Position numbers and translations under genes: made by a program. Positions 1 to 64,000 of a DNA stretch of 64,000 bases are shown one piece after another. Numbering within the stretch: position 1 is the first letter of the stretch; each line of letters begins with the position of its first letter. The notes beneath the pieces are model-generated. The model did no database searches, was not told where the DNA came from, and worked only from the letters and a program-made list of their open reading frames with translations. The stretch covers positions 1-64,000 of the forward strand of contig NZ_CAJHAR010000014.1 of NCBI RefSeq assembly GCF_904846415.1. The letters run 5' to 3'. The DNA is from Psychrobacter piscatorii (lineage in GTDB: Bacteria > Pseudomonadota > Gammaproteobacteria > Pseudomonadales > Moraxellaceae).

Positions 1-5
1 ATCAT
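1..5 (-). CDS. Start of a leftward gene cut off by the window edge
   Basis: Only the first codon and two more bases are inside the window. On the minus strand an ATG at position 5 is preceded by a Shine-Dalgarno-like AAGGA about six bases upstream and by a near-consensus sigma-70 promoter at 32-60. Together these support a real leftward gene divergent from glnD. Its product cannot be read here. In many gammaproteobacteria map (methionine aminopeptidase) neighbours glnD, so map is a guess from context only. Confidence 0.45.
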
Positions 6-31
6 CTCGATTCCTTACACATATTACACAC

Positions 32-60
32 ATTATACTATACGTACGTGTAAATTTCAA
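32..60 (-). promoter_or_regulatory. Sigma-70 type promoter for the leftward edge gene
   Basis: On the minus strand there is a -35 TTGAAA (55-60), a 17-base spacer and a perfect -10 TATAAT (32-37). It sits about 30 bases before the Shine-Dalgarno and ATG at the left edge, as expected for a leftward transcript. Confidence 0.65.
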
Positions 61-120
61 GCAAAAAATAACCCCCTTTACAGGAGGCTATTGTCAGAAT
101 TACACACTTTTAGGTACTAT

Positions 121-145
121 AAAGAACCTAGGCGGTCTTTTTTTT
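121..145 (+). terminator. Terminator-like hairpin upstream of glnD
   Basis: AAAGAACC and GGTCTTT can pair with one bulged A around a five-base loop, followed by a run of eight T. It reads as a rightward intrinsic terminator, yet no rightward gene precedes it in the window. It could end a short transcript or antisense RNA, or be chance. Confidence 0.4.
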
Positions 146-186
146 GGCCAATCATTAGCGCATATCGAGTTAGGACAGATTGAGTA

Positions 187-216
187 TTGTGCTTACTGGC
201 TTTTTGTCTTTATACT
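187..216 (+). promoter_or_regulatory. Candidate glnD promoter
   Basis: A -35-like TTGTGC (187-192), an 18-base spacer and a -10 TATACT (211-216) lie about 138 bases before the glnD start. The -10 is good and the -35 matches only at TTG. Confidence 0.35.
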
Positions 217-353
217 CTGATGAGTTAATAACTTATATCGATACATTTATTAGTACATTCTATTGGTAACTTTTATCAGCTATCAGCAAGCGAATTGCCT
301 GATGCTTTGCAGCTCAAACGTTCTATTTTTAAACTCTTAATTGGATAACACTC

Positions 354-3110
354 ATGTTTACTTGTGATGTCGCTTCTATTGATCTAACGCCCCTACCGCT
401 ACTATCAAATGATACGGCGACAGATAACTCGCTGTTGTCAGAGCAAAATACGACAGATAAAGCGCTACTCGGCATTCCTGAATGGCTGGCACAAATCAAT
501 GAGGATATCAGCCGATTACTAGAGCGTGGTACCAATATTCGTCAATTGGTCGAAGTACGTGCCTGCGCTATTGATAGCTTACTCATTGCGCTATTCAAAT
601 GGTTTGAATTAGATAAGACGGATTTGGCATTATTCGCAACGGGTGGCTATGGACGCGGTGAGCTGTCGCTTTATTCAGATATCGATATTCTGCTGTTATC
701 TCCTGACGAAATCGGCGCTGATGCCAGCAGTAAGATTGATAAATTGGTCGCATTGCTGTGGGATATCGGGCTGGAGCCTGCGCTGTCTGTACGTAGCGTC
801 AACGATGCGTTAGAAGCTGCACTTGACCATACGATAGCCAGTGCCCAGCTCGAAGCTCGATTGTTAATCGGCAACGAAGCATTGCGAGATATGCCCATCC
901 AAATCGTTAACAAGCAGTGGTCTCCTCGCGCCTTTTTTGATGTAAAAATGGAAGAGTCCAAAACTCGCTACTTACAGCACAATGCCACCGAGTATAACCT
1001 TGAGCCAAATATCAAAACGGCTCCAGGTGGTCTGCGTGACATTCATATCATCGGCTGGGTCACCAAACGCTACTTTCGAGTGGGCAAGCTCTATGACTTG
1101 GTACAACAGAACTTTTTGACCGAAAAAGAGTTTGATGAGTTAAGCTTTGCAGAAGGCTATTTATGGCAGATACGTCATTATTTACATGTATTGACAGGTC
1201 GTAATGAAAACAAGCTGTTGTTTGATTATCAGCGTGAGATTGCTCAACTAATGGGGTACGAGACCCAGCCAGATGACCAGCCCAATGCGGCCGTTGAACG
1301 CTTTATGCGTGATTACTACCGCTGCGCCATGCAAATATCAACGCTGTCTGAGATGCTGACCAACCACTATTACGAGACCATCATAGAGCCCAACTTGCCT
1401 GATGATGAGCGCCCCAAAAAGCAGCCGATCAATGCAAGATTCAACCGTGTTGGTGATCATATTGCTATAGCGCACCATCGGGTTTTCGCTCAGCATCCTG
1501 AATCTATTTTAGAGATGTTCTTATTAATGGGTCAGCATGGTATCGACAAGGTTCGTACCCATACGCTACGGGCGCTAAAAATTGCAGCACGCGGCATCGA
1601 TCAAATTTATAGGGACAACCCCGTTCATAAAGCTTTATTTTTATCTAATCTAAAAGAGCAAAACTATCTGTTCCATCGTTTGCGTACTATGAATCGCTAT
1701 GGGGTATTGGGCAACTATATTCCTGCTTTCGCGCAAGTCACTGGTCTGATGCAATATGATTTGTTCCATCGCTATACGGTGGACGCGCATACTTTATTTT
1801 TGATTCGAATTTTGCACCGCTTTACCGATCCTATGTTTTCTGAAGAGTTTCCGCTGGTCAGCGCTATCTTTCAGCGCATCGAACGCAAAGAAATTTTGGT
1901 ACTGGCCGCGATGTTTCATGATATTGCCAAAGGTCGTGGCGGCGATCATAGTGAGCTTGGTCAGACTGAATCGACGGAGTTTTGCTTATCACACGGCATG
2001 AGTTTGGCAGATGCCAATTTGGTTGGCTGGTTGACCCGCTATCATCTATTGATGTCGATTACCGCACAGAAAAAAGACATCTCAGACCCTGAGGTGGTGA
2101 CTATCTTTGCAGATCTTATTGGTAATGTGACGCACCTAAATCATCTGTATGTACTGACGGTTGCTGATATGAATGCGACCAATCCACAGCTATGGAATAG
2201 CTGGCGGGCGACGCTGATGAAACAACTATACTCGCAGACGCGGCGCATTTTGCGCGCCGATATCGATGCGCCTACCAATCGCCAAGATATGATCAGTGCC
2301 ACACGTGCGCAAGCGCTCGCGATGCTAGATAATGTCAACAACCAGCACATGAATCGCGATGAAGTATTGCGACTATGGGATGATTTGGGCGATGAGTACT
2401 TTTTGCGAGAGATTGCAGAGGATATCTTGTGGCACACCGAAGCCATCTTGAACCATCCACCGATTGGGCTTGCTTCTAATGCGGATAGTCCACCACTAGT
2501 CGTCTTGCGTGAGCATCGTGAGCTGGCACTTGATGCGGTACAGGTTTTTGTTTATACCCAAGATCAGATGAATCTGTTTGCCGTTACGATGGCGGTGTTC
2601 GATCAGATGAATCTTGATGTATTAGATGCACGTATTATTACTGCTACCCGCGACTTTGCCTTGGATTCTTATGTGCTGCTAGATCCTAGCGGTACGCTGT
2701 TGGTCGATGAAGACAGTCAGCAAGAACTTAAACAGCGCCTGATTAATGCCTTTAAAGACCCAACGGTACTAAAGCTCACCAATAAACGTATACCGCGTCA
2801 GCTCAGGCATTTCGAAGTGACTACGGTGATCAACTTTGAGTTTAATGAAGCGTCAGATCAGCACATCATGAGCTTAGAGACACTGGATCAGCCAGGACTC
2901 TTGGCTCGGGTTGGACAGATATTTTTGCAGGAGCAAATTGAGGTTCATGCGGCTCGTATTACGACCTTAGGCGAGCGCGCAGAAGATATGTTTTATATCA
3001 GTGACCAAAACGATAAGCCATTATCTGCTGAACGACTTGATGCATTAAAATCAGCATTGCTCGCCAGCCTAGCGACCAAAAGAGAAAACAACGTGGTTTA
3101 TAGCTATTAA
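354..3110 (+). CDS. glnD: Bifunctional PII uridylyltransferase/uridylyl-removing enzyme
   Basis: GlnD senses glutamine and uridylylates or deuridylylates PII protein, which sets glutamine synthetase activity and nitrogen gene expression; it is cytoplasmic. The 918-residue length is normal for the family. The nucleotidyltransferase signature GGYGRGELS with SDIDILLL is at about residues 97-115. The HD phosphohydrolase pair HD (522-523) with the following GGDHSELG supplies uridylyl removal. Two ACT domains close the protein (about 725-790 and 830-910) and would bind glutamine. The ATG at 354 has a weak GGATA upstream. dapC lies downstream on the same strand but separated by a leftward gene. Confidence 0.97.
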   Translation: MFTCDVASIDLTPLPLLSNDTATDNSLLSEQNTTDKALLGIPEWLAQINEDISRLLERGTNIRQLVEVRACAIDSLLIALFKWFELDKTDLALFATGGYGRGELSLYSDIDILLLSPDEIGADASSKIDKLVALLWDIGLEPALSVRSVNDALEAALDHTIASAQLEARLLIGNEALRDMPIQIVNKQWSPRAFFDVKMEESKTRYLQHNATEYNLEPNIKTAPGGLRDIHIIGWVTKRYFRVGKLYDLVQQNFLTEKEFDELSFAEGYLWQIRHYLHVLTGRNENKLLFDYQREIAQLMGYETQPDDQPNAAVERFMRDYYRCAMQISTLSEMLTNHYYETIIEPNLPDDERPKKQPINARFNRVGDHIAIAHHRVFAQHPESILEMFLLMGQHGIDKVRTHTLRALKIAARGIDQIYRDNPVHKALFLSNLKEQNYLFHRLRTMNRYGVLGNYIPAFAQVTGLMQYDLFHRYTVDAHTLFLIRILHRFTDPMFSEEFPLVSAIFQRIERKEILVLAAMFHDIAKGRGGDHSELGQTESTEFCLSHGMSLADANLVGWLTRYHLLMSITAQKKDISDPEVVTIFADLIGNVTHLNHLYVLTVADMNATNPQLWNSWRATLMKQLYSQTRRILRADIDAPTNRQDMISATRAQALAMLDNVNNQHMNRDEVLRLWDDLGDEYFLREIAEDILWHTEAILNHPPIGLASNADSPPLVVLREHRELALDAVQVFVYTQDQMNLFAVTMAVFDQMNLDVLDARIITATRDFALDSYVLLDPSGTLLVDEDSQQELKQRLINAFKDPTVLKLTNKRIPRQLRHFEVTTVINFEFNEASDQHIMSLETLDQPGLLARVGQIFLQEQIEVHAARITTLGERAEDMFYISDQNDKPLSAERLDALKSALLASLATKRENNVVYSY

Positions 3111-3120
3111 TTGACACTAT

Positions 3121-3148
3121 CAAGAGCACGTTTTATAACGTGCTCTTG
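3121..3148. terminator. Shared hairpin between glnD and the convergent gene
   Basis: A perfect 10-bp stem (CAAGAGCACG with its complement) surrounds an eight-base loop. It starts 10 bases after the glnD stop and overlaps the 3' end of the convergent gene, whose stop codon lies in the loop. A strong T-run is missing, so efficiency is uncertain. Confidence 0.6.
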
Positions 3149-3804
3149 TATATTATATTGTCAGCATGTTCTATCAGCTCAACATCAGCAAGATCTGGCG
3201 GTAAGATATCGACTTCAATTGGCATCTGACTTAGTATTAAGCGCCCAGCCTTGATTTCTTTTTGTAATAAGCAATGCAAGCTTGATAAATGAAACTCGCC
3301 ATTAAGATAGTCACCCAGTTGCCTTAAAGAAATGGGCGACTTGGCATGCACATCAGGATAGAGACTGTCCTCTGCGAGCACAATCATCTCATTCAGTGCT
3401 TCCTCACCTAGCAGCTCATCTTTATCTATCTCATTCTGCAACTTATTCGCTAGACGTTCTTTCGCTGCAAGAATACTGACAAAAAATATGGTCTGTAAGA
3501 TAAATAAAGCAATGTATTGCCACAAAGATAACGATAGATTCAACATATTATTCAGTAGCATCAGTGCCATGGCGACAACCACGTAACCGACCAACTGCCA
3601 TAACAACCACATGATCAAGCTATTTTCGCCATACCAAAAGATTTTCTTCTCTTGATGCTCAATCAATTGCTGCCTCGCCTGCCACCAGCACGCTTCACGT
3701 TCTTTTAGCAGCGCATATACGTTAATAGGATGCGCACCTGCATCAGGAATGTCATTATTGATATTTTTAGCGATGAAGTTATTATGATTTAGTACACTAG
3801 GCAT
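3133..3804 (-). CDS. Unknown two-helix membrane protein
   Basis: I do not recognise this 223-residue protein. It has a hydrophilic N-terminal part of about 60 residues, two hydrophobic segments (about 62-87 and 92-114) separated by only a few residues, which suggests a membrane hairpin, and a C-terminal cytoplasmic-type domain of about 110 residues rich in Glu, Asp and Leu. An AAGGA lies about nine bases before the ATG. It is transcribed alone, convergent with glnD and divergent from dapC. No catalytic motif is visible. It is probably lineage-specific to Psychrobacter-like bacteria. Confidence 0.75.
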   Translation of the reverse strand: MPSVLNHNNFIAKNINNDIPDAGAHPINVYALLKEREACWWQARQQLIEHQEKKIFWYGENSLIMWLLWQLVGYVVVAMALMLLNNMLNLSLSLWQYIALFILQTIFFVSILAAKERLANKLQNEIDKDELLGEEALNEMIVLAEDSLYPDVHAKSPISLRQLGDYLNGEFHLSSLHCLLQKEIKAGRLILSQMPIEVDILPPDLADVELIEHADNIIYKSTL

Positions 3805-4064
3805 ATCAAACTATCCTTAAAATGATCTGTCTCTGGCACTGACAGTCATCTTTTATATTGTTATAAGTTATCAGACGCGAAGCGTTCAATGCGCTTTGTA
3901 AGTACGACTGAATGGGCTATGATAAGGTCAGCCGTTCAAGCACAATAAATTCGCATTCACGTTATGAAAAGAAAAAGGCAAAAAATAAGAGGAGTACTAC
4001 ACTGCTCTAATGTAAATTTTCTTTATAACTTTATTATTAATTGTCTATTATAGTTACCACACTT

Positions 4065-5297
4065 ATGAATCACAACTTAGCGCATCTACATCCTTATCCC
4101 TTTGCCAAGATGGCAACCTTACTCGCTGACAGCAAGCCTGCCAGTGGTTACAGCGAAATCAAACTGGGTATTGGTGAGCCAAAACATGAGCCACCAGCAT
4201 TTGTACTGGACGTACTACGCGAAAACTTGGACAAAATAAGTCGTTATCCGACCACCAATGGTATGTTTGAGTTACGTCAGACGATTGCACACTGGTTAGA
4301 GAAGCGTTTTTTTCTTAGCCACGTCGATGCTAACACCCAAGTTTTGCCAGTAATGGGTACTCGCGAGGCCATTTTTAGCTTTGTACAAGCCGTCATAAAT
4401 CATGATACCGCTGATAGCGAAAGCACGTCCTCTTTAGCATCTAATGCGTCACCTCTGGTTGTCATGCCCAATCCGTTCTATCAAATATATGAAGGTGCGG
4501 CAATATTGGCACAAGCGACGCCCCACTTTGTTCCCTGTACGTTAGATAATGACTTTAAGGGGGATTATCGCGCGGTGCCAAAAGACGTTTGGGCACGCAC
4601 ACAGCTTGTATTTGTCTGTAGTCCGAATAATCCAACGGGTTCGGTTATGACTATGGAGGATTGGGAATATCTCATTCGTTTATCAGACCAATACGGTTTT
4701 GTCATTGCCAGCGACGAGTGCTATAGCGAGCTGTATTTTGATACTGCTCCGATCGGCTTACTGCAGGCTTGTGCGAATCTTGGTCGCCGTAATTTCAAAA
4801 ACTGCATCGTATTCCATTCATTATCCAAACGCTCGAACCTACCTGGTTTACGCTCTGGTTTTGTGGCGGGCGATGCCAAGATTTTGCAGGCTTATTTGCA
4901 ATATCGTACTTATCAAGGCTGTGCGATGCCGATACCGCATCAGCTTGCCTCTATCGCTGCGTGGCAAGATGAAAAGCATGTCGCACACAATCGCGCCCTT
5001 TATCAAGAAAAGTTCGCGCTATGGATGTCCGAGCTTGGCGAGTTGCTAGACTTGCGCATGCCAGAAGCTGGATTTTATTTTTGGATAAAAGTACCTGAAC
5101 CGTTCGATGGCGATGATGAAGTATTTGTCAAAGCATTATACGAGCAGGCCAATATCCATGCATTGGCAGGACGCTACTTGTCACGCGAGGTTGATGGGAA
5201 TAATCCTGGAAAAGGCTATGTCCGTGTTGCTTTGGTCGCGAGTGTCGAGGAGAGCCGCGAAGCAATCAATCGTATTCGCAAATTGCTAGCGGCATAA
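4065..5297 (+). CDS. dapC: Succinyldiaminopimelate transaminase
   Basis: This is a fold-type I PLP aminotransferase that converts N-succinyl-2-amino-6-ketopimelate to N-succinyl-LL-diaminopimelate with glutamate in lysine and peptidoglycan precursor synthesis. The protein starts MNHNLAHLHPYPF, typical of DapC. It has the cofactor-loop sequence SPNNPTGSVM, the SDECYSELYF motif, and the PLP-lysine region HSLSKRSNLPGLRSG. The length of 410 residues fits the family. I chose the ATG at 4065; a TTG at 4041 is in frame but adds an unlikely N-terminus. No clear Shine-Dalgarno precedes either start. Location after glnD agrees with a glnD-dapC neighbourhood. Confidence 0.93.
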   Translation: MNHNLAHLHPYPFAKMATLLADSKPASGYSEIKLGIGEPKHEPPAFVLDVLRENLDKISRYPTTNGMFELRQTIAHWLEKRFFLSHVDANTQVLPVMGTREAIFSFVQAVINHDTADSESTSSLASNASPLVVMPNPFYQIYEGAAILAQATPHFVPCTLDNDFKGDYRAVPKDVWARTQLVFVCSPNNPTGSVMTMEDWEYLIRLSDQYGFVIASDECYSELYFDTAPIGLLQACANLGRRNFKNCIVFHSLSKRSNLPGLRSGFVAGDAKILQAYLQYRTYQGCAMPIPHQLASIAAWQDEKHVAHNRALYQEKFALWMSELGELLDLRMPEAGFYFWIKVPEPFDGDDEVFVKALYEQANIHALAGRYLSREVDGNNPGKGYVRVALVASVEESREAINRIRKLLAA

Positions 5298-5335
5298 ATA
5301 GCCATTCAAAAATCTTTTATCTTGAGCTAATAAAA

Positions 5336-5381
5336 AAGCCTTTAATAACCACAATATAAATAGGGTTATTAGAGGCTTTTT
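5336..5381 (+). terminator. Intrinsic terminator after dapC
   Basis: A 13-bp stem with one G-U pair (GCCTTTAATAACC with GGTTATTAGAGGC) is flanked by A-run and T-run, directly downstream of dapC. Confidence 0.85.
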
Positions 5382-5439
5382 GTATGAATAGTGCTATAGT
5401 AAAGTCTCTATTGCAAAATATGCCATCAAGGATGATGCC

Positions 5440-7386
5440 ATGCCCCATCTTGACTTTACCCAGCCGCCCTTTGACGTACTGAGTCTAGCTGAACGTCAAA
5501 GCATCAGAAAAAACACGAAAATCCGTTATCTTGCTAGAGATGAGATCCTACCCGCAGCAGACTTGCAGTATCTATATGTGGTCATCAAAGGACAAATTGA
5601 GCAATCACTGAGTGGTGAATTTGTCGCCTCTTATCTGGGGAGCAACCATTCTGATGATCCAAACAATAATGACTGGTTTGATAGTCGCCGCTTACCTGAG
5701 TCGCTCATAAAAAATGGTGTGCCAGAAAGTGAGGACACGCCTATACAGCCGTACCAGTTTCGGGCCAGTGAGGAGACATTGCTGCTACAAGTCGATGGTG
5801 CCACTGTCGATAAAATCAGCGCGCAAAATCATCTAGTGCGCCAAATGCTCTCAGACAAGCTACCCGAAAGACTAAAGGCACTACGACAGCGCCGTAGCAA
5901 CAAAACTCTAGACCCTGATGGCTATACCCATCAACAAGAAGTGCAGCAAATCATGCTGCAACCTGTCATCGACGTCCATTTATTGCCAGTACATATTGTC
6001 GATGCCAATAACAGCTTGTACGAAGCCGCTCGTATCATGACCAAGGCTGGACTAAAACACGTACTGGTACGACCGCTAAACTATGTAGAAAATACACGAG
6101 ACACTGAGCAGCCAAAACTGCTGCTAGGCATTCTCACCGATACGGATATTTGCCGTGCTGTGAGTGACAGACAAGATCCCGCTATTACGCTTTGCCAAGG
6201 CTATGCTAATTTTAACCTACGTACGATCAAGGCCACTGACGAGATTGGCGATGCGTTGCTCACCATGACTCGCTATCGCATTCACAGACTGCCGGTCATT
6301 GACAGCAGTGGTGATGTCGTCGGGGTACTTGGACAAAGCGATATGCTCGCCCACATTGGTCATCACTCACAGCTTATTAGTATTCAAATCGAGCAAGCAA
6401 CTGACTTGCCGAGCCTAGATACCGCAGTCGAACTCATCGGTCGCTATATTCGTGCGCAGCATCAAAACGGTGTCAAAATCGGTAATATCAGCCGTATGGT
6501 GCAGACCCTGAATGCACAGGTATTTACCAAGTTGTGGCAACTTATCGTGCCTGATGATGTGATAAGCAATACTTGTCTCATCGTCATGGGTTCAGAGGGT
6601 CGCGGCGAGCAAATCATGCGTACCGATCAAGATAACGCGCTAATCATTCGTGATGGCTATACGCATCCGGATTTGGCGCAATTTGCCGATACCTTTAATA
6701 ATCACTTGGCAACGCTTGGCTATCCGCTGTGCGATGGCAATATCATGATGACCAATCCCATGTGGCGACAACCGCTCAAGCAGTTTACCGCGCAGATTGG
6801 CTTATGGTTTAGAAACACTGACCCCATGCATGGCATCTACTTGTCCGCCATAATGGATGGCGAATATGTCTGCGGTGATGAAACCCTACTTACACAGGTA
6901 CGTCAGCATTTAAGAATGGCTCACAGACAAGCCGATCCAATGTTTGTACGTCAGTTTGCCCGTGCAGCGCTACAGTTTGGCGATGTCAATCAGTGGTGGC
7001 AAAAGTTTGTGCCTTTGATAGGGGGTAAATCTATATCAGCAGATATTGATCTAAAAAAAGCAGGGATCTTTCCATTGGTGCATGGTATTCGTACGTTGGC
7101 ATTAGAAAATGATGTGCTCGATGTGCCTAGCAGTAAAGATCGCCTAAAAGCATTGGTACAGTCTCATGCCCTGACCCAAGAGCGCGCTGATACATTATTG
7201 GAAGCCTTGGAGTTTTTTATGGCGCAGCGTTTATCAGTCGCACTGTCAACCGATGACAAACAGGCAAGGCAAGTCGATCCAACGACACTAACGGCACTAG
7301 AACGTGACCTGCTCAAAGAATGTCTGGCCGTGGTAAAAAGTTTTAAAAATCAGCTGCGTCAACACTATCAATTAGAAATAGCATAA
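5440..7386 (+). CDS. cNMP-binding/CBS/DUF294 nucleotidyltransferase-like signalling protein
   Basis: The 648-residue protein has a degenerate cyclic-nucleotide-binding-like N-terminal domain (about 1-145), two CBS motifs (about 175-305, with GILTDTDICRAVSD and GVLGQSDMLAHI), a DUF294 nucleotidyltransferase-like domain with GSEGRGEQ (384-391) and TDQDNALI (about 395-402), and a DUF294 C-terminal helical domain. The nucleotidyltransferase core resembles the GlnD class, but its substrate is unknown. CBS pairs usually bind adenosine nucleotides, so it may sense energy state. It is followed 26 bases later by an exonuclease gene on the same strand, a pairing I recall from other Proteobacteria. The ATG at 5440 comes after AAGGATGATGCC. 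Confidence 0.88.
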   Translation: MPHLDFTQPPFDVLSLAERQSIRKNTKIRYLARDEILPAADLQYLYVVIKGQIEQSLSGEFVASYLGSNHSDDPNNNDWFDSRRLPESLIKNGVPESEDTPIQPYQFRASEETLLLQVDGATVDKISAQNHLVRQMLSDKLPERLKALRQRRSNKTLDPDGYTHQQEVQQIMLQPVIDVHLLPVHIVDANNSLYEAARIMTKAGLKHVLVRPLNYVENTRDTEQPKLLLGILTDTDICRAVSDRQDPAITLCQGYANFNLRTIKATDEIGDALLTMTRYRIHRLPVIDSSGDVVGVLGQSDMLAHIGHHSQLISIQIEQATDLPSLDTAVELIGRYIRAQHQNGVKIGNISRMVQTLNAQVFTKLWQLIVPDDVISNTCLIVMGSEGRGEQIMRTDQDNALIIRDGYTHPDLAQFADTFNNHLATLGYPLCDGNIMMTNPMWRQPLKQFTAQIGLWFRNTDPMHGIYLSAIMDGEYVCGDETLLTQVRQHLRMAHRQADPMFVRQFARAALQFGDVNQWWQKFVPLIGGKSISADIDLKKAGIFPLVHGIRTLALENDVLDVPSSKDRLKALVQSHALTQERADTLLEALEFFMAQRLSVALSTDDKQARQVDPTTLTALERDLLKECLAVVKSFKNQLRQHYQLEIA

Positions 7387-7405
7387 ATATAGAAATAGCA
7401 TAAAT
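7373..7405 (+). repeat. 17-base tandem duplication at the end of the CBS/DUF294 gene
   Basis: The 16-base string TAGAAATAGCATAAAT occurs at 7373-7388 and again at 7390-7405. It includes the last codons and stop of the upstream gene, so the second copy duplicates the stop region just before the exonuclease start. Confidence 0.85.
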
Positions 7406-7411
7406 GAATGG

Positions 7412-8026
7412 ATGACCAATATGAGCTGGTTACAGCAGTTATCTTGCGCTTGGCAAAAGACGCAGCTACAGCGTCCGGAGCTGGCCTCAATGTTCACCAC
7501 ACCATCGGCTGAGCAGTGGGTAGCGATTGACTGTGAAATGACTGGACTGAACCCCAAAAAGCACCATTTATTGTCCGTGGCAGCGATACATATTAATGGC
7601 AATACGATCGATACGGGTAATGGCATGCATCTGGTATGCAGACCGCCTGTAATGCCAAACCGCGACACGATTGTCATTCATGGTCTGCGTACCGCTGATG
7701 TCGAGCATGGCATGAGTTATGACGACATGCTGGCTCTCTTGTTACCTTTTATTGATAACCGCCCCATCGTTGGGTTCTGCACACAGCTCGACATGGCATT
7801 TTTAAATCCTTTGGTCAAACGCTATATGGGAACGATCCTGCCCAACAAAGTCATCGATGTGCGTCAATTATACAGTCGACGTATGGGCGACCGTACGCAA
7901 GGTATCCCCAATCAAACGCAGCATTTGAATAATATTTTGGCGCATTATGATATTCCTGAGCTAGGCGCGCATGATGCTTATAATGACGCGATTATGACGG
8001 CGATGGCGTTTTTGCATGTACGCTAG
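7412..8026 (+). CDS. DEDDh-family 3'-5' exonuclease (DNA polymerase III epsilon-like)
   Basis: The 204-residue protein carries the exonuclease motifs of the DnaQ superfamily: DCEMTG with Asp40 and Glu42, the middle motif around CTQLDMAFL, and the C-terminal HDAYNDA that gives the His and Asp of the DEDDh class. It should remove nucleotides from 3' ends of DNA or RNA. It is much shorter than a replicative epsilon subunit and lacks the polymerase-binding tail, so it is probably an accessory exonuclease. It appears co-transcribed with the preceding CBS/DUF294 gene. An ATG at 7421 is an alternative start. Confidence 0.88.
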   Translation: MTNMSWLQQLSCAWQKTQLQRPELASMFTTPSAEQWVAIDCEMTGLNPKKHHLLSVAAIHINGNTIDTGNGMHLVCRPPVMPNRDTIVIHGLRTADVEHGMSYDDMLALLLPFIDNRPIVGFCTQLDMAFLNPLVKRYMGTILPNKVIDVRQLYSRRMGDRTQGIPNQTQHLNNILAHYDIPELGAHDAYNDAIMTAMAFLHVR

Positions 8027-8119
8027 CCTTTATCATTGACGATAAAATTGAGCTTTTGAGAGCATGTGCGAAAACAGCAACTCATGTTACTATAGGCAGT
8101 TTTTGCCACCTGATGAAAG

Positions 8120-10168
8120 ATGCTCATGCGATACCCTCTTCAACGCGATCTCTGTCAATACGACCCATCTCAACGCGATCTCTCTCAACGCAGTAGCCAC
8201 ATACCCGTTACAGCAAAGCTCACCACGCTCTGTCGCCATGTGCCATTATTGAATCAATCTAAAAAACGTTTGCCTGTACTTGCGCTACTGTCAGCGGTTA
8301 TGCTGGTGCCTACTTACGCACAAGCCGCTCTGCCAACAGCCATTCAGGCTGCGTTATCGCGTGCAAATCTGACAGAATCTGATATCAGCATCATCGTCAC
8401 GCCAATAGGGAACAAGAATGCCAGTCGTCTGCCTGCTCCTATTCAGGTGATCGATAGCAGTGATGTTGATAGTCAATTGATGCCGACGACACCATCTAAC
8501 AATACGACTACCAATATATCTGCTGATAAAAATAGTAGCAGTCAGAAAGCGACTCAAAATAATAACAACCATGCCGCCAGTAATCCTGACCAACAAAGCG
8601 CATTGATTACTATTGAAAAGCGCACGATTGAACAGCACGAGCAGAAGATACACGATTATACTGATGATCCTTATACTTATCAGAGTGTAGAAAGCATCCC
8701 AACGGTAGTGCCTGACGAACAGCCAACCCCTGCTAACAATGACAATAACGCAGTGAGCACTGATAAAACTTCTATCAAAATCTCCTTTTCGCCATTATTG
8801 AATCATCAACCTGATGTCCCTCGTACCCCTGCCAGCACTATGAAACTCGTTCCCAGTTTTATCGCTTTGGACACATTAGGGGCAGATTTTGTATGGTATA
8901 CACGCGTCTATCATACTGGTATTGTCATCGGCGACCGTCTACATGGTGATTTAATCATTCAAGGTAGTGGCGATCCAAAAATGACCCACGAGCGTTTGAA
9001 AGAGCTACTGTATAAAGTACAAGCCTCAGGTATTCGCCATATCGACGGTGACATCATCGTTGACAGTGCAATCTTCAAAAACGTGAGCGAAGATCCTGCT
9101 GCCTTTGATAACTCACCTTTGCGCCCTTATAACGCCAGTCCTGATGGTTTTTTGGTCAACTTTAGCACCATTGGTATCAAAACCTACCCCTCAGATAATG
9201 GCCAAGCGAGCTTGACCTATAAGCCGCGACTGGCCAACTATCAGCTGCCTGATAAGATAAATACCCGTGCCGCTTACTGTGGACAGGCAAGCTACAGCCT
9301 ATCGCCGCAGTGGCAAGCGGAGCAGCTAACACTCAATGCCAGCCTGCCAGAGAGCTGCGGCGAGCATGTGTTTTATGTGGCGTATCCTAATGCCAAAGAG
9401 TTTGCAGCACACGTCATTGCTGCCAAATGGCAAGCACTAGGTAATACCCTGAGCGGAAAAGTGATCTCGCAAGAAACCCCTTACAATGCCAAAAAAACCT
9501 CAAAATCAATACATGGTCTCACGGCTATTACCATGTCACCCTTACCTATGGTCAGTTATCCCTCGCTGAACCTAACGCAGCAAATTCATGATATCAATCA
9601 TTTTTCAAACAATGTTATGGCTGAACAAGTGGCCCTATCTATAGGCGCCTATGACAAAGCAGGACCGACTCAATCAAAAGCTACTAATACCGATAAAAAA
9701 GCTGATAGCCTATATCAGTTTGGCACACCTGCTGGTACTGATTATTCTTCAGCCTTACAGACCATCAATCAATGGTGGCAAACCAACCTAAGCACACCGC
9801 CACCTTATTTGACCAATGGCTCAGGACTCTGCCGCGACTGTACCATCACCGCCGCCAATCTAATCGAGCTGTTGACCTACGCTTATGGTCACCCAAGCTT
9901 TGATGCGTATGTAGACTCGTTAGGTATCGCTGGAGTCAGTGGCACCATTGCCGCTCATAGTGAGCGACTACCTGACTCAGCAGCGATTGGCCGAGCATGG
10001 ATAAAAACAGGCACATTAAATAACGTCACCTCAATGGCAGGATATGTCAAAGGGTTGTCAGGTCAAGACTATGTCGTTGTGGGTATGATTAATACAGATC
10101 AAGCGCTCAATCCTTATACAGCAAGACCTGTATTAGATGCAGTACTCGACTGGACCGCTCAGCGCTGA
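8120..10168 (+). CDS. dacB: D-alanyl-D-alanine carboxypeptidase/endopeptidase (PBP4 type)
   Basis: This periplasmic class C penicillin-binding protein trims or cleaves peptidoglycan cross-links. The three active-site motifs are present: STMK (Ser239-Lys242), SNN (about 496) and KTG (about 629). A signal peptide lies at about residues 48-69 ending in AQA, so the first 40 or so residues are unusual and contain QRDL repeats; translation may really begin at GTG 8240. Neither start has a good ribosome binding site. Between signal and catalytic domain lies an Asn/Thr-rich linker of about 150 residues, which makes the 682-residue protein longer than E. coli DacB (about 477). Confidence 0.9.
   Translation: MLMRYPLQRDLCQYDPSQRDLSQRSSHIPVTAKLTTLCRHVPLLNQSKKRLPVLALLSAVMLVPTYAQAALPTAIQAALSRANLTESDISIIVTPIGNKNASRLPAPIQVIDSSDVDSQLMPTTPSNNTTTNISADKNSSSQKATQNNNNHAASNPDQQSALITIEKRTIEQHEQKIHDYTDDPYTYQSVESIPTVVPDEQPTPANNDNNAVSTDKTSIKISFSPLLNHQPDVPRTPASTMKLVPSFIALDTLGADFVWYTRVYHTGIVIGDRLHGDLIIQGSGDPKMTHERLKELLYKVQASGIRHIDGDIIVDSAIFKNVSEDPAAFDNSPLRPYNASPDGFLVNFSTIGIKTYPSDNGQASLTYKPRLANYQLPDKINTRAAYCGQASYSLSPQWQAEQLTLNASLPESCGEHVFYVAYPNAKEFAAHVIAAKWQALGNTLSGKVISQETPYNAKKTSKSIHGLTAITMSPLPMVSYPSLNLTQQIHDINHFSNNVMAEQVALSIGAYDKAGPTQSKATNTDKKADSLYQFGTPAGTDYSSALQTINQWWQTNLSTPPPYLTNGSGLCRDCTITAANLIELLTYAYGHPSFDAYVDSLGIAGVSGTIAAHSERLPDSAAIGRAWIKTGTLNNVTSMAGYVKGLSGQDYVVVGMINTDQALNPYTARPVLDAVLDWTAQR
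8140..8183 (+). repeat. Short direct repeat at the 5' end of the PBP4-like gene
   Basis: TCAACGCGATCTCT occurs at 8140-8153 and 8170-8183, a 30-base period, with a partial third copy near 8185. In the chosen frame it encodes QRDL-type repeats ahead of the signal peptide. Confidence 0.8.
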
Positions 10169-10320
10169 TGGTTTTTCTAAAGCGATGCTTAGTGAGCAGT
10201 AGTAAAGCAGCAGCAGATATTTTGACGAAAGTGGTATGATTATTTGCACGGCAATCATGACTGCTATGTTTATGAATACATTTTTAAAACTTTTATTCTT
10301 ACCTTTACAAAGGCCAGCTT

Positions 10321-10806
10321 ATGTCACGCCAGACACCCAATCTTAGTAAGCCTCGACCGCTTACGTCCAGTCAGCCTAAACTGGCGCAATATATCGGGTT
10401 TTTTGCCATTGGTTACATCCTAGCCAGCGCCATATTTATGATGATTCAGACCAAGATTGCGCTTAACTCGCAACTGGTCATGGTCGTCTCTATCATCGTC
10501 GGTGCCTATATTGCTGTCAGCAAATTCATCAAGCATCAGCAGCGCGCCTTGGCTAAAAATGAAATCAACCGGCTCATGTTTGGCGGTGTTGCAGTGGTTT
10601 GGTTATTGACGGTCCTTTATTTTTTAGCCATATGGTTTTGGTTATTTGATGTGGTTAGCCGTGAGGTATTACTCGAGATGGCCATGGCGCGGCCTTTGCC
10701 CTTGCTCTCTTCACTGGTGTTGATGCTGGTATTCACCTTGGTCAGTACGCGTATCAGCCTATGGGCCATCAACCATTTCTTGAACCCTGCTCTCAAAACA
10801 CTATGA
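10321..10806 (+). CDS. Small four-helix membrane protein
   Basis: The 161-residue protein has four hydrophobic segments (about 25-45, 53-71, 87-108 and 126-150) joined by short basic loops and no extracytoplasmic domain. The ATG follows AAAGG at a good distance. The pattern resembles the ABZJ_00895 family of small membrane proteins known from Acinetobacter, but I could not confirm this. No function can be given. It stands alone between the PBP4-like gene and the DUF421 gene. Confidence 0.75.
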   Translation: MSRQTPNLSKPRPLTSSQPKLAQYIGFFAIGYILASAIFMMIQTKIALNSQLVMVVSIIVGAYIAVSKFIKHQQRALAKNEINRLMFGGVAVVWLLTVLYFLAIWFWLFDVVSREVLLEMAMARPLPLLSSLVLMLVFTLVSTRISLWAINHFLNPALKTL

Positions 10807-10955
10807 GCACACCCGACCATTTACTACGAGCATAACCAACCACCTACAAGGTAATACAAAGTTTTCTCCTACTTATACGTAAAATCCGTTAGGCTAACTT
10901 TAAGCAGTCAAATTTTAGCGGTTATTTGTTTTACTTTATAATAGGAGCAGACATC

Positions 10956-11504
10956 ATGGAAACGGTTTTTTTTGACAACATCGATAAGCTCGGGCGCATT
11001 GTTTTAACGACTGTTATGGTCTACGTGTTGATTGTGTTGGTGACCAAAGCCTCGGGTAAACGCTCGACGTCACAGCTCAATAATTTTGATTGGATCGTGA
11101 CGGTAATGATTGGCTCATTAGGCGCCAGTACCATTTTGCTCAAAAACATCCCTTTCATCGAAGGGGTGTCATCAATATTGGTACTCTATCTCTTACAGTT
11201 TTTGGTGACCAAATACGCCTCTATCTCACCGCAATTTAGCAGTGTTATTTTGTCTGATCCACGTATTGTCTTTTATCAAGGGCAGTTTTTGCCAGAGGCG
11301 ATGCGTGCCGAGCGCTTGACTCGTCAAGAAATCGAATGTGCGATGCGTGCTGAAGGCATCAATAATTTTGATGATATCGAAGCTATTGTCTTTGAATCTG
11401 ACGCCAAACTCAGCGTGATTCCAAAACAACGCCAAGCCGATACGAGTGATGATAATCAGGATGCAGATCATAGCGTATCAGAGACCATTACCCCTTTGAT
11501 GTAG
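10956..11504 (+). CDS. DUF421 (YetF-type) membrane protein
   Basis: The 182-residue protein matches the DUF421/YetF pattern: hydrophobic segments near the N-terminus (about 13-32, 45-62 and 68-86), the conserved KASGKRSTSQLNNFDWI, then a small soluble domain with the IVFYQGQF and AMRAEGI motifs. The family's biochemical role is unknown; some Bacillus members are tied to spores. I chose the ATG at 10956 because AGGAG (10942-10946) precedes it, rather than the TTG at 10926. A 40-residue acidic tail follows the domain. Confidence 0.85.
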   Translation: METVFFDNIDKLGRIVLTTVMVYVLIVLVTKASGKRSTSQLNNFDWIVTVMIGSLGASTILLKNIPFIEGVSSILVLYLLQFLVTKYASISPQFSSVILSDPRIVFYQGQFLPEAMRAERLTRQEIECAMRAEGINNFDDIEAIVFESDAKLSVIPKQRQADTSDDNQDADHSVSETITPLM

Positions 11505-11515
11505 TGATTAGATAA

Positions 11516-11556
11516 TCGAGCACTGATGGCTATCAATACTCAGATTCAGTGCTCGA
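11516..11556 (+). terminator. Hairpin after the DUF421 gene
   Basis: A perfect 11-bp stem (TCGAGCACTGA at 11516-11526 with its complement at 11546-11556) is followed by AATGTAAAAATTTTT. The loop is 19 bases and the T-run is delayed, so it is a moderate terminator candidate ahead of rlmH. Confidence 0.55.
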
Positions 11557-11593
11557 ATGTAAAAATTTTTCAATTTAAAAAATGGTACGTACT

Positions 11594-12082
11594 ATGAAGG
11601 TAAGAATTTTGACTGTTGGTAATAAGATGCCTAGCTGGGTGCAGACGGGTTTTGATGAGTACTTTAAGCGTATTCAGCCTATGCTGAGCACAGAGATTAT
11701 GGAAATTGCCGCCGCAAAACGGGCAAAAAGCCCTTCAGATGCTAATCTAGCACAGTACCGTGAGCAAGAAGGTCAAGCGATATTGGCCGCTCACAATGCC
11801 GCAAGCCGTGAGCAATTATGGGTACTAGACGTCAAAGGTAAGATGATCTCGACAGAAGGGCTAGCTGATAAACTCGCTGATGGCATGCAGCAAGGTGATG
11901 ATATTGCGTTGGTCATCGGCGGTGCAGATGGCGTATCACCAGCAGTGTTGGCAAAAGCCGACGCAAAATTATCTTTGTCAGCACTGACATTGCCGCATCC
12001 GCTGGTACGCGTTGTACTAATGGAGCAGCTATACCGCGCGATGAGTATCAATAATAACCACCCTTATCATCGCGGTAATTAA
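11594..12082 (+). CDS. rlmH: 23S rRNA pseudouridine(1915) N3-methyltransferase
   Basis: RlmH is a SPOUT methyltransferase that methylates pseudouridine 1915 in helix 69 of 23S rRNA on the 70S ribosome. The start MKVRILTVGNKMPSWV, the central VIGGADGVSP (SAM-binding knot) and the C-terminal LPHPLVRVVLMEQLYRA with NNHPYHR are diagnostic. From the ATG at 11594 the protein has 162 residues, near the usual 155. An in-frame ATG at 11582 adds four residues and is less likely. Confidence 0.95.
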   Translation: MKVRILTVGNKMPSWVQTGFDEYFKRIQPMLSTEIMEIAAAKRAKSPSDANLAQYREQEGQAILAAHNAASREQLWVLDVKGKMISTEGLADKLADGMQQGDDIALVIGGADGVSPAVLAKADAKLSLSALTLPHPLVRVVLMEQLYRAMSINNNHPYHRGN

Positions 12083-12290
12083 ACCAGAACCAAAAATGAA
12101 GACTGAATCGAAAAATATCCGTCACGCAATGGATTGAAAAACCTGCGTACGCCCTAATAAATGGAACATGAAATATCCAAAACGCGCGACATCCAAAGCC
12201 TCTCAGACTACGCATCAGCGTGACTATCATCACGACACTGTACAGACACCTATTACCTCTGCTGCAGCATGGGAAAGTGCGTCTGCTATA

Positions 12291-13061
12291 ATGCCCAATG
12301 CGTCTAAACTACCTGCGTTATTTATCTCGCACGGGGCACCTACGCTTGCGATTGAGCAATCTGCCACGACCAGTGCATTGGCACGTATCGGGCAAAATTT
12401 ACCTAAACCACGTGCTATCGTTATTATGTCGGCGCATTGGCAATCAGCAAAGCTCGAGATCAGCAGCAACCCGCAGCCAAAGACGTGGCATGACTTCTCG
12501 GGTTTTTCGCCAGAACTCTACGAGCTTCGGTATCCTGCATCAGGTCAACCAGCGCTGGCTGAGACACTTGCTCAGCAGCTCACCGCACGCGGTATCACTT
12601 GTAGTGTCAATCCTGTACGTGCCTGTGATCATGGAGTTTGGGCACCGCTCAGACACCTGTACCCAGAGGCAGATGTGCCTATCGTTCAAGTATCATTGCC
12701 TCAGCATTACGATAGCATTGCTTGCTATCAATTGGGCGCGCAGCTCGCGCATTTGCGTGACGAGCAAATTCTTGTGATTGGCTCGGGTAATATCACTCAC
12801 AACTTACAAGCGCTACGCTGGGAAGCCGACAGCATCGATCAGGCTGCCAAAGCCTTTAAGCAATGGTTGCTCCAGCAGCTCAAGATAGATATCCCCACTG
12901 CCCTTGACTGGCAGCAATATCCACAATACAAAGACATTCATCCAAGTGACGAGCATTTGCTGCCATTGTTTTTTGCGTTAGGTGCGGGTCAGCGCGTCTC
13001 GGTTGTTCATCAAAGCATGGCGCACCACAGCCTAGGTATGGATATCTATCGTTTTGATTAG
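12291..13061 (+). CDS. Class III extradiol dioxygenase, DODA type
   Basis: The protein belongs to the LigB-like extradiol ring-cleavage family (DODA, YgiD/YcaP-like), iron- or zinc-dependent enzymes that open catechol rings such as DOPA. Metal-ligand and active-site motifs are seen: LFISHGAPTL near the N-terminus, IMSAHWQ, DHGVWAPLRHLYP, and HPSDEHLLPLFFALGAG. From the ATG at 12291 it has 256 residues, close to the family norm. The frame stays open to an ATG at 12168, which would add 41 residues without family likeness. The physiological substrate is unknown. It follows rlmH by about 200 bases. Confidence 0.85.
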   Translation: MPNASKLPALFISHGAPTLAIEQSATTSALARIGQNLPKPRAIVIMSAHWQSAKLEISSNPQPKTWHDFSGFSPELYELRYPASGQPALAETLAQQLTARGITCSVNPVRACDHGVWAPLRHLYPEADVPIVQVSLPQHYDSIACYQLGAQLAHLRDEQILVIGSGNITHNLQALRWEADSIDQAAKAFKQWLLQQLKIDIPTALDWQQYPQYKDIHPSDEHLLPLFFALGAGQRVSVVHQSMAHHSLGMDIYRFD

Positions 13062-13110
13062 CTCATATTTATTAGTGCCTACTTATCTAATTAAAGCACA
13101 CAAACCAAAC

Positions 13111-14604
13111 CTATTTCTCAAAAGCAGGTTTGGTAAATAAACCCGCACGCTCCATCTCACCTGCCAGACTAAATAGCGTCGCCTCATCATTCATACGTCC
13201 GATAAGTTGCATACCAATTGGTAAGCCTTTTTTACTCATACCGACTGGCACCGACATGGCTGGCAATCCTGTGACGTTGCCTAACAACGTGAAGCCCATT
13301 TTTCCTAGCACAGGCGCACTTAGCTTTTCGATCATACCCGAGCTAAAGGCATATCCGCCCATATCAAAACCTTTATTCAGTACCCCAGCGCTACGCATCA
13401 TCATCTCATCCATGCGGCTAGGTGGTAGCACGCCGTGTTTGACCGCAGGCGTCGGTACTGTCGGTGACAAAATCATATCGTAGGTTTCTAATAACAGTCC
13501 CGTTTGATACTGACTGTTATGCCAACCGTGTTTGGCATGAACCAAGTCCACTGCCGATAATGATCGTCCGAGCAGCGCCATATTGTAGGTTTGTGGCTCT
13601 AGGTTTTTGACATGGGCAGTGCCAAACTCGCGCTCGATATTATCAATCGTAAAGGCGGTATGCGCGCAGACCACGACGATAAAGTCATGCCAAAACTGCT
13701 CGATATTGATATTTGGCTCAGCGGGTATTACCTGATGACCCATAGACTCTAATTGCTTAGCGGTTTGCTCCAGTACAGCAAGGACTTCTTTGTCTACTAC
13801 GGTATTGGCAATCAGTGGCTGCTGCTGCAAAGCAATTTTCAATGGTCGCGGTGCGCGCATCGCTGCTTGCAAAAATGTGCCGTCTGGCGGCGCAATGACA
13901 TAAGGCGCACCAATCTCCGCACCACTGGTGGCATCGAGCATCGCGGCACTGTCACGTACCGAACGCGTAATCACATGATCGGCCACTGCACCATCCCACC
14001 CTTCACCAAGATTAGGACCTAATGGATTACGGCCACGGCTTGGTTTTAAGCCAAACGCACCGCACCAAGACGCCGGAAACCGTATCGATCCGCCACCATC
14101 ACCAGCACCTGCCATCGGCACAATACCACTCGCCACTGCTGCAGCACTACCACCCGATGAGCCGCCAGAGCTGTAGCCTTTTTTAAAGGGATTGTGAGTA
14201 GCACCATGTGCTTTTGGCTCAGTCGTGATAATTAAACCAAACTCAGGAGTGTTAGTCTTGCCAAAGGTGTTCACGCCCGTGGCTTTCATTCGCTTGACGA
14301 TTTCGCTGTCTTTTTCTGAGATGATATTGACGCTACGGCTGCCCATCGTGATGAGTTCATCCGCAAAACTAAATGACAAGTCTTTTAGCAGATAAGGCAC
14401 TCCATTGAACACACCAGATGGCAACCCTGCCTGCGCAGCGTTATAAGCGCGCTCATCGAAACGGTGAATAATGGCATTTAGCTTGGGATTTAGTTTATTG
14501 GCCTGATAAACGGCTGCGTCTAATAACTCCTTTGCACTGACCTCACCTGAGTTAACCAGTGCCGCTAAGGCGAGTGCATCGTACTGGGTATATTCTTTAA
14601 ACAT
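13111..14604 (-). CDS. Amidase signature family hydrolase
   Basis: The 497-residue protein has the amidase-signature Ser-cisSer-Lys set: the catalytic Lys in YLLKDLSF, the Gly/Ser-rich stretch [16 protein letters not shown], and the nucleophile loop [13 protein letters not shown]. Such enzymes hydrolyse amides; specificity is not predictable from sequence. It is not GatA in context, since gatC and gatB are absent. I chose the ATG at 14604 because AAGGAAGG lies directly upstream; the frame stays open to 14688. A 9-bp inverted repeat (13103-13134) spans the stop and may help end transcription. Confidence 0.88.
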
Positions 14605-14781
14605 AACTGACCTTCCTTGGAGAGTAACTGTCGTAAATTTTGGAATACTTATTTCATCAGTAACTGTCAGTTTATTATAAAAAACCACGACTTATGGTTG
14701 ATAAACAAACTCACTGGTCATTTGAAAGTTTTGGTAGCTAGTTCGTTTATGAATGAAATTAATCTTAAATCTCTTTCATAA

Positions 14782-14812
14782 AAAAAACGAACCACTTTTA
14801 TGACTCGTTTTT
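14782..14812 (-). terminator. Intrinsic terminator of ftsK
   Basis: AAAAAACGA (14782-14790) pairs with TCGTTTTTT (14804-14812). Read leftward, the hairpin ends in an eight-T run, just past the ftsK stop. Confidence 0.75.
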
Positions 14813-14836
14813 TCATTATAAACCTAATACTAAGCA

Positions 14837-17800
14837 CTACATTAATAATTCGCGCTTACCACTTTTGCCCATAGAACTGACCAGTCCAGCGTCTTCCATC
14901 GAGTCGACAATACGGGCAGCACGATTATAGCCGATGCTGAATTTACGCTGGATACTAGAAGCTGAGACCTTACGCGTTTCCATAATAAAGGCGACCGCAT
15001 CATTATATAGATCATCATCTTCACCAGAAGCATTAGCCGTACTACCACCGCCCGGACTAGATAATTCAAAGTTGCCTGCCATGTTGTCAATATAATCGGG
15101 AGCACCGCGCTCACGCCATGCGTCACAGACACGGTTGACTTCTTCATCACTGACATAAGCACCATGCACACGATCTGGCTCGATTTGTCCTGGGCCCAAG
15201 AACAACATATCACCGTTACCCAGCATGTCCTCAGCACCGCCACTATCTAGGATCGTTCGTGAATCGACTTTTGAGTTCACACGTAGTGCTGCACGCACAG
15301 GAATATTGGCTTTGATCAAACCCGTAATGACATCGACTGATGGACGCTGAGTCGCTAGCATTAAGTGAATACCCGCCGCACGTGATTTTTGCGCCAAGCG
15401 CGTGATCAGCTCTTCGGCTTGTTTACCAACCTGCATGATCATATCGGCAAACTCATCCGCGACAATAACAATCATGGGTAAGGTTTTGAGTTTTGGCGCT
15501 TGGCTGATACTCACGCTGTCATTCGGTCGCCATAAAGGATCGAGCATTGGATTGCCTGACTTTTCTGCCACGATGACTTTTTTATTAAACTCATTGAGCT
15601 TACGCACTTTGAGCAAGCTCATTAGCTGATAGCGACGTTCCATCTCGGCCACGCACCATGACAAGCTGCTAGCAGCCTCAGTCATATCGGTGACAACGGG
15701 CGTTAGTAGATGTGGAATATCATTATAATTAGCAAGCTCGAGCTGCTTTGGATCAATCAAGATCAGGCGCAGCTCATTGGGCGTGTACTTAAGTAGCATC
15801 GATAATAGCATCGAGTTTACCAGTACGGATTTACCAGAGCCTGTCGTACCAGCGACCAGCATGTGCGGTGCGCGAGCAAGATCAGTAATGATAGGGTTGC
15901 CACCGATATCTTTACCCATCGCCATACTGATTTGTGCTTTAGGGTCTTTGAATTTTTCGGTATTCAACAGTTCAATCAAGCGCACCATTTCACGTTTCTT
16001 ATTGGGCACTTCGATACCGATATACGGCTTACCAGGGATGACCTCGACCACACGCAATGAGGCCATCGATAATGAGCGCGCCAAGTCACGCGAAATACCA
16101 GTGACTTTACTGGCCTTTACGCCAGCCGCAAGCTCCACTTCGAAGCGAGTTACGACAGGCCCTGGGATAGCGTTGACGACGTTAGCTTTTACATTGAACT
16201 CTTGGAGCTTGATCTCTAACAATTCAGATAATTGTTCAAGCTCAGCAATGGTATAGCTAGGCTTACGGTCAGGGTCAGGCTTGTCCAATATAGACACTTC
16301 TGGAATAGGGGTTAGGCTACTGCGATAGGCAGCCGTCTGCATCGAGCGAGATTTTTGACTGAACGCCGCATCGTCACTGATATGCGGCATAACGGGTGCA
16401 CTGGTGTCGTCAGTACTATCCTCCTCCGGCATCATGTCAGTAATATGGTTGCTACTATCACCTTCTGGCACGGCAAAGCTGACAGAAGGTTTAGCTGGAG
16501 CCACAGGTTGCGTATTTGAGGCCGAACTGTCCACTTCCACAGTCGGTGCCACTTTTGGATTGGCAGGCGGCGTATTGGTCGGTGTCATATCCGAAATTTC
16601 TGATACCGATGCAGCCATTTCTACCGATGACTGAGCCATTGTGGCCTCAGGTACAGGCGACGACTCATTATGTTGTAATAGTTCGGCCTGTGCATCAGAG
16701 AACCCATAAGAAGCGTCACTTAGGATGCTATTAGTGGTGTCTGACGTAGGTCTTGATAGCTCTTCTTGCGGAGCTTGCTTATTGACATTAGTTTTCTCAG
16801 CAGGGGCAACTGGCGCTTTTGCAATGGGTTCTGATATATTGCCATGCTCAGCCAACCATGCTTCTGCTAACTTATCGACATTCCCCGTTATATCATCTGG
16901 GTAAGAGTCTGCCGGCTCAGTAATAGCCTGATTGAAAGCTTGAGCATTCGTTGATTCATCCATTGATGGTTGAGTAGCTGTTTCTTGATTAGATAAATCT
17001 GATTGAGTTTCTGTTTCTACCTTTGGTGCTGCCACAGAGGTTTGTACTGCTTCTTCTAATGACACGTCGGTACTGGCTTCACTCTGTACATAGTTAGGCA
17101 CAGTAGAATTATCTATGCTGTTAGTGCTATAAGCCATCTGTTCACGCGCGAGCAAATCATCAACCGTATTTGCATCATTCCACGCAAAGCTTGGCTCGAC
17201 TTTACGAGCAGGCGCTACGATAGGGCTTGATATCGTTGATGTGTTTGTGTCACTGACTGTACTGCCAACCGTAGCATTAGCAGTTGCTGCGGCCGCGTAT
17301 TGTGGCTCACTTTTTTCATCGCTAGACGTAGCTGCTTTTGCTGTCGCCATAGAGGCTTTCACACTATCAGCCAATCCTGACGTCGATAAAAAATCCGACA
17401 ATACATTGCTGAATCTGCCACTATTATCTACTGCGTGAGCACCATTCGCATCGTCAGTTGATTGCAACTCAAGTGGCAGCTGCTCGTACTCAGCTGTTTG
17501 ATTGGGATTATTTTCTGTGACGTTATCAGCGTTTTGTGAGACATTACTTTGTTGATCCGCTTGAGCCGTGTCTTTATTTTTCAACCCTGAGCCAAGCCAA
17601 GATAATGCTGTAATCTTCTGATATATAGCAAGCCAATGGATGTTAAAGGCAAAGGTAGCCGTAATCACGACAAATACCGCCAAGAAAACCACACTCCCCC
17701 ACTGCGATAACAACTGTGCCAAGCGTTCCTGCAACTCAAGACCGATGATACCGCCAGCCACGCTCTCAAGTCCCGTTGATGCAGGATTGGCTACTTGCTG

Positions 17801-18163
17801 AACCAATGCAACCAGTTGTGCAAATAATGCACTGGCGCTCAACAGCAAAAACACATAAGCGACCAGTCGCATGAGCCAAAACGTCGGCTTATTGTCCCAC
17901 CAAATAAGGATAGACTCATAAACCACAAACGCTAAAAACCACCATGCACCATAGCCAAAAAAGCTATAGAGCAAGTCGGACAACCAAGCGCCCGTCTGGC
18001 CACCCATATTGTTAATAGTCGTCATATCACTACTGATGTGCGACCAGCTAGGATCATTGCCTGTGTAAGTCATCAAAATAACAAACAAATAAACAGCCAG
18101 TATTAACCCAAGGAGGGTAAATATTCCCTTTTTTAAATACTCAATAAGCGGTGCTGATATCAC
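14837..18163 (-). CDS. ftsK: DNA translocase FtsK
   Basis: FtsK couples division-septum assembly with chromosome-dimer resolution and terminus segregation. N-terminal membrane segments occupy about residues 10-190. A Pro/Ser/Thr/Ala-rich linker of about 450 residues follows. The motor domain has Walker A AGTTGSGKSVLVN (about 768-780) and Walker B IVIVADEFAD (about 895-905). The C-terminal gamma winged helix (about 1045-1108, with RKFSIGYNRAARIVD) reads KOPS sites. The start is GTG at 18163. The total of 1108 residues is shorter than E. coli FtsK (1329) because the linker is shorter. It is divergent from trxB across a long gap. Confidence 0.96.
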   Translation of the reverse strand: MISAPLIEYLKKGIFTLLGLILAVYLFVILMTYTGNDPSWSHISSDMTTINNMGGQTGAWLSDLLYSFFGYGAWWFLAFVVYESILIWWDNKPTFWLMRLVAYVFLLLSASALFAQLVALVQQVANPASTGLESVAGGIIGLELQERLAQLLSQWGSVVFLAVFVVITATFAFNIHWLAIYQKITALSWLGSGLKNKDTAQADQQSNVSQNADNVTENNPNQTAEYEQLPLELQSTDDANGAHAVDNSGRFSNVLSDFLSTSGLADSVKASMATAKAATSSDEKSEPQYAAAATANATVGSTVSDTNTSTISSPIVAPARKVEPSFAWNDANTVDDLLAREQMAYSTNSIDNSTVPNYVQSEASTDVSLEEAVQTSVAAPKVETETQSDLSNQETATQPSMDESTNAQAFNQAITEPADSYPDDITGNVDKLAEAWLAEHGNISEPIAKAPVAPAEKTNVNKQAPQEELSRPTSDTTNSILSDASYGFSDAQAELLQHNESSPVPEATMAQSSVEMAASVSEISDMTPTNTPPANPKVAPTVEVDSSASNTQPVAPAKPSVSFAVPEGDSSNHITDMMPEEDSTDDTSAPVMPHISDDAAFSQKSRSMQTAAYRSSLTPIPEVSILDKPDPDRKPSYTIAELEQLSELLEIKLQEFNVKANVVNAIPGPVVTRFEVELAAGVKASKVTGISRDLARSLSMASLRVVEVIPGKPYIGIEVPNKKREMVRLIELLNTEKFKDPKAQISMAMGKDIGGNPIITDLARAPHMLVAGTTGSGKSVLVNSMLLSMLLKYTPNELRLILIDPKQLELANYNDIPHLLTPVVTDMTEAASSLSWCVAEMERRYQLMSLLKVRKLNEFNKKVIVAEKSGNPMLDPLWRPNDSVSISQAPKLKTLPMIVIVADEFADMIMQVGKQAEELITRLAQKSRAAGIHLMLATQRPSVDVITGLIKANIPVRAALRVNSKVDSRTILDSGGAEDMLGNGDMLFLGPGQIEPDRVHGAYVSDEEVNRVCDAWRERGAPDYIDNMAGNFELSSPGGGSTANASGEDDDLYNDAVAFIMETRKVSASSIQRKFSIGYNRAARIVDSMEDAGLVSSMGKSGKRELLM

Positions 18164-19732
<1,569 letters not shown>

Positions 19733-20545
19733 ATGAATAACTTCATACAGCTCAACGATAACGATCAATACATCACGCCTGAGACTTTAAAGAGTCTTGG
19801 GCGTTATGACTTTCCTGATCCTATCTCTATCGATCCTGATGGCATTGGCATTGTCGCAATGGGTGGCGATCTTGCACCCGATACATTGATATCTGCTTAT
19901 GCACAGGGGCTGTTTCCATGGTTCAATGAAGATGAGCCTATCGCTTGGTGGTGTCCTGAGCCACGTTGTGTGATCGTCCCATCTGATTATCAACCGAGCA
20001 AGTCCCTGCGCAAGCAAGCAAGTCGCGCGCGTTGGCAATTGACGCTCAATCAAGCTTTTGATGATGTCATACATGCCTGTAGTCTGCCTCGTAGCGATAG
20101 TCTTAATAATGACCTGCCCGAAGGCGAACACACTTGGATTCATGAAGAGATGATTGAGGCTTATACCAAACTGCATGCGCAAGGCTTTGCCCATAGCATT
20201 GAGGTGTGGGACGAGGCAGGTCAGCTTGTTGGCGGATTGTATGGGCTAAAAATAAACGGCATCTACTTTGGCGAATCCATGTTTCATCGTGCCTCTAATG
20301 CGTCAAAACTCGCGTTTTGGGGATTGATGAGATTGTGTGAGCAAAGTCATGTTGCACTTGTCGACTGCCAGCTACCGAATGATCATCTCATGAGCTTGGG
20401 TGCCACCACTCTACCGCGTCCTGACTTTCTTGCTCAATTAGACCGCTTAATAAGCAGTCGCTCCATCAATTGGCACAATAATTCTCACAAACCATTAGCC
20501 GTATCCCTTCTCGATACGACTGAACCTTGGCAGCATTCATCATGA
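19733..20545 (+). CDS. aat: Leucyl/phenylalanyl-tRNA-protein transferase
   Basis: Aat transfers Leu or Phe from tRNA to N-terminal Arg or Lys of proteins, which marks them for the ClpAPS N-end rule pathway. The signature regions FPDP, GLVAMGGDL-like (here GIVAMGGDLAPDTLISAYAQG), FPWFNEDEPIAWWCPEPRCV and GGLYGLKINGIYFGESMF are all present. The 270-residue length is slightly longer than in E. coli (234). It begins on the base after the trxB stop, an arrangement that recalls trxB-aat linkage in other gammaproteobacteria. Confidence 0.96.
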   Translation: MNNFIQLNDNDQYITPETLKSLGRYDFPDPISIDPDGIGIVAMGGDLAPDTLISAYAQGLFPWFNEDEPIAWWCPEPRCVIVPSDYQPSKSLRKQASRARWQLTLNQAFDDVIHACSLPRSDSLNNDLPEGEHTWIHEEMIEAYTKLHAQGFAHSIEVWDEAGQLVGGLYGLKINGIYFGESMFHRASNASKLAFWGLMRLCEQSHVALVDCQLPNDHLMSLGATTLPRPDFLAQLDRLISSRSINWHNNSHKPLAVSLLDTTEPWQHSS

Positions 20546-20578
20546 AGTCTACAAAATCTAAAGAGTTAAGAGAGTCTT

Positions 20579-21013
20579 ATGGCGCTTGATACCTCATTTC
20601 TGCTAATCGGAGCGCTGGCAGCAAAAGCCAATACAACCAAAGATACCGTGCGTCATTATGAACAGTTAGGCCTACTAAGGTCACGTAAGCGTCAAGCAGG
20701 CTCACGTTTATACACTGAGTTTCATCCCGAGTGTGTCGAGCGTATTGAGCTAATAAAAAGCGCTCAAGCCATCGGCTTTACCCTTACTGAAATCAAAAAC
20801 AGTTTAAACGATTATTATGATGGCCAATTGGATATTGATTTGCAGCTCATGCTGACTCAGCAAAAGCTAGAACAAGTCAGAAAACAGCAAGCCAATATAA
20901 GCGTGATGGTAGAGTTATTGAGCGAGCGTATAGACGTTCTTGCACGGATGAAAGCAGACAGCAATTATCAATTAGACACTAATATCTGTAAGAAGAAAAT
21001 ATCATCAAGTTAA
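20579..21013 (+). CDS. MerR-family transcriptional regulator
   Basis: The 144-residue protein has a MerR winged-helix N-terminus (about 10-80) with the recognition pattern TKDTVRHYEQLGLL and the wing SRLYTEFH, followed by a Gln-rich dimerisation coiled coil (about 95-130). A single Cys near the C-terminus and one at about residue 52 do not form a recognised metal-binding site, so the inducer is unknown. It lies 33 bases after aat on the same strand and is probably in the same transcript. No target promoter with a long 19-bp spacer was identified. Confidence 0.88.
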   Translation: MALDTSFLLIGALAAKANTTKDTVRHYEQLGLLRSRKRQAGSRLYTEFHPECVERIELIKSAQAIGFTLTEIKNSLNDYYDGQLDIDLQLMLTQQKLEQVRKQQANISVMVELLSERIDVLARMKADSNYQLDTNICKKKISSS

Positions 21014-21092
21014 ACACGATAACGTAGGTTGAGATAAATAATTTACCTTGAAAGAAACTACGCTTATAACTCCTAATAAGAATTGACCCTCT

Positions 21093-21581
21093 TCACTCGC
21101 AATAGATATGTTGCATGATGAGTGCATCAACTGCAGACTGATTCGGTGACTGGTAATAGCCTTTGCGTTTATGAATAATAGTAAATGCTTGCTGCTTATA
21201 TAGGGCTATCGCAGCATGATTGTCTGCTCGCACCTCTAACAACAAATTCTCCACTTGATTACTCTGCAATACTTTATGCAACTTATCAATAATTTGCGAA
21301 GCAATGCCTTGTCGTTGATAATCAGGATGCGTGCCAATACGCAAAATCTCTGCTTGCTCAAATATCATTTGATATAAGCAGTAACCAATTACGTTGCTCT
21401 TTGCACTTTTATCTTGTGCGTACACTATCAGCATATTAATGCTGTCTTGCTCAAGCAGTTCGATCAAAGTCTGGTAACTCCACGCGTCTTGCGGCTGGAC
21501 GATGGCTTCGATATTCGCTACGGCTTGAACCGCTTGTTCAAGCTCTGCTGTATTGGTTGATAACGCTTCTACCAGAAACAT
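21093..21581 (-). CDS. rimI: Ribosomal protein-alanine N-acetyltransferase
   Basis: This is a GNAT acetyltransferase with acetyl-CoA motif A RIGTHPDYQRQGIASQIIDKL and motif B region LLLEVRADNHAAIALYKQQAF, the RimI hallmark. RimI acetylates the N-terminal Ala of ribosomal protein S18. The 162 residues compare with about 150 in the family. It is convergent with the MerR gene. No tsaB or other usual partner is adjacent in the window. Assignment to RimI rather than another GNAT is strong but by pattern only. Confidence 0.85.
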   Translation of the reverse strand: MFLVEALSTNTAELEQAVQAVANIEAIVQPQDAWSYQTLIELLEQDSINMLIVYAQDKSAKSNVIGYCLYQMIFEQAEILRIGTHPDYQRQGIASQIIDKLHKVLQSNQVENLLLEVRADNHAAIALYKQQAFTIIHKRKGYYQSPNQSAVDALIMQHIYCE

Positions 21582-21703
21582 GACTGTCCTTTTATTATGC
21601 TGAAATTATATATATGAAGTTTATCGCACGCTTACTGACTAATGATCCATTAGTATAAGAATATAATTATATAAACAAGTAATTAACCTTTTTCCGATAC
21701 CAA

Positions 21704-21735
21704 AAAAAAGCCACCCTAGATAGGGTGGCTTTTTT
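21704..21735 (-). terminator. Strong intrinsic terminator of tuf
   Basis: A 13-15-bp stem (AAAAAGCCACCCTA with its complement) closes on a two-to-four-base loop and ends in a T-run when read leftward, 40 bases after the tuf stop. Confidence 0.93.
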
Positions 21736-21772
21736 ATCACTAATTCATAATCTCATTACTGAGGCTTAGTGA

Positions 21773-22963
21773 TTAGTTCAATACGTTAGCAACAACACCA
21801 GCGCCTACAGTACGGCCGCCTTCACGAATTGCGAAGCGAAGACCTTTGTCCATAGCGATTGGGTGGATAAGCTCTACGCCCATCTCAACGTTATCACCAG
21901 GCATGACCATTTCAGTACCGTCTTGTAATTGGATTGCGCCAGTTACGTCAGTAGTACGGAAGTAGAACTGTGGACGATAGCCGTTTAGGAATGGTGTGTG
22001 ACGACCACCCTCTTCTTTTGACAATACATATACTTCAGCGTCAAACTTAGTGTGAGGAGTGATTGAACCTGGCTTCGCTAGTACTTGGCCACGTTGTACG
22101 TCTTCACGCTTAGTACCACGTAGTAGTACGCCACAGTTTTCGCCTGCACGACCTTCGTCAAGCAATTTACGGAACATCTCTACACCAGTACAGGTGGTTT
22201 TTTGAGTGTCACGGATACCAACGATTTCGATCTCGTCACCAACTTTTACGATACCAGATTCAACACGGCCAGTTACTACGGTACCACGACCTGAGATTGA
22301 GAATACGTCTTCGATTGGCATTAGGAATGCTTTGTCAACGTCACGCTCTGGCTCTGGGATGTAGGTGTCTAGTACGCCTAGTAGTTCTACAACGGCTGGT
22401 TGGCCGTATTTTTCTTGTGAGCCTTTTAGGGCTTCAGTAGCAGAACCGTGGATGATTGGGGTGTCATCACCTGGGAAGTCATAGTCGTTCAATAGTTCGC
22501 GAACTTCCATTTCTACTAGCTCAAGCAGTTCTTCGTCATCTACCATGTCACATTTGTTCATGAATACGATGATGTATGGTACGCCAACCTGACGTGACAA
22601 CAAGATGTGCTCACGAGTCTGTGGCATAGGGCCGTCAGTTGCTGATACAACTAGGATTGCACCATCCATCTGGGCTGCACCGGTGATCATGTTTTTAACA
22701 TAATCGGCGTGACCTGGGCAATCTACGTGTGCATAGTGACGGCTGTCTGTGTCATATTCTACGTGTGAGGTGTTGATGGTGATACCACGTGCTTTTTCTT
22801 CTGGTGCTGAGTCAATAGACGCGTAGTCTTTTGCTTCGCCACCAGAGGTGATTGCAGCTACGGTTGCGATTGCAGCGGTAAGGGTGGTTTTACCATGGTC
22901 AACGTGTCCGATGGTACCGACGTTGACGTGTGGCTTGCTACGTTCAAACTTGGCCTTTGCCAT
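21773..22963 (-). CDS. tuf: Translation elongation factor Tu
   Basis: EF-Tu delivers aminoacyl-tRNA to the ribosome as a GTP complex. The 396-residue protein starts [16 protein letters not shown] and has the GTPase motifs [16 protein letters not shown] and NKCD, and domain II/III sequences typical of bacterial EF-Tu. I chose the ATG at 22963 because AGAGGAAAT lies at the right spacing; the frame is open to 22996. It follows a tRNA cluster as E. coli tufB does, with one extra gene in between, and has its own promoter candidate at 23111-23140. Confidence 0.98.
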
Positions 22964-23110
22964 GGGTATTTCCTCTTTTTTTTGGTGAATGATCAATAAA
23001 AAGCTGTTTAATGGCTCATAATAAAACTAACTCATCATAAACCTAGCTATCAACCGCACGAATCACTGCTTCTTATCAAACAGCACTTCGAACTAATTTT
23101 TGTATCCGTT

Positions 23111-23140
23111 ATTATACGCCGACTTATCTTCAATAGTCAT
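23111..23140 (-). promoter_or_regulatory. Candidate tuf promoter
   Basis: On the minus strand a perfect -10 TATAAT (23111-23116) is preceded by an 18-base spacer and ATGACT (23135-23140), four of six -35 matches. It would give tuf transcription independent of the tRNA promoter, with a leader of about 140 bases. Confidence 0.5.
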
Positions 23141-23239
23141 ATATCTCTTGCTCGAAACCTATTTTTCTATTATCTAAAGAGGTCTCAAACATGCTACTAC
23201 TTATAACTGTTTAACGGCTCGATGTGCAACGCTATTATA

Positions 23240-23557
23240 TCAGCTAGATGACATCATCAAACAATCCGTAAAATCCGTTAACATATGAAAAAGCAATCCA
23301 ATTCCAATGATGTTAAAAGGCTTACGAAAAAAGAGTAAAGCAACATATACCAGCATTGCATAATACGTATGTAGCGGATGGAAATTAATGCTACATCTAT
23401 TAGCCTGAAAAATCGGGTCTGCTACTAAGTGATCCAAATCAACTAACATAGTCGCGAGCAATATCAGATATGCTTTTTTCCACTCTTTCTTAAAAAATAC
23501 AACTGCGATAACGAGAGGGAAACCAAAATGCAAAAAGTAATGTATAAACGTTTGCAT
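23240..23557 (-). CDS. DUF6122-type small membrane protein
   Basis: The 105-residue protein has about three hydrophobic segments (about 8-22, 27-40 and 66-95) and the motifs HFGFPL, LVDLDHLVADPIF and FHPLHTY, whose conserved Asp and His residues recall the DUF6122 family and, more distantly, YdjM/LexA-bound metal-dependent hydrolase membrane proteins. Function is unknown. It lies between tRNA-Thr(GGT) and tuf on the same strand, where E. coli has nothing, so it may be read through from the tRNA promoter. Its ribosome binding site is weak. Confidence 0.78.
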   Translation of the reverse strand: MQTFIHYFLHFGFPLVIAVVFFKKEWKKAYLILLATMLVDLDHLVADPIFQANRCSINFHPLHTYYAMLVYVALLFFRKPFNIIGIGLLFHMLTDFTDCLMMSSS

Positions 23558-23768
23558 ACTCGTCTACCAGTTTTAATTCTGTTTATATCGAATCATTAAA
23601 AACAATATTTATTAATATGCTGACAGCACTAAAAGGCAACACCTCAGTGTCACCTTTAAATCATTACCTGTCGTACTAATTTTATATGTTTCAATATTTT
23701 ATATTTTCGATATCGACGCAAAGCTATATATAAATAGCAAAACAAGCATAGAGGGTTTACATAATAAA

Positions 23769-23843
<75 letters not shown>

Positions 23844-23946
23844 GTATAGTATAAACCTTTGAGCTGCACTAAAAAAAATATCACGATACAGTAATAATAA
23901 CTGATGTCGTGATGAATAATTAATAGGCTTTGCGATGGTGTATATA

Positions 23947-24020
23947 TGGAGCGGGTGGCGGGAATCGAACCCGCGTCATTAGCTTGGAAGGCTAAGGTGT
24001 TACCATTATACCACACCCGC
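23947..24020 (-). tRNA. tRNA-Gly (anticodon TCC)
   Basis: A 74-base cloverleaf on the minus strand has acceptor GCGGGTG, anticodon arm TTAGC-CTTCCAA-GCTAA, T-loop GGTTCGATTCC and encoded CCA. It corresponds to glyT. Confidence 0.95.
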
Positions 24021-24104
24021 ATTTACTCTAATCTTAATAACTCTAATTGAGAGTTAGAAACTATATAGAGCATGCTTGGCGCTATAACAAACTTTTAAAA
24101 AATA

Positions 24105-24188
24105 TGGTGGTGGGAGAAGGATTCGAACCTTCGAAGCTTTCGCGACAGATTTACAGTCTGTTGGGTTTGACCGCTCCCCAATCCCACC
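24105..24188 (-). tRNA. tRNA-Tyr (anticodon GTA)
   Basis: An 84-base class II tRNA on the minus strand has acceptor GGTGGGA/TCCCACC, anticodon arm CAGA-CTGTAAA-TCTG, a long variable arm and encoded CCA. It corresponds to tyrU. Confidence 0.95.
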
Positions 24189-24255
24189 TAAGGGTGCTTT
24201 GAACAAAAATGACTTTCATTTAAGACAAATTCATAAAAAGCTACTTTAAAAGAGA

Positions 24256-24331
<76 letters not shown>

Positions 24332-24354
24332 TTGTTCTCTCTAAAGTGGTGGCT

Positions 24355-24382
24355 ATTCTATCAAATATTTTGAGATGCGCAA
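24355..24382 (-). promoter_or_regulatory. Promoter of the tRNA-tuf cluster
   Basis: On the minus strand a -35 TTGCGC (24377-24382), a 16-base spacer and a -10 TAGAAT (24355-24360) lie about 24 bases before the first tRNA. The bases just after the -10 (AGCCACCAC) are relatively GC-rich, which is typical of stringently controlled stable RNA promoters. Confidence 0.6.
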
Positions 24383-24434
24383 GCCCTTTTTTATCTTTTT
24401 TTCAATTATTTTAATAATAATATTTAAGCTACTG

Positions 24435-24475
24435 ATTACGTTGTTATTTTTTTGAGAGGAAAATAACAACGTAAT
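24435..24475 (-). terminator. 16-bp perfect inverted repeat after trpE
   Basis: ATTACGTTGTTATTTT (24435-24450) pairs exactly with 24460-24475 around a nine-base loop. It lies 50 bases past the trpE stop, between trpE and the tRNA promoter. There is no T-run beyond the stem, but the stem itself is T-rich, so it is a plausible trpE terminator. Confidence 0.6.
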
Positions 24476-24525
24476 TGCTTTTCTGATCTATTGTGATTAT
24501 ATGCGCTGCATAGCTGGCTATATAA

Positions 24526-26022
24526 CTAGCGAATGCGTAGTCCATTACAGGCCATTTTTACCGCTTTGACCAATGCCAATGCTTTTTTATTGGTTTCATC
24601 CCACTCCACTTCTGGCACAGAGTCAGCAACAACACCTGCGCCTGCTTGGATATGGATTTCACCGCGGCGCATCACTGCTGTACGAATAGCAATGGCGGTA
24701 TCCATATTGCCATTCCAACCTAGATAGCCCACTGAACCACCAAATACTGTCCGACGTACTGGCTCTATCTCATCAATGATTTGCATCGCGCGAATCTTGG
24801 GCGCGCCTGATAGTGTACCCGCTGGAAACGTGGCACAAAATACATCTAGCGCATCTTTATCAGACCTTATCGTACCCTCCACATTGGACGCGATGTGCAT
24901 CACTTGTGAGTAGCGCTCAATAAACATCTTTTCTGTGACTTTGACACTGCCATATTCGCAAACACGGCCGATATCATTGCGACCCAAATCAATAAGCATT
25001 AAGTGCTCGGCAGTCTCTTTTTCATCATTGAGCAGTTCTTGTTCAAGTGCCAGATCCTCCGCTTCGTCTTGACCACGCTTGCGTGTCCCTGCCAGTGGCC
25101 GTACGGTGACTTTGCCGTTTTCGATACGGGACAAAATTTCAGGAGAAGCGCCAATGATATCAAAGCGTTTGTGATCATCAAGCGTATAACCATGCACCAG
25201 AAACAGATACGGCGATGGATTTAGATAGCGTAGTGCACGATAAACAGCCAGAGAGTCGCCTGTGTAATCTGCTGTCAAGCGCTGTGCCGGAACCACCTGC
25301 ATGACGTCGCCTGCTGCGATATAGTCTTTTATTTTCTTAACGTCACTGCAGTACTTTTCCATACCGGTTTGCGAGATAAATTTTGGTGTGGGCATCACTG
25401 GCGCGGACAAATTGGACGGTTCTGCCAACTTCTCTTCAATTTTTTCTAACTCACGGATAGCTAAGCTGTAGCCCTCCTCGGTTTGACAGTCAGCATAGAC
25501 GATGATCGATAAGGTATTTTCTAAATTATCAAAAACAATGACACTCATGGAAAGCATCAGCCACATATCTGGCATCGACATCGGATTGGGTGCGTCAGAT
25601 AGGCCCACACTAGGCTCAATGATACGTACCATGTCGTAACCAAAGTAACCGACTAGGCCGCCGCTAAAGCTTGGCATGGTGGCCACATCTTCAGCGGTCG
25701 GCATCTGATACTGTGCCATCAGCTGACGGATATAATCAAAAGGATTCTCTACTGCTTCTGTATCGATATGATCGTTCCGCTTGGTGGTCATATTGCCATC
25801 AGCGTATTGTAAAATAAGATCACTACCCAAGCCGATCATCGAGTATCGTGCCCAGCGCTCACCGCCTACCACAGACTCAAACAAATAAGCAGAGCCGTTT
25901 AAATCACGCACTTTGGAAAATACAGACACTGGCGTCTGTGCATCCATCAAACGTTTTTTTACTAAGGGTGCATGACTAAAACCCCGATCTTTAAACGCTT
26001 GATATTCTTGGAAAGTCATCAT
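24526..26022 (-). CDS. trpE: Anthranilate synthase component I
   Basis: TrpE makes anthranilate from chorismate with ammonia supplied by TrpG, the first step of tryptophan synthesis. The chorismate-binding domain shows PAQRLTADY, the NPSPYLFLVHGY feedback-site region, IIGASPEILSRIENG, RPLAGTRKRG, DLGRNDIGRVC and the closing IQAGAGVVADSVPEVEW. The 498 residues fit a single TrpE. trpG is not adjacent here, so the trp genes are scattered, as in Pseudomonas and Acinetobacter. No leader peptide or attenuator rich in Trp codons was seen upstream. Confidence 0.96.
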   Translation of the reverse strand: MMTFQEYQAFKDRGFSHAPLVKKRLMDAQTPVSVFSKVRDLNGSAYLFESVVGGERWARYSMIGLGSDLILQYADGNMTTKRNDHIDTEAVENPFDYIRQLMAQYQMPTAEDVATMPSFSGGLVGYFGYDMVRIIEPSVGLSDAPNPMSMPDMWLMLSMSVIVFDNLENTLSIIVYADCQTEEGYSLAIRELEKIEEKLAEPSNLSAPVMPTPKFISQTGMEKYCSDVKKIKDYIAAGDVMQVVPAQRLTADYTGDSLAVYRALRYLNPSPYLFLVHGYTLDDHKRFDIIGASPEILSRIENGKVTVRPLAGTRKRGQDEAEDLALEQELLNDEKETAEHLMLIDLGRNDIGRVCEYGSVKVTEKMFIERYSQVMHIASNVEGTIRSDKDALDVFCATFPAGTLSGAPKIRAMQIIDEIEPVRRTVFGGSVGYLGWNGNMDTAIAIRTAVMRRGEIHIQAGAGVVADSVPEVEWDETNKKALALVKAVKMACNGLRIR

Positions 26023-26081
26023 AGTAACGCTCTCTTAGCAGCATAATGGTAAAAAATAAAACAGTGGACTGAACCATAAAA

Positions 26082-26118
26082 TATAGCGCCAACACCGTAT
26101 TTGAATGTTGGCGCTATA
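26082..26118 (-). terminator. Hairpin between the FHA gene and trpE
   Basis: TATAGCGCCAACA (26082-26094) pairs perfectly with 26106-26118 around an 11-base loop. Read leftward it is followed by TTTTAT, so it can end the FHA transcript before trpE. Confidence 0.65.
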
Positions 26119-26259
26119 AAAAGCAGTTTGCTTGCATGACGACTTATACAACAGTTAAGTTCAGGTCTCGACCCTCATAAACTAACTGAGGTAACAGACT
26201 GCTTATCAATTAAGATAGCTATGGATAAACGATCGTATTCAAACTATGGATTGATGTCA

Positions 26260-27462
26260 CTACATAACGCCCATGTTAAATAGCCATAATGCCAAGCCAA
26301 TAATCAAAATGGCAGCAAATACCCATATAAACCAACCACCGCTAGATTTTTTCTCTACTTGTCCTGTATGAGCTGGATTACTGATTTCTTGATCCTTGGC
26401 ATTATTACCTTCAGTGCCAAGATCATGAGCCTGCCCTAAGTTGGCCGTACCCGAAAATTGCGCGGTCGCTGCTTGCTTGGCTTTTAAAACCTCAGGATCG
26501 GCTTCTTCTTGTAATTCAGTCTTTGTCGTTTTATCGTGCTCTTCACTTACTACTGGCTCTTCACTTACTACTGGTTCTTCACTTACTGTTGGCTGCGATA
26601 CTGATGGTTCATCATCAGTAGATACTGTTGGGGTCAACGGCTCTGTAGTCGTCACAGCTTCTGACTCCATTGCTGTTGACTCAGTCGCTGCTGATACAGG
26701 CGTTTCAGATACAGACGTCTCAGATACTATCTCTGACTCTTCTGGTGCTGTTTCAATCGATGCAGGCGTAGCACTTTCTGCGGCCGACAAGACATCGTCG
26801 ATACCTGTCTCTTTGACTACTGGCTCTTGAGACTCTTGAGGCGCTGGTTCAGTTACTTCCGCTCTGTCAACTACAGGCGCACTTGCTGAATCTACTACGG
26901 TGTCTGAAGTAGTATCGACAGATGGATTCTCTGCATCCTCTGCAGCGGGTAAAATCTCTTCAATATTCGTTTGCTTTACGATTGGCTCGCTGGCGATATG
27001 TTCTTCGATGATATATTCGTCGTGCAAATTCTCAGTGGCTTCTGCTGGGGCAGTCTCATCACTGACATTACTTACTGCAGCTTCTGTTGTGACTGGCTCT
27101 AGTGTCTCATCTGCTTTAGCAGCGACAGGCGCTTGTACCTGAAAGCTAAAGCTTGCAAATCCAAGCGTATCCTCAGCCTGTAGAAGGTTTGATTCGTTGC
27201 CCGCGATACGTTGATCATTGATAAAGGTACCGTTAGAAGAGTCCAAGTCTTTTACGTATAACTGACCATCAAGTATGCTTAGAATGGCATGATTGCGAGA
27301 TACTTGCTTGCTGCCTAGTACCACGTCATTATCACTGCCACGACCAATAGACAAGCTGTCATTGACTGTCAGCGTCAGATCACCCAGCGCCTCTGTTAAC
27401 GCATTTAGTTGCCAAGTATTCATCTCTGCTGTCGTGCTCACGCTATCTGTATTGTTCGTCAT
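26260..27462 (-). CDS. FHA-domain protein with acidic linker and C-terminal membrane anchor
   Basis: A forkhead-associated domain (about 27-105) keeps the phosphothreonine-binding residues: GR at 40-41, SRNH at 55-58 and NG at 77-78. About 265 residues of Glu/Val/Ser/Thr-rich low-complexity sequence follow, and one hydrophobic segment (about 376-397) ends the protein. This is the plan of a tail-anchored protein with the FHA domain in the cytoplasm, probably recruiting Ser/Thr-phosphorylated partners to the membrane. No kinase or phosphatase gene is nearby. It lies upstream of trpE on the same strand but with a terminator between. Confidence 0.85.
   Translation of the reverse strand: MTNNTDSVSTTAEMNTWQLNALTEALGDLTLTVNDSLSIGRGSDNDVVLGSKQVSRNHAILSILDGQLYVKDLDSSNGTFINDQRIAGNESNLLQAEDTLGFASFSFQVQAPVAAKADETLEPVTTEAAVSNVSDETAPAEATENLHDEYIIEEHIASEPIVKQTNIEEILPAAEDAENPSVDTTSDTVVDSASAPVVDRAEVTEPAPQESQEPVVKETGIDDVLSAAESATPASIETAPEESEIVSETSVSETPVSAATESTAMESEAVTTTEPLTPTVSTDDEPSVSQPTVSEEPVVSEEPVVSEEHDKTTKTELQEEADPEVLKAKQAATAQFSGTANLGQAHDLGTEGNNAKDQEISNPAHTGQVEKKSSGGWFIWVFAAILIIGLALWLFNMGVM
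26541..26594 (-). repeat. Three tandem 18-base units in the FHA gene linker
   Basis: Units at 26541-26558, 26559-26576 and 26577-26594 differ at a few bases and encode EPVVSE-type hexapeptides. Two are nearly identical, so copy number may vary between strains. Confidence 0.85.
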
Positions 27463-27578
27463 GCTATCACTCCTTATTTTTTCTATTAATTTTCAAACGA
27501 TTTTAAGCAAATTACTGTCAATTTTTATTCACTGACCACTCTATGATAGAGAGCATAATTAGTTGTCATGTGCTTGGT

Positions 27579-28433
27579 CTATTTTGGTATAAAGTGAGGC
27601 TTGATGACTTTATCAAGCTGGCTATACGGAATGCTCAATACCGGCATACCGTAGGCGTATGGACCGATAGAATAGTGCTGATAACGAATGTTAATCCCTG
27701 TCTCTGTCAAGGTCACATTGTCGCTCAGCATAAACGGCCAGCTTTTCTCATAGCTACTGACATCATCAGCGACCGTTTTAACCCATGCTTTATACGCATC
27801 ATGCGCGAGTGCTTCAAAACGAGGCTTTTTGCCTTTGATTAGCATGTCATCAAGGGTGACTTGTTTTTTGGTAGTCAGATCAAACGTCAGATACTCGCTA
27901 TAAGGCATGCCGTGTGCACCACCAGTAAAGACGTAGGAGTTGATTTCAAACAGCTCAAAGTTATTAACGTGACCCAAGTAATCAGGCGTCACCATCAAGC
28001 TATAAGACCATGAAACCTCTTCAGGCATATCTTGAAACTGCGATGTCGCAAAGTCATTAATCGCAGCAGTTACGTCTGCCTGACTGCTTTTTGTCTTAAT
28101 AGGTGCTGATTCAGTTGGCTTGCTATTCACCACCAAATTATCGATACGTGCATTGACTGTCTTATTTATCCAGCCATGATTGGTCTTAAGATATTTAATC
28201 TCAATTTCTGGGCAATTATCACGCTCAGTACACATCTTTTGAATTTTTTCTGGTAACTGATAATCGAGATATTCTGTTGAGCTGATCAGGCTACCTGCAT
28301 TTGCGGACAGACTAGCGGCACCCATCAGTAAACCGCTTGCTAAGAGACCAATTCGCCGTATACGCCCTACTCTGCCTGAAGAAATATGCGTCAGCGTGAA
28401 CCTATTAAGATGAGATTGAACCATAGCTTTCAT
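27579..28433 (-). CDS. Exported DUF3298/RsiV-like protein
   Basis: The 284-residue protein has an N-terminal signal segment (about 22-45, ending SANAGS) and a C-terminal DUF3298-like domain with YVFTGGAHGMPYSEYLTFDL, LDDMLIKGK, and INIRYQHYSIGPYAYGMP, the pattern also found in RsiV and PdaC-type extracellular domains. Related domains bind lysozyme or peptidoglycan fragments, so an envelope role is likely but not shown. I chose the ATG at 28433, preceded by AAAGGGA; the frame is open to 28535. No sigma factor gene is adjacent, so an anti-sigma role is unsupported. Confidence 0.82.
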   Translation of the reverse strand: MKAMVQSHLNRFTLTHISSGRVGRIRRIGLLASGLLMGAASLSANAGSLISSTEYLDYQLPEKIQKMCTERDNCPEIEIKYLKTNHGWINKTVNARIDNLVVNSKPTESAPIKTKSSQADVTAAINDFATSQFQDMPEEVSWSYSLMVTPDYLGHVNNFELFEINSYVFTGGAHGMPYSEYLTFDLTTKKQVTLDDMLIKGKKPRFEALAHDAYKAWVKTVADDVSSYEKSWPFMLSDNVTLTETGINIRYQHYSIGPYAYGMPVLSIPYSQLDKVIKPHFIPK

Positions 28434-28580
28434 ACATCCCTTTTTATAAATATAAAGTGTTGCATAACATTCTACCGTAACAATGACGCTGTATTGTAGG
28501 AACACTGTTTGTGTTTTTGAAGTGTTGCTAATCACTCAAAACCTCTCTTGACTCATTTGTCGCATAGATAACGGACAATA

Positions 28581-28604
28581 AAAAAGACACGGCTAGCGTG
28601 TCTT
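28581..28604 (-). terminator. Intrinsic terminator of prfC
   Basis: AAGACACG (28584-28591) pairs with CGTGTCTT (28597-28604); read leftward the stem is followed by a T-run. Confidence 0.85.
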
Positions 28605-28650
28605 AATCAATGAACAATACAGTGATACGGCTGATTTGATAACAGTCGTT

Positions 28651-30246
28651 TTAATGCTCACGCGTGCTGCTAAAGGTGATTTCGGGATAACGATCTTGCA
28701 TCAACTGTAAGTTGACACGTGATGGCGCAAGGTAAGTCAGATAACCGCCACCATCTAATGATAATTGGTCATGGGCTTTTTTCTTGAACTTCGCCAATGC
28801 CACTTCATCATCACAGTGAATCCAGCGCACGGTGGCAATCGATACCGGCTCAAAGGTACATTGTACTTTGTACTCTTCTTTGAGACGATGCGCGACCACT
28901 TCAAACTGTAGCACACCAACCGCGCCCAATACCAAATCGTTATTAATCTGCGGCATAAATACCTGCGTGGCACCCTCTTCGCTTAACTGCTGTAGCCCTT
29001 TTTGCAATGCTTTTGATTTAAGCGGATCTTTTAGCACCACACGGCGGAACAATTCAGGGGCAAAATGAGGAATACCGGTAAAGCTCAACTCCTCGCCTTC
29101 AGTGAAGCTATCGCCAATAGAGATGGTTCCGTGGTTGTGCAAACCAATAATATCGCCCGGATAGGCTTCTTCTAGCGCCTCGCGGTCGCCTGCCAAAAAG
29201 GTCAGCGCATCAGCAATACGGACGTCTTTACCCAGACGCACGTGCTTCATTTTCATACCCTTCTCGTACTTGCCAGAGCACACGCGCAAGAAAGCGATGC
29301 GGTCACGGTGACGCGGATCCATATTTGCCTGAATCTTAAAAACAAAACCTGTGAAATCGGTCTCTGTTGCTGATACTTTACGCTCAGTCGTTGGATGGGC
29401 CTTTGGTGGCGGCGCGTATTTGACCAAGGTATCAAGTACCATGTTGACACCGAAGTTACCCAATGCCGTGCCAAACAATACTGGCGTCATCTCGCCCGCT
29501 AAAAACGCGTCAACACTGAACTCTTCTAGCGCCATCTGTACCAGCTCAAGTGACTCCTCAAAGGCATCAAACATCAACTGCCCTAGTCGCTCGCGGATAT
29601 CAGGATAATCATAACCCTCACGAGTTTCAGAAACGGTCATCTTGCCGCCGTTGCCTTTCTCGTATAAGTAGGTTTTGTTTTCTGCAAGGTGATATACCCC
29701 AACAAAATCCTGCCCCATACCAATCGGCCATGTGACTGGCACGCATTTAATCTTTAGTACCGCTTCGATTTCACTCAGTAGCTCAAGCGGCTCACGAATC
29801 TGGCGATCGAGCTTATTAACGAACGAAATAATTGGCGTATCGCGCATGCGACAAACTTCCATCAGCTTGATGGTTCGTTCTTCGACACCTTTTGCGCCAT
29901 CCACCATCATCAATGCGCTATCTACTGCGGTCAAGGTACGATAAGTATCTTCACTAAAGTCGGCGTGACCTGGGGTGTCTAATAGGTTGACCATGTGGTC
30001 TTTGTACGGGAACTGCATGACAGACGTGGTGATTGAGATACCACGCTCTTGCTCCATACTCATCCAGTCCGAAGTGGCATGACGATCGGTCTTACGGCCT
30101 TTGACTTCGCCCACTACCTGAATCGCTTGTCCCCATAACAGCAGCTTTTCGGTCATGGTGGTCTTACCAGCATCGGGATGCGAGATAATGGCAAAGGTGC
30201 GGCGCTTGGCCACTTCTTTGGTTAGTTTTTTTGGATCTACGCTCAT
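28651..30246 (-). CDS. prfC: Peptide chain release factor 3
   Basis: RF3 is the GTPase that recycles RF1 and RF2 after termination. GTPase motifs are [29 protein letters not shown] and NKLDR; the RF3-specific [23 protein letters not shown] follows the P-loop. The 531-residue length from the ATG at 30246 is standard. An in-frame ATG at 30273 would add nine residues. The gene is a single unit with its own terminator. Confidence 0.96.
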
Positions 30247-30358
30247 AATTTTCAGCTTCAACAGTTGTGTCATTTAGAAGTTAATCTAAATAAATAGAAT
30301 CAATAATGAGCGTATTGTAGCCGATTTAGCGTTAGGGTGCAGAGTTAGCGTATAAAAA

Positions 30359-30389
30359 AACACGCTCTATCAGTCAGACAAAGCGTGTT
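30359..30389 (-). terminator. Intrinsic terminator of the lipoprotein gene
   Basis: AACACGCT (30359-30366) pairs with AGCGTGTT (30382-30389), and leftward reading gives a seven-T run. Confidence 0.85.
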
Positions 30390-30428
30390 AACAAAATTTT
30401 TAACCGTCAGCGTAGGGCTTGCTTGATT

Positions 30429-31331
30429 TTAATAGTAGCGCTTGATTTGCTCAGCTAAGAAGTCTCCTGCGACCTCATTAACAAGCGTACAATCTACCAC
30501 GCCAAAGCGGCTATCTATATTCGGATTGGTGCTACCCTTGGCAACATAATTTGCCTCATAGATATCCTTTCCATACTCAACGCCACTATATTCATAGGCA
30601 GGTTGATTTTTATATTCAAAGAACATCACCTGCGCTGCTTTTTGCTTATTTGCTATACCAACACCAAACTGAGAGGTTCTATGATCTCTGTCGTCACTAA
30701 AGCGTTGTTTGGCAGCGTCGATCCATTTTTCCAATGACGAATAGCCTGTCTTGTTTTTGTCGTTGAAAGCCAAGAATGAGCGCTCGCTTGTCACCACTGG
30801 AATATAACAAACGGAGCCTTCTGGAAACGCAACATTAGAGGGGATATTAGAGTAATTACTCAAATCGGTGAGAATACCTCGGCGGTCTTCGATATTCGTG
30901 CCAGCACTATAACTGCGGGTCGTTAGACCTGATAAGTTGAGTGTTTGGTAGGTGGTTTCGTAGCCTAGTTTGTTATTACTGTTTTTTTCATAAATAGGAC
31001 GTTTGACCGTGCGCCCATTGACCTCGATGTCTTTGTTTTCGAGTCGACCTTCGAAATCATCTGCCAGTACCGTTCTGTCTAAATCATTCAGGCTCTGATT
31101 GCTATAACTGTTGATGAGATTGGTAGTTTTGATGTTGCGTGCACCTGTGCGATAAGTCTCATCGATGCGCGCAATGGCAGTATCGTTGGCCTTACTATCG
31201 TAACTATTGGCAAAGCTCGTCAGCGTAATATTGTCGCTATCAGAACCATAACTGCCGTCATCTACTTCGCAGCCTATCAAAGCAAGCATTGACCAGAAGA
31301 AAACACCAGATATCGCAACCACTCTATTCAT
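30429..31331 (-). CDS. Unknown lipoprotein
   Basis: The N-terminus has a lipoprotein signal with lipobox LIGC and Cys21 as the acylation site, followed by an Asp/Ser-rich stretch. The mature 280-residue part is rich in Asn, Ser, Tyr and Asp and has two further Cys (near 179 and 283) that could form a disulfide in the periplasm. I recognise no domain. It is divergent from ohr and ends in its own terminator. Probably lineage-specific and anchored in the inner or outer membrane. Confidence 0.78.
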   Translation of the reverse strand: MNRVVAISGVFFWSMLALIGCEVDDGSYGSDSDNITLTSFANSYDSKANDTAIARIDETYRTGARNIKTTNLINSYSNQSLNDLDRTVLADDFEGRLENKDIEVNGRTVKRPIYEKNSNNKLGYETTYQTLNLSGLTTRSYSAGTNIEDRRGILTDLSNYSNIPSNVAFPEGSVCYIPVVTSERSFLAFNDKNKTGYSSLEKWIDAAKQRFSDDRDHRTSQFGVGIANKQKAAQVMFFEYKNQPAYEYSGVEYGKDIYEANYVAKGSTNPNIDSRFGVVDCTLVNEVAGDFLAEQIKRYY

Positions 31332-31589
31332 CGAACAATGTCCTTATGATTTAGATTTTTTATCACCCAATTTGATGATATTAGTATGACCAACCACATG
31401 GCTGGCTTCGGTCATTCTGTTTATGAGTACCAGCATCTACTGTTATTGTAGATGGCTCTGAAAGTCATATTTACAAACTTGTCGTAAATATTTACTACCG
31501 ACTTACTGAGCTGGGCTGATGATTTGTTATCCTAAGCTGCATATTTAGATTCACTATTCAAACCCAAAAACCACAACAAAGGATGTGTT

Positions 31590-32003
31590 ATGAAAACTTT
31601 ATATTCTACTAAATCTACTGTTACTGGCGGTCGTATGGGTACGGCAACCTTGAGCGATAGCGACCTTGAGATCAACATGACACCACCAGGTGGCAATCAA
31701 AAAGGCAATAATCCTGAGCAATTGCTAGCTATGGGCTACGGTGCTTGCTTTGATGGCGCGCTTGGCGTGGTCAAAAAGATGGAAAACGCACGCTTTGGTT
31801 CCACAACTGAAACGTCTGTTGATTTGTTACAAGGTGACAACCACGAGTACAAACTCTCAGTAAAGATCCATGTAATCGCCGACAACACTGATCTGTCAGC
31901 TGATGAGATCCAAAAACTGGTTGAAAAGGCGCATGACGTCTGCCCATATTCTAAAGCCACACGCGGTAATATCGATGTTGAAGTCTCTTCAGAAGTAAAA
32001 TAA
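31590..32003 (+). CDS. ohr: Organic hydroperoxide resistance protein (Ohr/OsmC family)
   Basis: Ohr is a thiol peroxidase that reduces organic hydroperoxides. The two reactive Cys are in GACFDGAL and DVCPYSKATRGN, and LYSTKSTVTGGRMG is the typical N-terminus. The 137-residue length is normal. AAAGGA precedes the ATG. The regulator ohrR is not adjacent. An ATTTAC/GTAAAT inverted repeat at 31469-31489 lies in the upstream gap and could be an operator, but this is weak. Confidence 0.93.
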   Translation: MKTLYSTKSTVTGGRMGTATLSDSDLEINMTPPGGNQKGNNPEQLLAMGYGACFDGALGVVKKMENARFGSTTETSVDLLQGDNHEYKLSVKIHVIADNTDLSADEIQKLVEKAHDVCPYSKATRGNIDVEVSSEVK

Positions 32004-32055
32004 CGTATTATGAGACTCATTATCAATGATTAATTAAGAATATATTAATTATAGA

Positions 32056-32084
32056 AGAACTCAGCTGGTCTGGGTTCTTTTTTT
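32056..32084 (+). terminator. Intrinsic terminator of ohr
   Basis: AGAAC and CAG pair with CTG and GTTCT around a short loop, followed by a run of T to 32084. Confidence 0.75.
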
Positions 32085-32210
32085 GTTTGAAATTTTGGTG
32101 AAAAAATAAAACTGCTAGAACATCTCGTAACGGTTAAGCAGTTCGGCACGCACTGTTTTTATCGTTATAATAAGGGCATATTTTTATCTAATAGCTGATA
32201 AGTGACTTTT

Positions 32211-35189
32211 ATGACTGATAACATAGCTGACAATACCGCCGATAACGACCACAACTCCCATCAAGCACTCGATCCTAAAACCTTACCGAATTTTGACGAC
32301 ATGCCTAACGTCGCACTGATGGATACCAGTCACGTAGACAAAGATCAGCCCCCGTTTATCTTGGTTGACGGCTCTTATTATTTGTTTCGCACCTATCATG
32401 CCCTCCCAAAAACCATGCAAAACTCGCAGGGCCTGATTACCAATGCGATACGCGGCACATTGAACGCATTACTCAAACTCATGCGTCGTTATCACCCTAC
32501 TCATATGGCCGTCTGCTTTGATACCAAGTCGCCGACTTTTCGCCATCATATGTCGTCTGACTATAAAGCAGCTCGTCCGCCCATCGATATAGAACTGGTA
32601 GAGCAAATTCCTTATATTCATCGTTTGGTTAGCGCCTTGGGTATTCCGCTATTACGTATTGAGGGTGCAGAGGCCGATGATATCATCGGTACACTTGCCC
32701 ATCGTGCGGTCGAGCAAGGTCATCATGTCGTCATCTCAACCGGCGATAAAGACATGATGCAGCTGGTCAATGATTGCGTCATCCTAGAAGACAGCTTTAC
32801 TGGTAAAGTCACGGATACACCAGCGGTTATCGATAAGTTCGGTATTAATCCAAACCAAATGATTGATTTTTTGACGCTCATGGGCGATGCCTCTGACGGT
32901 ATCAAAGGTGTACCGGGCATTGGTAAAAAAACCGCCAAAGACTTGCTGGTTGAGTACGGTGATATCGAAAACATGCTCAAGCATATTGGCTTTATCAAAG
33001 GTCGCGGGGCTAAAGGCTTGATCGAGCACGCCGATGATATTCCTTTTAATAGAAAGCTCGCTACCATCGTAACGAATTTGGAAATCGGCCAAGACTGGAA
33101 TGATTTAAAAATCAATACCGATCCTTGTGCACATATAGATGAGCTGCGCGAATTGTACAATGAGCTTGAGTTCAAAAATGAGCTGGCGTCGCTTGATCAC
33201 CCAAACCATCCTGCAAATGGCTCACAAAGCGTTGCTGATAGCCAAGCCAATGCTGAGTCACAAGCGCAAGTTGCCAAATCGCTGCAATCTGCCAATATTG
33301 ATAATATGACGGGCAGTAACCATGAAGATAAAGCGTGGCATACTGTACTCGACAAGCCTGCGTTTGATAGCTTGGTCAAATTATTAGAAGCGGCTCCGCA
33401 CTTTGTCATTGATACTGAAACCACCAGCGTCCATTGGCGTGACGCACAAATCGTCGGGCTGTCTTTTGCTGTGCAAGCGCATGAAGCCTATTATATTCCG
33501 CTCACCCATAGCTTAGAAGGTGATGAGCTGACAGCAAAACAACTCGACCGCGATACGGTATTGGCGCGCTTAAAGCCTGTGTTAGAGAATCCAAACATCG
33601 GTAAAATCGGACAGCATCTGAAATATGACGCGCACATCCTCGCTCACTATGATATTGACTTAGTTGGCGCCATACATGAGCAGCCAAATAACTGGGCGAT
33701 GGATACCATGCTTGCCAGCTACGTCATCAATGCGGCAGCGACTCGCCACGGTATGGACGACTTAGCGCGCCATTATCTACAAACGCAAACCATCAGCTTT
33801 GAGGAAGTCGCGGGCAAAGGGGCTAAGCAAGTCACCTTTGACCAAGTAGCTATCGATATCGCGAGCGACTACGCCTGTGAAGATGCTGATATTACTTATC
33901 AGTTATTTGACGTGTTCAGCGTTGAGTTGGCTAACGATGCCAATAATGCCAAATTACTACACGAGCTAGAAATTCCAACGGCAGAGATACTTTGCCAAAT
34001 GGAAGCACATGGTATTCTCATCAAACGCTCTTTCTTAAACGAGTTATCAAAGCGCTTTGATGAAGAAATCATCGCCCTAGAAAAACGTGCTTATGAAGTG
34101 GCAGGTGAAGAGTTTAACTTAGGATCACCTAAGCAGCTTGGTGAGATGCTGTTTGACAAGCTTGGCGTGCCGGGTGGCAAAAAAACCAAGTCTGGTCAAT
34201 ACTCGACTGGTGAAGCGGTCTTATCAAAAATCGATCACCCCTTGGTCGATATTACCTTAGAGTATCGCGGGCTGTCTAAGCTAAAAAGCACTTATACCGA
34301 TGCACTCGATAATGTCGCAGATGCTGAGACCGACCGCGTGCACACCAGCTATCATCAGGCACTCACCAGTACTGGCCGTCTGTCATCAACCGATCCTAAC
34401 TTACAAAATATTCCAATTCGTACTGCGACTGGTCGCCTGATTCGTCAAGCCTTTATTGCCCCAGAAGGTCGCGTGATCTTGGCCGCGGATTATTCACAAA
34501 TAGAACTTCGTCTCATGGCGCATTTTTCAGGCGATAAGAACTTGACGCATGCCTTTAATGAAGGCCTAGATATTCATGCTGCGACTGCCGCTGAAGTACT
34601 TGGCAAGGATGTTGCGGACGTAACCTCAACTGAGCGCCGTAATGCCAAAGCGATTAATTTTGGTCTGCTATACGGGATGAGTGCCTTTGGACTTGCCAAG
34701 CAATTACAAATGAGTCGCGGTGAAGCACAAGACTATATCGATATGTACTTTGAGCGCTATCCAGGCGTCAAGAACTATATGATCAACACGCGTGCTAGCG
34801 CGTACGAGCAAGGCTATGTCGAGACGATATTAGGCCGTAAACTCTATACACCTGATATTAATCATAGCAATCGTATGGTCAAGCAAGGCGCTGAGCGTGC
34901 GGCGATTAACGCGCCACTACAAGGCTCTGCTGCTGATTTGATCAAACTTGCCATGATTGCCGTTGATAAGGTATTGCCAAAAGATCAAGCTAAAATGCTG
35001 CTACAAGTTCATGATGAACTGGTGTTTGAAGTGGATGCCGATAAAGTAGACGCGGTTAGCCAATTGATTACCGATGCCATGCAAGATGTCTTGACGACTA
35101 CGGCCGTAGATAAAGGCTGGCATGTCGACTTTGCTGTACCGTTACTAGTTGAGACTGATAGCGGTCAAAACTGGGATGAGGCGCATTAA
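32211..35189 (+). CDS. polA: DNA polymerase I
   Basis: Pol I fills gaps and removes Okazaki primers. The 5' nuclease domain (about 40-330) starts FILVDGSYYLFRTYHALP and has GAEADDIIGTLA and STGDKDMMQLV. The 3'-5' exonuclease domain (about 385-575) retains the catalytic DTE (Asp401, Glu403), so proofreading should be active. The polymerase domain has DYSQIELRLMAHFSGD (Asp760), RRNAKAINFGLLYG and QVHDELVFEV (His934, Asp935). I chose the ATG at 32211 over the GTG at 32202. An insertion-like Ala/Gln/Ser-rich segment (about 335-375) joins the first two domains, giving 992 residues against 928 in E. coli. Confidence 0.97.
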   Translation: MTDNIADNTADNDHNSHQALDPKTLPNFDDMPNVALMDTSHVDKDQPPFILVDGSYYLFRTYHALPKTMQNSQGLITNAIRGTLNALLKLMRRYHPTHMAVCFDTKSPTFRHHMSSDYKAARPPIDIELVEQIPYIHRLVSALGIPLLRIEGAEADDIIGTLAHRAVEQGHHVVISTGDKDMMQLVNDCVILEDSFTGKVTDTPAVIDKFGINPNQMIDFLTLMGDASDGIKGVPGIGKKTAKDLLVEYGDIENMLKHIGFIKGRGAKGLIEHADDIPFNRKLATIVTNLEIGQDWNDLKINTDPCAHIDELRELYNELEFKNELASLDHPNHPANGSQSVADSQANAESQAQVAKSLQSANIDNMTGSNHEDKAWHTVLDKPAFDSLVKLLEAAPHFVIDTETTSVHWRDAQIVGLSFAVQAHEAYYIPLTHSLEGDELTAKQLDRDTVLARLKPVLENPNIGKIGQHLKYDAHILAHYDIDLVGAIHEQPNNWAMDTMLASYVINAAATRHGMDDLARHYLQTQTISFEEVAGKGAKQVTFDQVAIDIASDYACEDADITYQLFDVFSVELANDANNAKLLHELEIPTAEILCQMEAHGILIKRSFLNELSKRFDEEIIALEKRAYEVAGEEFNLGSPKQLGEMLFDKLGVPGGKKTKSGQYSTGEAVLSKIDHPLVDITLEYRGLSKLKSTYTDALDNVADAETDRVHTSYHQALTSTGRLSSTDPNLQNIPIRTATGRLIRQAFIAPEGRVILAADYSQIELRLMAHFSGDKNLTHAFNEGLDIHAATAAEVLGKDVADVTSTERRNAKAINFGLLYGMSAFGLAKQLQMSRGEAQDYIDMYFERYPGVKNYMINTRASAYEQGYVETILGRKLYTPDINHSNRMVKQGAERAAINAPLQGSAADLIKLAMIAVDKVLPKDQAKMLLQVHDELVFEVDADKVDAVSQLITDAMQDVLTTTAVDKGWHVDFAVPLLVETDSGQNWDEAH

Positions 35190-35379
35190 TCATTGTTTTG
35201 GTCAACTTAGAACGCTAGCGAGCTTAAAGATATGATGGGTTTTGAAACCCACTGTATCGTCTATATAAACAACCACTTATGACTACTTGGTTATATTCTA
35301 TGACGTCGTTATTACCATATTGGGTTATAATAGCGTCATAGTAGATTATGCATATTTCGTTAGATATTTTTCGGTTTAG

Positions 35380-35406
35380 AGTGAGCCTGCGGGCTCACTT
35401 TTTTGT
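35380..35406 (+). terminator. Intrinsic terminator downstream of polA
   Basis: AGTGAGCC (35380-35387) pairs with GGCTCACT (35392-35399) on a four-base loop, followed by a T-run. It lies about 190 bases after polA and just before the next gene. Confidence 0.85.
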
Positions 35407-35445
35407 TTTTGACACATTCTTTTTGATATGCAGGAGCCAGTTATT

Positions 35446-35982
35446 TTGAGTTCAGATGGCATTATTGAAGCCCCCGGTATTATCCTATTATTCATCTGCT
35501 TGCTACGCTGCACGCAATATTTTATAAAAAGTCACATCAAACAAGTTCAGTCCTTTTGGTTGGCTTCTGTACTTATATTTGTCGCTGTCATTCGTCGGGA
35601 GCTAAACTATCTACCAGATTTGTTGGTTCCGAGCGATTTCTCGTTTTTAAATCAATCTTATGATTGGTGGGAAGACAGTGTACTGACCGTTATCTATCTC
35701 GTCGCGCTTGGCCTATTGGCCTATTCGAGGCACTACCTTTGGGCAGTATTAAAGAATGTGCCGGTCTCGCTCTACCTCATCGTTACCGCGCTGGCAATCA
35801 TTCAATATATGGGAGAAAACGCCATTATGTTCCCGCATACATTTGGTGAAATTGTCGAAGAGTTGGCTTAGACTGTCATCTATGGTATTGCCTTGACGTA
35901 TTTATGGCGATTCAAACTGGCTGATTATGAATCATGTCTTGTGCAGAAATTAAACTATGAGCTCAAACACGCTGATAATTGA
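35446..35982 (+). pseudogene. Membrane protein gene interrupted by an in-frame TAG
   Basis: The uninterrupted part ends at TAG (35869-35871) after 141 codons and predicts four hydrophobic segments. In the same frame the sequence continues for 36 codons with TVIYGIALTYLWRFKLADYE and a basic tail to TGA at 35980-35982, then a clear terminator at 36050. The continuation completes a hydrophobic helix and looks like real coding sequence, so the TAG probably arose by a point change from a sense codon such as CAG or GAG. I chose the TTG at 35446 because AGGAG (35432-35436) precedes it; an ATG at 35428 is in frame. The family is unknown. A truncated product may still be made. Confidence 0.7.
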
Positions 35983-36049
35983 AATTATAGTCACGATACT
36001 ATTAATGACGTAGTAACAAAGATCTTTTAAGCAATTTTATGAAAACTCA

Positions 36050-36076
36050 CGGCTGCTCAATATGAGTAGCCGTTTT
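36050..36076 (+). terminator. Terminator after the interrupted membrane gene
   Basis: CGGCTGCTCA (36050-36059) pairs with TGAGTAGCCG (36063-36072) with one G-U, followed by TTTT. The rest of 35983-36247 holds nothing recognisable except the leader of the next gene. Confidence 0.75.
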
Positions 36077-36247
36077 GCATTTTGGCAATTGCCTTACATT
36101 TTTTGAACATCCTGTCACACCTTACTACTAGTGAAAATCCCAATAACCGTACAAACTTATGGACAGATTATCAATGTCGCTATAAGCAGCGCTTTTATAA
36201 GCCCTTACAATGACTTTACTGCTAATAATTACAATAAGGAATGACTT

Positions 36248-36598
36248 ATGGAAAACACAAAGAACCCACTACCAGAAGAGATGGATCATATCGATGGCAA
36301 TCGCCGCGACAATAATGACAGCACTGACAATCAAGACAACCAGTTGGTCGATTTAGACAATCCGATGCTGCATACGATCGACAACGATGATGTGATTGAT
36401 AACAGTGCAGGGTTTGATAATTCAGAAGTCGGTAGTGCTGCTACGCAAGGATTAACACCTATGCATCGTCAAAACCTTGATGAATCACGTGTGGATGAAG
36501 TTTTGGTTCAGGACAATCTTGATGATAATGATTATCCAGATACAATGGATATTGCTGATAGAGATGCCGCAGAGCGTAGTAATGACGATGATTTTTAG
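36248..36598 (+). CDS. Small acidic Asp/Asn-rich protein
   Basis: The 116-residue product is strongly acidic and rich in Asp and Asn, with no hydrophobic segment, no Cys and no signal peptide, so it is probably cytoplasmic and largely disordered. An AAGGA lies eight bases before the ATG and a strong shared terminator follows, which supports a real gene. I recognise no family. Such proteins are seen as conserved hypotheticals in Psychrobacter-like genomes. Confidence 0.7.
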   Translation: MENTKNPLPEEMDHIDGNRRDNNDSTDNQDNQLVDLDNPMLHTIDNDDVIDNSAGFDNSEVGSAATQGLTPMHRQNLDESRVDEVLVQDNLDDNDYPDTMDIADRDAAERSNDDDF

Positions 36599-36634
36599 AA
36601 ATTAGCACCGCGGTTGATATAACCCTTTAGAGCA

Positions 36635-36670
36635 AAAAAGCACGCTTAATATCGTTAAGCGTGCTTTTTT
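36635..36670. terminator. Bidirectional terminator
   Basis: A 14-16-bp stem (AAAAAGCACGCTTAA with its complement) with A-run and T-run serves the acidic protein gene and the convergent membrane protein gene. Confidence 0.93.
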
Positions 36671-36731
36671 ATACCTAATAACTCTGTTTTCGTTCAAATT
36701 TTTGAGCCATACCATTCAAACTATTGATCAT

Positions 36732-37574
36732 TCAAACTATTGATAATGGTTGATCAGTCAGGACATCACGGTAGCTAATATAACAATTCATCATTACCCA
36801 TGGTACGGCTATGATAACTCCTAAACCTAATGTGATTTTTAGAAAAAATGGCAACACAATAATAAGACCCAGCCCATAAGCAATCATTGGTAATATATTA
36901 GCTAAGTACCCTTTAAGACTGAGCTTCATTGCGCTTTTTGGGTCTAAACCATGCAATACAATCAATGCTGGAGCAAACCACATTGCCATTGATAACAGTA
37001 AAAATAATACCAATGAGACTAAAATACTAAACACAAAAGGAGTCATTGGGAAGTCACTTATTTTTATCGCTTCAATATCCAACAGGAGCGTTAAAGATAT
37101 ACCGCTAAAGAAAATTAATACAGGTATGAATACAACAGCTAGTCCAATTAAAAACAGAATATTCAGAATAATGATAGATCTTAAGTTTGTTTTGAGCTTA
37201 ACCCAAAGCTGATGGAGGTCAAGATTTTCATTCTGGAACTGTGCTGAACAAATAAGTATGATAATAGCCGCTGCTATGATGCTTGTAGCTCCAAAGATAT
37301 AATCAATTATAGGAACATAAGAACCTATGATTGAAATGGCAAACAATATGACACTGACGGCTAACCATGTTAAAAAGTTACCTTTAAACATTTCAAAAGG
37401 CTGAATTATCCACTTTATCCCCCATGATACTTTACAAAATCTTGGCTCATCCAATAATTGCGGTAAAAGATTACCATATTCGTCCATTGGCGGAAGGCTT
37501 GAAGGTTGGCCATTGGGTTTCTGTACTGATATATATGGTTCCGAACTACTAACGTTAGATATATTGATCCTCAA
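36732..37574 (-). CDS. BPSS1780-family-like membrane protein
   Basis: The protein has a polar N-terminus of about 60 residues, a GIKWIIQPFEMFKGN stretch that resembles the start of BPSS1780-family membrane proteins, and about six hydrophobic segments to the C-terminus. Function is unknown. The start is uncertain: the frame is open to a TTG at 37676, but a good promoter (37649-37676) overlaps that end, so translation must start further in. The TTG at 37574 is my choice (281 codons including stop) and ATG 37487 is possible. The gene is more AT-rich than its neighbours, hinting at a different history. Confidence 0.7.
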   Translation of the reverse strand: MRINISNVSSSEPYISVQKPNGQPSSLPPMDEYGNLLPQLLDEPRFCKVSWGIKWIIQPFEMFKGNFLTWLAVSVILFAISIIGSYVPIIDYIFGATSIIAAAIIILICSAQFQNENLDLHQLWVKLKTNLRSIIILNILFLIGLAVVFIPVLIFFSGISLTLLLDIEAIKISDFPMTPFVFSILVSLVLFLLLSMAMWFAPALIVLHGLDPKSAMKLSLKGYLANILPMIAYGLGLIIVLPFFLKITLGLGVIIAVPWVMMNCYISYRDVLTDQPLSIV

Positions 37575-37648
37575 AAATAAAATCTCACAAATACAAATCA
37601 AAAAATCATATAAAACGAAATCTGTTTGGACTATTTTACATATCGAAT

Positions 37649-37676
37649 AGTATAAAACCCAACTTTTATTTATCAA
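37649..37676 (-). promoter_or_regulatory. Promoter for the BPSS1780-like gene
   Basis: On the minus strand TTGATA (37671-37676), a 16-base spacer and TATACT (37649-37654) form a near-consensus sigma-70 promoter, downstream of the hemH terminator. Confidence 0.6.
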
Positions 37677-37691
37677 ATAGTCAAGACAAAA

Positions 37692-37718
37692 AAATACCGA
37701 ACGTTATATCCGGTATTT
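37692..37718 (-). terminator. Intrinsic terminator of hemH
   Basis: AAATACCG (37692-37699) pairs with CGGTATTT (37711-37718) and reads leftward into a T-run. Confidence 0.8.
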
Positions 37719-37759
37719 CTTATAATTATTTTTTCATAGCAACTGTTACATTTAGCCGA

Positions 37760-38779
37760 TTAAACCCAACCATCCAACGTGCCAGCCCAACCTTTCACGA
37801 GAGGCAAACTCAATGCTTCAAGCAACTCAATATGCGTCTCATCAAGGTTAAGTGCTGGGATGTAGTGATACTCTTGCCCGCCCGCGTTAAGGAAATTATC
37901 ACGGTTCTCAATGGCTAACTCTTCTAGCGTCTCGAGACAATCCGCTGAGAATGCAGGACTAATCACTTGTACCGAGCGCACACCAGATTTGCCCCAATCT
38001 TCCAGTACCACATCAGTATACGGCTTTACCCACTCTTGCTTACCAAAGCGTGACTGGAAGCTGATGATCCACTCGTCGTCTTTTAGACCAAGAGCATGTG
38101 CCACTTGCGCAGCGGTACATTTACAACGCTTAGGATAGGGATCGCCTTTATCAGCATAGGGCTGCGGGATACCGTGAAAGCTAAACATCAGCTTTTCGGG
38201 CTTACCATGCTTCTCTTGAAAACGGCGTATCGAGTTAGCCAATGCCTGAATATATAGTGGATGCGCAAAGTAGTCTTTGACAATGGTATAGTTTGGCAAG
38301 TTACGTTGCTTAAGTGTCCATTTTGTCAACGCATCATATACCGCGCCCCCTGAAGAGGCTGAATACTGGGGGAATAACGGCAAAATGACAAAGTGATCCA
38401 CCCCTTCACCGCGCAAAGCATCCATGACATCAGGCAATCCAGGATTACCATAGCTCATCGCAGGATGCACAGAGACGCGAAATGGTGCCACACTATTCGC
38501 CAGACGCGGCTCTAATAGCTCAACTTGGCTTTTTAATATCTTACGAATCGGCGAATCACCTTCCCAGATACTGGCGTAAGCTTCTGCCACGCGCTTAGGA
38601 CGGCTCGGCAGGACAAACAAATTCAAGATAATGGCCCACAAAAACTTGGGAATCTCGATCACTCGCGGATCTGACAAAAACTGTTTGAGATAGCGGCGTA
38701 CGGCAGGTGCCGTTGGTTCATCTGGCGTACCAAGGTTGACTAACAGGACAGCAATACGTGGAGGCAATTCAGGTTTCAT
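37760..38779 (-). CDS. hemH: Ferrochelatase
   Basis: HemH inserts Fe2+ into protoporphyrin IX, the last step of haem synthesis, at the inner face of the membrane. Family motifs are [38 protein letters not shown], the active-site [17 protein letters not shown] and [15 protein letters not shown] with the conserved Glu. The 339-residue length fits the proteobacterial group. The Cys pair in KRCKCTAAQ may reflect a bound metal site. It is followed by a terminator and stands as a single unit divergent from metX. Confidence 0.96.
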
Positions 38780-39149
38780 AGCAGCACTATTTATCAGCAG
38801 TAAGTTATTATAAGCGATGTCACAACATGAGGTGCAGTATAAGATGCAGGATTGTTAAGACATCATTGAATAAACACCGCATTAGTGTAGCATTTTATCC
38901 ATGAATCACGCATGGCAAAAGCGTACTTGTACAATTTGATACGCAGTTGCCAGTCGCCTACTATCTCACCTTTGATATTTGGGTCTATAAAAACGGCGTT
39001 TAAAAGACCTGCTCGGCGGTTGTACTCCTACGCGCATCACCATACAATAGGCAAGCCCAGTTTATAAAAACGGTGTAGGCAAAGTAGTCTGTCAACACTT
39101 TCCTATTTTGCTCTTATTTTATTGATGATTGTTGTCTTGCGAGGTAGCT
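38780..39149. other. Intergenic region between hemH and metX
   Basis: This 370-base region holds divergent upstream sequences. TATAAAAACGGCGT (38986-38999) and TATAAAAACGGTGT (39063-39076) form an imperfect 14-base direct repeat 77 bases apart, possibly regulator sites for metX. No known SAM riboswitch pattern was found. The metX Shine-Dalgarno GAGG is at 39141-39144. Confidence 0.5.
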
Positions 39150-40616
39150 TTGAACGCACGCTCTGATAATACCAGTGACCAGTCCCCTAATTCTCAAACT
39201 CACGTAAACAGCTCAGCCAATACTGCTGCTGGATCTGTGGGTGTGGTTACGCCACAAAAATTCCATTTTGCTGAGCCATTGACCTTAGAATGTAACCGTA
39301 CTCTGCCCTCGTTTGACTTGATGGTAGAGACTTACGGCACGCTCAATAGCGATAAATCAAATGCGATTTTGATTTGTCATGCGTTATCGGGCAACCATCA
39401 CGCGGCAGGGTTTCATAGCGTTGATGACAAAAAAGCGGGCTGGTGGGACAATATGATTGGTCCCAACAAAGCCATCGATACCAATCGCTTTTACGTGGTG
39501 TGCGTTAATAATATCGGTAGCTGTTTTGGCTCCACGGGGCCTACAACTGTTAATCCCGATAGCATTAGTTCGGATGACAGTATCGATTCAAGCGATAGTA
39601 GTGCAAATAACAGTAATGAGCCGCAAGTTTATGGCCCTGACTTTCCGCTTATCACGATTAAAGACTGGGTAAAAACCCAAGCCATGCTCTCAGATCGTCT
39701 TGGTATCGATGTTTGGCATGCCATCGTTGGTGGCTCGATGGGCGGTATGCAAGCGCTGCAATGGTCTGTTGATTATCCAGATAGGCTAAAACGCTGTGTG
39801 GTGATTGCCAGTACGCCGAAGCTGTCTGCGCAAAATATTGCTTTTAACGAAGTCGCACGCCAGTCTATATTGTCTGATCCTGATTTTAAGGATGGACGCT
39901 ATATACAAGCAGGCACGTACCCTCGCCGCGGCCTTATCTTGGCTCGTATGGTTGGTCATATTACGTATTTGACTGATGATGCGATGAAAGCCAAGTTTGG
40001 TCGTGACTTAAAATCTGGCAAGTTTATGTATGGCTATGATGTTGAATTCCAAGTCGAGAGCTATCTGCGCTATCAAGGTGAGCGCTTCAGCGAAAATTTC
40101 GATGCCAATACTTATCTACTCATGACCAAGGCGCTAGATTATTTCGACCCGACGCGTGACTACTCATCAGCGGTAGCAAAAGATAATACAGAGTCAGCCG
40201 TACAACTAGAAAATTCTATCGCAGCGTCAGTCGAGTCTAGCAAAGCCAATGCACAGAATGAGTTAGAAGACGCGGTAGCAACGATTGAAGATATTGAGTC
40301 TGATCGTCAGCAAGAGCTTTCTGCGCTCAAAGCTGCATTCGCCCATACACAATGCCAATATTTGGTCGTGTCATTCACCACCGATTGGCGCTTTGCACCA
40401 GAACGCTCGCAAGAAATTGTCGATGCACTGATGGCTACTGGCAAACCTGTTAGCTATATCAATATTGATGCGCCGCATGGACATGATTCGTTCTTATTTG
40501 ATATTCCTCGCTATATGGGCGCTGTCAAAGGGTTCTTAACCGCGCCCTTTATCACCGACAGCCACTCAAAAAATAGTCGCTATAACCATCAGCAACCAAC
40601 AGGAGAGCGCTCATGA
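39150..40616 (+). CDS. metX: Homoserine O-acetyltransferase with two insertions
   Basis: MetX makes O-acetyl- or O-succinyl-homoserine for methionine synthesis. The alpha/beta hydrolase core has [14 protein letters not shown] with nucleophile Ser196, the Asp in SFTTDWRF and the His in [10 protein letters not shown]. The 488-residue chain is about 100 longer than usual. A Ser/Asp-rich insertion lies after [11 protein letters not shown] (about 135-160), and a Glu/Ala-rich helical insertion lies between DPTRDYSSA and [10 protein letters not shown] (about 345-400). I chose TTG 39150, five bases after GAGG; TTG 39129 is also in frame. It overlaps metW by ATGA. Confidence 0.93.
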
Positions 40617-41230
40617 GAATGGATCACCAGTTAGCAGAGCGTTGGATTGCACCGCAAGCACATGTACTGGATTTGGGCTGCGGTAATGGCGAGCTACTTG
40701 CGCACTTACAGCAGAAGTTAGGCGTCACCGGATACGGGCTTGAGATTGACGAAGACAAAATCAACGAGGCCATTGGCAATGGCTTGTCGATTGTTGAACA
40801 AGACCTCAACGATGGCTTGGCACGCTTCGCTGATAACAGCTTCGATACCGTCGTCATGGCACGCGCGCTACAAGCAGTAAAATCGCCTGATGTGCTGCTG
40901 CTCGATATGCTGCGCGTCGCCCGAGAGGCGATCATCACCTTCCCTAACTTTGCCCATTGGCAAAACCGTCTTCATTTAGGGCTCAAAGGGATGATGCCTG
41001 TATCTGAGGCACTGCCTTATGAATGGTACAACACCCCCAATATTCATCTATGTACCTTTAAAGACTTTGAGCAACTGTGTGCGCAGCATGATATTCATAT
41101 CGTCAATCGCTTTGCGGTAAGCGACTCTGATAAAGGTCATTCCCCACTAATGACAGCATTGATTAGACAGGCACCCAATTTACTCGCAGATGTCGCTATC
41201 TATCGAGTGACAAAGAAAAAAACGAAGTAA
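40613..41230 (+). CDS. metW: Methionine biosynthesis protein MetW
   Basis: MetW is a SAM-methyltransferase-fold protein encoded after metX in many proteobacteria and needed for or enhancing MetX activity. It has the glycine-rich motif [15 protein letters not shown], then [11 protein letters not shown] and [13 protein letters not shown], and the MetW-specific [36 protein letters not shown]. The ATG at 40613 overlaps the metX stop, with AGGAG at 40601-40605. The 205 residues fit the family. Confidence 0.95.
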
Positions 41231-41630
41231 TGTCAGATATTTGATTTTTGCTTAAAAGGACAAAATGACCGTTATTGACGAACCATTTATCTTAGCAAAT
41301 TGTTAACTAATGATTGTCTTATAGTAACTCTATGATTTTACTGGGGACAATCAGGTATAAGCAGCGATTAAATCTTGTAATTAGTATTTGAGTTTCGTAA
41401 GTTTGGGTGTTAAGCTAGCAAAATGTTGTCAGTTACCCCACTATTACGACCATTTGTCTAATCAGTTAGGGCCAAATCGATAATACAAAATTAAAAACTC
41501 TATTGCTGATGATTAGGTAAGTTCATATCGCAAGATGTCACCTAATTGTTATCGCCGTCTAACTGTCTTTAGCGAGACAATGCTTAGCGGTACAATTTTT
41601 GCTTATTAACTGCCTAATTTTGGAGCTGCT
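41231..41630. other. Intergenic region between metW and the Sel1 gene
   Basis: About 400 AT-rich bases contain no gene. A 7-bp inverted repeat (ATTAGGT 41512-41518 with ACCTAAT 41540-41546) is too weak to name. A Shine-Dalgarno-like TGGAG precedes the Sel1 gene. Confidence 0.5.
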
Positions 41631-42212
41631 ATGAAATTATTAAAAGCTGCGTTGTTTACTGCATTATTTTCTTGTGCTGGTTTGGCCAATGCTGAGTTAA
41701 TATCAAACGTACCGCTTGATACCTCACGTTTTGAGCTGATGCCTGTGAGCGAGCTGTCTAGTCGCGCTGCCCAAGGTAACGATCATGCTCAGTTTTATCT
41801 AGCCAAGCGCTTGCAAAAAGGCGAAGGTATCGCTCAAAATACTCAACAAGCCATCCAGTGGTACACCAAAGCCGCTCAACAAGGGGTTGCTCCTGCTCAG
41901 TTGAACCTTGCTATCATGTACTTACGCGGTGAAGGCGTACAGCCTAACTTGCAACAAGCGCGTCTTTGGCTAGAAAAAGCCGCGATGCGTGGCGACAACC
42001 GTGCCAGCTATACACTTGCATTGTTAGATGAAAAACAAAAAAATCTGGTAGATGCCTATAAATGGTATGACTTAGCTGCCCGTGATGGCATGCTCGATGA
42101 AAAAGTTCGTAACAAGGCGCGTGGTAAAATCGGCCAATTGGCATTGAACTTATCTAGTGCAGATATCGCTAGTGCCCGCAACAAAGCAGATACTTGGTTC
42201 CAGAGTAAATAA
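41631..42212 (+). CDS. Exported Sel1-repeat protein
   Basis: A signal peptide (1-21, ending LANA) is followed by two clear Sel1-like repeats and a partial third (about 45-150), with the pattern GEGIAQNTQQAIQWYTKAAQQG. Sel1 repeats are helix pairs that bind partner proteins or peptides, here in the periplasm. The 193-residue product has no catalytic domain. It is a single gene with its own terminator and no metabolic context. Confidence 0.88.
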   Translation: MKLLKAALFTALFSCAGLANAELISNVPLDTSRFELMPVSELSSRAAQGNDHAQFYLAKRLQKGEGIAQNTQQAIQWYTKAAQQGVAPAQLNLAIMYLRGEGVQPNLQQARLWLEKAAMRGDNRASYTLALLDEKQKNLVDAYKWYDLAARDGMLDEKVRNKARGKIGQLALNLSSADIASARNKADTWFQSK

Positions 42213-42240
42213 ACTCTAACTAGATATTTAGCGTATAGTA

Positions 42241-42276
42241 AAAATCCAGCCTTTGAGCTGGATTTTTTGTGTACGA
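42241..42276 (+). terminator. Terminator after the Sel1 gene
   Basis: AAAATCCAGC pairs with GCTGGATTTT around CTTTGA, followed by a T-run. Confidence 0.88.
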
Positions 42277-42358
42277 AAGCAAAAAATTTATATAAAGTGA
42301 AATCAGTTTAATCATATACGCCTAATAAACTTGTAGCCTCCTAAGTCGAAGGAATGTT

Positions 42359-43486
42359 ATGCAAACAGTTACCCCAATAACAAATCCATACCTCTTTGAA
42401 AAACAGTACGATGCTTTTATAAGGTTTGTAGAAGAAAAGTCAAATATACCTTTTGTGTCTTTTGCTTCACATCCTTATACAGATCAACAAGAAGGATATA
42501 AGTATCAGATTTACAGAGTTGCTCGCAATAAGCTTTCGTTTCATACATGGAAAAATCATGACATTGGAAGTGGGAAAATTATATTGGCAACCATTGAGGC
42601 CATTGAGTTTCCAGATAATAATTTAGTTCCATGGCAAAATCGCTATGGCGAACAAAATCGACCACATCAACCACTTTTTGAAGCAATTGGTAACCCTGTT
42701 AAGACAGAGGAAATTGAGAGCGTTTTATTTAATCTTTACTATTCATCAAATGACGAACAAATATTTGATGAGTTGATTAAAATTTTTGGAAGGAATTATT
42801 CTCTTTTAGCTTATCTTTATTTTATTAAAGATAACTCAAAATACTTACCTATCGCACCTACTTATTTTGATAGAGCATTCTCATTATTAGGAATAGAGTT
42901 CAAAACTAGTCAACGTTGTTCTTGGGAAAATTACTTTGTTTATTTACAACTTATTAGTACTATCAAAATAATGCTAATTGAAGAACTAAAAAATGAGGTT
43001 AGCTTGTTAGATGCTCACTCGTTTGCTTGGATGCTTTCTGCACAAATGGAAAAAGAAGATAAGCTTGCTGATGTTAGTGAGTATTTAAGTTGTAGTAGTA
43101 CAGAAAGAGACTCAATTGTAAAATCACGTATTGGTCAAGGTCAGTTTAGACAAAGTCTTATCGAATATTGGTCTGCTTGTGCTGTCACTGGATGTAAGGA
43201 ACTTAAACTATTAAGAGCATCTCATATCAAACCTTGGTCTGAATGCGGAGACATAGAACGTCTTAGCCTTTACAACGGCTTACTTCTATCACCAAATTTG
43301 GATGTGTGTTTTGATGCAGGTTTTATAAGTTTCGATGATTTAGGTCACATACTAATCTCAAATAAAATCAGTGCCAATGACCTTCAAGCCTTATCTATCA
43401 ATAAAGAGATGAAGCTATCAAATATTTCGTCTGAGCATAAGAAGTATTTAAAATATCATAGAAAATCTATCTATAAACAAGGCTGA
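42359..43486 (+). CDS. Orphan HNH endonuclease, restriction-like
   Basis: The C-terminal part (about 255-350) is an HNH domain of the kind found in restriction-type endonucleases: CAVTGC with Cys274 and Cys279, RASHIKPW with His289, LYNGLLLSPNLDVCFDAG with Asn306 and Asn313. The N-terminal 250 residues carry YLPIAPTYFDRAF, a stretch I recall from other HNH restriction proteins, and may read DNA or its modification. No methyltransferase is nearby, so a type IV (modified-DNA) nuclease or a lone defence gene is possible. The gene is clearly more AT-rich than its neighbours. AAGGAA precedes the ATG. Length is 375 residues. Confidence 0.85.
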   Translation: MQTVTPITNPYLFEKQYDAFIRFVEEKSNIPFVSFASHPYTDQQEGYKYQIYRVARNKLSFHTWKNHDIGSGKIILATIEAIEFPDNNLVPWQNRYGEQNRPHQPLFEAIGNPVKTEEIESVLFNLYYSSNDEQIFDELIKIFGRNYSLLAYLYFIKDNSKYLPIAPTYFDRAFSLLGIEFKTSQRCSWENYFVYLQLISTIKIMLIEELKNEVSLLDAHSFAWMLSAQMEKEDKLADVSEYLSCSSTERDSIVKSRIGQGQFRQSLIEYWSACAVTGCKELKLLRASHIKPWSECGDIERLSLYNGLLLSPNLDVCFDAGFISFDDLGHILISNKISANDLQALSINKEMKLSNISSEHKKYLKYHRKSIYKQG

Positions 43487-43677
43487 AAAATACTAAATTT
43501 TTCATATAATGTTTTCTATAACATCAAGCCAAGCACTACAAACTATTCAAAACCCTGCCAAAATTTGCTACACTACGCGCGCATTCATCAATCCCACAAT
43601 TTTGTTAATGCTTTAAACTGAAAAGATACTTTAAACCCAACGCACTAGGTTTGCGACCTAGCCAGCAGGAGAAAGAC

Positions 43678-44751
43678 ATGAGCACCACTCAAGATAGTAA
43701 TATCAAAGAAGCCTCGATAACTGACAATCAATCAGCCCCCGCCTACGACAGTGAAACCAATAATATCGTCGTCGCCGCACTTTATAAATTCACACGCTTT
43801 ACTGACTTTGAGCAGTATCGTGAGCCGATTTTAAATGCGATGTTAGATAACGATGTCAAAGGCACCTTGTTGCTTGCAAGCGAAGGCATTAACGGTACGA
43901 TTTCTGGCACGCGTCAAGGCATCGACACTATCCTTGATTACCTACGCAGTATTGGAGCCATTGGTACCTTTACCTTTAAAGAGTCTTATACCAATGCACA
44001 GCCGTTCTATCGCACCAAAGTAAAGCTAAAAAAAGAAATCGTCACTATGGGCGTAGAAAACATCGATCCATTACAATCGGTCGGTCGCTATGTAAAGCCT
44101 AGCGAGTGGAACGCATTGATCTCAGATCCTGAAGTGACCCTGATTGATACACGTAATGATTACGAGGTGCAAATCGGTACATTCCAAAATGCCGTCAATC
44201 CAAACACTGAGACCTTTCGCGAGTTTCCAGAATACGTATCAAAAGAGCTGGATCCAACCAAGCATAAAAAAGTCGCCATGTTCTGTACGGGTGGTATCCG
44301 CTGCGAGAAGTCGACTGCCTATCTACGCGAGCAAGGATTTGAAGAAGTTTACCATTTAGAAGGTGGCATCCTAAAATACCTAGAAGAAGTCCCAGCCAGT
44401 GACTCTATGTGGCAAGGTGACTGCTTTGTGTTTGATAACCGTGTATCAGTCAATCATAACTTAGAAAAAGGCAACTATGAGCAGTGTTTTGCTTGCCGTA
44501 TGCCAATCACTAGCGATGACATGCAAAGCCCAGCCTATGTCAAAGGCGAATCCTGCCCACACTGTATCGACAAAGCAACCGATGAGCAAAAAGCAAGATT
44601 CCGTGAGCGTGAGCATCAAATGCAGCTAGCGAAAAAGCGCGGTGAAGCTCATATTGGTAGTGACGTGATGGATGTCATAGAAAAACGCAAAGCTGCTAAG
44701 ACGGAAGCTCGTCTACAAGCAGAAGCTGCAAACAACGCTAAAGCCCATTAA
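43678..44751 (+). CDS. trhO: tRNA uridine(34) hydroxylase, rhodanese family
   Basis: TrhO (YceA) makes 5-hydroxyuridine at the wobble position of tRNA using oxygen, the first step to cmo5U or mcmo5U. The N-terminal acylphosphatase-like part contains [13 protein letters not shown]. The rhodanese domain carries the active-site Cys203 in [18 protein letters not shown]-terminal Cys cluster ([10 protein letters not shown] and CPHC) suggests zinc binding. I chose the ATG at 43678 because CAGGAG precedes it, giving 357 residues. It ends at a terminator shared with serA. Confidence 0.94.
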
Positions 44752-44781
44752 ACTTAGCATTAGTACAATAAAAAAGAAGTA

Positions 44782-44820
44782 AAAAAAGAGAGGCTCTAAT
44801 GAATAGAGCCTCTCTTTTTT
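44782..44820. terminator. Bidirectional terminator of trhO and serA
   Basis: A 17-bp stem (AAAAAAGAGAGGCTCTA with its complement) has a five-base loop and is flanked by A-run and T-run. Confidence 0.95.
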
Positions 44821-44840
44821 ATATCAGCTATTCGTACCAA

Positions 44841-46067
44841 TTAAAATAAGATACGTACGCGGATAGTCTCTTCTACATCTTTTAATTGATCGAGTGCAGC
44901 GGTCGAATCATTGTAATCGACATCCATCACTAGATACCCAACATCACCTTCTGTCATCAGGCTCTGCGCTAGGATGTTAATGCCAGCTTCGGCAAACAGA
45001 CGGTTGATCTGAGATAGTACGCCTGGCACGTTTTTGTGAATGTGTAGCAGACGATGCGAGTTTTCTTTGAACGGAATAGAAACTTCTGGGAAGTTAACCG
45101 CAGTCGCCGTATCACCTTGGTCAGAGTATCTGACGAACTTATCTGCTACTTCAAGGCCAATATTCGCTTGCGCTTCTTGCGTTGATCCACCGATATGCGG
45201 CGTCAAAATCACATTATCAAACTTACGCAGTGGTGACTCAAACTCTTCGTCAGCTGATTTTGGCTCTTTCGGGAACACATCAACCGCCGCGCCCAAGATT
45301 TTACCAGACTCAAGCGCATCCGCCAGATCGTCAATCTCGACACACGTACCGCGAGCCGCATTGATAAAGTAGCTGCCTTCTTTCATTTGAGCGAACTGCT
45401 CAGCTTTCATCATATAGCGGGTGCTTGGCACATCAGGTACATGCAAGGTCACGATATCAGCGGTTGATAGTAACTCTTCTAGACTGCCAACTTGTACCGC
45501 ATTACCTAGTGGCAATTTGGTCACGGCATCATGATAGATGACTTTCATACCGAAGCTTTCTGCTAGCACAGACAACTGCGAGCCGATAGAACCATAACCG
45601 ACGATACCGATGGTCTTGCCGCGCACTTCATGTGAGTTAGTCGCAGACTTACCCCAGCCGCCGCGATGTACAGTTGCGTTCTTTTCAGGGATACCGCGGT
45701 ATAGCATGATGGCTTCAGCTAATACCAGCTCAGCCACTGAACGGGTGTTCGAGAATGGCGCGTTAAAGACAGGAATACCCAAGTCACGAGCGGCATCTAG
45801 ATCGACTTGGTTGGTACCAATACAAAAGCAACCAATGCCGATAAGTTTGTTTGCATGCTCAAGTACATCGCGCGTCAATTGAGTACGCGAACGAATACCG
45901 ATAAAGTGAGCATCTTTGATCTTTTCGATCAGCTCTTCTTTATCTAACGCATGACTGATATTCTCGATGTTGTGATAACCAGCGCCTTCCAATACTTTTA
46001 GGGCATTGTCATGTAGACCTTCAAGCAATAAAAACCGGATTTTGTCTTTTTGTAGTGATAACGCCAT
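44841..46067 (-). CDS. serA: D-3-phosphoglycerate dehydrogenase
   Basis: SerA oxidises 3-phosphoglycerate to 3-phosphohydroxypyruvate, the first step of serine synthesis, and its reverse side reaction makes D-2-hydroxyglutarate. The NAD motif VGYGSIGSQL, INAARGTCVEIDDL and LTPHIGGSTQEAQ are present, and an ACT domain (about 335-408, with VPGVLSQINRLFAEAGINI) would allow serine feedback. The 408-residue length matches E. coli SerA (410). An AGGACAG precedes the ATG. It is divergent from the flavoprotein gene at 46402. Confidence 0.96.
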   Translation of the reverse strand: MALSLQKDKIRFLLLEGLHDNALKVLEGAGYHNIENISHALDKEELIEKIKDAHFIGIRSRTQLTRDVLEHANKLIGIGCFCIGTNQVDLDAARDLGIPVFNAPFSNTRSVAELVLAEAIMLYRGIPEKNATVHRGGWGKSATNSHEVRGKTIGIVGYGSIGSQLSVLAESFGMKVIYHDAVTKLPLGNAVQVGSLEELLSTADIVTLHVPDVPSTRYMMKAEQFAQMKEGSYFINAARGTCVEIDDLADALESGKILGAAVDVFPKEPKSADEEFESPLRKFDNVILTPHIGGSTQEAQANIGLEVADKFVRYSDQGDTATAVNFPEVSIPFKENSHRLLHIHKNVPGVLSQINRLFAEAGINILAQSLMTEGDVGYLVMDVDYNDSTAALDQLKDVEETIRVRILF

Positions 46068-46401
46068 ATGAGAACTGTCCTATAATTGTTTTATAAGATT
46101 ACCTGTTGGATAATCTGTGATGGATGAAACGAAAACAGTCCCGATATCTTACACAAAATTTGACGCCGATGTTAGCAGATTAGATGAATTATTGATTATC
46201 AAGCCTGAAAAATTTTTATGCTATAGTGAATCATTCGGTTTGAAATCAAACAAACCACTTTTATTATTTGTCTCATTTTTTATTTAAAAACTATCACCCA
46301 CTTATTACCATCACGAGCCGACTCCTCACTGAATTTATAGTCATTTCGCTATATAATAAACAGTCCCAACATCGTGCTTACGCTAATATTGAGATTTGAC
46401 C
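46068..46401. other. Intergenic region between serA and the divergent flavoprotein gene
   Basis: These 334 bases contain both divergent promoters. GTTTG (46238-46242) and CAAAC (46247-46251) form a small perfect inverted repeat next to a TATAGT (46223-46228), a possible operator. Nothing else stands out. Confidence 0.45.
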
Positions 46402-47844
46402 ATGACGCTAACTACCGAACAGTCCACCTCCCAAGCCCATACCAATGCTGTGCAAACGATCCTAAGCACGCTGACTGACACTCATCAATTTGACCCGACC
46501 CAAATCAAAACCGACGCAGAGAGCTTAGAGCACTGGGGTAAAGACTGGACCAAACATTTCGCCCCAGCCGCCGCTGCCATCGTCTTTCCAAAGACCACCG
46601 AACAAGTCCAAGCGATTGTCCTGCTTGCTAATGAACACAACGTCGTCCTAACCCCAAGCGGTGGTCGTACTGGACTCTCTGCAGGCGCCGTTGCCGCCAA
46701 TGGCGAGATCGTCGTCAGCATGGATAAAATGAATCATATTGGCCAGTTCTATCCAGCCGACCGCATCGTCGAGATTGAAGCCGGCGTCATTACCGAACAG
46801 CTGCAACAGTTTGCCGAATCAAAAGACCTCTACTATCCTGTCGACTTTGCTTCTGCAGGCTCTAGTCAAATGGGTGGCAATATTGGTACCAATGCCGGCG
46901 GCATCAAAGTCATCCGTTATGGCATGACCCGTCAATGGATCATGGGACTGACGGTCGTTACTGGTAAAGGTGACATCTTGCATCTCAACCGCGGCATGGT
47001 CAAGAACGCCACGGGTTATGACTTACGTCAACTCTTTATCGGTGCTGAAGGTACCCTTGGTCTTGTCACTCACGCGCAAATCAAACTTGAGCGTCAGCCG
47101 CAAGACTTAAACGTCATGGTACTGGGTATGGACAGCTTTAGTGACGTCATGAATGTGCTCTCTGCCTTTCAAGCCCAGATTGATTTGACTGCCTTTGAAT
47201 TCTTTGATGAGGTGGCGATTGATAAGCTGATGGCCCATGGTCAAGTACAAGAGCCGTTTGAGTCACGTACCAAGTTTTATACCTTATTAGAGTTTGAAGC
47301 ACCATACGAGCCAATCATGGAAAAAGCCATGGCCATCTTTGAGCAGTGTATGGAAGAGGGCTGGGTTGTTGATGGGGTGATGAGTCAAAGCTTATCGCAA
47401 GCAGCTGAGCTGTGGAAACTACGCGAGTACATCTCAGAGACCATCTCGGTATTTACCCCTTATAAGAATGATGTGTCCGTGCTGATCAGTCATGTGCCCG
47501 ATTTTATCGCAGAGATTGATGCGATTGTGAGCAGTAACTATCCTGACTTTGAGGTGTGCTGGTTTGGTCACATTGGTGATGGTAATTTGCATTTGAATAT
47601 CTTGAAGCCTGAAAACATGAGCAAGGATGAGTTCTTTAGCGAGTGTCAGGTGGTGAATAAGCATGTGTTTGAGACGGTGCAGCGCTATGGTGGGTCGGTG
47701 TCTGCTGAACATGGGGTGGGTATGACGAAGAAGCCGTATCTGCAATACAGCCGTAGTGAGACGGAGATTGAGTATTTGCGTGAGGTCAAAAAGGTGTTTG
47801 ATCCAAACAACATTATGAATCGTGGCAAGATTTTTGATATGTGA
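46402..47844 (+). CDS. FAD-linked oxidase, probable D-2-hydroxyglutarate dehydrogenase
   Basis: The 480-residue protein is a VAO-type flavoprotein with PCMH domain (GGRTGLSAGAVAANGEIVVSM, AGSSQMGGNIGTNAGGIK, GAEGTLGLVTHA) and FAD-oxidase C domain (CWFGHIGDGNLHLNIL, GGSVSAEHGVGMTKK). The family includes D-2-hydroxyglutarate, D-lactate and glycolate dehydrogenases. Its divergent position next to serA matches the SerA-D2HGDH coupling described in Pseudomonas, where the flavoprotein removes the D-2-hydroxyglutarate made by SerA. This specificity is inference. I chose the ATG at 46402 over the TTG at 46396. Confidence 0.9.
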   Translation: MTLTTEQSTSQAHTNAVQTILSTLTDTHQFDPTQIKTDAESLEHWGKDWTKHFAPAAAAIVFPKTTEQVQAIVLLANEHNVVLTPSGGRTGLSAGAVAANGEIVVSMDKMNHIGQFYPADRIVEIEAGVITEQLQQFAESKDLYYPVDFASAGSSQMGGNIGTNAGGIKVIRYGMTRQWIMGLTVVTGKGDILHLNRGMVKNATGYDLRQLFIGAEGTLGLVTHAQIKLERQPQDLNVMVLGMDSFSDVMNVLSAFQAQIDLTAFEFFDEVAIDKLMAHGQVQEPFESRTKFYTLLEFEAPYEPIMEKAMAIFEQCMEEGWVVDGVMSQSLSQAAELWKLREYISETISVFTPYKNDVSVLISHVPDFIAEIDAIVSSNYPDFEVCWFGHIGDGNLHLNILKPENMSKDEFFSECQVVNKHVFETVQRYGGSVSAEHGVGMTKKPYLQYSRSETEIEYLREVKKVFDPNNIMNRGKIFDM

Positions 47845-47871
47845 TTGGTAGGCTAACGATTTATCTCAAAA

Positions 47872-47906
47872 AAAAGACGCTAAACCTAAAGGCTAGCGTC
47901 TTTTTT
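47872..47906. terminator. Bidirectional terminator between flavoprotein and BLUF genes
   Basis: AAAAAGACGCTA pairs with TAGCGTCTTTTT around an 11-base loop between two convergent genes. Confidence 0.9.
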
Positions 47907-47960
47907 ATGTTTGCAACTTTATATTTGGAAAACCCAAATTTACGTTTAAAAAAACATGAT

Positions 47961-48590
47961 TTATAGATATAACAGTACCAGCGCCACAACTAGCAAGACA
48001 CTCAAAAACCCTTGAATAATCAAAAATGCTTGATGCGGTGCCGCTATATGGCGGAACATATTGCCTAGCGCATTGTAAGTAATGCCCGCTGCTTTGATAT
48101 GTGGCGGGGTGTCGAAATTTTTGATAATTTGCAAAAACTGCTCAGTACGATCAGGTGACCAGCCGTGCGGTGCAAATGGTAAAAATGGTGAAAGCTGCGC
48201 CGCTTGCTCTTTGGTTGCAGGTGACCATAGCCAGCGCTCCAAAAACAGCAGACGCATACGCCAGTCTGAGAAGCTGCGATGATCAATCTCTTGCAATAAT
48301 AATACTTCAACGTTTTTGTGACGATTATCAGCAAAAATGCGTTTTTGTAGCGCAAATACATGTTTCTGTTCGCCTTCGATGCACTGCAAAAACTGACCAT
48401 TGCCATAACATAATGTACCGGTAATGCCGTGCTGCTCATTATAATCGCGAGCATGGGCCTCTACATCCTCAAATATAGAGGTGTTTAGACGTGACGCAAT
48501 GGTCAACGTACTGACATAGACCAGCTGAACCAATGATGACTCTTCTATTTCATCCCATTGCTTGATTCTATTGCTACGAGTTAAGGGCAT
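47961..48590 (-). CDS. BLUF blue-light photoreceptor with C-terminal membrane anchor
   Basis: BLUF domains bind FAD and respond to blue light by a hydrogen-bond switch. The domain is at about 20-115 and all key residues are in place: Tyr25 (LVYVS), Asn51 (YNEQHGITG), Gln69 (FLQCIEGE) and Trp110 (FSDWRM). The Asn-Gln (18) and Gln-Trp (41) spacings equal those of AppA and PixD. About 70 residues of tail follow, then one hydrophobic segment (about 188-209) that ends the protein, so it is probably tail-anchored. No output domain such as EAL is fused. Well-known short BLUF proteins of Moraxellaceae (BlsA) have, as far as I know, no such anchor. Confidence 0.92.
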   Translation of the reverse strand: MPLTRSNRIKQWDEIEESSLVQLVYVSTLTIASRLNTSIFEDVEAHARDYNEQHGITGTLCYGNGQFLQCIEGEQKHVFALQKRIFADNRHKNVEVLLLQEIDHRSFSDWRMRLLFLERWLWSPATKEQAAQLSPFLPFAPHGWSPDRTEQFLQIIKNFDTPPHIKAAGITYNALGNMFRHIAAPHQAFLIIQGFLSVLLVVALVLLYL

Positions 48591-49132
48591 AATAAAATAA
48601 TCCTACGGCCGAACACATACGGCTAAATATGACAAGCAAAACGATACTATGCCTGAAGTAAATGAAGATATTGACTCACAAAAACGTAGCAAATATTTAC
48701 TACCTGAGACTATTATTACTCATACAGCTTGCTATGATAATAAACAAACTAAAGGGCGCTGACAGTATATAAGGTCGATACAAGAAAATATAAGGTTAAT
48801 CTAACTTAATATATGAGGAACCGCTTATTCAGCTCTTCCAAGTAACTCAATAAGTGTTAGCATTATATCGATCACGATGACGGTTTTTAATACATTAACT
48901 TTTCATCAATTGAGAACTGCTTCAACCGTGATAAACATCAAAACTCGTATTCGAAATGAGATAGAATCTCATCGTAACCTATTGTAAACACGACAATAAT
49001 TATTGTAACGGCAATATTCTTCTATTGGAATGTTTTTATTGCTTTTTTATGCAAAAACTTGCGTCACTCGCCCCTTTAATACTGTCATATCAAATATCAT
49101 CACATTTAGTAGAGATTTAACACAGGAATATT
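48591..49132. other. Intergenic region between the BLUF gene and the GNAT-nitrilase gene
   Basis: About 540 AT-rich bases separate two divergent genes. I see no gene, hairpin or repeat of note. CAGGAATATT precedes the rightward ATG. Confidence 0.55.
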
Positions 49133-50770
49133 ATGAGCAAAATTGAAAAATTAGACGACCTTCACCTGACGATCGCTGAGATCAAGAAAAAAGACTACCC
49201 ACAACTAAAAGAACTGATGGACCGCGTCTATGCAAACCTAGGTGGTGCTTGGTCTAAGACGACCATTCATACTTTGATTGATGCGTTTCCTGAAGGTCAG
49301 ATTGCAATGTTTGACCATGATCAATTGATTGGTATTGTACTGTCCATGCGTGTCGATTATGCAAAGTTTTCCAACCCGCATACCTATGATGATTTGATCG
49401 GGCAAAAAGAAATTATCCGCGACAATCCTGAAGGCGACGCCATTTATGGTCTAGACGCACTGATTGATCCTGAATATCGTGGCTATCGCCTTGGTCGTCG
49501 CCTTTATGACGCCCGAAAAGAGCTGTGTCGTCAGTTAAACTACCGCGCTATTTTGGCTGGTGGCCGCATCCCTAACTATCATAACCACCAAGACTTGAGC
49601 CCAGGCGAGTATATTGATGCCGTTGAGAGCCGCGAAATTCACGACTCTGCATTGTCTTTTCAGTTGTCAAACGGGTTTATCGTCAAGCGTATCTTGACCG
49701 CTTACCTACCAGATGACAAACAATCTAAAGGGTTTGCTACCTTGCTTGAGTGGTCAAATATCTACTATGAGCCAAAAGACTATAAGCCCAACACACGCAA
49801 ATCTGAGGTGCGTATTGGTGGTATTCAGTGGCAAATGCGCGAAGTCGAGTCACCTGAAGAGCTACTACAACAGGTCGAGTTTTTCGTTGATATCATGGCT
49901 GATTACAACTCAGACTTTGCTTGTTTACCAGAGTTCTTTAACGCACCGTTGATGGGTCTATGCGAAGAAACCGATCAAAATATCGCCATTCGCTTTTTGG
50001 CAGGTTATACCGAATGGTTCAAAAATGAGATTTCGCATTTGGCCGTCAGTTATAACGTCAACGTCATTACAGGCTCTATGCCATTCTTAGACGAAGACGA
50101 TACCTTATACAATGTCAGCTACTTGTGTCGCCGTGATGGTACGGTTGAAGAGCAACGTAAAATCCATATCACGCCGCATGAGCGTAGCGCTTGGGTCATC
50201 GAAGGTGGTGACGAGGTCAAAGTATTTGATACTGATGCTGGTCGTATCGGTATCTTGGTCTGTTATGACGTTGAGTTCCCTGAACTTGCACGCCTATTAG
50301 CACTTGATGACATGGATATTTTGTTCGTGCCTTTCTGGACAGATACCAAAAACGGCTATTTGCGTGTGCGTCACTGTGCTCAAGCACGTGCGATTGAAAA
50401 CGAATGCTATGTAATGATCTGCGGCTCGGTAGGCAACTTGCCACAAGTCGAAAGTTTAGATATTCAGTACGCACAGTCGTCGATTTTTTCACCGTCAGAT
50501 TTTGCATTCCCACATGATGCGATTATGGCAGAAACCACCGCCAATACCGAAATGGTATTTTTCTCAGATGTGAACTTAGACAAGCTGACTCACGTTCGTC
50601 ACGAAGGCTCAGTACATAACTTGATTGACCGCCGTGATGACTTATTTAGCTTAAAATGGAAACGTAAATCTAAAATTCCTGCAAGCAAATTAAGTGACGA
50701 AGAACGCCGTGAAAACTCAGGCAGTGTGCTTATCGGTGATCCATTACAGAATCGTGCGCAAAAGCCATAG
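49133..50770 (+). CDS. GNAT acetyltransferase fused to carbon-nitrogen hydrolase
   Basis: The 545-residue protein joins a GNAT domain (about 12-200, acetyl-CoA motif DPEYRGYRLGRRLYDARKEL) to a nitrilase-superfamily domain (about 225-520) with a full catalytic triad: Glu267 (CLPEFFNAPL), Lys343 (EQRKIHITPHE) and Cys377 (ILVCYDVEFPELARLL). The nitrilase part hydrolyses an amide, but the substrate is unknown. The two activities on one chain suggest transfer or removal of acyl groups on one amine metabolite or side-product. The fusion occurs in various proteobacteria. It is a single gene with its own terminator. Confidence 0.92.
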   Translation: MSKIEKLDDLHLTIAEIKKKDYPQLKELMDRVYANLGGAWSKTTIHTLIDAFPEGQIAMFDHDQLIGIVLSMRVDYAKFSNPHTYDDLIGQKEIIRDNPEGDAIYGLDALIDPEYRGYRLGRRLYDARKELCRQLNYRAILAGGRIPNYHNHQDLSPGEYIDAVESREIHDSALSFQLSNGFIVKRILTAYLPDDKQSKGFATLLEWSNIYYEPKDYKPNTRKSEVRIGGIQWQMREVESPEELLQQVEFFVDIMADYNSDFACLPEFFNAPLMGLCEETDQNIAIRFLAGYTEWFKNEISHLAVSYNVNVITGSMPFLDEDDTLYNVSYLCRRDGTVEEQRKIHITPHERSAWVIEGGDEVKVFDTDAGRIGILVCYDVEFPELARLLALDDMDILFVPFWTDTKNGYLRVRHCAQARAIENECYVMICGSVGNLPQVESLDIQYAQSSIFSPSDFAFPHDAIMAETTANTEMVFFSDVNLDKLTHVRHEGSVHNLIDRRDDLFSLKWKRKSKIPASKLSDEERRENSGSVLIGDPLQNRAQKP

Positions 50771-50814
50771 TTGGTTGTGTGCGCTTGACATAATGACTTA
50801 AGAGTAAACTTCAT

Positions 50815-50847
50815 AAATAAAACGGCTGAATCTCAGCCGTTTATTTT
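50815..50847 (+). terminator. Terminator after the GNAT-nitrilase gene
   Basis: AAATAAAACGGCTGA pairs with TCAGCCGTTTATTT on a three-base loop, followed by T-rich sequence. Confidence 0.9.
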
Positions 50848-50906
50848 TATCTGATACCTGTTAAATTTTTGCTCAATAAAAATATCTAAACTAAAAAGCC
50901 AACGCC

Positions 50907-51455
50907 ATGACGACTGATCTGGATCAAAAAGACATCAAATCAAAAAAGCAGCTAAAGCAGAAAGTAATTTCGCTAATTAAAACGGTTGCGCTATACGCTT
51001 TGATGTTTGTCGTAATCTATAGCGCGGTCAATTGGTGGCGACAGCCTATCATGCCTGCCAGCCCTCAGCTACAACTGACCGATTACCAAGGGCAAACTAT
51101 CGACTTGGCAGCGATGAGTCATGAGCAGCCGACGCTGGTATACTTCTGGGGTACGTGGTGTTCCGTCTGTAGCTTTACCTCGCCCACCATCAATAAACTA
51201 GCAGCAGATAACTATCCCGTTGTCACTATCGCCGTACAGTCAGGCTCAAACCAAGAGCTACGCAGCTACCTCGATCAGCATCAGTTTGACTTCACCGCGA
51301 TAAATGACCAAGAAGGTGATATCTTTGCAGATTGGCAAGGACAAGTCACACCATCTTATGTGGTATTAGAGAATGGTAAGATGACACAAGGATTGACAGG
51401 CATTCAACCACTTTGGTCATTAAAGCTGCGACTTTGGCTATCTTCTGTTTTTTAG
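50907..51455 (+). CDS. Membrane-anchored thioredoxin-fold disulfide protein
   Basis: An N-terminal hydrophobic segment (about 27-46) anchors a periplasmic thioredoxin domain with the motif WGTWCSVCSFTSPTINKLA (Cys85, Cys88) and the cis-Pro loop VTPSYVV. It resembles protein disulfide oxidoreductases of the ScsD/TlpA group, which reduce or reshuffle disulfides on exported proteins. The 182-residue length is typical. No dsbD or scs neighbours are present. The physiological partner is unknown. Confidence 0.88.
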   Translation: MTTDLDQKDIKSKKQLKQKVISLIKTVALYALMFVVIYSAVNWWRQPIMPASPQLQLTDYQGQTIDLAAMSHEQPTLVYFWGTWCSVCSFTSPTINKLAADNYPVVTIAVQSGSNQELRSYLDQHQFDFTAINDQEGDIFADWQGQVTPSYVVLENGKMTQGLTGIQPLWSLKLRLWLSSVF

Positions 51456-51903
51456 TCATTAACTGATGTCTTATATTCAATAAATAAACACTTATAAGCA
51501 ACCAGCATATGATTTAATAGATGACCTTGTATGTAGATAAAAGCGCGACCTTAGACAAAATAAGTCCGATACTGCACAGCTCTTTTTACCCTACCCTTTT
51601 TGTCATATAATAGCTGCCGATCTAAATATTTTCTTGAATTATTTTTACTAGCATATTTTCTGTTGCAATCGTCTCGTTACCATTTATTATTGACGTAACT
51701 ATTTGCGGACTAATGAGCGACAATGAGTATTTATTGACATGACGGTTGATAAACCGACTATCATGAGCAATATACCTACTATTAGTAATTAAGCATTATC
51801 AACACAGCGTAACCCTCAGTACTATATTGAAATACATTGAACATCGAGCCTTGTAGCCGGTTTTAACCGACACACAAACCTACCTTTTAAAAAGATACCT
51901 TCT
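51456..51903. other. Intergenic region upstream of ileS
   Basis: These 448 bases hold no gene. A perfect TATAAT (51606-51611) with a poor -35 TTTTTA (51583-51588) could be the ileS promoter, giving a long leader of about 290 bases. No T-box-like structure is apparent, and ribF, which often precedes ileS, is absent. Confidence 0.5.
51583..51611 (+). promoter_or_regulatory. Candidate ileS promoter
   Basis: The -10 TATAAT is perfect; the -35 at 17 bases upstream is only T-rich. Confidence 0.35.
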
Positions 51904-54765
51904 ATGACTGATAAAAGCACTGACACACCAAGCCAAGATTACAAAGACACGCTGAATCTTGCGGATACACCATTTGCAATGCGCGCAAACCTTGCCAAAC
52001 GCGAGCCAGATTGGTTGGCTGCTTGGGAAGCGGATGACGTGTACGGTAAAATTCGTCAGGCGCGTGCTGGTGCGACTAAGTATATTTTGCACGATGGCCC
52101 TCCATACGCCAACGGTCAGATTCACTTGGGTCACGCAGTCAATAAAGTACTAAAAGACATTATTGTAAAATCAAAAACCTTGTCAGGATTTGATGCGCCT
52201 TATGTCCCTGGTTGGGACTGTCATGGTCTGCCAATCGAACAAAAAGTCGAAGCCAAGGTCGGTAAAGTGGGTCAAAAAGTGTCTGCTACCGAATTTCGCG
52301 GTCTATGCCGTGAATATGCGAGCACGCAGATTGAACTGCAAAAAGCAGACTTTAAGCGTCTAGGCGTATTTGGCGATTGGGACAACCCTTATCTGACCAT
52401 GAACTTCCATCAAGAAGCCAACATCGTACGCGCGCTTGCCAAGATCTATGACAATGGTCATGTGACTCGCGGTATGAAGCCAGTTAACTGGTGCTTGGAC
52501 TGTAGCTCTGCTCTCGCAGAAGCTGAAGTCGAATACCAAGACAAAGTCTCTGACGCCATCTATGTCAGCTTTGATGTGCTCGGTACGGACAAAGTGACCG
52601 CATTGGCAGATATCGCAGACAACATCGCTGCGGTTATCTGGACGACCACGCCGTGGACACTGCCTGCTAACCAAGCCATCTCAGTACATCCTGAGCATGA
52701 CTATAGCGTGGTTGCGACCGAAAAAGGCAACCTGCTACTAGCAGCTGATCTTGTAGAAACTGCGTTGAGTGAGCTGAAATTAGAAAATAATGGCATCTTA
52801 GCGACCGTATCAGGCAGTGAGCTTGAAGGATTGAGCGCTCAGCATCCACTGATTGAAGACCGTCAAGTACCACTCATCTTGGGCGATCACGTGACCACCG
52901 ATAGTGGTACTGGTCTGGTACATACTGCACCCGGTCATGGTCTTGACGATTATATCGTGGGTCTAAAATACAACTTACCAGTGGAAAACCCAGTGAGCGG
53001 TACGGGCGTTTATTTAGACAGTGCTGCGGTATTTGCTGGTGAACACATCTATAAAGCCAATCCAAAAATCATCGCTGCCTTACATGAGAACGGCCATTTA
53101 ATCAGCCATACCAAAATTGAACATAGCTATCCGCATTGCTGGCGTCACAAGTCGCCGATTATTTTCCGTGCGACCCCGCAGTGGTTTATCAATATGGAAA
53201 CCAAAGGCTTACGTGCTCGTGCGCTTGCTGATATCCCTACAGTCAACTGGACACCAGCATGGGGACAAAACCGCATCGAAGCCATGATGACGGGTCGCCC
53301 TGACTGGTGTATCTCACGTCAACGTACGTGGGGCGTGCCCATCACTTTCTTTACGCACAAAGAAACGGGCGAGCTGCATCCAAACACGCTTGAGCTGATG
53401 GAAACTGCCGCGCAAAAAATCAATGAGGGCGGTGTTGAAGCGTGGTTTGATGCTAGCTGCGAGGATTTCTTAGGTAGTGAAGCAGCTGATTACGACAAAG
53501 CAACGGACACATTGGACGTTTGGTTTGACTCAGGCACAACGCATTTCGCCGTACTTGAGCAACGCGATGAATTGACCAACCCAGCTGACATGTATTTAGA
53601 AGGCTCTGATCAGCATCGTGGCTGGTTCCAGACGTCATTACTGACGTCGGAAGCCATGTATGAGCGCCCACCGTTTAAGCAAGTATTGACCCATGGTTTT
53701 GTGGTCGATGAAAACGGTCGCAAAATGAGTAAGTCACTGGGCAATATCATCACACCGCAAGAAGAGATCAACAAAACGGGCGCGGATATGCTACGCCTAT
53801 GGATTGCATCTAGCGATTATCGCTATGAGATGAGCGCCGGTAAAGCATCATTTAAAGGGGCAATAGATCAATATCGCCGTATCCGTAACACACTACGCTT
53901 CTTACTTGCCAATACCGATGACTTTGATCCAGCGACTGACAGCATTGATATCAATGAATTGGTCAGCCTTGATAAATTCATCATTGAGCGCGCGCAAACC
54001 GTGCAAGCACAAATCATGAGCGCTTATGATGCGATGGACTTTCACCAAGTCACCCAGCATGTGACGGCGTTCTGTTCGCAGGACTTGGGTAGCTTCTATT
54101 TAGATATCATTAAAGATCGTCAGTACACCACGCAGGCAAATGGACAGCCGCGTCGCTCTGCACAGACGGCCATCTATCACATCACTCATGCACTGATTCG
54201 CTGGATCACACCGATCTTATCATTCACGGCTCAAGAGGCTTGGGAAGTGCTGAACCAACGTGAGGCTGATAAAGGTGGCTACGTGTTTACTCAAGAGTGG
54301 TACGAGTTCCCAGCATTTGAGCTAAGCGCCATCAGCAATCATGACTGGCAGCGTATTATGTTTGCCAAAGACATGGTAAACAAGCATATCGAAACCGCAC
54401 GTGGCGAAAAAATCATCAATGCCAACTTATCTGCCGATGTGAGCCTATACGCTGACGGTGCAATGTATGAAAGTCTAGCCAAGCTTGATGAAGAACTGCG
54501 CTTTGTACTCATCACTAGTAACGCAGAACTAAAGCCAATGAGCGAAGCACCTACTGATAGCACCGTACAAGCAGATGAAGCGACCAAAACGAATACAGAA
54601 GAGGCTGTAGACCTAGTGGTACAAGTTAGCGCTGCCACTGGTACTAAGTGTGTACGCTGCTGGCATATCCGTGATGATATCGGCACGGATAGCGCCCATC
54701 CTGAGCTATGCGCGCGCTGCATGACTAATGTCAGTGGCGATGGCGAGGTGCGTCACTATGCCTAA
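51904..54765 (+). CDS. ileS: Isoleucyl-tRNA synthetase
   Basis: Class I synthetase that charges tRNA-Ile. The HIGH motif is HLGH (His74) in [16 protein letters not shown], the KMSKS motif is KMSKS (607-611), and the editing domain CP1 has [15 protein letters not shown]-terminal zinc finger (CVRCWH, CARC) is present. The 953-residue length is near E. coli IleS (938). The GGAC-type start context is weak, but the ATG at 51904 is the natural one. It overlaps lspA by eight bases at the 3' end. Confidence 0.97.
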
Positions 54766-55402
54766 CCCAACAGACTCATCTGACAGCCAGCACAATAAGC
54801 CGTCGCAAGCTGAAGTCGATAAATCGCCTCAGCCTGCTCATGCGACTACAGGTAGCTCGACCACACCTAGAAGTCGATTGACCAAGACACCAAAGATGGC
54901 AGCTAACGGTAGTCGTGCTTTTATGTGGTATGCGCTGGCGCTGATTATCATTGTCATTGACCAGTGGACGAAGTGGCTGGCTGAAACCAAGCTGACCTTT
55001 CATGATCCAGTGCCAGTGATCGAGCCATTTCTCAACTGGACACTCGCTTATAATTACGGCGCAGCATTTAGCTTTTTGGCAGATGCTGGCGGTTGGCAGA
55101 AGTGGTTTTTTTCAGGGCTCGCATTACTCATGTCGCTATTTTTGATTATCTATTTACTCAAAGCGCCTCGCAAAGCCACGCTACTCTCGCTTGGACTTGC
55201 CATGGTATTGGGCGGTGCGCTTGGTAATTTGATCGATCGCTTGCTACATGGTCATGTGATTGACTTTATTCATGTGCATTATGCTGATGTTTGGCATTAT
55301 CCGATTTTTAATATCGCAGATATTGGGATTTCTCTCGGGGTTGTACTGATTGTCATCGATATGCTGTTTTTGGAAAAGAAGCGTGAAATGCCACAATCAT
55401 AA
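54758..55402 (+). CDS. lspA: Lipoprotein signal peptidase II with N-terminal extension
   Basis: LspA cleaves the signal peptide of prolipoproteins in the inner membrane, the target step for the lipoproteins at 30429 and 56381. Four hydrophobic helices carry the catalytic Asp160 ([14 protein letters not shown]) and Asp188 ([11 protein letters not shown]). A hydrophilic, Ser/Thr/Gln-rich extension of about 55 residues precedes the first helix, giving 214 residues against about 165 usual. The ATG at 54758 overlaps the ileS stop; GGCGAGG lies upstream. It ends in a strong terminator. Confidence 0.95.
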
Positions 55403-55429
55403 TTCTAAATAGTATTATTACTTATAAAT

Positions 55430-55467
55430 AAAAAGGTGGGTTACGCAGTCGTAACCCACCTTTTTTT
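55430..55467 (+). terminator. Intrinsic terminator of ileS-lspA
   Basis: AAAAAGGTGGGTTACG pairs with CGTAACCCACCTTTTT on a four-base loop, then T-run. Confidence 0.95.
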
Positions 55468-55544
55468 GTCTTCTATTTTATTTATTTTTATATACGTCGA
55501 TGCTACTAATCATTGCGGTATCTGTATCGTTCTTATAGCAAAAA

Positions 55545-56204
55545 TCATAATAAGTTTGTCACAGTCTCTAGTCCGCCACCTGCCAATAAAAATAGCAAGC
55601 CTGCCATATTAATGACAACGGTCAAATAATAAGTGACACGAAACTCAGGCTTTTGTGATTTGTGCCGCAGATACGTCTGAGCCAATAGCGCCCCTACCCA
55701 ACCGCCAAGCGCGCTTAGTATATGCAATGTAGACTCAGGTGTACGCCAGTCGCCACTTTGGGCAGCAGCTTTGTCTTTGGCATAAATCCCATAAGTGATA
55801 ATTCCTAATACTATATACCAACCGATCACTAGCCAACTCAGTTTATCTGTTACTACTAATAAAATTAAGACACCATAAAAAGCCAGTCCAAGGAACGAAC
55901 GTTTCTTTTGTCCTGCTTCAAACTCCGCTTGATGGCTACGTCTTTGGTTGCGCTGACGGATTTGCTGATTTTTTTGTGCCATTTTTTGCTTTACAAAACC
56001 AAGTTCTTGTACTTGCGTGGCTCGTCTGCGCCCTTCTGCATCTTGTCCAATACTAAAGACGACTTGCTCGCCAACATCAGGACGGCGCTGCGCTCTAAAC
56101 TCACTCACATGAAAGAAAACAGACTCACCCGCTTCAGTTTCAATAAAGCCAAACCCTTTATCGTCCTGCCATTTTTTGACAGTGCCCTGCTGCCGATTAT
56201 CCAT
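55545..56204 (-). CDS. Cold-shock domain fused to DUF1294 membrane domain
   Basis: The N-terminus (about 4-68) is a cold-shock nucleic-acid-binding domain with KGFGFIETEAGESVFFHVSEF. A basic Gln/Arg-rich linker (about 75-100) leads to a DUF1294 domain with about four hydrophobic segments and DKAAAQSGDWRTPESTLHILSALGG, its family signature. The protein would place RNA- or DNA-binding at the membrane; its role is unknown. I chose the ATG at 56204 because AAGGTAGG precedes it. It lies between lspA and fkpB, on the other strand. Confidence 0.88.
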   Translation of the reverse strand: MDNRQQGTVKKWQDDKGFGFIETEAGESVFFHVSEFRAQRRPDVGEQVVFSIGQDAEGRRRATQVQELGFVKQKMAQKNQQIRQRNQRRSHQAEFEAGQKKRSFLGLAFYGVLILLVVTDKLSWLVIGWYIVLGIITYGIYAKDKAAAQSGDWRTPESTLHILSALGGWVGALLAQTYLRHKSQKPEFRVTYYLTVVINMAGLLFLLAGGGLETVTNLL

Positions 56205-56315
56205 ACCTACCTTCTCATAATCATTTTGAAATAAAACAAATATAGTCATAACATAATCGTACTCAGGTGAGTAGCTGATTCAATAGTATCGATTATAAAG
56301 GATTACTTTTACCAT

Positions 56316-56348
56316 AAAAAAAGCTGAGAAAATATTCTCAGCTTTTTT
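56316..56348 (-). terminator. Terminator after the small lipoprotein gene
   Basis: AAAAAGCTGAGAA pairs with TTCTCAGCTTTTT on a four-base loop and reads leftward into a T-run. Confidence 0.9.
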
Positions 56349-56380
56349 ATCCTACTACTTGTTATATTTTTGACATAACA

Positions 56381-56698
56381 TTAGCTACATTTTTTCTGCT
56401 CATAAAGTTTATTTAAGTTCTCACGGCGTTCTTTGGCTGCTTCAATCGCCTCTTCCGTATTAGAGTAAGTGCCGATCAATGCAGGCCAGAATAATACGGC
56501 AGCAGCTACATTTTTACCAGTCACTTTACGTTCAGCACGTGCTTCTTTTTCAAACTGTTCAGCTTCTTCAATTTCGCCAAGAATTTGTTGGCATGATAAA
56601 TTAACATCACTTACTTTCTTAGTCTGTACGACATGTGGAGTCGCACAACCTTGTGCTAATAATGCAAATACACCAATTACCAAAATAGCTTTTTTCAT
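56381..56698 (-). CDS. Small lipoprotein
   Basis: The 105-residue product starts MKKAILVIGVFALLAQGCATPHVV with a lipobox AQGC and Cys18 as lipidation site. The mature part is charged and helical (EEAEQFEKEARAERK), with a hydrophobic stretch near 57-68 and Cys near both ends. Such small proteins resemble envelope lipoproteins of unknown function with a metal or coiled-coil role, but no family is recognised. A GAGATGACT precedes the ATG. Confidence 0.78.
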   Translation of the reverse strand: MKKAILVIGVFALLAQGCATPHVVQTKKVSDVNLSCQQILGEIEEAEQFEKEARAERKVTGKNVAAAVLFWPALIGTYSNTEEAIEAAKERRENLNKLYEQKKCS

Positions 56699-56981
56699 AG
56701 TCATCTCAAAGTTGTTAAATTAAATACAATTAGATATAAATGGCTTGTTAACGAAGAGTAAACATTTATATACATTTTAGAAACTTAAGTCAACTTAAAT
56801 TTACCTTTTGACAGAAAAAATTGAATTTTAGTCGGTTTTTGAGATTTTCCTATCTACGTTTTTATACTACTCTCTGATATAACAGCATGTAATATAGTGA
56901 CTATGCTAGACTATTTGTCTACTAAAAATACAGCTGCAAATACTAACGTATCAACTATAATTTATAAAAGAAATAGCCATT

Positions 56982-57479
56982 ATGACCCAATCTCAATTTA
57001 TTAATCCAAACGAAGACACGCGTATCACTCACGGTAGCCTTGTTAAGCTACACTTCGAAGTCTCACTAGAAAACGGTACCATCATCGACTCGACCTTTAA
57101 TCGTGATGCGCCTGTATCATTGACTATCGGTGATGAGAGTTTGTTACCTGGTTTTGAGCAAGTACTGATGAACCTACGCGCCGGTGACACTCGTACTGCG
57201 CACCTTGAACCAGAGCAAGCATTTGGTGAGTGGAATCCTGAAAACATCCAACACTTTAGTCGTACTCAGTTTGCACTCGTCGCTGACAACCCAGAGATTG
57301 GTATGATGGTTGAGTTCGAAGACAAAGGCAAAAACACCCTGCCCGGTACGATCAGCGCCATCGATGAGGACCAAGTCGAAGTAGACTTCAACCATCCACT
57401 GGCAGGACAAGACGTGCTATTCAAAGTAAAAGTCTTTAAGGTCACACCGCCTGGTGTTACTGGTATCCAATTGATGTAA
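56982..57479 (+). CDS. fkpB: FKBP-type peptidyl-prolyl isomerase (SlpA type)
   Basis: The 165-residue protein has the FKBP fold with an inserted IF chaperone domain as in SlpA/FkpB: HFEVSLENGTIIDSTF, the bulge LPGFEQVLMNLRAGD, the insertion with PEQAFGEWNPENIQHFSR, and VDFNHPLAGQDVLFKVKV. It assists folding by cis-trans prolyl isomerisation and chaperoning. In E. coli fkpB sits beside lspA and ispH; here it lies near lspA with two leftward genes in between, and ispH is not in the window. Confidence 0.93.
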   Translation: MTQSQFINPNEDTRITHGSLVKLHFEVSLENGTIIDSTFNRDAPVSLTIGDESLLPGFEQVLMNLRAGDTRTAHLEPEQAFGEWNPENIQHFSRTQFALVADNPEIGMMVEFEDKGKNTLPGTISAIDEDQVEVDFNHPLAGQDVLFKVKVFKVTPPGVTGIQLM

Positions 57480-57543
57480 ATATCAATAAGTACAACCCTT
57501 CTAAAAATAAATATCGATAAAAACAGTCAAAAAGGAGACTTGC

Positions 57544-58584
57544 ATGCAGTATCAAAATTTACCGCAACTCGATGAAAAAGTATCTAAGATCTGTCTAGGT
57601 ACGATGACTTGGGGTCAGCAAAACAATGAAGCTGAGGCTCATGAGCAAATGGACATGGCACTCTCTGAAGGTGTGAACTTTTGGGATACTGCCGAAATGT
57701 ATCCGTCACCACCAGACAAAGATAAACAGGGTGATACCGAACGATTCATGGGTACTTGGTTTGATAAAACCAAACAGCGTGACAAAGTGATCCTTGCTAG
57801 TAAAATATCACCAATGGACTTTTTGCGTGATGGTCAAACACGCTTTAACGCGCAGCATATCAGCAGCGCTATTGACGGCAACCTTGAGCGTCTACAAACT
57901 GATTATATTGATATTTATCAGCTGCATTGGCCTGAGCGTAAAACAAACTTTTTTGGTCAGCGCGGCTATACAGAAGACATGGCAGCGCAGTCAGTAGATG
58001 ACTTAACGCCATTTCTAGAGACCATTCAGGCTCTGAACGACGAGATCAAAAAAGGTCGCATTCGTGCTTATGGCTTATCAAACGATACCGCATGGGGTCT
58101 CATGCGCTACTTATGGGAAGCGGATAAAAACGGCTTGATCGCGCCTATCACGGTACAGAACCCATATAGTCTGTTGAATCGCTTATACGAAGTTGGTATG
58201 GCTGAGATAGCACATCGCGAAAACGTCGGGCTACTTGCTTACTCGCCACTTGGTTTTGGCGTATTGTCTGGTAAATACCTCGATGGCAAGCGTCCAGATG
58301 GCGCACGCTTGACGATGTATGATCGCTTCGCCCGTTACACCAATGAGCAAGCGGTATCAGCGACCGAGCAATATGCAAAGATCGCCGCTGATGCTGGGTT
58401 AGATATGGCGCAAATGTCATTGGCTTTTGTCAATTCGCGTCATTTTGTCACCAGCAATATCATTGGCGCGACGACAACCGAACAGCTCAAATCGAACATT
58501 GATAGTGTCAATGTGGAGCTAACGACAGATGTATTGGAAGCGATTGAAGCGGTACACGCGCAGCACCCTAACCCATCCCCTTAG
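57544..58584 (+). CDS. tas: Aldo/keto reductase, Tas type
   Basis: An NADPH-dependent aldo/keto reductase of 346 residues, AKR family, with the catalytic Tyr and Asp in NFWDTAEMYPSPP, Lys in VILASKIS, and the His of YIDIYQLHWPERKT. The C-terminal IGATTTEQLKSNIDSV forms the NADP phosphate-binding loop. Similarity to Tas of E. coli is close. AAAAGGAGA precedes the ATG. The substrate is unknown. It ends at a terminator shared with plsC. Confidence 0.92.
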   Translation: MQYQNLPQLDEKVSKICLGTMTWGQQNNEAEAHEQMDMALSEGVNFWDTAEMYPSPPDKDKQGDTERFMGTWFDKTKQRDKVILASKISPMDFLRDGQTRFNAQHISSAIDGNLERLQTDYIDIYQLHWPERKTNFFGQRGYTEDMAAQSVDDLTPFLETIQALNDEIKKGRIRAYGLSNDTAWGLMRYLWEADKNGLIAPITVQNPYSLLNRLYEVGMAEIAHRENVGLLAYSPLGFGVLSGKYLDGKRPDGARLTMYDRFARYTNEQAVSATEQYAKIAADAGLDMAQMSLAFVNSRHFVTSNIIGATTTEQLKSNIDSVNVELTTDVLEAIEAVHAQHPNPSP

Positions 58585-58639
58585 TTAGTTCTAGATCAGC
58601 TGTCTATAAATTGATGCACTCGCACTTGTTATAGACAAA

Positions 58640-58687
58640 AAAAAGGCGCAAATCGCAGTCATATAACTCGCGATTTGCGCCTTTTTA
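58640..58687. terminator. Bidirectional terminator
   Basis: AAAAAGGCGCAAATCGC pairs with GCGATTTGCGCCTTTTT around a 13-base loop between two convergent genes. Confidence 0.93.
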
Positions 58688-58719
58688 TTAACTAAGCTGG
58701 CTTAACTATATATAACCAA

Positions 58720-59520
58720 TCAATCTTCAACGGGTACACGAAGTACTCGTGAATGTAACTCTGCTAACCCTTCTTGCATACGTGCTTGCAACAAATTAGT
58801 CAGCTCGCTTTTGGTACAGCCTTTCGGATCTAGCGGCGCCAGTGGCAATACATAAGCGGTGACATCTTTGCTATCGAGCACTTTTTTCATGCTGTCTTTC
58901 ATTGTCATCTTGCCATAATATGGCAGCGCGTCACTGAGCGTGCCATCTTTATCGACATAGGCGATGACAATGGGTCTAACAGGCACATCAGCATCTATCG
59001 CTGACTGGAGCAGTGTCCCATGAATACGCTTGATTTTTTTGCCACTGGTGGTGGTCGCCTCAGGGAAGAAAATCACCGAAAAACCTTTGGCTAAGAAATC
59101 AGCTATTTGTGAGGATACGGAACCTGCATCACCGGAGCCGCGCTCGATGAACAGCGTGCCTGCCGCATGCGCGAGCTTACCAAATACAGGCCACTCACCA
59201 ATCTCAGCTTTGGATAAAAAGAACGCTGGACTCACGGTGCCAACGACAGGAATATCCATCCATGACACATGGTTTGACACCCACAAGCCGTGATGTTGCT
59301 CTACGGGTTCGACTTCAACGACCTTTACCCCAAATGAGCCTGCCATCTTGCGACAAAACGTCTGAATATAGCGTGGCAGTTTTTCGCGCGGTGGCTGTTT
59401 GAATGCACCGATACGCTTTGCCGCGCGTATACCGCCGACCATGGTCGTGGTCATACCAGCGATTTGCTTGCCGCGTCCTAGCTGCTGTCTGAGTGAAAAG
59501 CTTGATTTAGCTTGGCTCAT
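58720..59520 (-). CDS. plsC: 1-acyl-sn-glycerol-3-phosphate acyltransferase (PlsC type)
   Basis: The protein makes phosphatidate by acylating lysophosphatidate in phospholipid synthesis. It has the HX4D motif NHVSWMD (His84, Asp89 from the chosen start), the FPEATTTSG substrate motif and LFIERGSG, and lacks long membrane helices except a short N-terminal hydrophobic patch. I chose the ATG at 59520, with AGGG upstream; ATG 59532 is four codons earlier. The 266-residue length is near normal. Whether this is the only PlsC of the cell cannot be told here. Confidence 0.88.
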   Translation of the reverse strand: MSQAKSSFSLRQQLGRGKQIAGMTTTMVGGIRAAKRIGAFKQPPREKLPRYIQTFCRKMAGSFGVKVVEVEPVEQHHGLWVSNHVSWMDIPVVGTVSPAFFLSKAEIGEWPVFGKLAHAAGTLFIERGSGDAGSVSSQIADFLAKGFSVIFFPEATTTSGKKIKRIHGTLLQSAIDADVPVRPIVIAYVDKDGTLSDALPYYGKMTMKDSMKKVLDSKDVTAYVLPLAPLDPKGCTKSELTNLLQARMQEGLAELHSRVLRVPVED

Positions 59521-59826
59521 CTTCGCCCTCATGATTAAATAACGGGTGTTTAATAGTCAAAAAACGAGCCCAGTATAACAAAGTTCACACGCTCAGTGAT
59601 AGGGTGTTCACTCAGTGAGTGCTGACTTTTATACAAACGGGCAATAAAGCAGATTTATAAAAAATTAATCTCAGTCAGCGCTGTAACATAAATCCATCGC
59701 TAATTATGCTCATACCCTTTAATATCAAGTGATAAGCCCACATATAAACACTCATATGAACGCTATATCAAAGTATACTGAACTGATAATAGCGATATAT
59801 TTACTTTATTAAATAGGTGATACTCT

Positions 59827-61260
59827 TTGGATTATTTTGAAAGACATGAAGGTGGCGAGCGCGCCATTATTGTACATTTAGACATTCGCCAAATTCAAGA
59901 TCCTGACGATCTAGGCGAGTTTGAACTATTGGCAGATTCAGCAGGTGCTGATCGTTTGGCATTAGTCACAGGCTCACGTGCACGCCCTGATGCCAGATAT
60001 TTCGTTGGTAGTGGCAAGGCAGAAGAAATTGCAGAACTGGTGCGCGAGCATGATGCGGATATCGTACTGTTCAACCACAATTTATCGCCATCACAAGAGC
60101 GTAACATCGAAGCGCTCGTGAAGTGCCGTGTACTGGATCGTACTGGTTTGATTTTAGACATTTTCGCGCAGCGTGCTCGTACTTACGAAGGTAAGCTACA
60201 AGTAGAGCTGGCTCAGCTGAACCATTTATCGACACGTTTGGTCCGTGGTTGGACGCATTTGGAGCGTCAAAAAGGGGGTATTGGTCTACGTGGACCCGGT
60301 GAAACCCAGCTTGAGACTGATCGTCGCTTGCTACAAGTGCGCGTCATGCAGCTCAAAAGTAGAATTGAGAAGGTCAGACAGACTCGTGCGCAAGGTCGAG
60401 CCCGTCGCCAAAAATCAGACGTACCAACCATCTCACTAGTTGGTTATACCAATGCGGGCAAGTCCACTTTATTCAATCGCTTGGTGGATGAAAACATCTA
60501 CGCAGCTGATAAGCTATTTGCGACACTCGATCCAACGCTACGCCGCTTAGATTGGCAAGGTGTAGGCCGTGTAGTCTTGGTTGATACCGTAGGTTTCGTC
60601 CGTCATTTGCCGCATGAATTGGTTGAATCCTTTCATGCAACGCTAGAAGAGACGCTAGAGGCGGACTTATTATTACACGTCATCGATTCTTCTAGTGAAG
60701 ACATGCACGAGCAAATTCAGGCGGTCAAAGAGGTACTTGCTGAGATTGATAACGATGTGCCGGTACTCAATGTTTATAATAAGATTGATTTGACTGATGA
60801 GCCTGCACGTATTGGCTATGCTAGCGAAGGTCAACCTAACCGCGTCTATGTGTCTTCTAGAGAGAACTTAGGCATAGAAGAGTTGTCATTAGCCGTGCAG
60901 CAATTACTGACTGGCACATTGACCACTTTTGATTTGACGCTACCTTACCATGCGGGACAGTTAAAAAATACTTTGTACGAGCTCGGTGTTATTGAAGAAG
61001 AAAGCTATGATGATAGCGGACATGAGTGCTTAACGATCCGCTTGCCAAGCGATAGACTAAGACAACTACTCGGACAAGCCAATCTCAAGCCTACCGATGT
61101 GTTACCGCTTGCACAAGCAACATTGCTGATGCCTGTACTTGAGGAGTTTGAGCAGCCTGACGAACATGAGGTTGAAGAGCCGACGATGACGGCAGAAGAA
61201 GAAAGGGCATTTGACGAATTTAATGCGCTCAATTCACAAACCGCTGATTCTGAAAAATAG
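59827..61260 (+). CDS. hflX: GTPase HflX
   Basis: HflX is a ribosome-splitting GTPase that rescues stalled ribosomes under stress. The N-terminal HflX domain and the family stretch GGIGLRGPGETQLETDRR are present, then the GTPase motifs GYTNAGKST (about 206-214), DTVGFVRHLP and NKID. The 477 residues exceed E. coli HflX (426) by an acidic C-terminal tail. Translation starts at TTG 59827, six bases after AGGTGA. The usual partner hfq is not directly upstream. Confidence 0.95.
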   Translation: MDYFERHEGGERAIIVHLDIRQIQDPDDLGEFELLADSAGADRLALVTGSRARPDARYFVGSGKAEEIAELVREHDADIVLFNHNLSPSQERNIEALVKCRVLDRTGLILDIFAQRARTYEGKLQVELAQLNHLSTRLVRGWTHLERQKGGIGLRGPGETQLETDRRLLQVRVMQLKSRIEKVRQTRAQGRARRQKSDVPTISLVGYTNAGKSTLFNRLVDENIYAADKLFATLDPTLRRLDWQGVGRVVLVDTVGFVRHLPHELVESFHATLEETLEADLLLHVIDSSSEDMHEQIQAVKEVLAEIDNDVPVLNVYNKIDLTDEPARIGYASEGQPNRVYVSSRENLGIEELSLAVQQLLTGTLTTFDLTLPYHAGQLKNTLYELGVIEEESYDDSGHECLTIRLPSDRLRQLLGQANLKPTDVLPLAQATLLMPVLEEFEQPDEHEVEEPTMTAEEERAFDEFNALNSQTADSEK

Positions 61261-61355
61261 TCGCTGCTAAAAAACGATTGTTTGCGTCAATAGATAAGTA
61301 AACGTTTGATTCATATTGTTAGACAGCAATCTTTTATACAGTAGGTTAAAATAGC

Positions 61356-61388
61356 ATAGACGGTATCAATCGATATCGTCTATTTTTT
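61356..61388 (+). terminator. Terminator of hflX
   Basis: ATAGACGGTATC pairs with GATATCGTCTAT (one G-U) on a four-base loop, then a T-run. The gap 61261-61609 holds nothing else recognised. Confidence 0.9.
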
Positions 61389-61609
61389 TGGATGTGTCTA
61401 CAAGCTTTATTAGTAAGCTTACTCTCTATATAATCAACGGTTATACATTCAACAAATATTGATAGGTAATACTCGCCACTCAAAAGTTGAAATGTCACTA
61501 CTGTCTATTATCAGCGTCCATAATATTATTTTTCACGTCATATTATGGATGCTATCGCCCACTCGTTTTTATAAACTCATCACCTATATCTGACTTGGCC
61601 ACACTGCTT

Positions 61610-62044
61610 ATGAAGTCTGTTCACTCCTCCCATCTCCCACTATGGATTTCGTTAATTTTAACGTTGACCATGGTTATCGTTGTCCGAGAGACGGCTGTGG
61701 TTCTTTGTCAGTTGGCAGGTATCGAAAAAGCCGCCAATATTGTCGGCTTGGTGGCGATGTTTGTTATCTTGATGATATGGCGATTGCTCAAAGGGTTGCC
61801 TAACTGGCTCACTCAAGCCAGTAACACCCTGCTCGTCGATAGTGGTTTTGCATTTCTGCCCGTATCAGCGGGTGCAGGCTTACTGCTATTTGCGCTAGGA
61901 GATGAGCTGTTGGGCGTGATGGTCACAATGATAGTAAGTACGCTCATACCGATGTGGGGGCTTGCGCTACTGGCCAATCGCTGGTTGAATCAAGATACCA
62001 ATGCCGACAGCGGCACGACCAATCAGCAAAAGGAACAGCCGTGA
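61610..62044 (+). CDS. LrgA/CidA-family holin-like protein
   Basis: The 144-residue membrane protein has four hydrophobic segments with the LrgA/CidA pattern, including the conserved SGFAFLPVSAGAGLLLFAL and TLIPMWGLALLANRWL region. LrgA-like proteins are thought to influence autolysis or overflow metabolite export. I chose the ATG at 61610; the frame is open to 61487, but that extension is without family likeness. A strong Shine-Dalgarno is lacking. It is followed 16 bases later by an LrgB gene. Confidence 0.82.
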   Translation: MKSVHSSHLPLWISLILTLTMVIVVRETAVVLCQLAGIEKAANIVGLVAMFVILMIWRLLKGLPNWLTQASNTLLVDSGFAFLPVSAGAGLLLFALGDELLGVMVTMIVSTLIPMWGLALLANRWLNQDTNADSGTTNQQKEQP

Positions 62045-62060
62045 GCTGCGGAGAGATATT

Positions 62061-62750
62061 ATGACTTTTGACAGCGTATTTACGGCGACCTTAGCAGCCG
62101 TACTCCTAACCTTAGCAGCACACGTCATTGCACGCGTGTTAGCGCGAAAGCTGTCATGGTTGCCGATGGTAATTACTGCGCTCGTTTTGGTACTGGTCTT
62201 CTTATTTTTATTGCAATGGGATTACGACAACTACTACAGCGCAGCCAAGCCTGTATTCGATCATCTATTAGGATATGTCACAGTGCTTTTGGCGGTACCG
62301 CTGGCAGCAATGAACTTCAAAGGACTGCCTGTCAAAAAGCTCTCTTTGATCGTTGCTATTGCTAGTGTCATTGGTGCCCTATTACCCATGTCCTTGGCTT
62401 ATCTATTTTCATTGAGTCACGACACCATACTGGCCTTTGCCACTCGTTCTGTGACTACTCCCATTGGCCTCAGTGTCGCAGACTTAATCAAAGCACCATT
62501 GGCGATGGCTAACCTGATTATTATCGTTTCAGGTCTCATCGGTGGTACTTTAGCACGATTTTTGTTTTGTGGTATCGATGATGATCGGGCTAAAGGTCTC
62601 GCGCTAGGGCTGGCTGCTCACGCATTTGGTACAGTAGAAGCTTGGCAAATCAGCCATACAGCAGGACGATATGCGGCATTTGGACTGGCAGTCAATGGTT
62701 TAGTGACTGCCGTTTGGGTACCTGTATTTATCAGTGCGTTAGGCATCTAG
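62061..62750 (+). CDS. LrgB/CidB-family membrane protein
   Basis: This 229-residue protein has about seven hydrophobic segments and the LrgB signatures ATRSVTTPIGLSVADLIK and GLALGLAAHAFGTVEAWQIS. It partners LrgA in a membrane complex connected to murein hydrolase activity or, in some bacteria, to pyruvate or glycolate transport. I chose the ATG at 62061, preceded by GGAGAG; the frame extends to 62001. Regulators such as LytSR are not adjacent. Confidence 0.9.
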   Translation: MTFDSVFTATLAAVLLTLAAHVIARVLARKLSWLPMVITALVLVLVFLFLLQWDYDNYYSAAKPVFDHLLGYVTVLLAVPLAAMNFKGLPVKKLSLIVAIASVIGALLPMSLAYLFSLSHDTILAFATRSVTTPIGLSVADLIKAPLAMANLIIIVSGLIGGTLARFLFCGIDDDRAKGLALGLAAHAFGTVEAWQISHTAGRYAAFGLAVNGLVTAVWVPVFISALGI

Positions 62751-63259
62751 ATTGATTTTGCTTACCACTCTGATAGATGACTGAGCACTGTTTCATCATT
62801 CCAATCATTACTTTTATTGTTATTGCTTACTTAGTTAGTAAGAAGATTAATTGACATGACATTTTGCTCATCCGAGCGTTGTCATCACCTTTGCATTTTA
62901 GAGAATTAAAATAAGGTATGCATCAAAAAAGTGCTTGCCTATCATCCGACATAAACAGGTAGTTGATAGTCTCCAAATATATAGCGCTTTGATTTATTTG
63001 AGTTTGTTTAACGATAAAAATTTGATTTTACAACTTATTTTGTCAATCTGATACGGCAAAAAGTTATTATATGTTATAGTAAGCAACTATTATTTTTTGT
63101 ATCTATTGCAAGTGGTTCTTGTTAGACGTGGTATTTGCTAGGTCGCTATATCGATGACGAGCTATAAAATCCTGCAACCCCGATGACCGCTCAAGCGCGT
63201 GAAATGACGCGTCTATAGGCAAAACAATTTGCTATTATTCGATAAAAAGTGATAACACT
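62751..63259. other. Intergenic region before the lytic transglycosylase gene
   Basis: These 509 bases are AT-rich to about 63110, then contain GC-richer sequence with a small stem CGCGT/ACGCG (about 63196-63212) close to the gene. No known riboswitch pattern was recognised. Promoter-like elements near 63061-63080 are too weak to call. Confidence 0.45.
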
Positions 63260-64000
63260 ATGATAAATACTGCTACTTTGATTACTCGCTGTTTGTCTCC
63301 TATTTTATTAAGTGCGATTGCCCTCTCTACTTTTTCTACTGCTGCCAACGCTGGCAATATGTATATCTATAAAGACAAAGGTGGACAAGTACTACTGACC
63401 AACGTCAATCCTAGTGGCAATTTTGATAAATTCACTAAAAAAGTTAAAGTCACTTATTATAAAGACTCTAAAATGTATGACGGCAGTAATAGTAGCAATG
63501 ACTATGGTAGCAGTGCCGCTAGTAATAGTGGTAGCCGCAACGCTTACGACAGCTACATTCGTGCCTCTGCTGAACGTAATGGCGTAGATCCTGCTCTTAT
63601 GAAAGCAATGATGCATACCGAATCCGCTTTTAATCCCAATGCTCGCTCACCAGTCGGTGCGCAAGGCCTCATGCAGCTAATGCCAGCGACGGCTCGTCGC
63701 TTTAATGTGAGTAACCCTTGGAACCCTGCAGACAATATTGAAGGCTCAGCCAAATATATCGCTTGGCTCATGCGCCGTTTCAATAACAATGTAGAACATG
63801 CCGTAGCTGGCTACAATGCGGGTGAAGGTAATGTCGATAAATACGGCGGTATTCCTCCTTTTAAAGAAACCCGTAACTACGTACAAAGAGTCATGAGCCG
63901 TTATCATAGCTTGTATAAGAATGATGCTGGGCTATTTGGCGCCAGTATGAGTGCCAGCAATCAAACAAGTAGCACCATTAACAGTGGATTGCGCAACGTC
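63260..64000 (+). CDS. Lytic transglycosylase, truncated by the window edge
   Basis: The 247 visible codons have a signal peptide (about 1-31, ending ANAG), a short DUF4124-like domain (MYIYKDKGGQVLLTN), a Ser/Asn-rich linker and an SLT lysozyme-like domain (about 95-220). The catalytic Glu121 is in MHTESAFNPNARSPVGAQG, followed by LMQLMPATARRF and AGYNAGEGNVDKYGGIPP. Such enzymes cut peptidoglycan glycan strands with 1,6-anhydro ends. The reading frame is open at the right edge, so the C-terminus is unknown. Confidence 0.92.
   Translation, partial: MINTATLITRCLSPILLSAIALSTFSTAANAGNMYIYKDKGGQVLLTNVNPSGNFDKFTKKVKVTYYKDSKMYDGSNSSNDYGSSAASNSGSRNAYDSYIRASAERNGVDPALMKAMMHTESAFNPNARSPVGAQGLMQLMPATARRFNVSNPWNPADNIEGSAKYIAWLMRRFNNNVEHAVAGYNAGEGNVDKYGGIPPFKETRNYVQRVMSRYHSLYKNDAGLFGASMSASNQTSSTINSGLRNV

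Follow-up and report, generated by a model that had tools for sequence, protein, structure and literature searches.

Domain organization of the BLUF protein

The window (the whole 64-kb stretch of DNA analysed here) carries, at positions 47961–48590 of the minus strand, the gene of a short BLUF photoreceptor with a predicted tail anchor. The product is 209 residues long and starts at an ATG codon, a gene model also supported by orthologs; the initial annotation of this segment gave no strand. The protein consists of a BLUF domain (residues 20–112, positions 48255–48533), a PixD-like helical cap (residues 113–159, 48114–48254), a juxtamembrane segment (residues 160–184, 48039–48113) and a C-terminal helix predicted to be a transmembrane anchor (residues 189–209, 47964–48026), all encoded on the minus strand. 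Rfam finds four tRNAs and nothing else in the 64 kb.

The BLUF domain is the sole Pfam domain of the protein (PF04940, model positions 1–91 of 92, E 5.4e-26) and scores 91 bits against a cut-off of 25. The residues that we take to form the flavin site of BLUF proteins (Tyr, Asn and Gln) and to mark their last strand (Trp and Met) are all there as Y25, N51, Q69, W110 and M112, in agreement with the initial annotation. Alignments of 17 and of 47 relatives show no change at Y25, N51, Q69 or W110, and M112 varies among relatives. By analogy with the BLUF family, the protein is very probably photoactive. None of the anchored proteins of this genome, which number three (this protein and two paralogs described below), is assigned to a BLUF-protein family by NCBIfam.

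The cap is defined by its similarity to PixD. A profile built from 17 relatives matches TePixD (PDB id: 1x0p) over residues 20–159 of the query (E 6.2e-30) and SyPixD (PDB id: 2hfn) over residues 19–159, and with a 47-sequence profile the alignments to PixD proteins end at query residues 158–160. The AlphaFold2 model computed from 47 sequences has a mean pLDDT of 75.7 and places the cap helices at residues 124–132 and 146–156. In the Foldseek search TePixD comes first (E 1.9e-11), followed by BlrB, SyPixD and BlsA, with TM-scores by target of 0.81–0.86 for the chains of 1x0p and 8i98 at the top. Like the window protein, the PixD proteins Tll0078 (TePixD) and Slr1694 (SyPixD) are made up of a BLUF domain and C-terminal cap helices, but their chains stop after the cap (143–163 residues), whereas the window protein continues for about 50 residues that hold the predicted anchor. 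The stretch from the BLUF domain to the helix, a 70-residue tail in the initial annotation, comes to about 76 residues, and about half of that tail (residues 113–159) is the known PixD cap. Since the cap aligns with PixD, the real addition to a PixD-type protein is about 50 residues (160–209). The protein is a variant of the PixD type, not a plain PixD, with a hydrophobic helix at its end.

The C-terminal helix

The C-terminal 21-mer FLIIQGFLSVLLVVALVLLYL reaches a Kyte–Doolittle hydropathy of 2.90 (19-residue window), compared with a maximum of 0.97 for residues 1–180. When the whole protein is shuffled, 8 of 20000 sequences reach this value, and 12 of 20000 do so when residues 113–209 are shuffled. 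Residues 190–209 include no charged residue, and the Hessa hydrophobicity scale sums to −2.75. The tail is the single hydrophobic window of the protein and extends to the last residue, just as the single terminal hydrophobic segment had been described at the outset. AlphaFold2 predicts a helix at residues 185–208, with a mean pLDDT of 88–92 from residue 191 and lower values before it. Basic residues precede the helix and none follow it, which would fit an N-in topology.

The hydrophobic character of the tail is retained among orthologs. Tail hydropathy is at least 2.14 in 69 of 70 distinct sequences (orthologs and tandem copies; exact duplicates were left out, and six clade B sequences with a TTG start, L167–L172, lie outside the set). 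D, E, K and R are absent from columns 190–209 in 67 of the 70, the other three (L160, L161 and L166) having one basic residue each. The first of two tandem copies at one locus (L152) has a stop codon inside the helix, and its second copy is intact. On the strength of these predictions the protein is, with high probability, anchored in the membrane.

A different reading of the same helix is that it is not inserted but packs within a soluble oligomer or a partner complex. PixD proteins form large oligomers, and PixD makes a decamer with its PixE-type partner; the PDB entries for Tll0078 and Slr1694 contain 6–20 chains, and the invariant Gln in the helix and the His-Gln at its start (see below) could make protein contacts. 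Such packing is nevertheless very improbable, given about 20 uncharged and strongly hydrophobic residues at the extreme C-terminus, with basic residues only before the helix, and given that paralogs and proteins of other genera change the tail sequence yet stay hydrophobic. A membrane anchor is the better description: the conserved hydrophobic tail, the constraint on the juxtamembrane segment and the recurrence of this architecture in paralogs and in other genera lend the tail-anchored BLUF protein of the initial annotation good support in silico.

Hydrophobicity confined to the tail is found in two of the 50 non-overlapping ORFs of at least 100 residues in the window, the BLUF gene and a 400-residue ORF at 26260–27462 on the minus strand, which is another candidate tail-anchored protein.

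Conservation of the juxtamembrane segment

The segment between the cap and the anchor (residues 160–184, containing GITYNALGNMFRHIAA) is the most conserved part of the protein. Among 825 ortholog pairs, limited to 78–93% identity and with synonymous sites near saturation, pN is 0.230 for residues 1–19, 0.103 for the BLUF domain, 0.067 for the cap, 0.051 for residues 160–184 and 0.081 for residues 185–209. Mean pairwise identity over the 70 sequences follows a similar course, with 0.40 for residues 1–19, 0.70 for 20–112, 0.76 for 113–163, 0.83 for 164–189 and 0.63 for 190–209, so that by this measure the helix itself is more variable than the BLUF domain (0.63 versus 0.70). Residues 163–183 have pLDDT values below 50 in the AlphaFold2 model. 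As judged from these comparisons, the segment leading into the membrane is under a constraint at least equal to that on the photosensor. According to the available text of PMC6695109, the C-termini of bacterial BLUF photoreceptors are highly divergent; in the Psychrobacter orthologs, in contrast, conservation is highest in the juxtamembrane part.

The motif HQAFxxxQxxL (residues 186–196, positions 48003–48035, minus strand) stands where the anchor helix begins. Its positions H186, Q187, F189, Q193 and L196 are invariant in all 70 distinct orthologs and are the same across the two clades, A and B, in which the motif is found in this genome.

The main rival to a signalling role of this region is that the helix is a passive tether, which would keep an ordinary short BLUF protein near the membrane; the target of that protein would be soluble or peripheral, like those of PixD, PapB and BlsA, and the tail would carry no signal. 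PapB of Rhodopseudomonas palustris is a single-domain BLUF protein too, and its C-terminal helices signal to a protein partner, the EAL protein PapA; an anchor is not mentioned for PapB in the part of PMC8846402 that was available. Against a passive tether stand the juxtamembrane segment of Psychrobacter, where conservation exceeds that of the photosensor domain, and the five positions within residues 186–196, including the Gln inside the helix, that are invariant in 70 of 70 sequences; a passive anchor should vary more. We regard a mere tether as rather unlikely, even with the evidence from other genera that speaks for it (see below).

The locus in Psychrobacter

The gene belongs to a conserved locus of the genus. 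A match of some kind is present in all of the 100 Psychrobacter genomes, and in 91 of them the best match has an E-value of at most 1e-60 and runs to residue 207–209, tail included. The best named relative is Psychrobacter sp. Ps6 (97% identity). From 159 relatives in the genome collection the best 80 loci were kept, and 74 of these (L093–L166) were checked for neighbours. The BLUF gene is flanked by a convergent gene for an FAD-linked oxidase and a divergent CN-hydrolase/acetyltransferase gene. Both the oxidase and the CN-hydrolase gene are found in 66 of the 74 loci, and the remaining eight have one flank only, the contig ending at or near the BLUF gene. Farther out lie a thioredoxin-like gene and, as identified by eye, an isoleucyl-tRNA synthetase gene. 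No operon including the BLUF gene is seen at the ortholog locus. The protein represents an architecture variant of the short BLUF proteins that is real and conserved.

In some Psychrobacter species anchored BLUF genes occur as tandem copies at this same locus (L042, L048, L049, L152 and L158). One further copy of the locus, with the Psychrobacter BLUF gene and gene order, lies on a 7.8-kb contig labelled as a Planctomycetia metagenome-assembled genome (L150); this contig has probably been misbinned and belongs to Psychrobacter.

The FAD oxidase and BLUF genes converge, and in the space between them a perfect 13-bp inverted repeat with A/T-run flanks was found by eye at 47870–47906. It is probably the shared terminator of the two genes; a terminator scan with a loop limit of 8 did not return it.

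On the other side of the gene, about 100 bp upstream of the start codon, lies a conserved imperfect dyad, GTAGCAAATATTTACTAC, at 48686–48703. It is present within three mismatches in 51 of 76 upstream regions and is contained in a conserved block seen in a footprint of 45 loci. The dyad is possibly an operator or promoter element.

A copy with one mismatch occurs at 31481–31498, 109 bp upstream of an Ohr-family peroxiredoxin gene (organic hydroperoxide resistance, 31590–32003; TIGR03561, E 7.6e-43). One could accordingly imagine that the anchored BLUF protein serves in the response to photo-oxidative stress, under joint regulation with Ohr, encoded 17 kb away, and that it takes light as a warning of lipid peroxidation to come in the membrane. 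In the 3.5-Mb genome these two sites are the only ones within two mismatches, the reversed-pattern control giving none, and 0.09 sites would be expected in the window at up to three mismatches. Across the genus, however, the dyad is found within two mismatches in just 5 of 29 ohr upstream regions (one sequence, L365, being left out because it has no start), and the ohr element drifts to a consensus of its own. Moreover, the pattern is present in 48 of 60 genomes of the genus and the reversed-pattern control in 33 of 60, so the dyad is not specific at two mismatches. Co-regulation of the two genes is improbable, and a shared control of BLUF and ohr is to be taken as a lead from sequence comparison, not as a finding.

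Anchored BLUF proteins in this genome and in other genera

The genome has nine BLUF hits, of which three carry a C-terminal anchor: the window gene (clade A) and the paralogs L004 (clade B) and L006 (clade C). L004 is 39% identical to the window gene and keeps the HQAFxxxQ motif, which is absent from L006. The three form one clade (SH-aLRT 94). Another locus of this genome (L008, contig C32) contains two tandem divergent BLUF genes with Pfam scores of 47 and 31 bits, which are possibly degenerating.

The initial annotation had pointed to the Moraxellaceae as the family in which to look for further BLUF proteins with C-terminal transmembrane segments, and this was the right place. BLUF genes are found in 181 of 249 genomes and in 11 of the 16 genera sampled in the family, and eight of these 11 have anchored BLUF proteins (g1, which is Psychrobacter, and g5, g7, g9, g10, g11, g12 and g14). 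No anchored BLUF protein was found in g8 (one representative) or g13 (three representatives). As far as the accessible text of a 2013 study (PMC3554667) goes, the named Moraxellaceae genera beside Acinetobacter, with the exception of Psychrobacter, have no BLUF genes; the 11 BLUF-bearing genera found here stand against this. In the portions of PMC3554667 and PMC6695109 that were available, the BLUF proteins of Acinetobacter, BlsA among them, are small and have no recognised output domain. They come from the same family as the window protein, but unlike it they lack the anchor: no C-terminal anchor was found in 21 BLUF ORFs of g15 (presumed Acinetobacter), in agreement with PMC3554667.

Anchored proteins are especially numerous in g9. 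One genome of this genus (G139) has 12 hits that correspond to 11 BLUF proteins, ten of them anchored. The g9 loci L207, L209 and L214–L227 come from genomes in which 6 to 12 BLUF hits are found. Most of the hits examined are anchored, several have His in place of the photoactive Gln, and two of the proteins (L207 and L209) combine two BLUF domains with an anchor.

Anchors also occur in two other families of the order. The tail counts for family, order and phylum cover the BLUF hits that were fetched, a part of all hits, without ORFs lacking a closed end and, for the family, without exact duplicates, and they are not unbiased rates, some regions having been picked for long reading frames: elsewhere in the order an anchor is present in 5 of 51 examined BLUF ORFs, four of them in g35 and one in another family, and in the phylum sample 6 of 49 exceed the hydropathy threshold. 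Five of these six belong to family f78 and have multi-helix C-termini, and in another phylum-sample protein (L387) the hydrophobic window falls within the BLUF domain itself; a single-helix tail was not seen in any of the 49.

Outside Psychrobacter, HQAFxxxQ-like tails are clear only in L088–L090 (g7, where the BLUF gene of L090 is in a broken frame) and in L175 (g10), and the other anchored tails differ, which makes a single common partner for all anchored BLUF proteins unlikely. A tail-profile detector applied to 76 genomes added three true genomes, all of g7 and one of them that of L090; its false positives were a transporter-like ORF (L091) and a match outside any BLUF gene (L092). The wider spread of anchors is visible only through the hydropathy of each BLUF ORF. 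In one g10 locus (L301) the anchored BLUF gene adjoins, as judged by eye, a serA-like gene, and in the window one gene lies between the two, an arrangement consistent with descent from a common locus.

The 132 BLUF representatives, from which sequences more than 70% identical or with a short BLUF match were left out, divide into 51 with an anchor and 81 without. The two labels are intermixed on a tree of poor resolution, which requires no fewer than 11 changes between them. From this number of changes, anchors may be gained and lost easily. The mixture of anchored and soluble forms, together with the unrelated tails on similar BLUF domains in other genera, is what a passive tether would lead one to expect. 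The Y-N-Q triad is kept in 43 of the 51 anchored representatives, and in the other eight (seven from g9 and one from g7) the Gln is replaced by His; these eight may be blind.

A probable membrane-tethered photoreceptor and its possible partner

The usual view of short BLUF proteins is that of switches free in the cytosol, with variable C-termini and soluble partners. The conserved set of anchored BLUF proteins in Psychrobacter and several related genera suggests that in these bacteria light is read at the cell membrane. The best explanation of the data, and one that we consider probable, is a membrane-tethered PixD-like switch that would signal to a membrane partner through its juxtamembrane segment, in preference to a helix that serves as a tether and nothing more. 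A single C-terminal helix would tether a short PixD-type BLUF protein to the inner membrane on its cytoplasmic side. Going by what is known of the family, blue light would switch the hydrogen-bond network of the flavin around Y25, N51 and Q69. The change at the flavin site would then pass through the PixD-like cap (residues 113–159) to the juxtamembrane segment and the HQAFxxxQ helix start, which would alter contacts with a membrane protein or between copies of the receptor in the membrane. Signalling through the tail to a membrane partner, at which the initial annotation had hinted, is something that we infer solely from the conservation of the tail and hold to be somewhat favoured.

The gene neighbourhoods do not name this partner. 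No recurrent neighbour gene that would do so was found in the 74 ortholog loci or in 15 neighbourhoods from other genera. The latter have few genes in common: three g35 loci are syntenic, a sugar-kinase-like gene is shared by L294 and L305, one pair of loci (L300 and L304) has a gene in common, and dehydrogenase-family matches recur in L296–L298, L302 and L303. A PixE-like partner was sought through DUF4388, which we take to be a domain of the PixD partner PixE, and was rejected, there being no match in this genome.

Broader still is the view that anchored BLUF proteins form a class of their own in the Moraxellaceae and some of their neighbours (about ten per genome in one genus, some without the photoactive Gln), that together they read light at the inner membrane and, at the same time, that the HQAFxxxQ motif of Psychrobacter provides direct coupling between the photosensor and a transmembrane partner. 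This combination is tentative and would more readily be doubted than accepted; if true, coupling of this kind would be a route not found described for BLUF proteins in the part of the literature that was searched. The architecture itself is apparently undescribed so far, no BLUF protein with a C-terminal anchor having been found in that literature, which extended little into subscription papers.

With its most conserved region directly before the predicted anchor and its gene at one locus across Psychrobacter, the protein makes light sensing at the membrane directly testable in non-phototrophs. With a single gene, a single anchor and a single motif, it is also a receptor of simple genetics in which to look for a membrane partner. 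Optogenetics could draw on proteins of this kind as naturally occurring blue-light switches tethered to the membrane.

Other BLUF arrangements

A BLUF domain is tied to the membrane in another way in family f78, elsewhere in the phylum, where L367 and L368 are fusions of BLUF with PsiE (PF06146, E 7.6e-26 and 4.7e-26) and L369, L371 and L373 are similar. Here too the BLUF domain (PF04940) is bound to the membrane within one polypeptide, as shown by PF06146 in the two proteins scanned, but through a multi-helix PsiE domain in place of the single anchor of the window protein, and there is no sign of a common origin. The fusions are an independent case of a membrane-bound BLUF protein.

The idea, taken from these fusions, that PsiE might be a general membrane partner was rejected, as the occurrence of PsiE does not follow that of the anchor. 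PsiE is present in 7 of 7 g1 genomes, in none of 14 genomes from the family's other genera that have anchored BLUF proteins and in 7 of 8 g15 genomes; in g35 it is above the cut-off in three of four genomes, and it is not found in G349.

Two further BLUF proteins of this genome, each of about 250 residues, are encoded between a roadblock/LC7-like protein and a Ras-like GTPase (L005, 957–3177, and L007, 628–2357; contigs C1 and C42). In L005 the GTPase matches PF00071 (E 6.4e-5), and the roadblock/LC7-like protein was recognised by eye, with a weak LAMTOR5 match (E 0.0065) below the cut-off. For the combination of BLUF, roadblock and GTPase, the literature searched yielded nothing beyond an optogenetics review. 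The arrangement raises the possibility that the two BLUF proteins place a bacterial Ras-like GTPase under the control of light.
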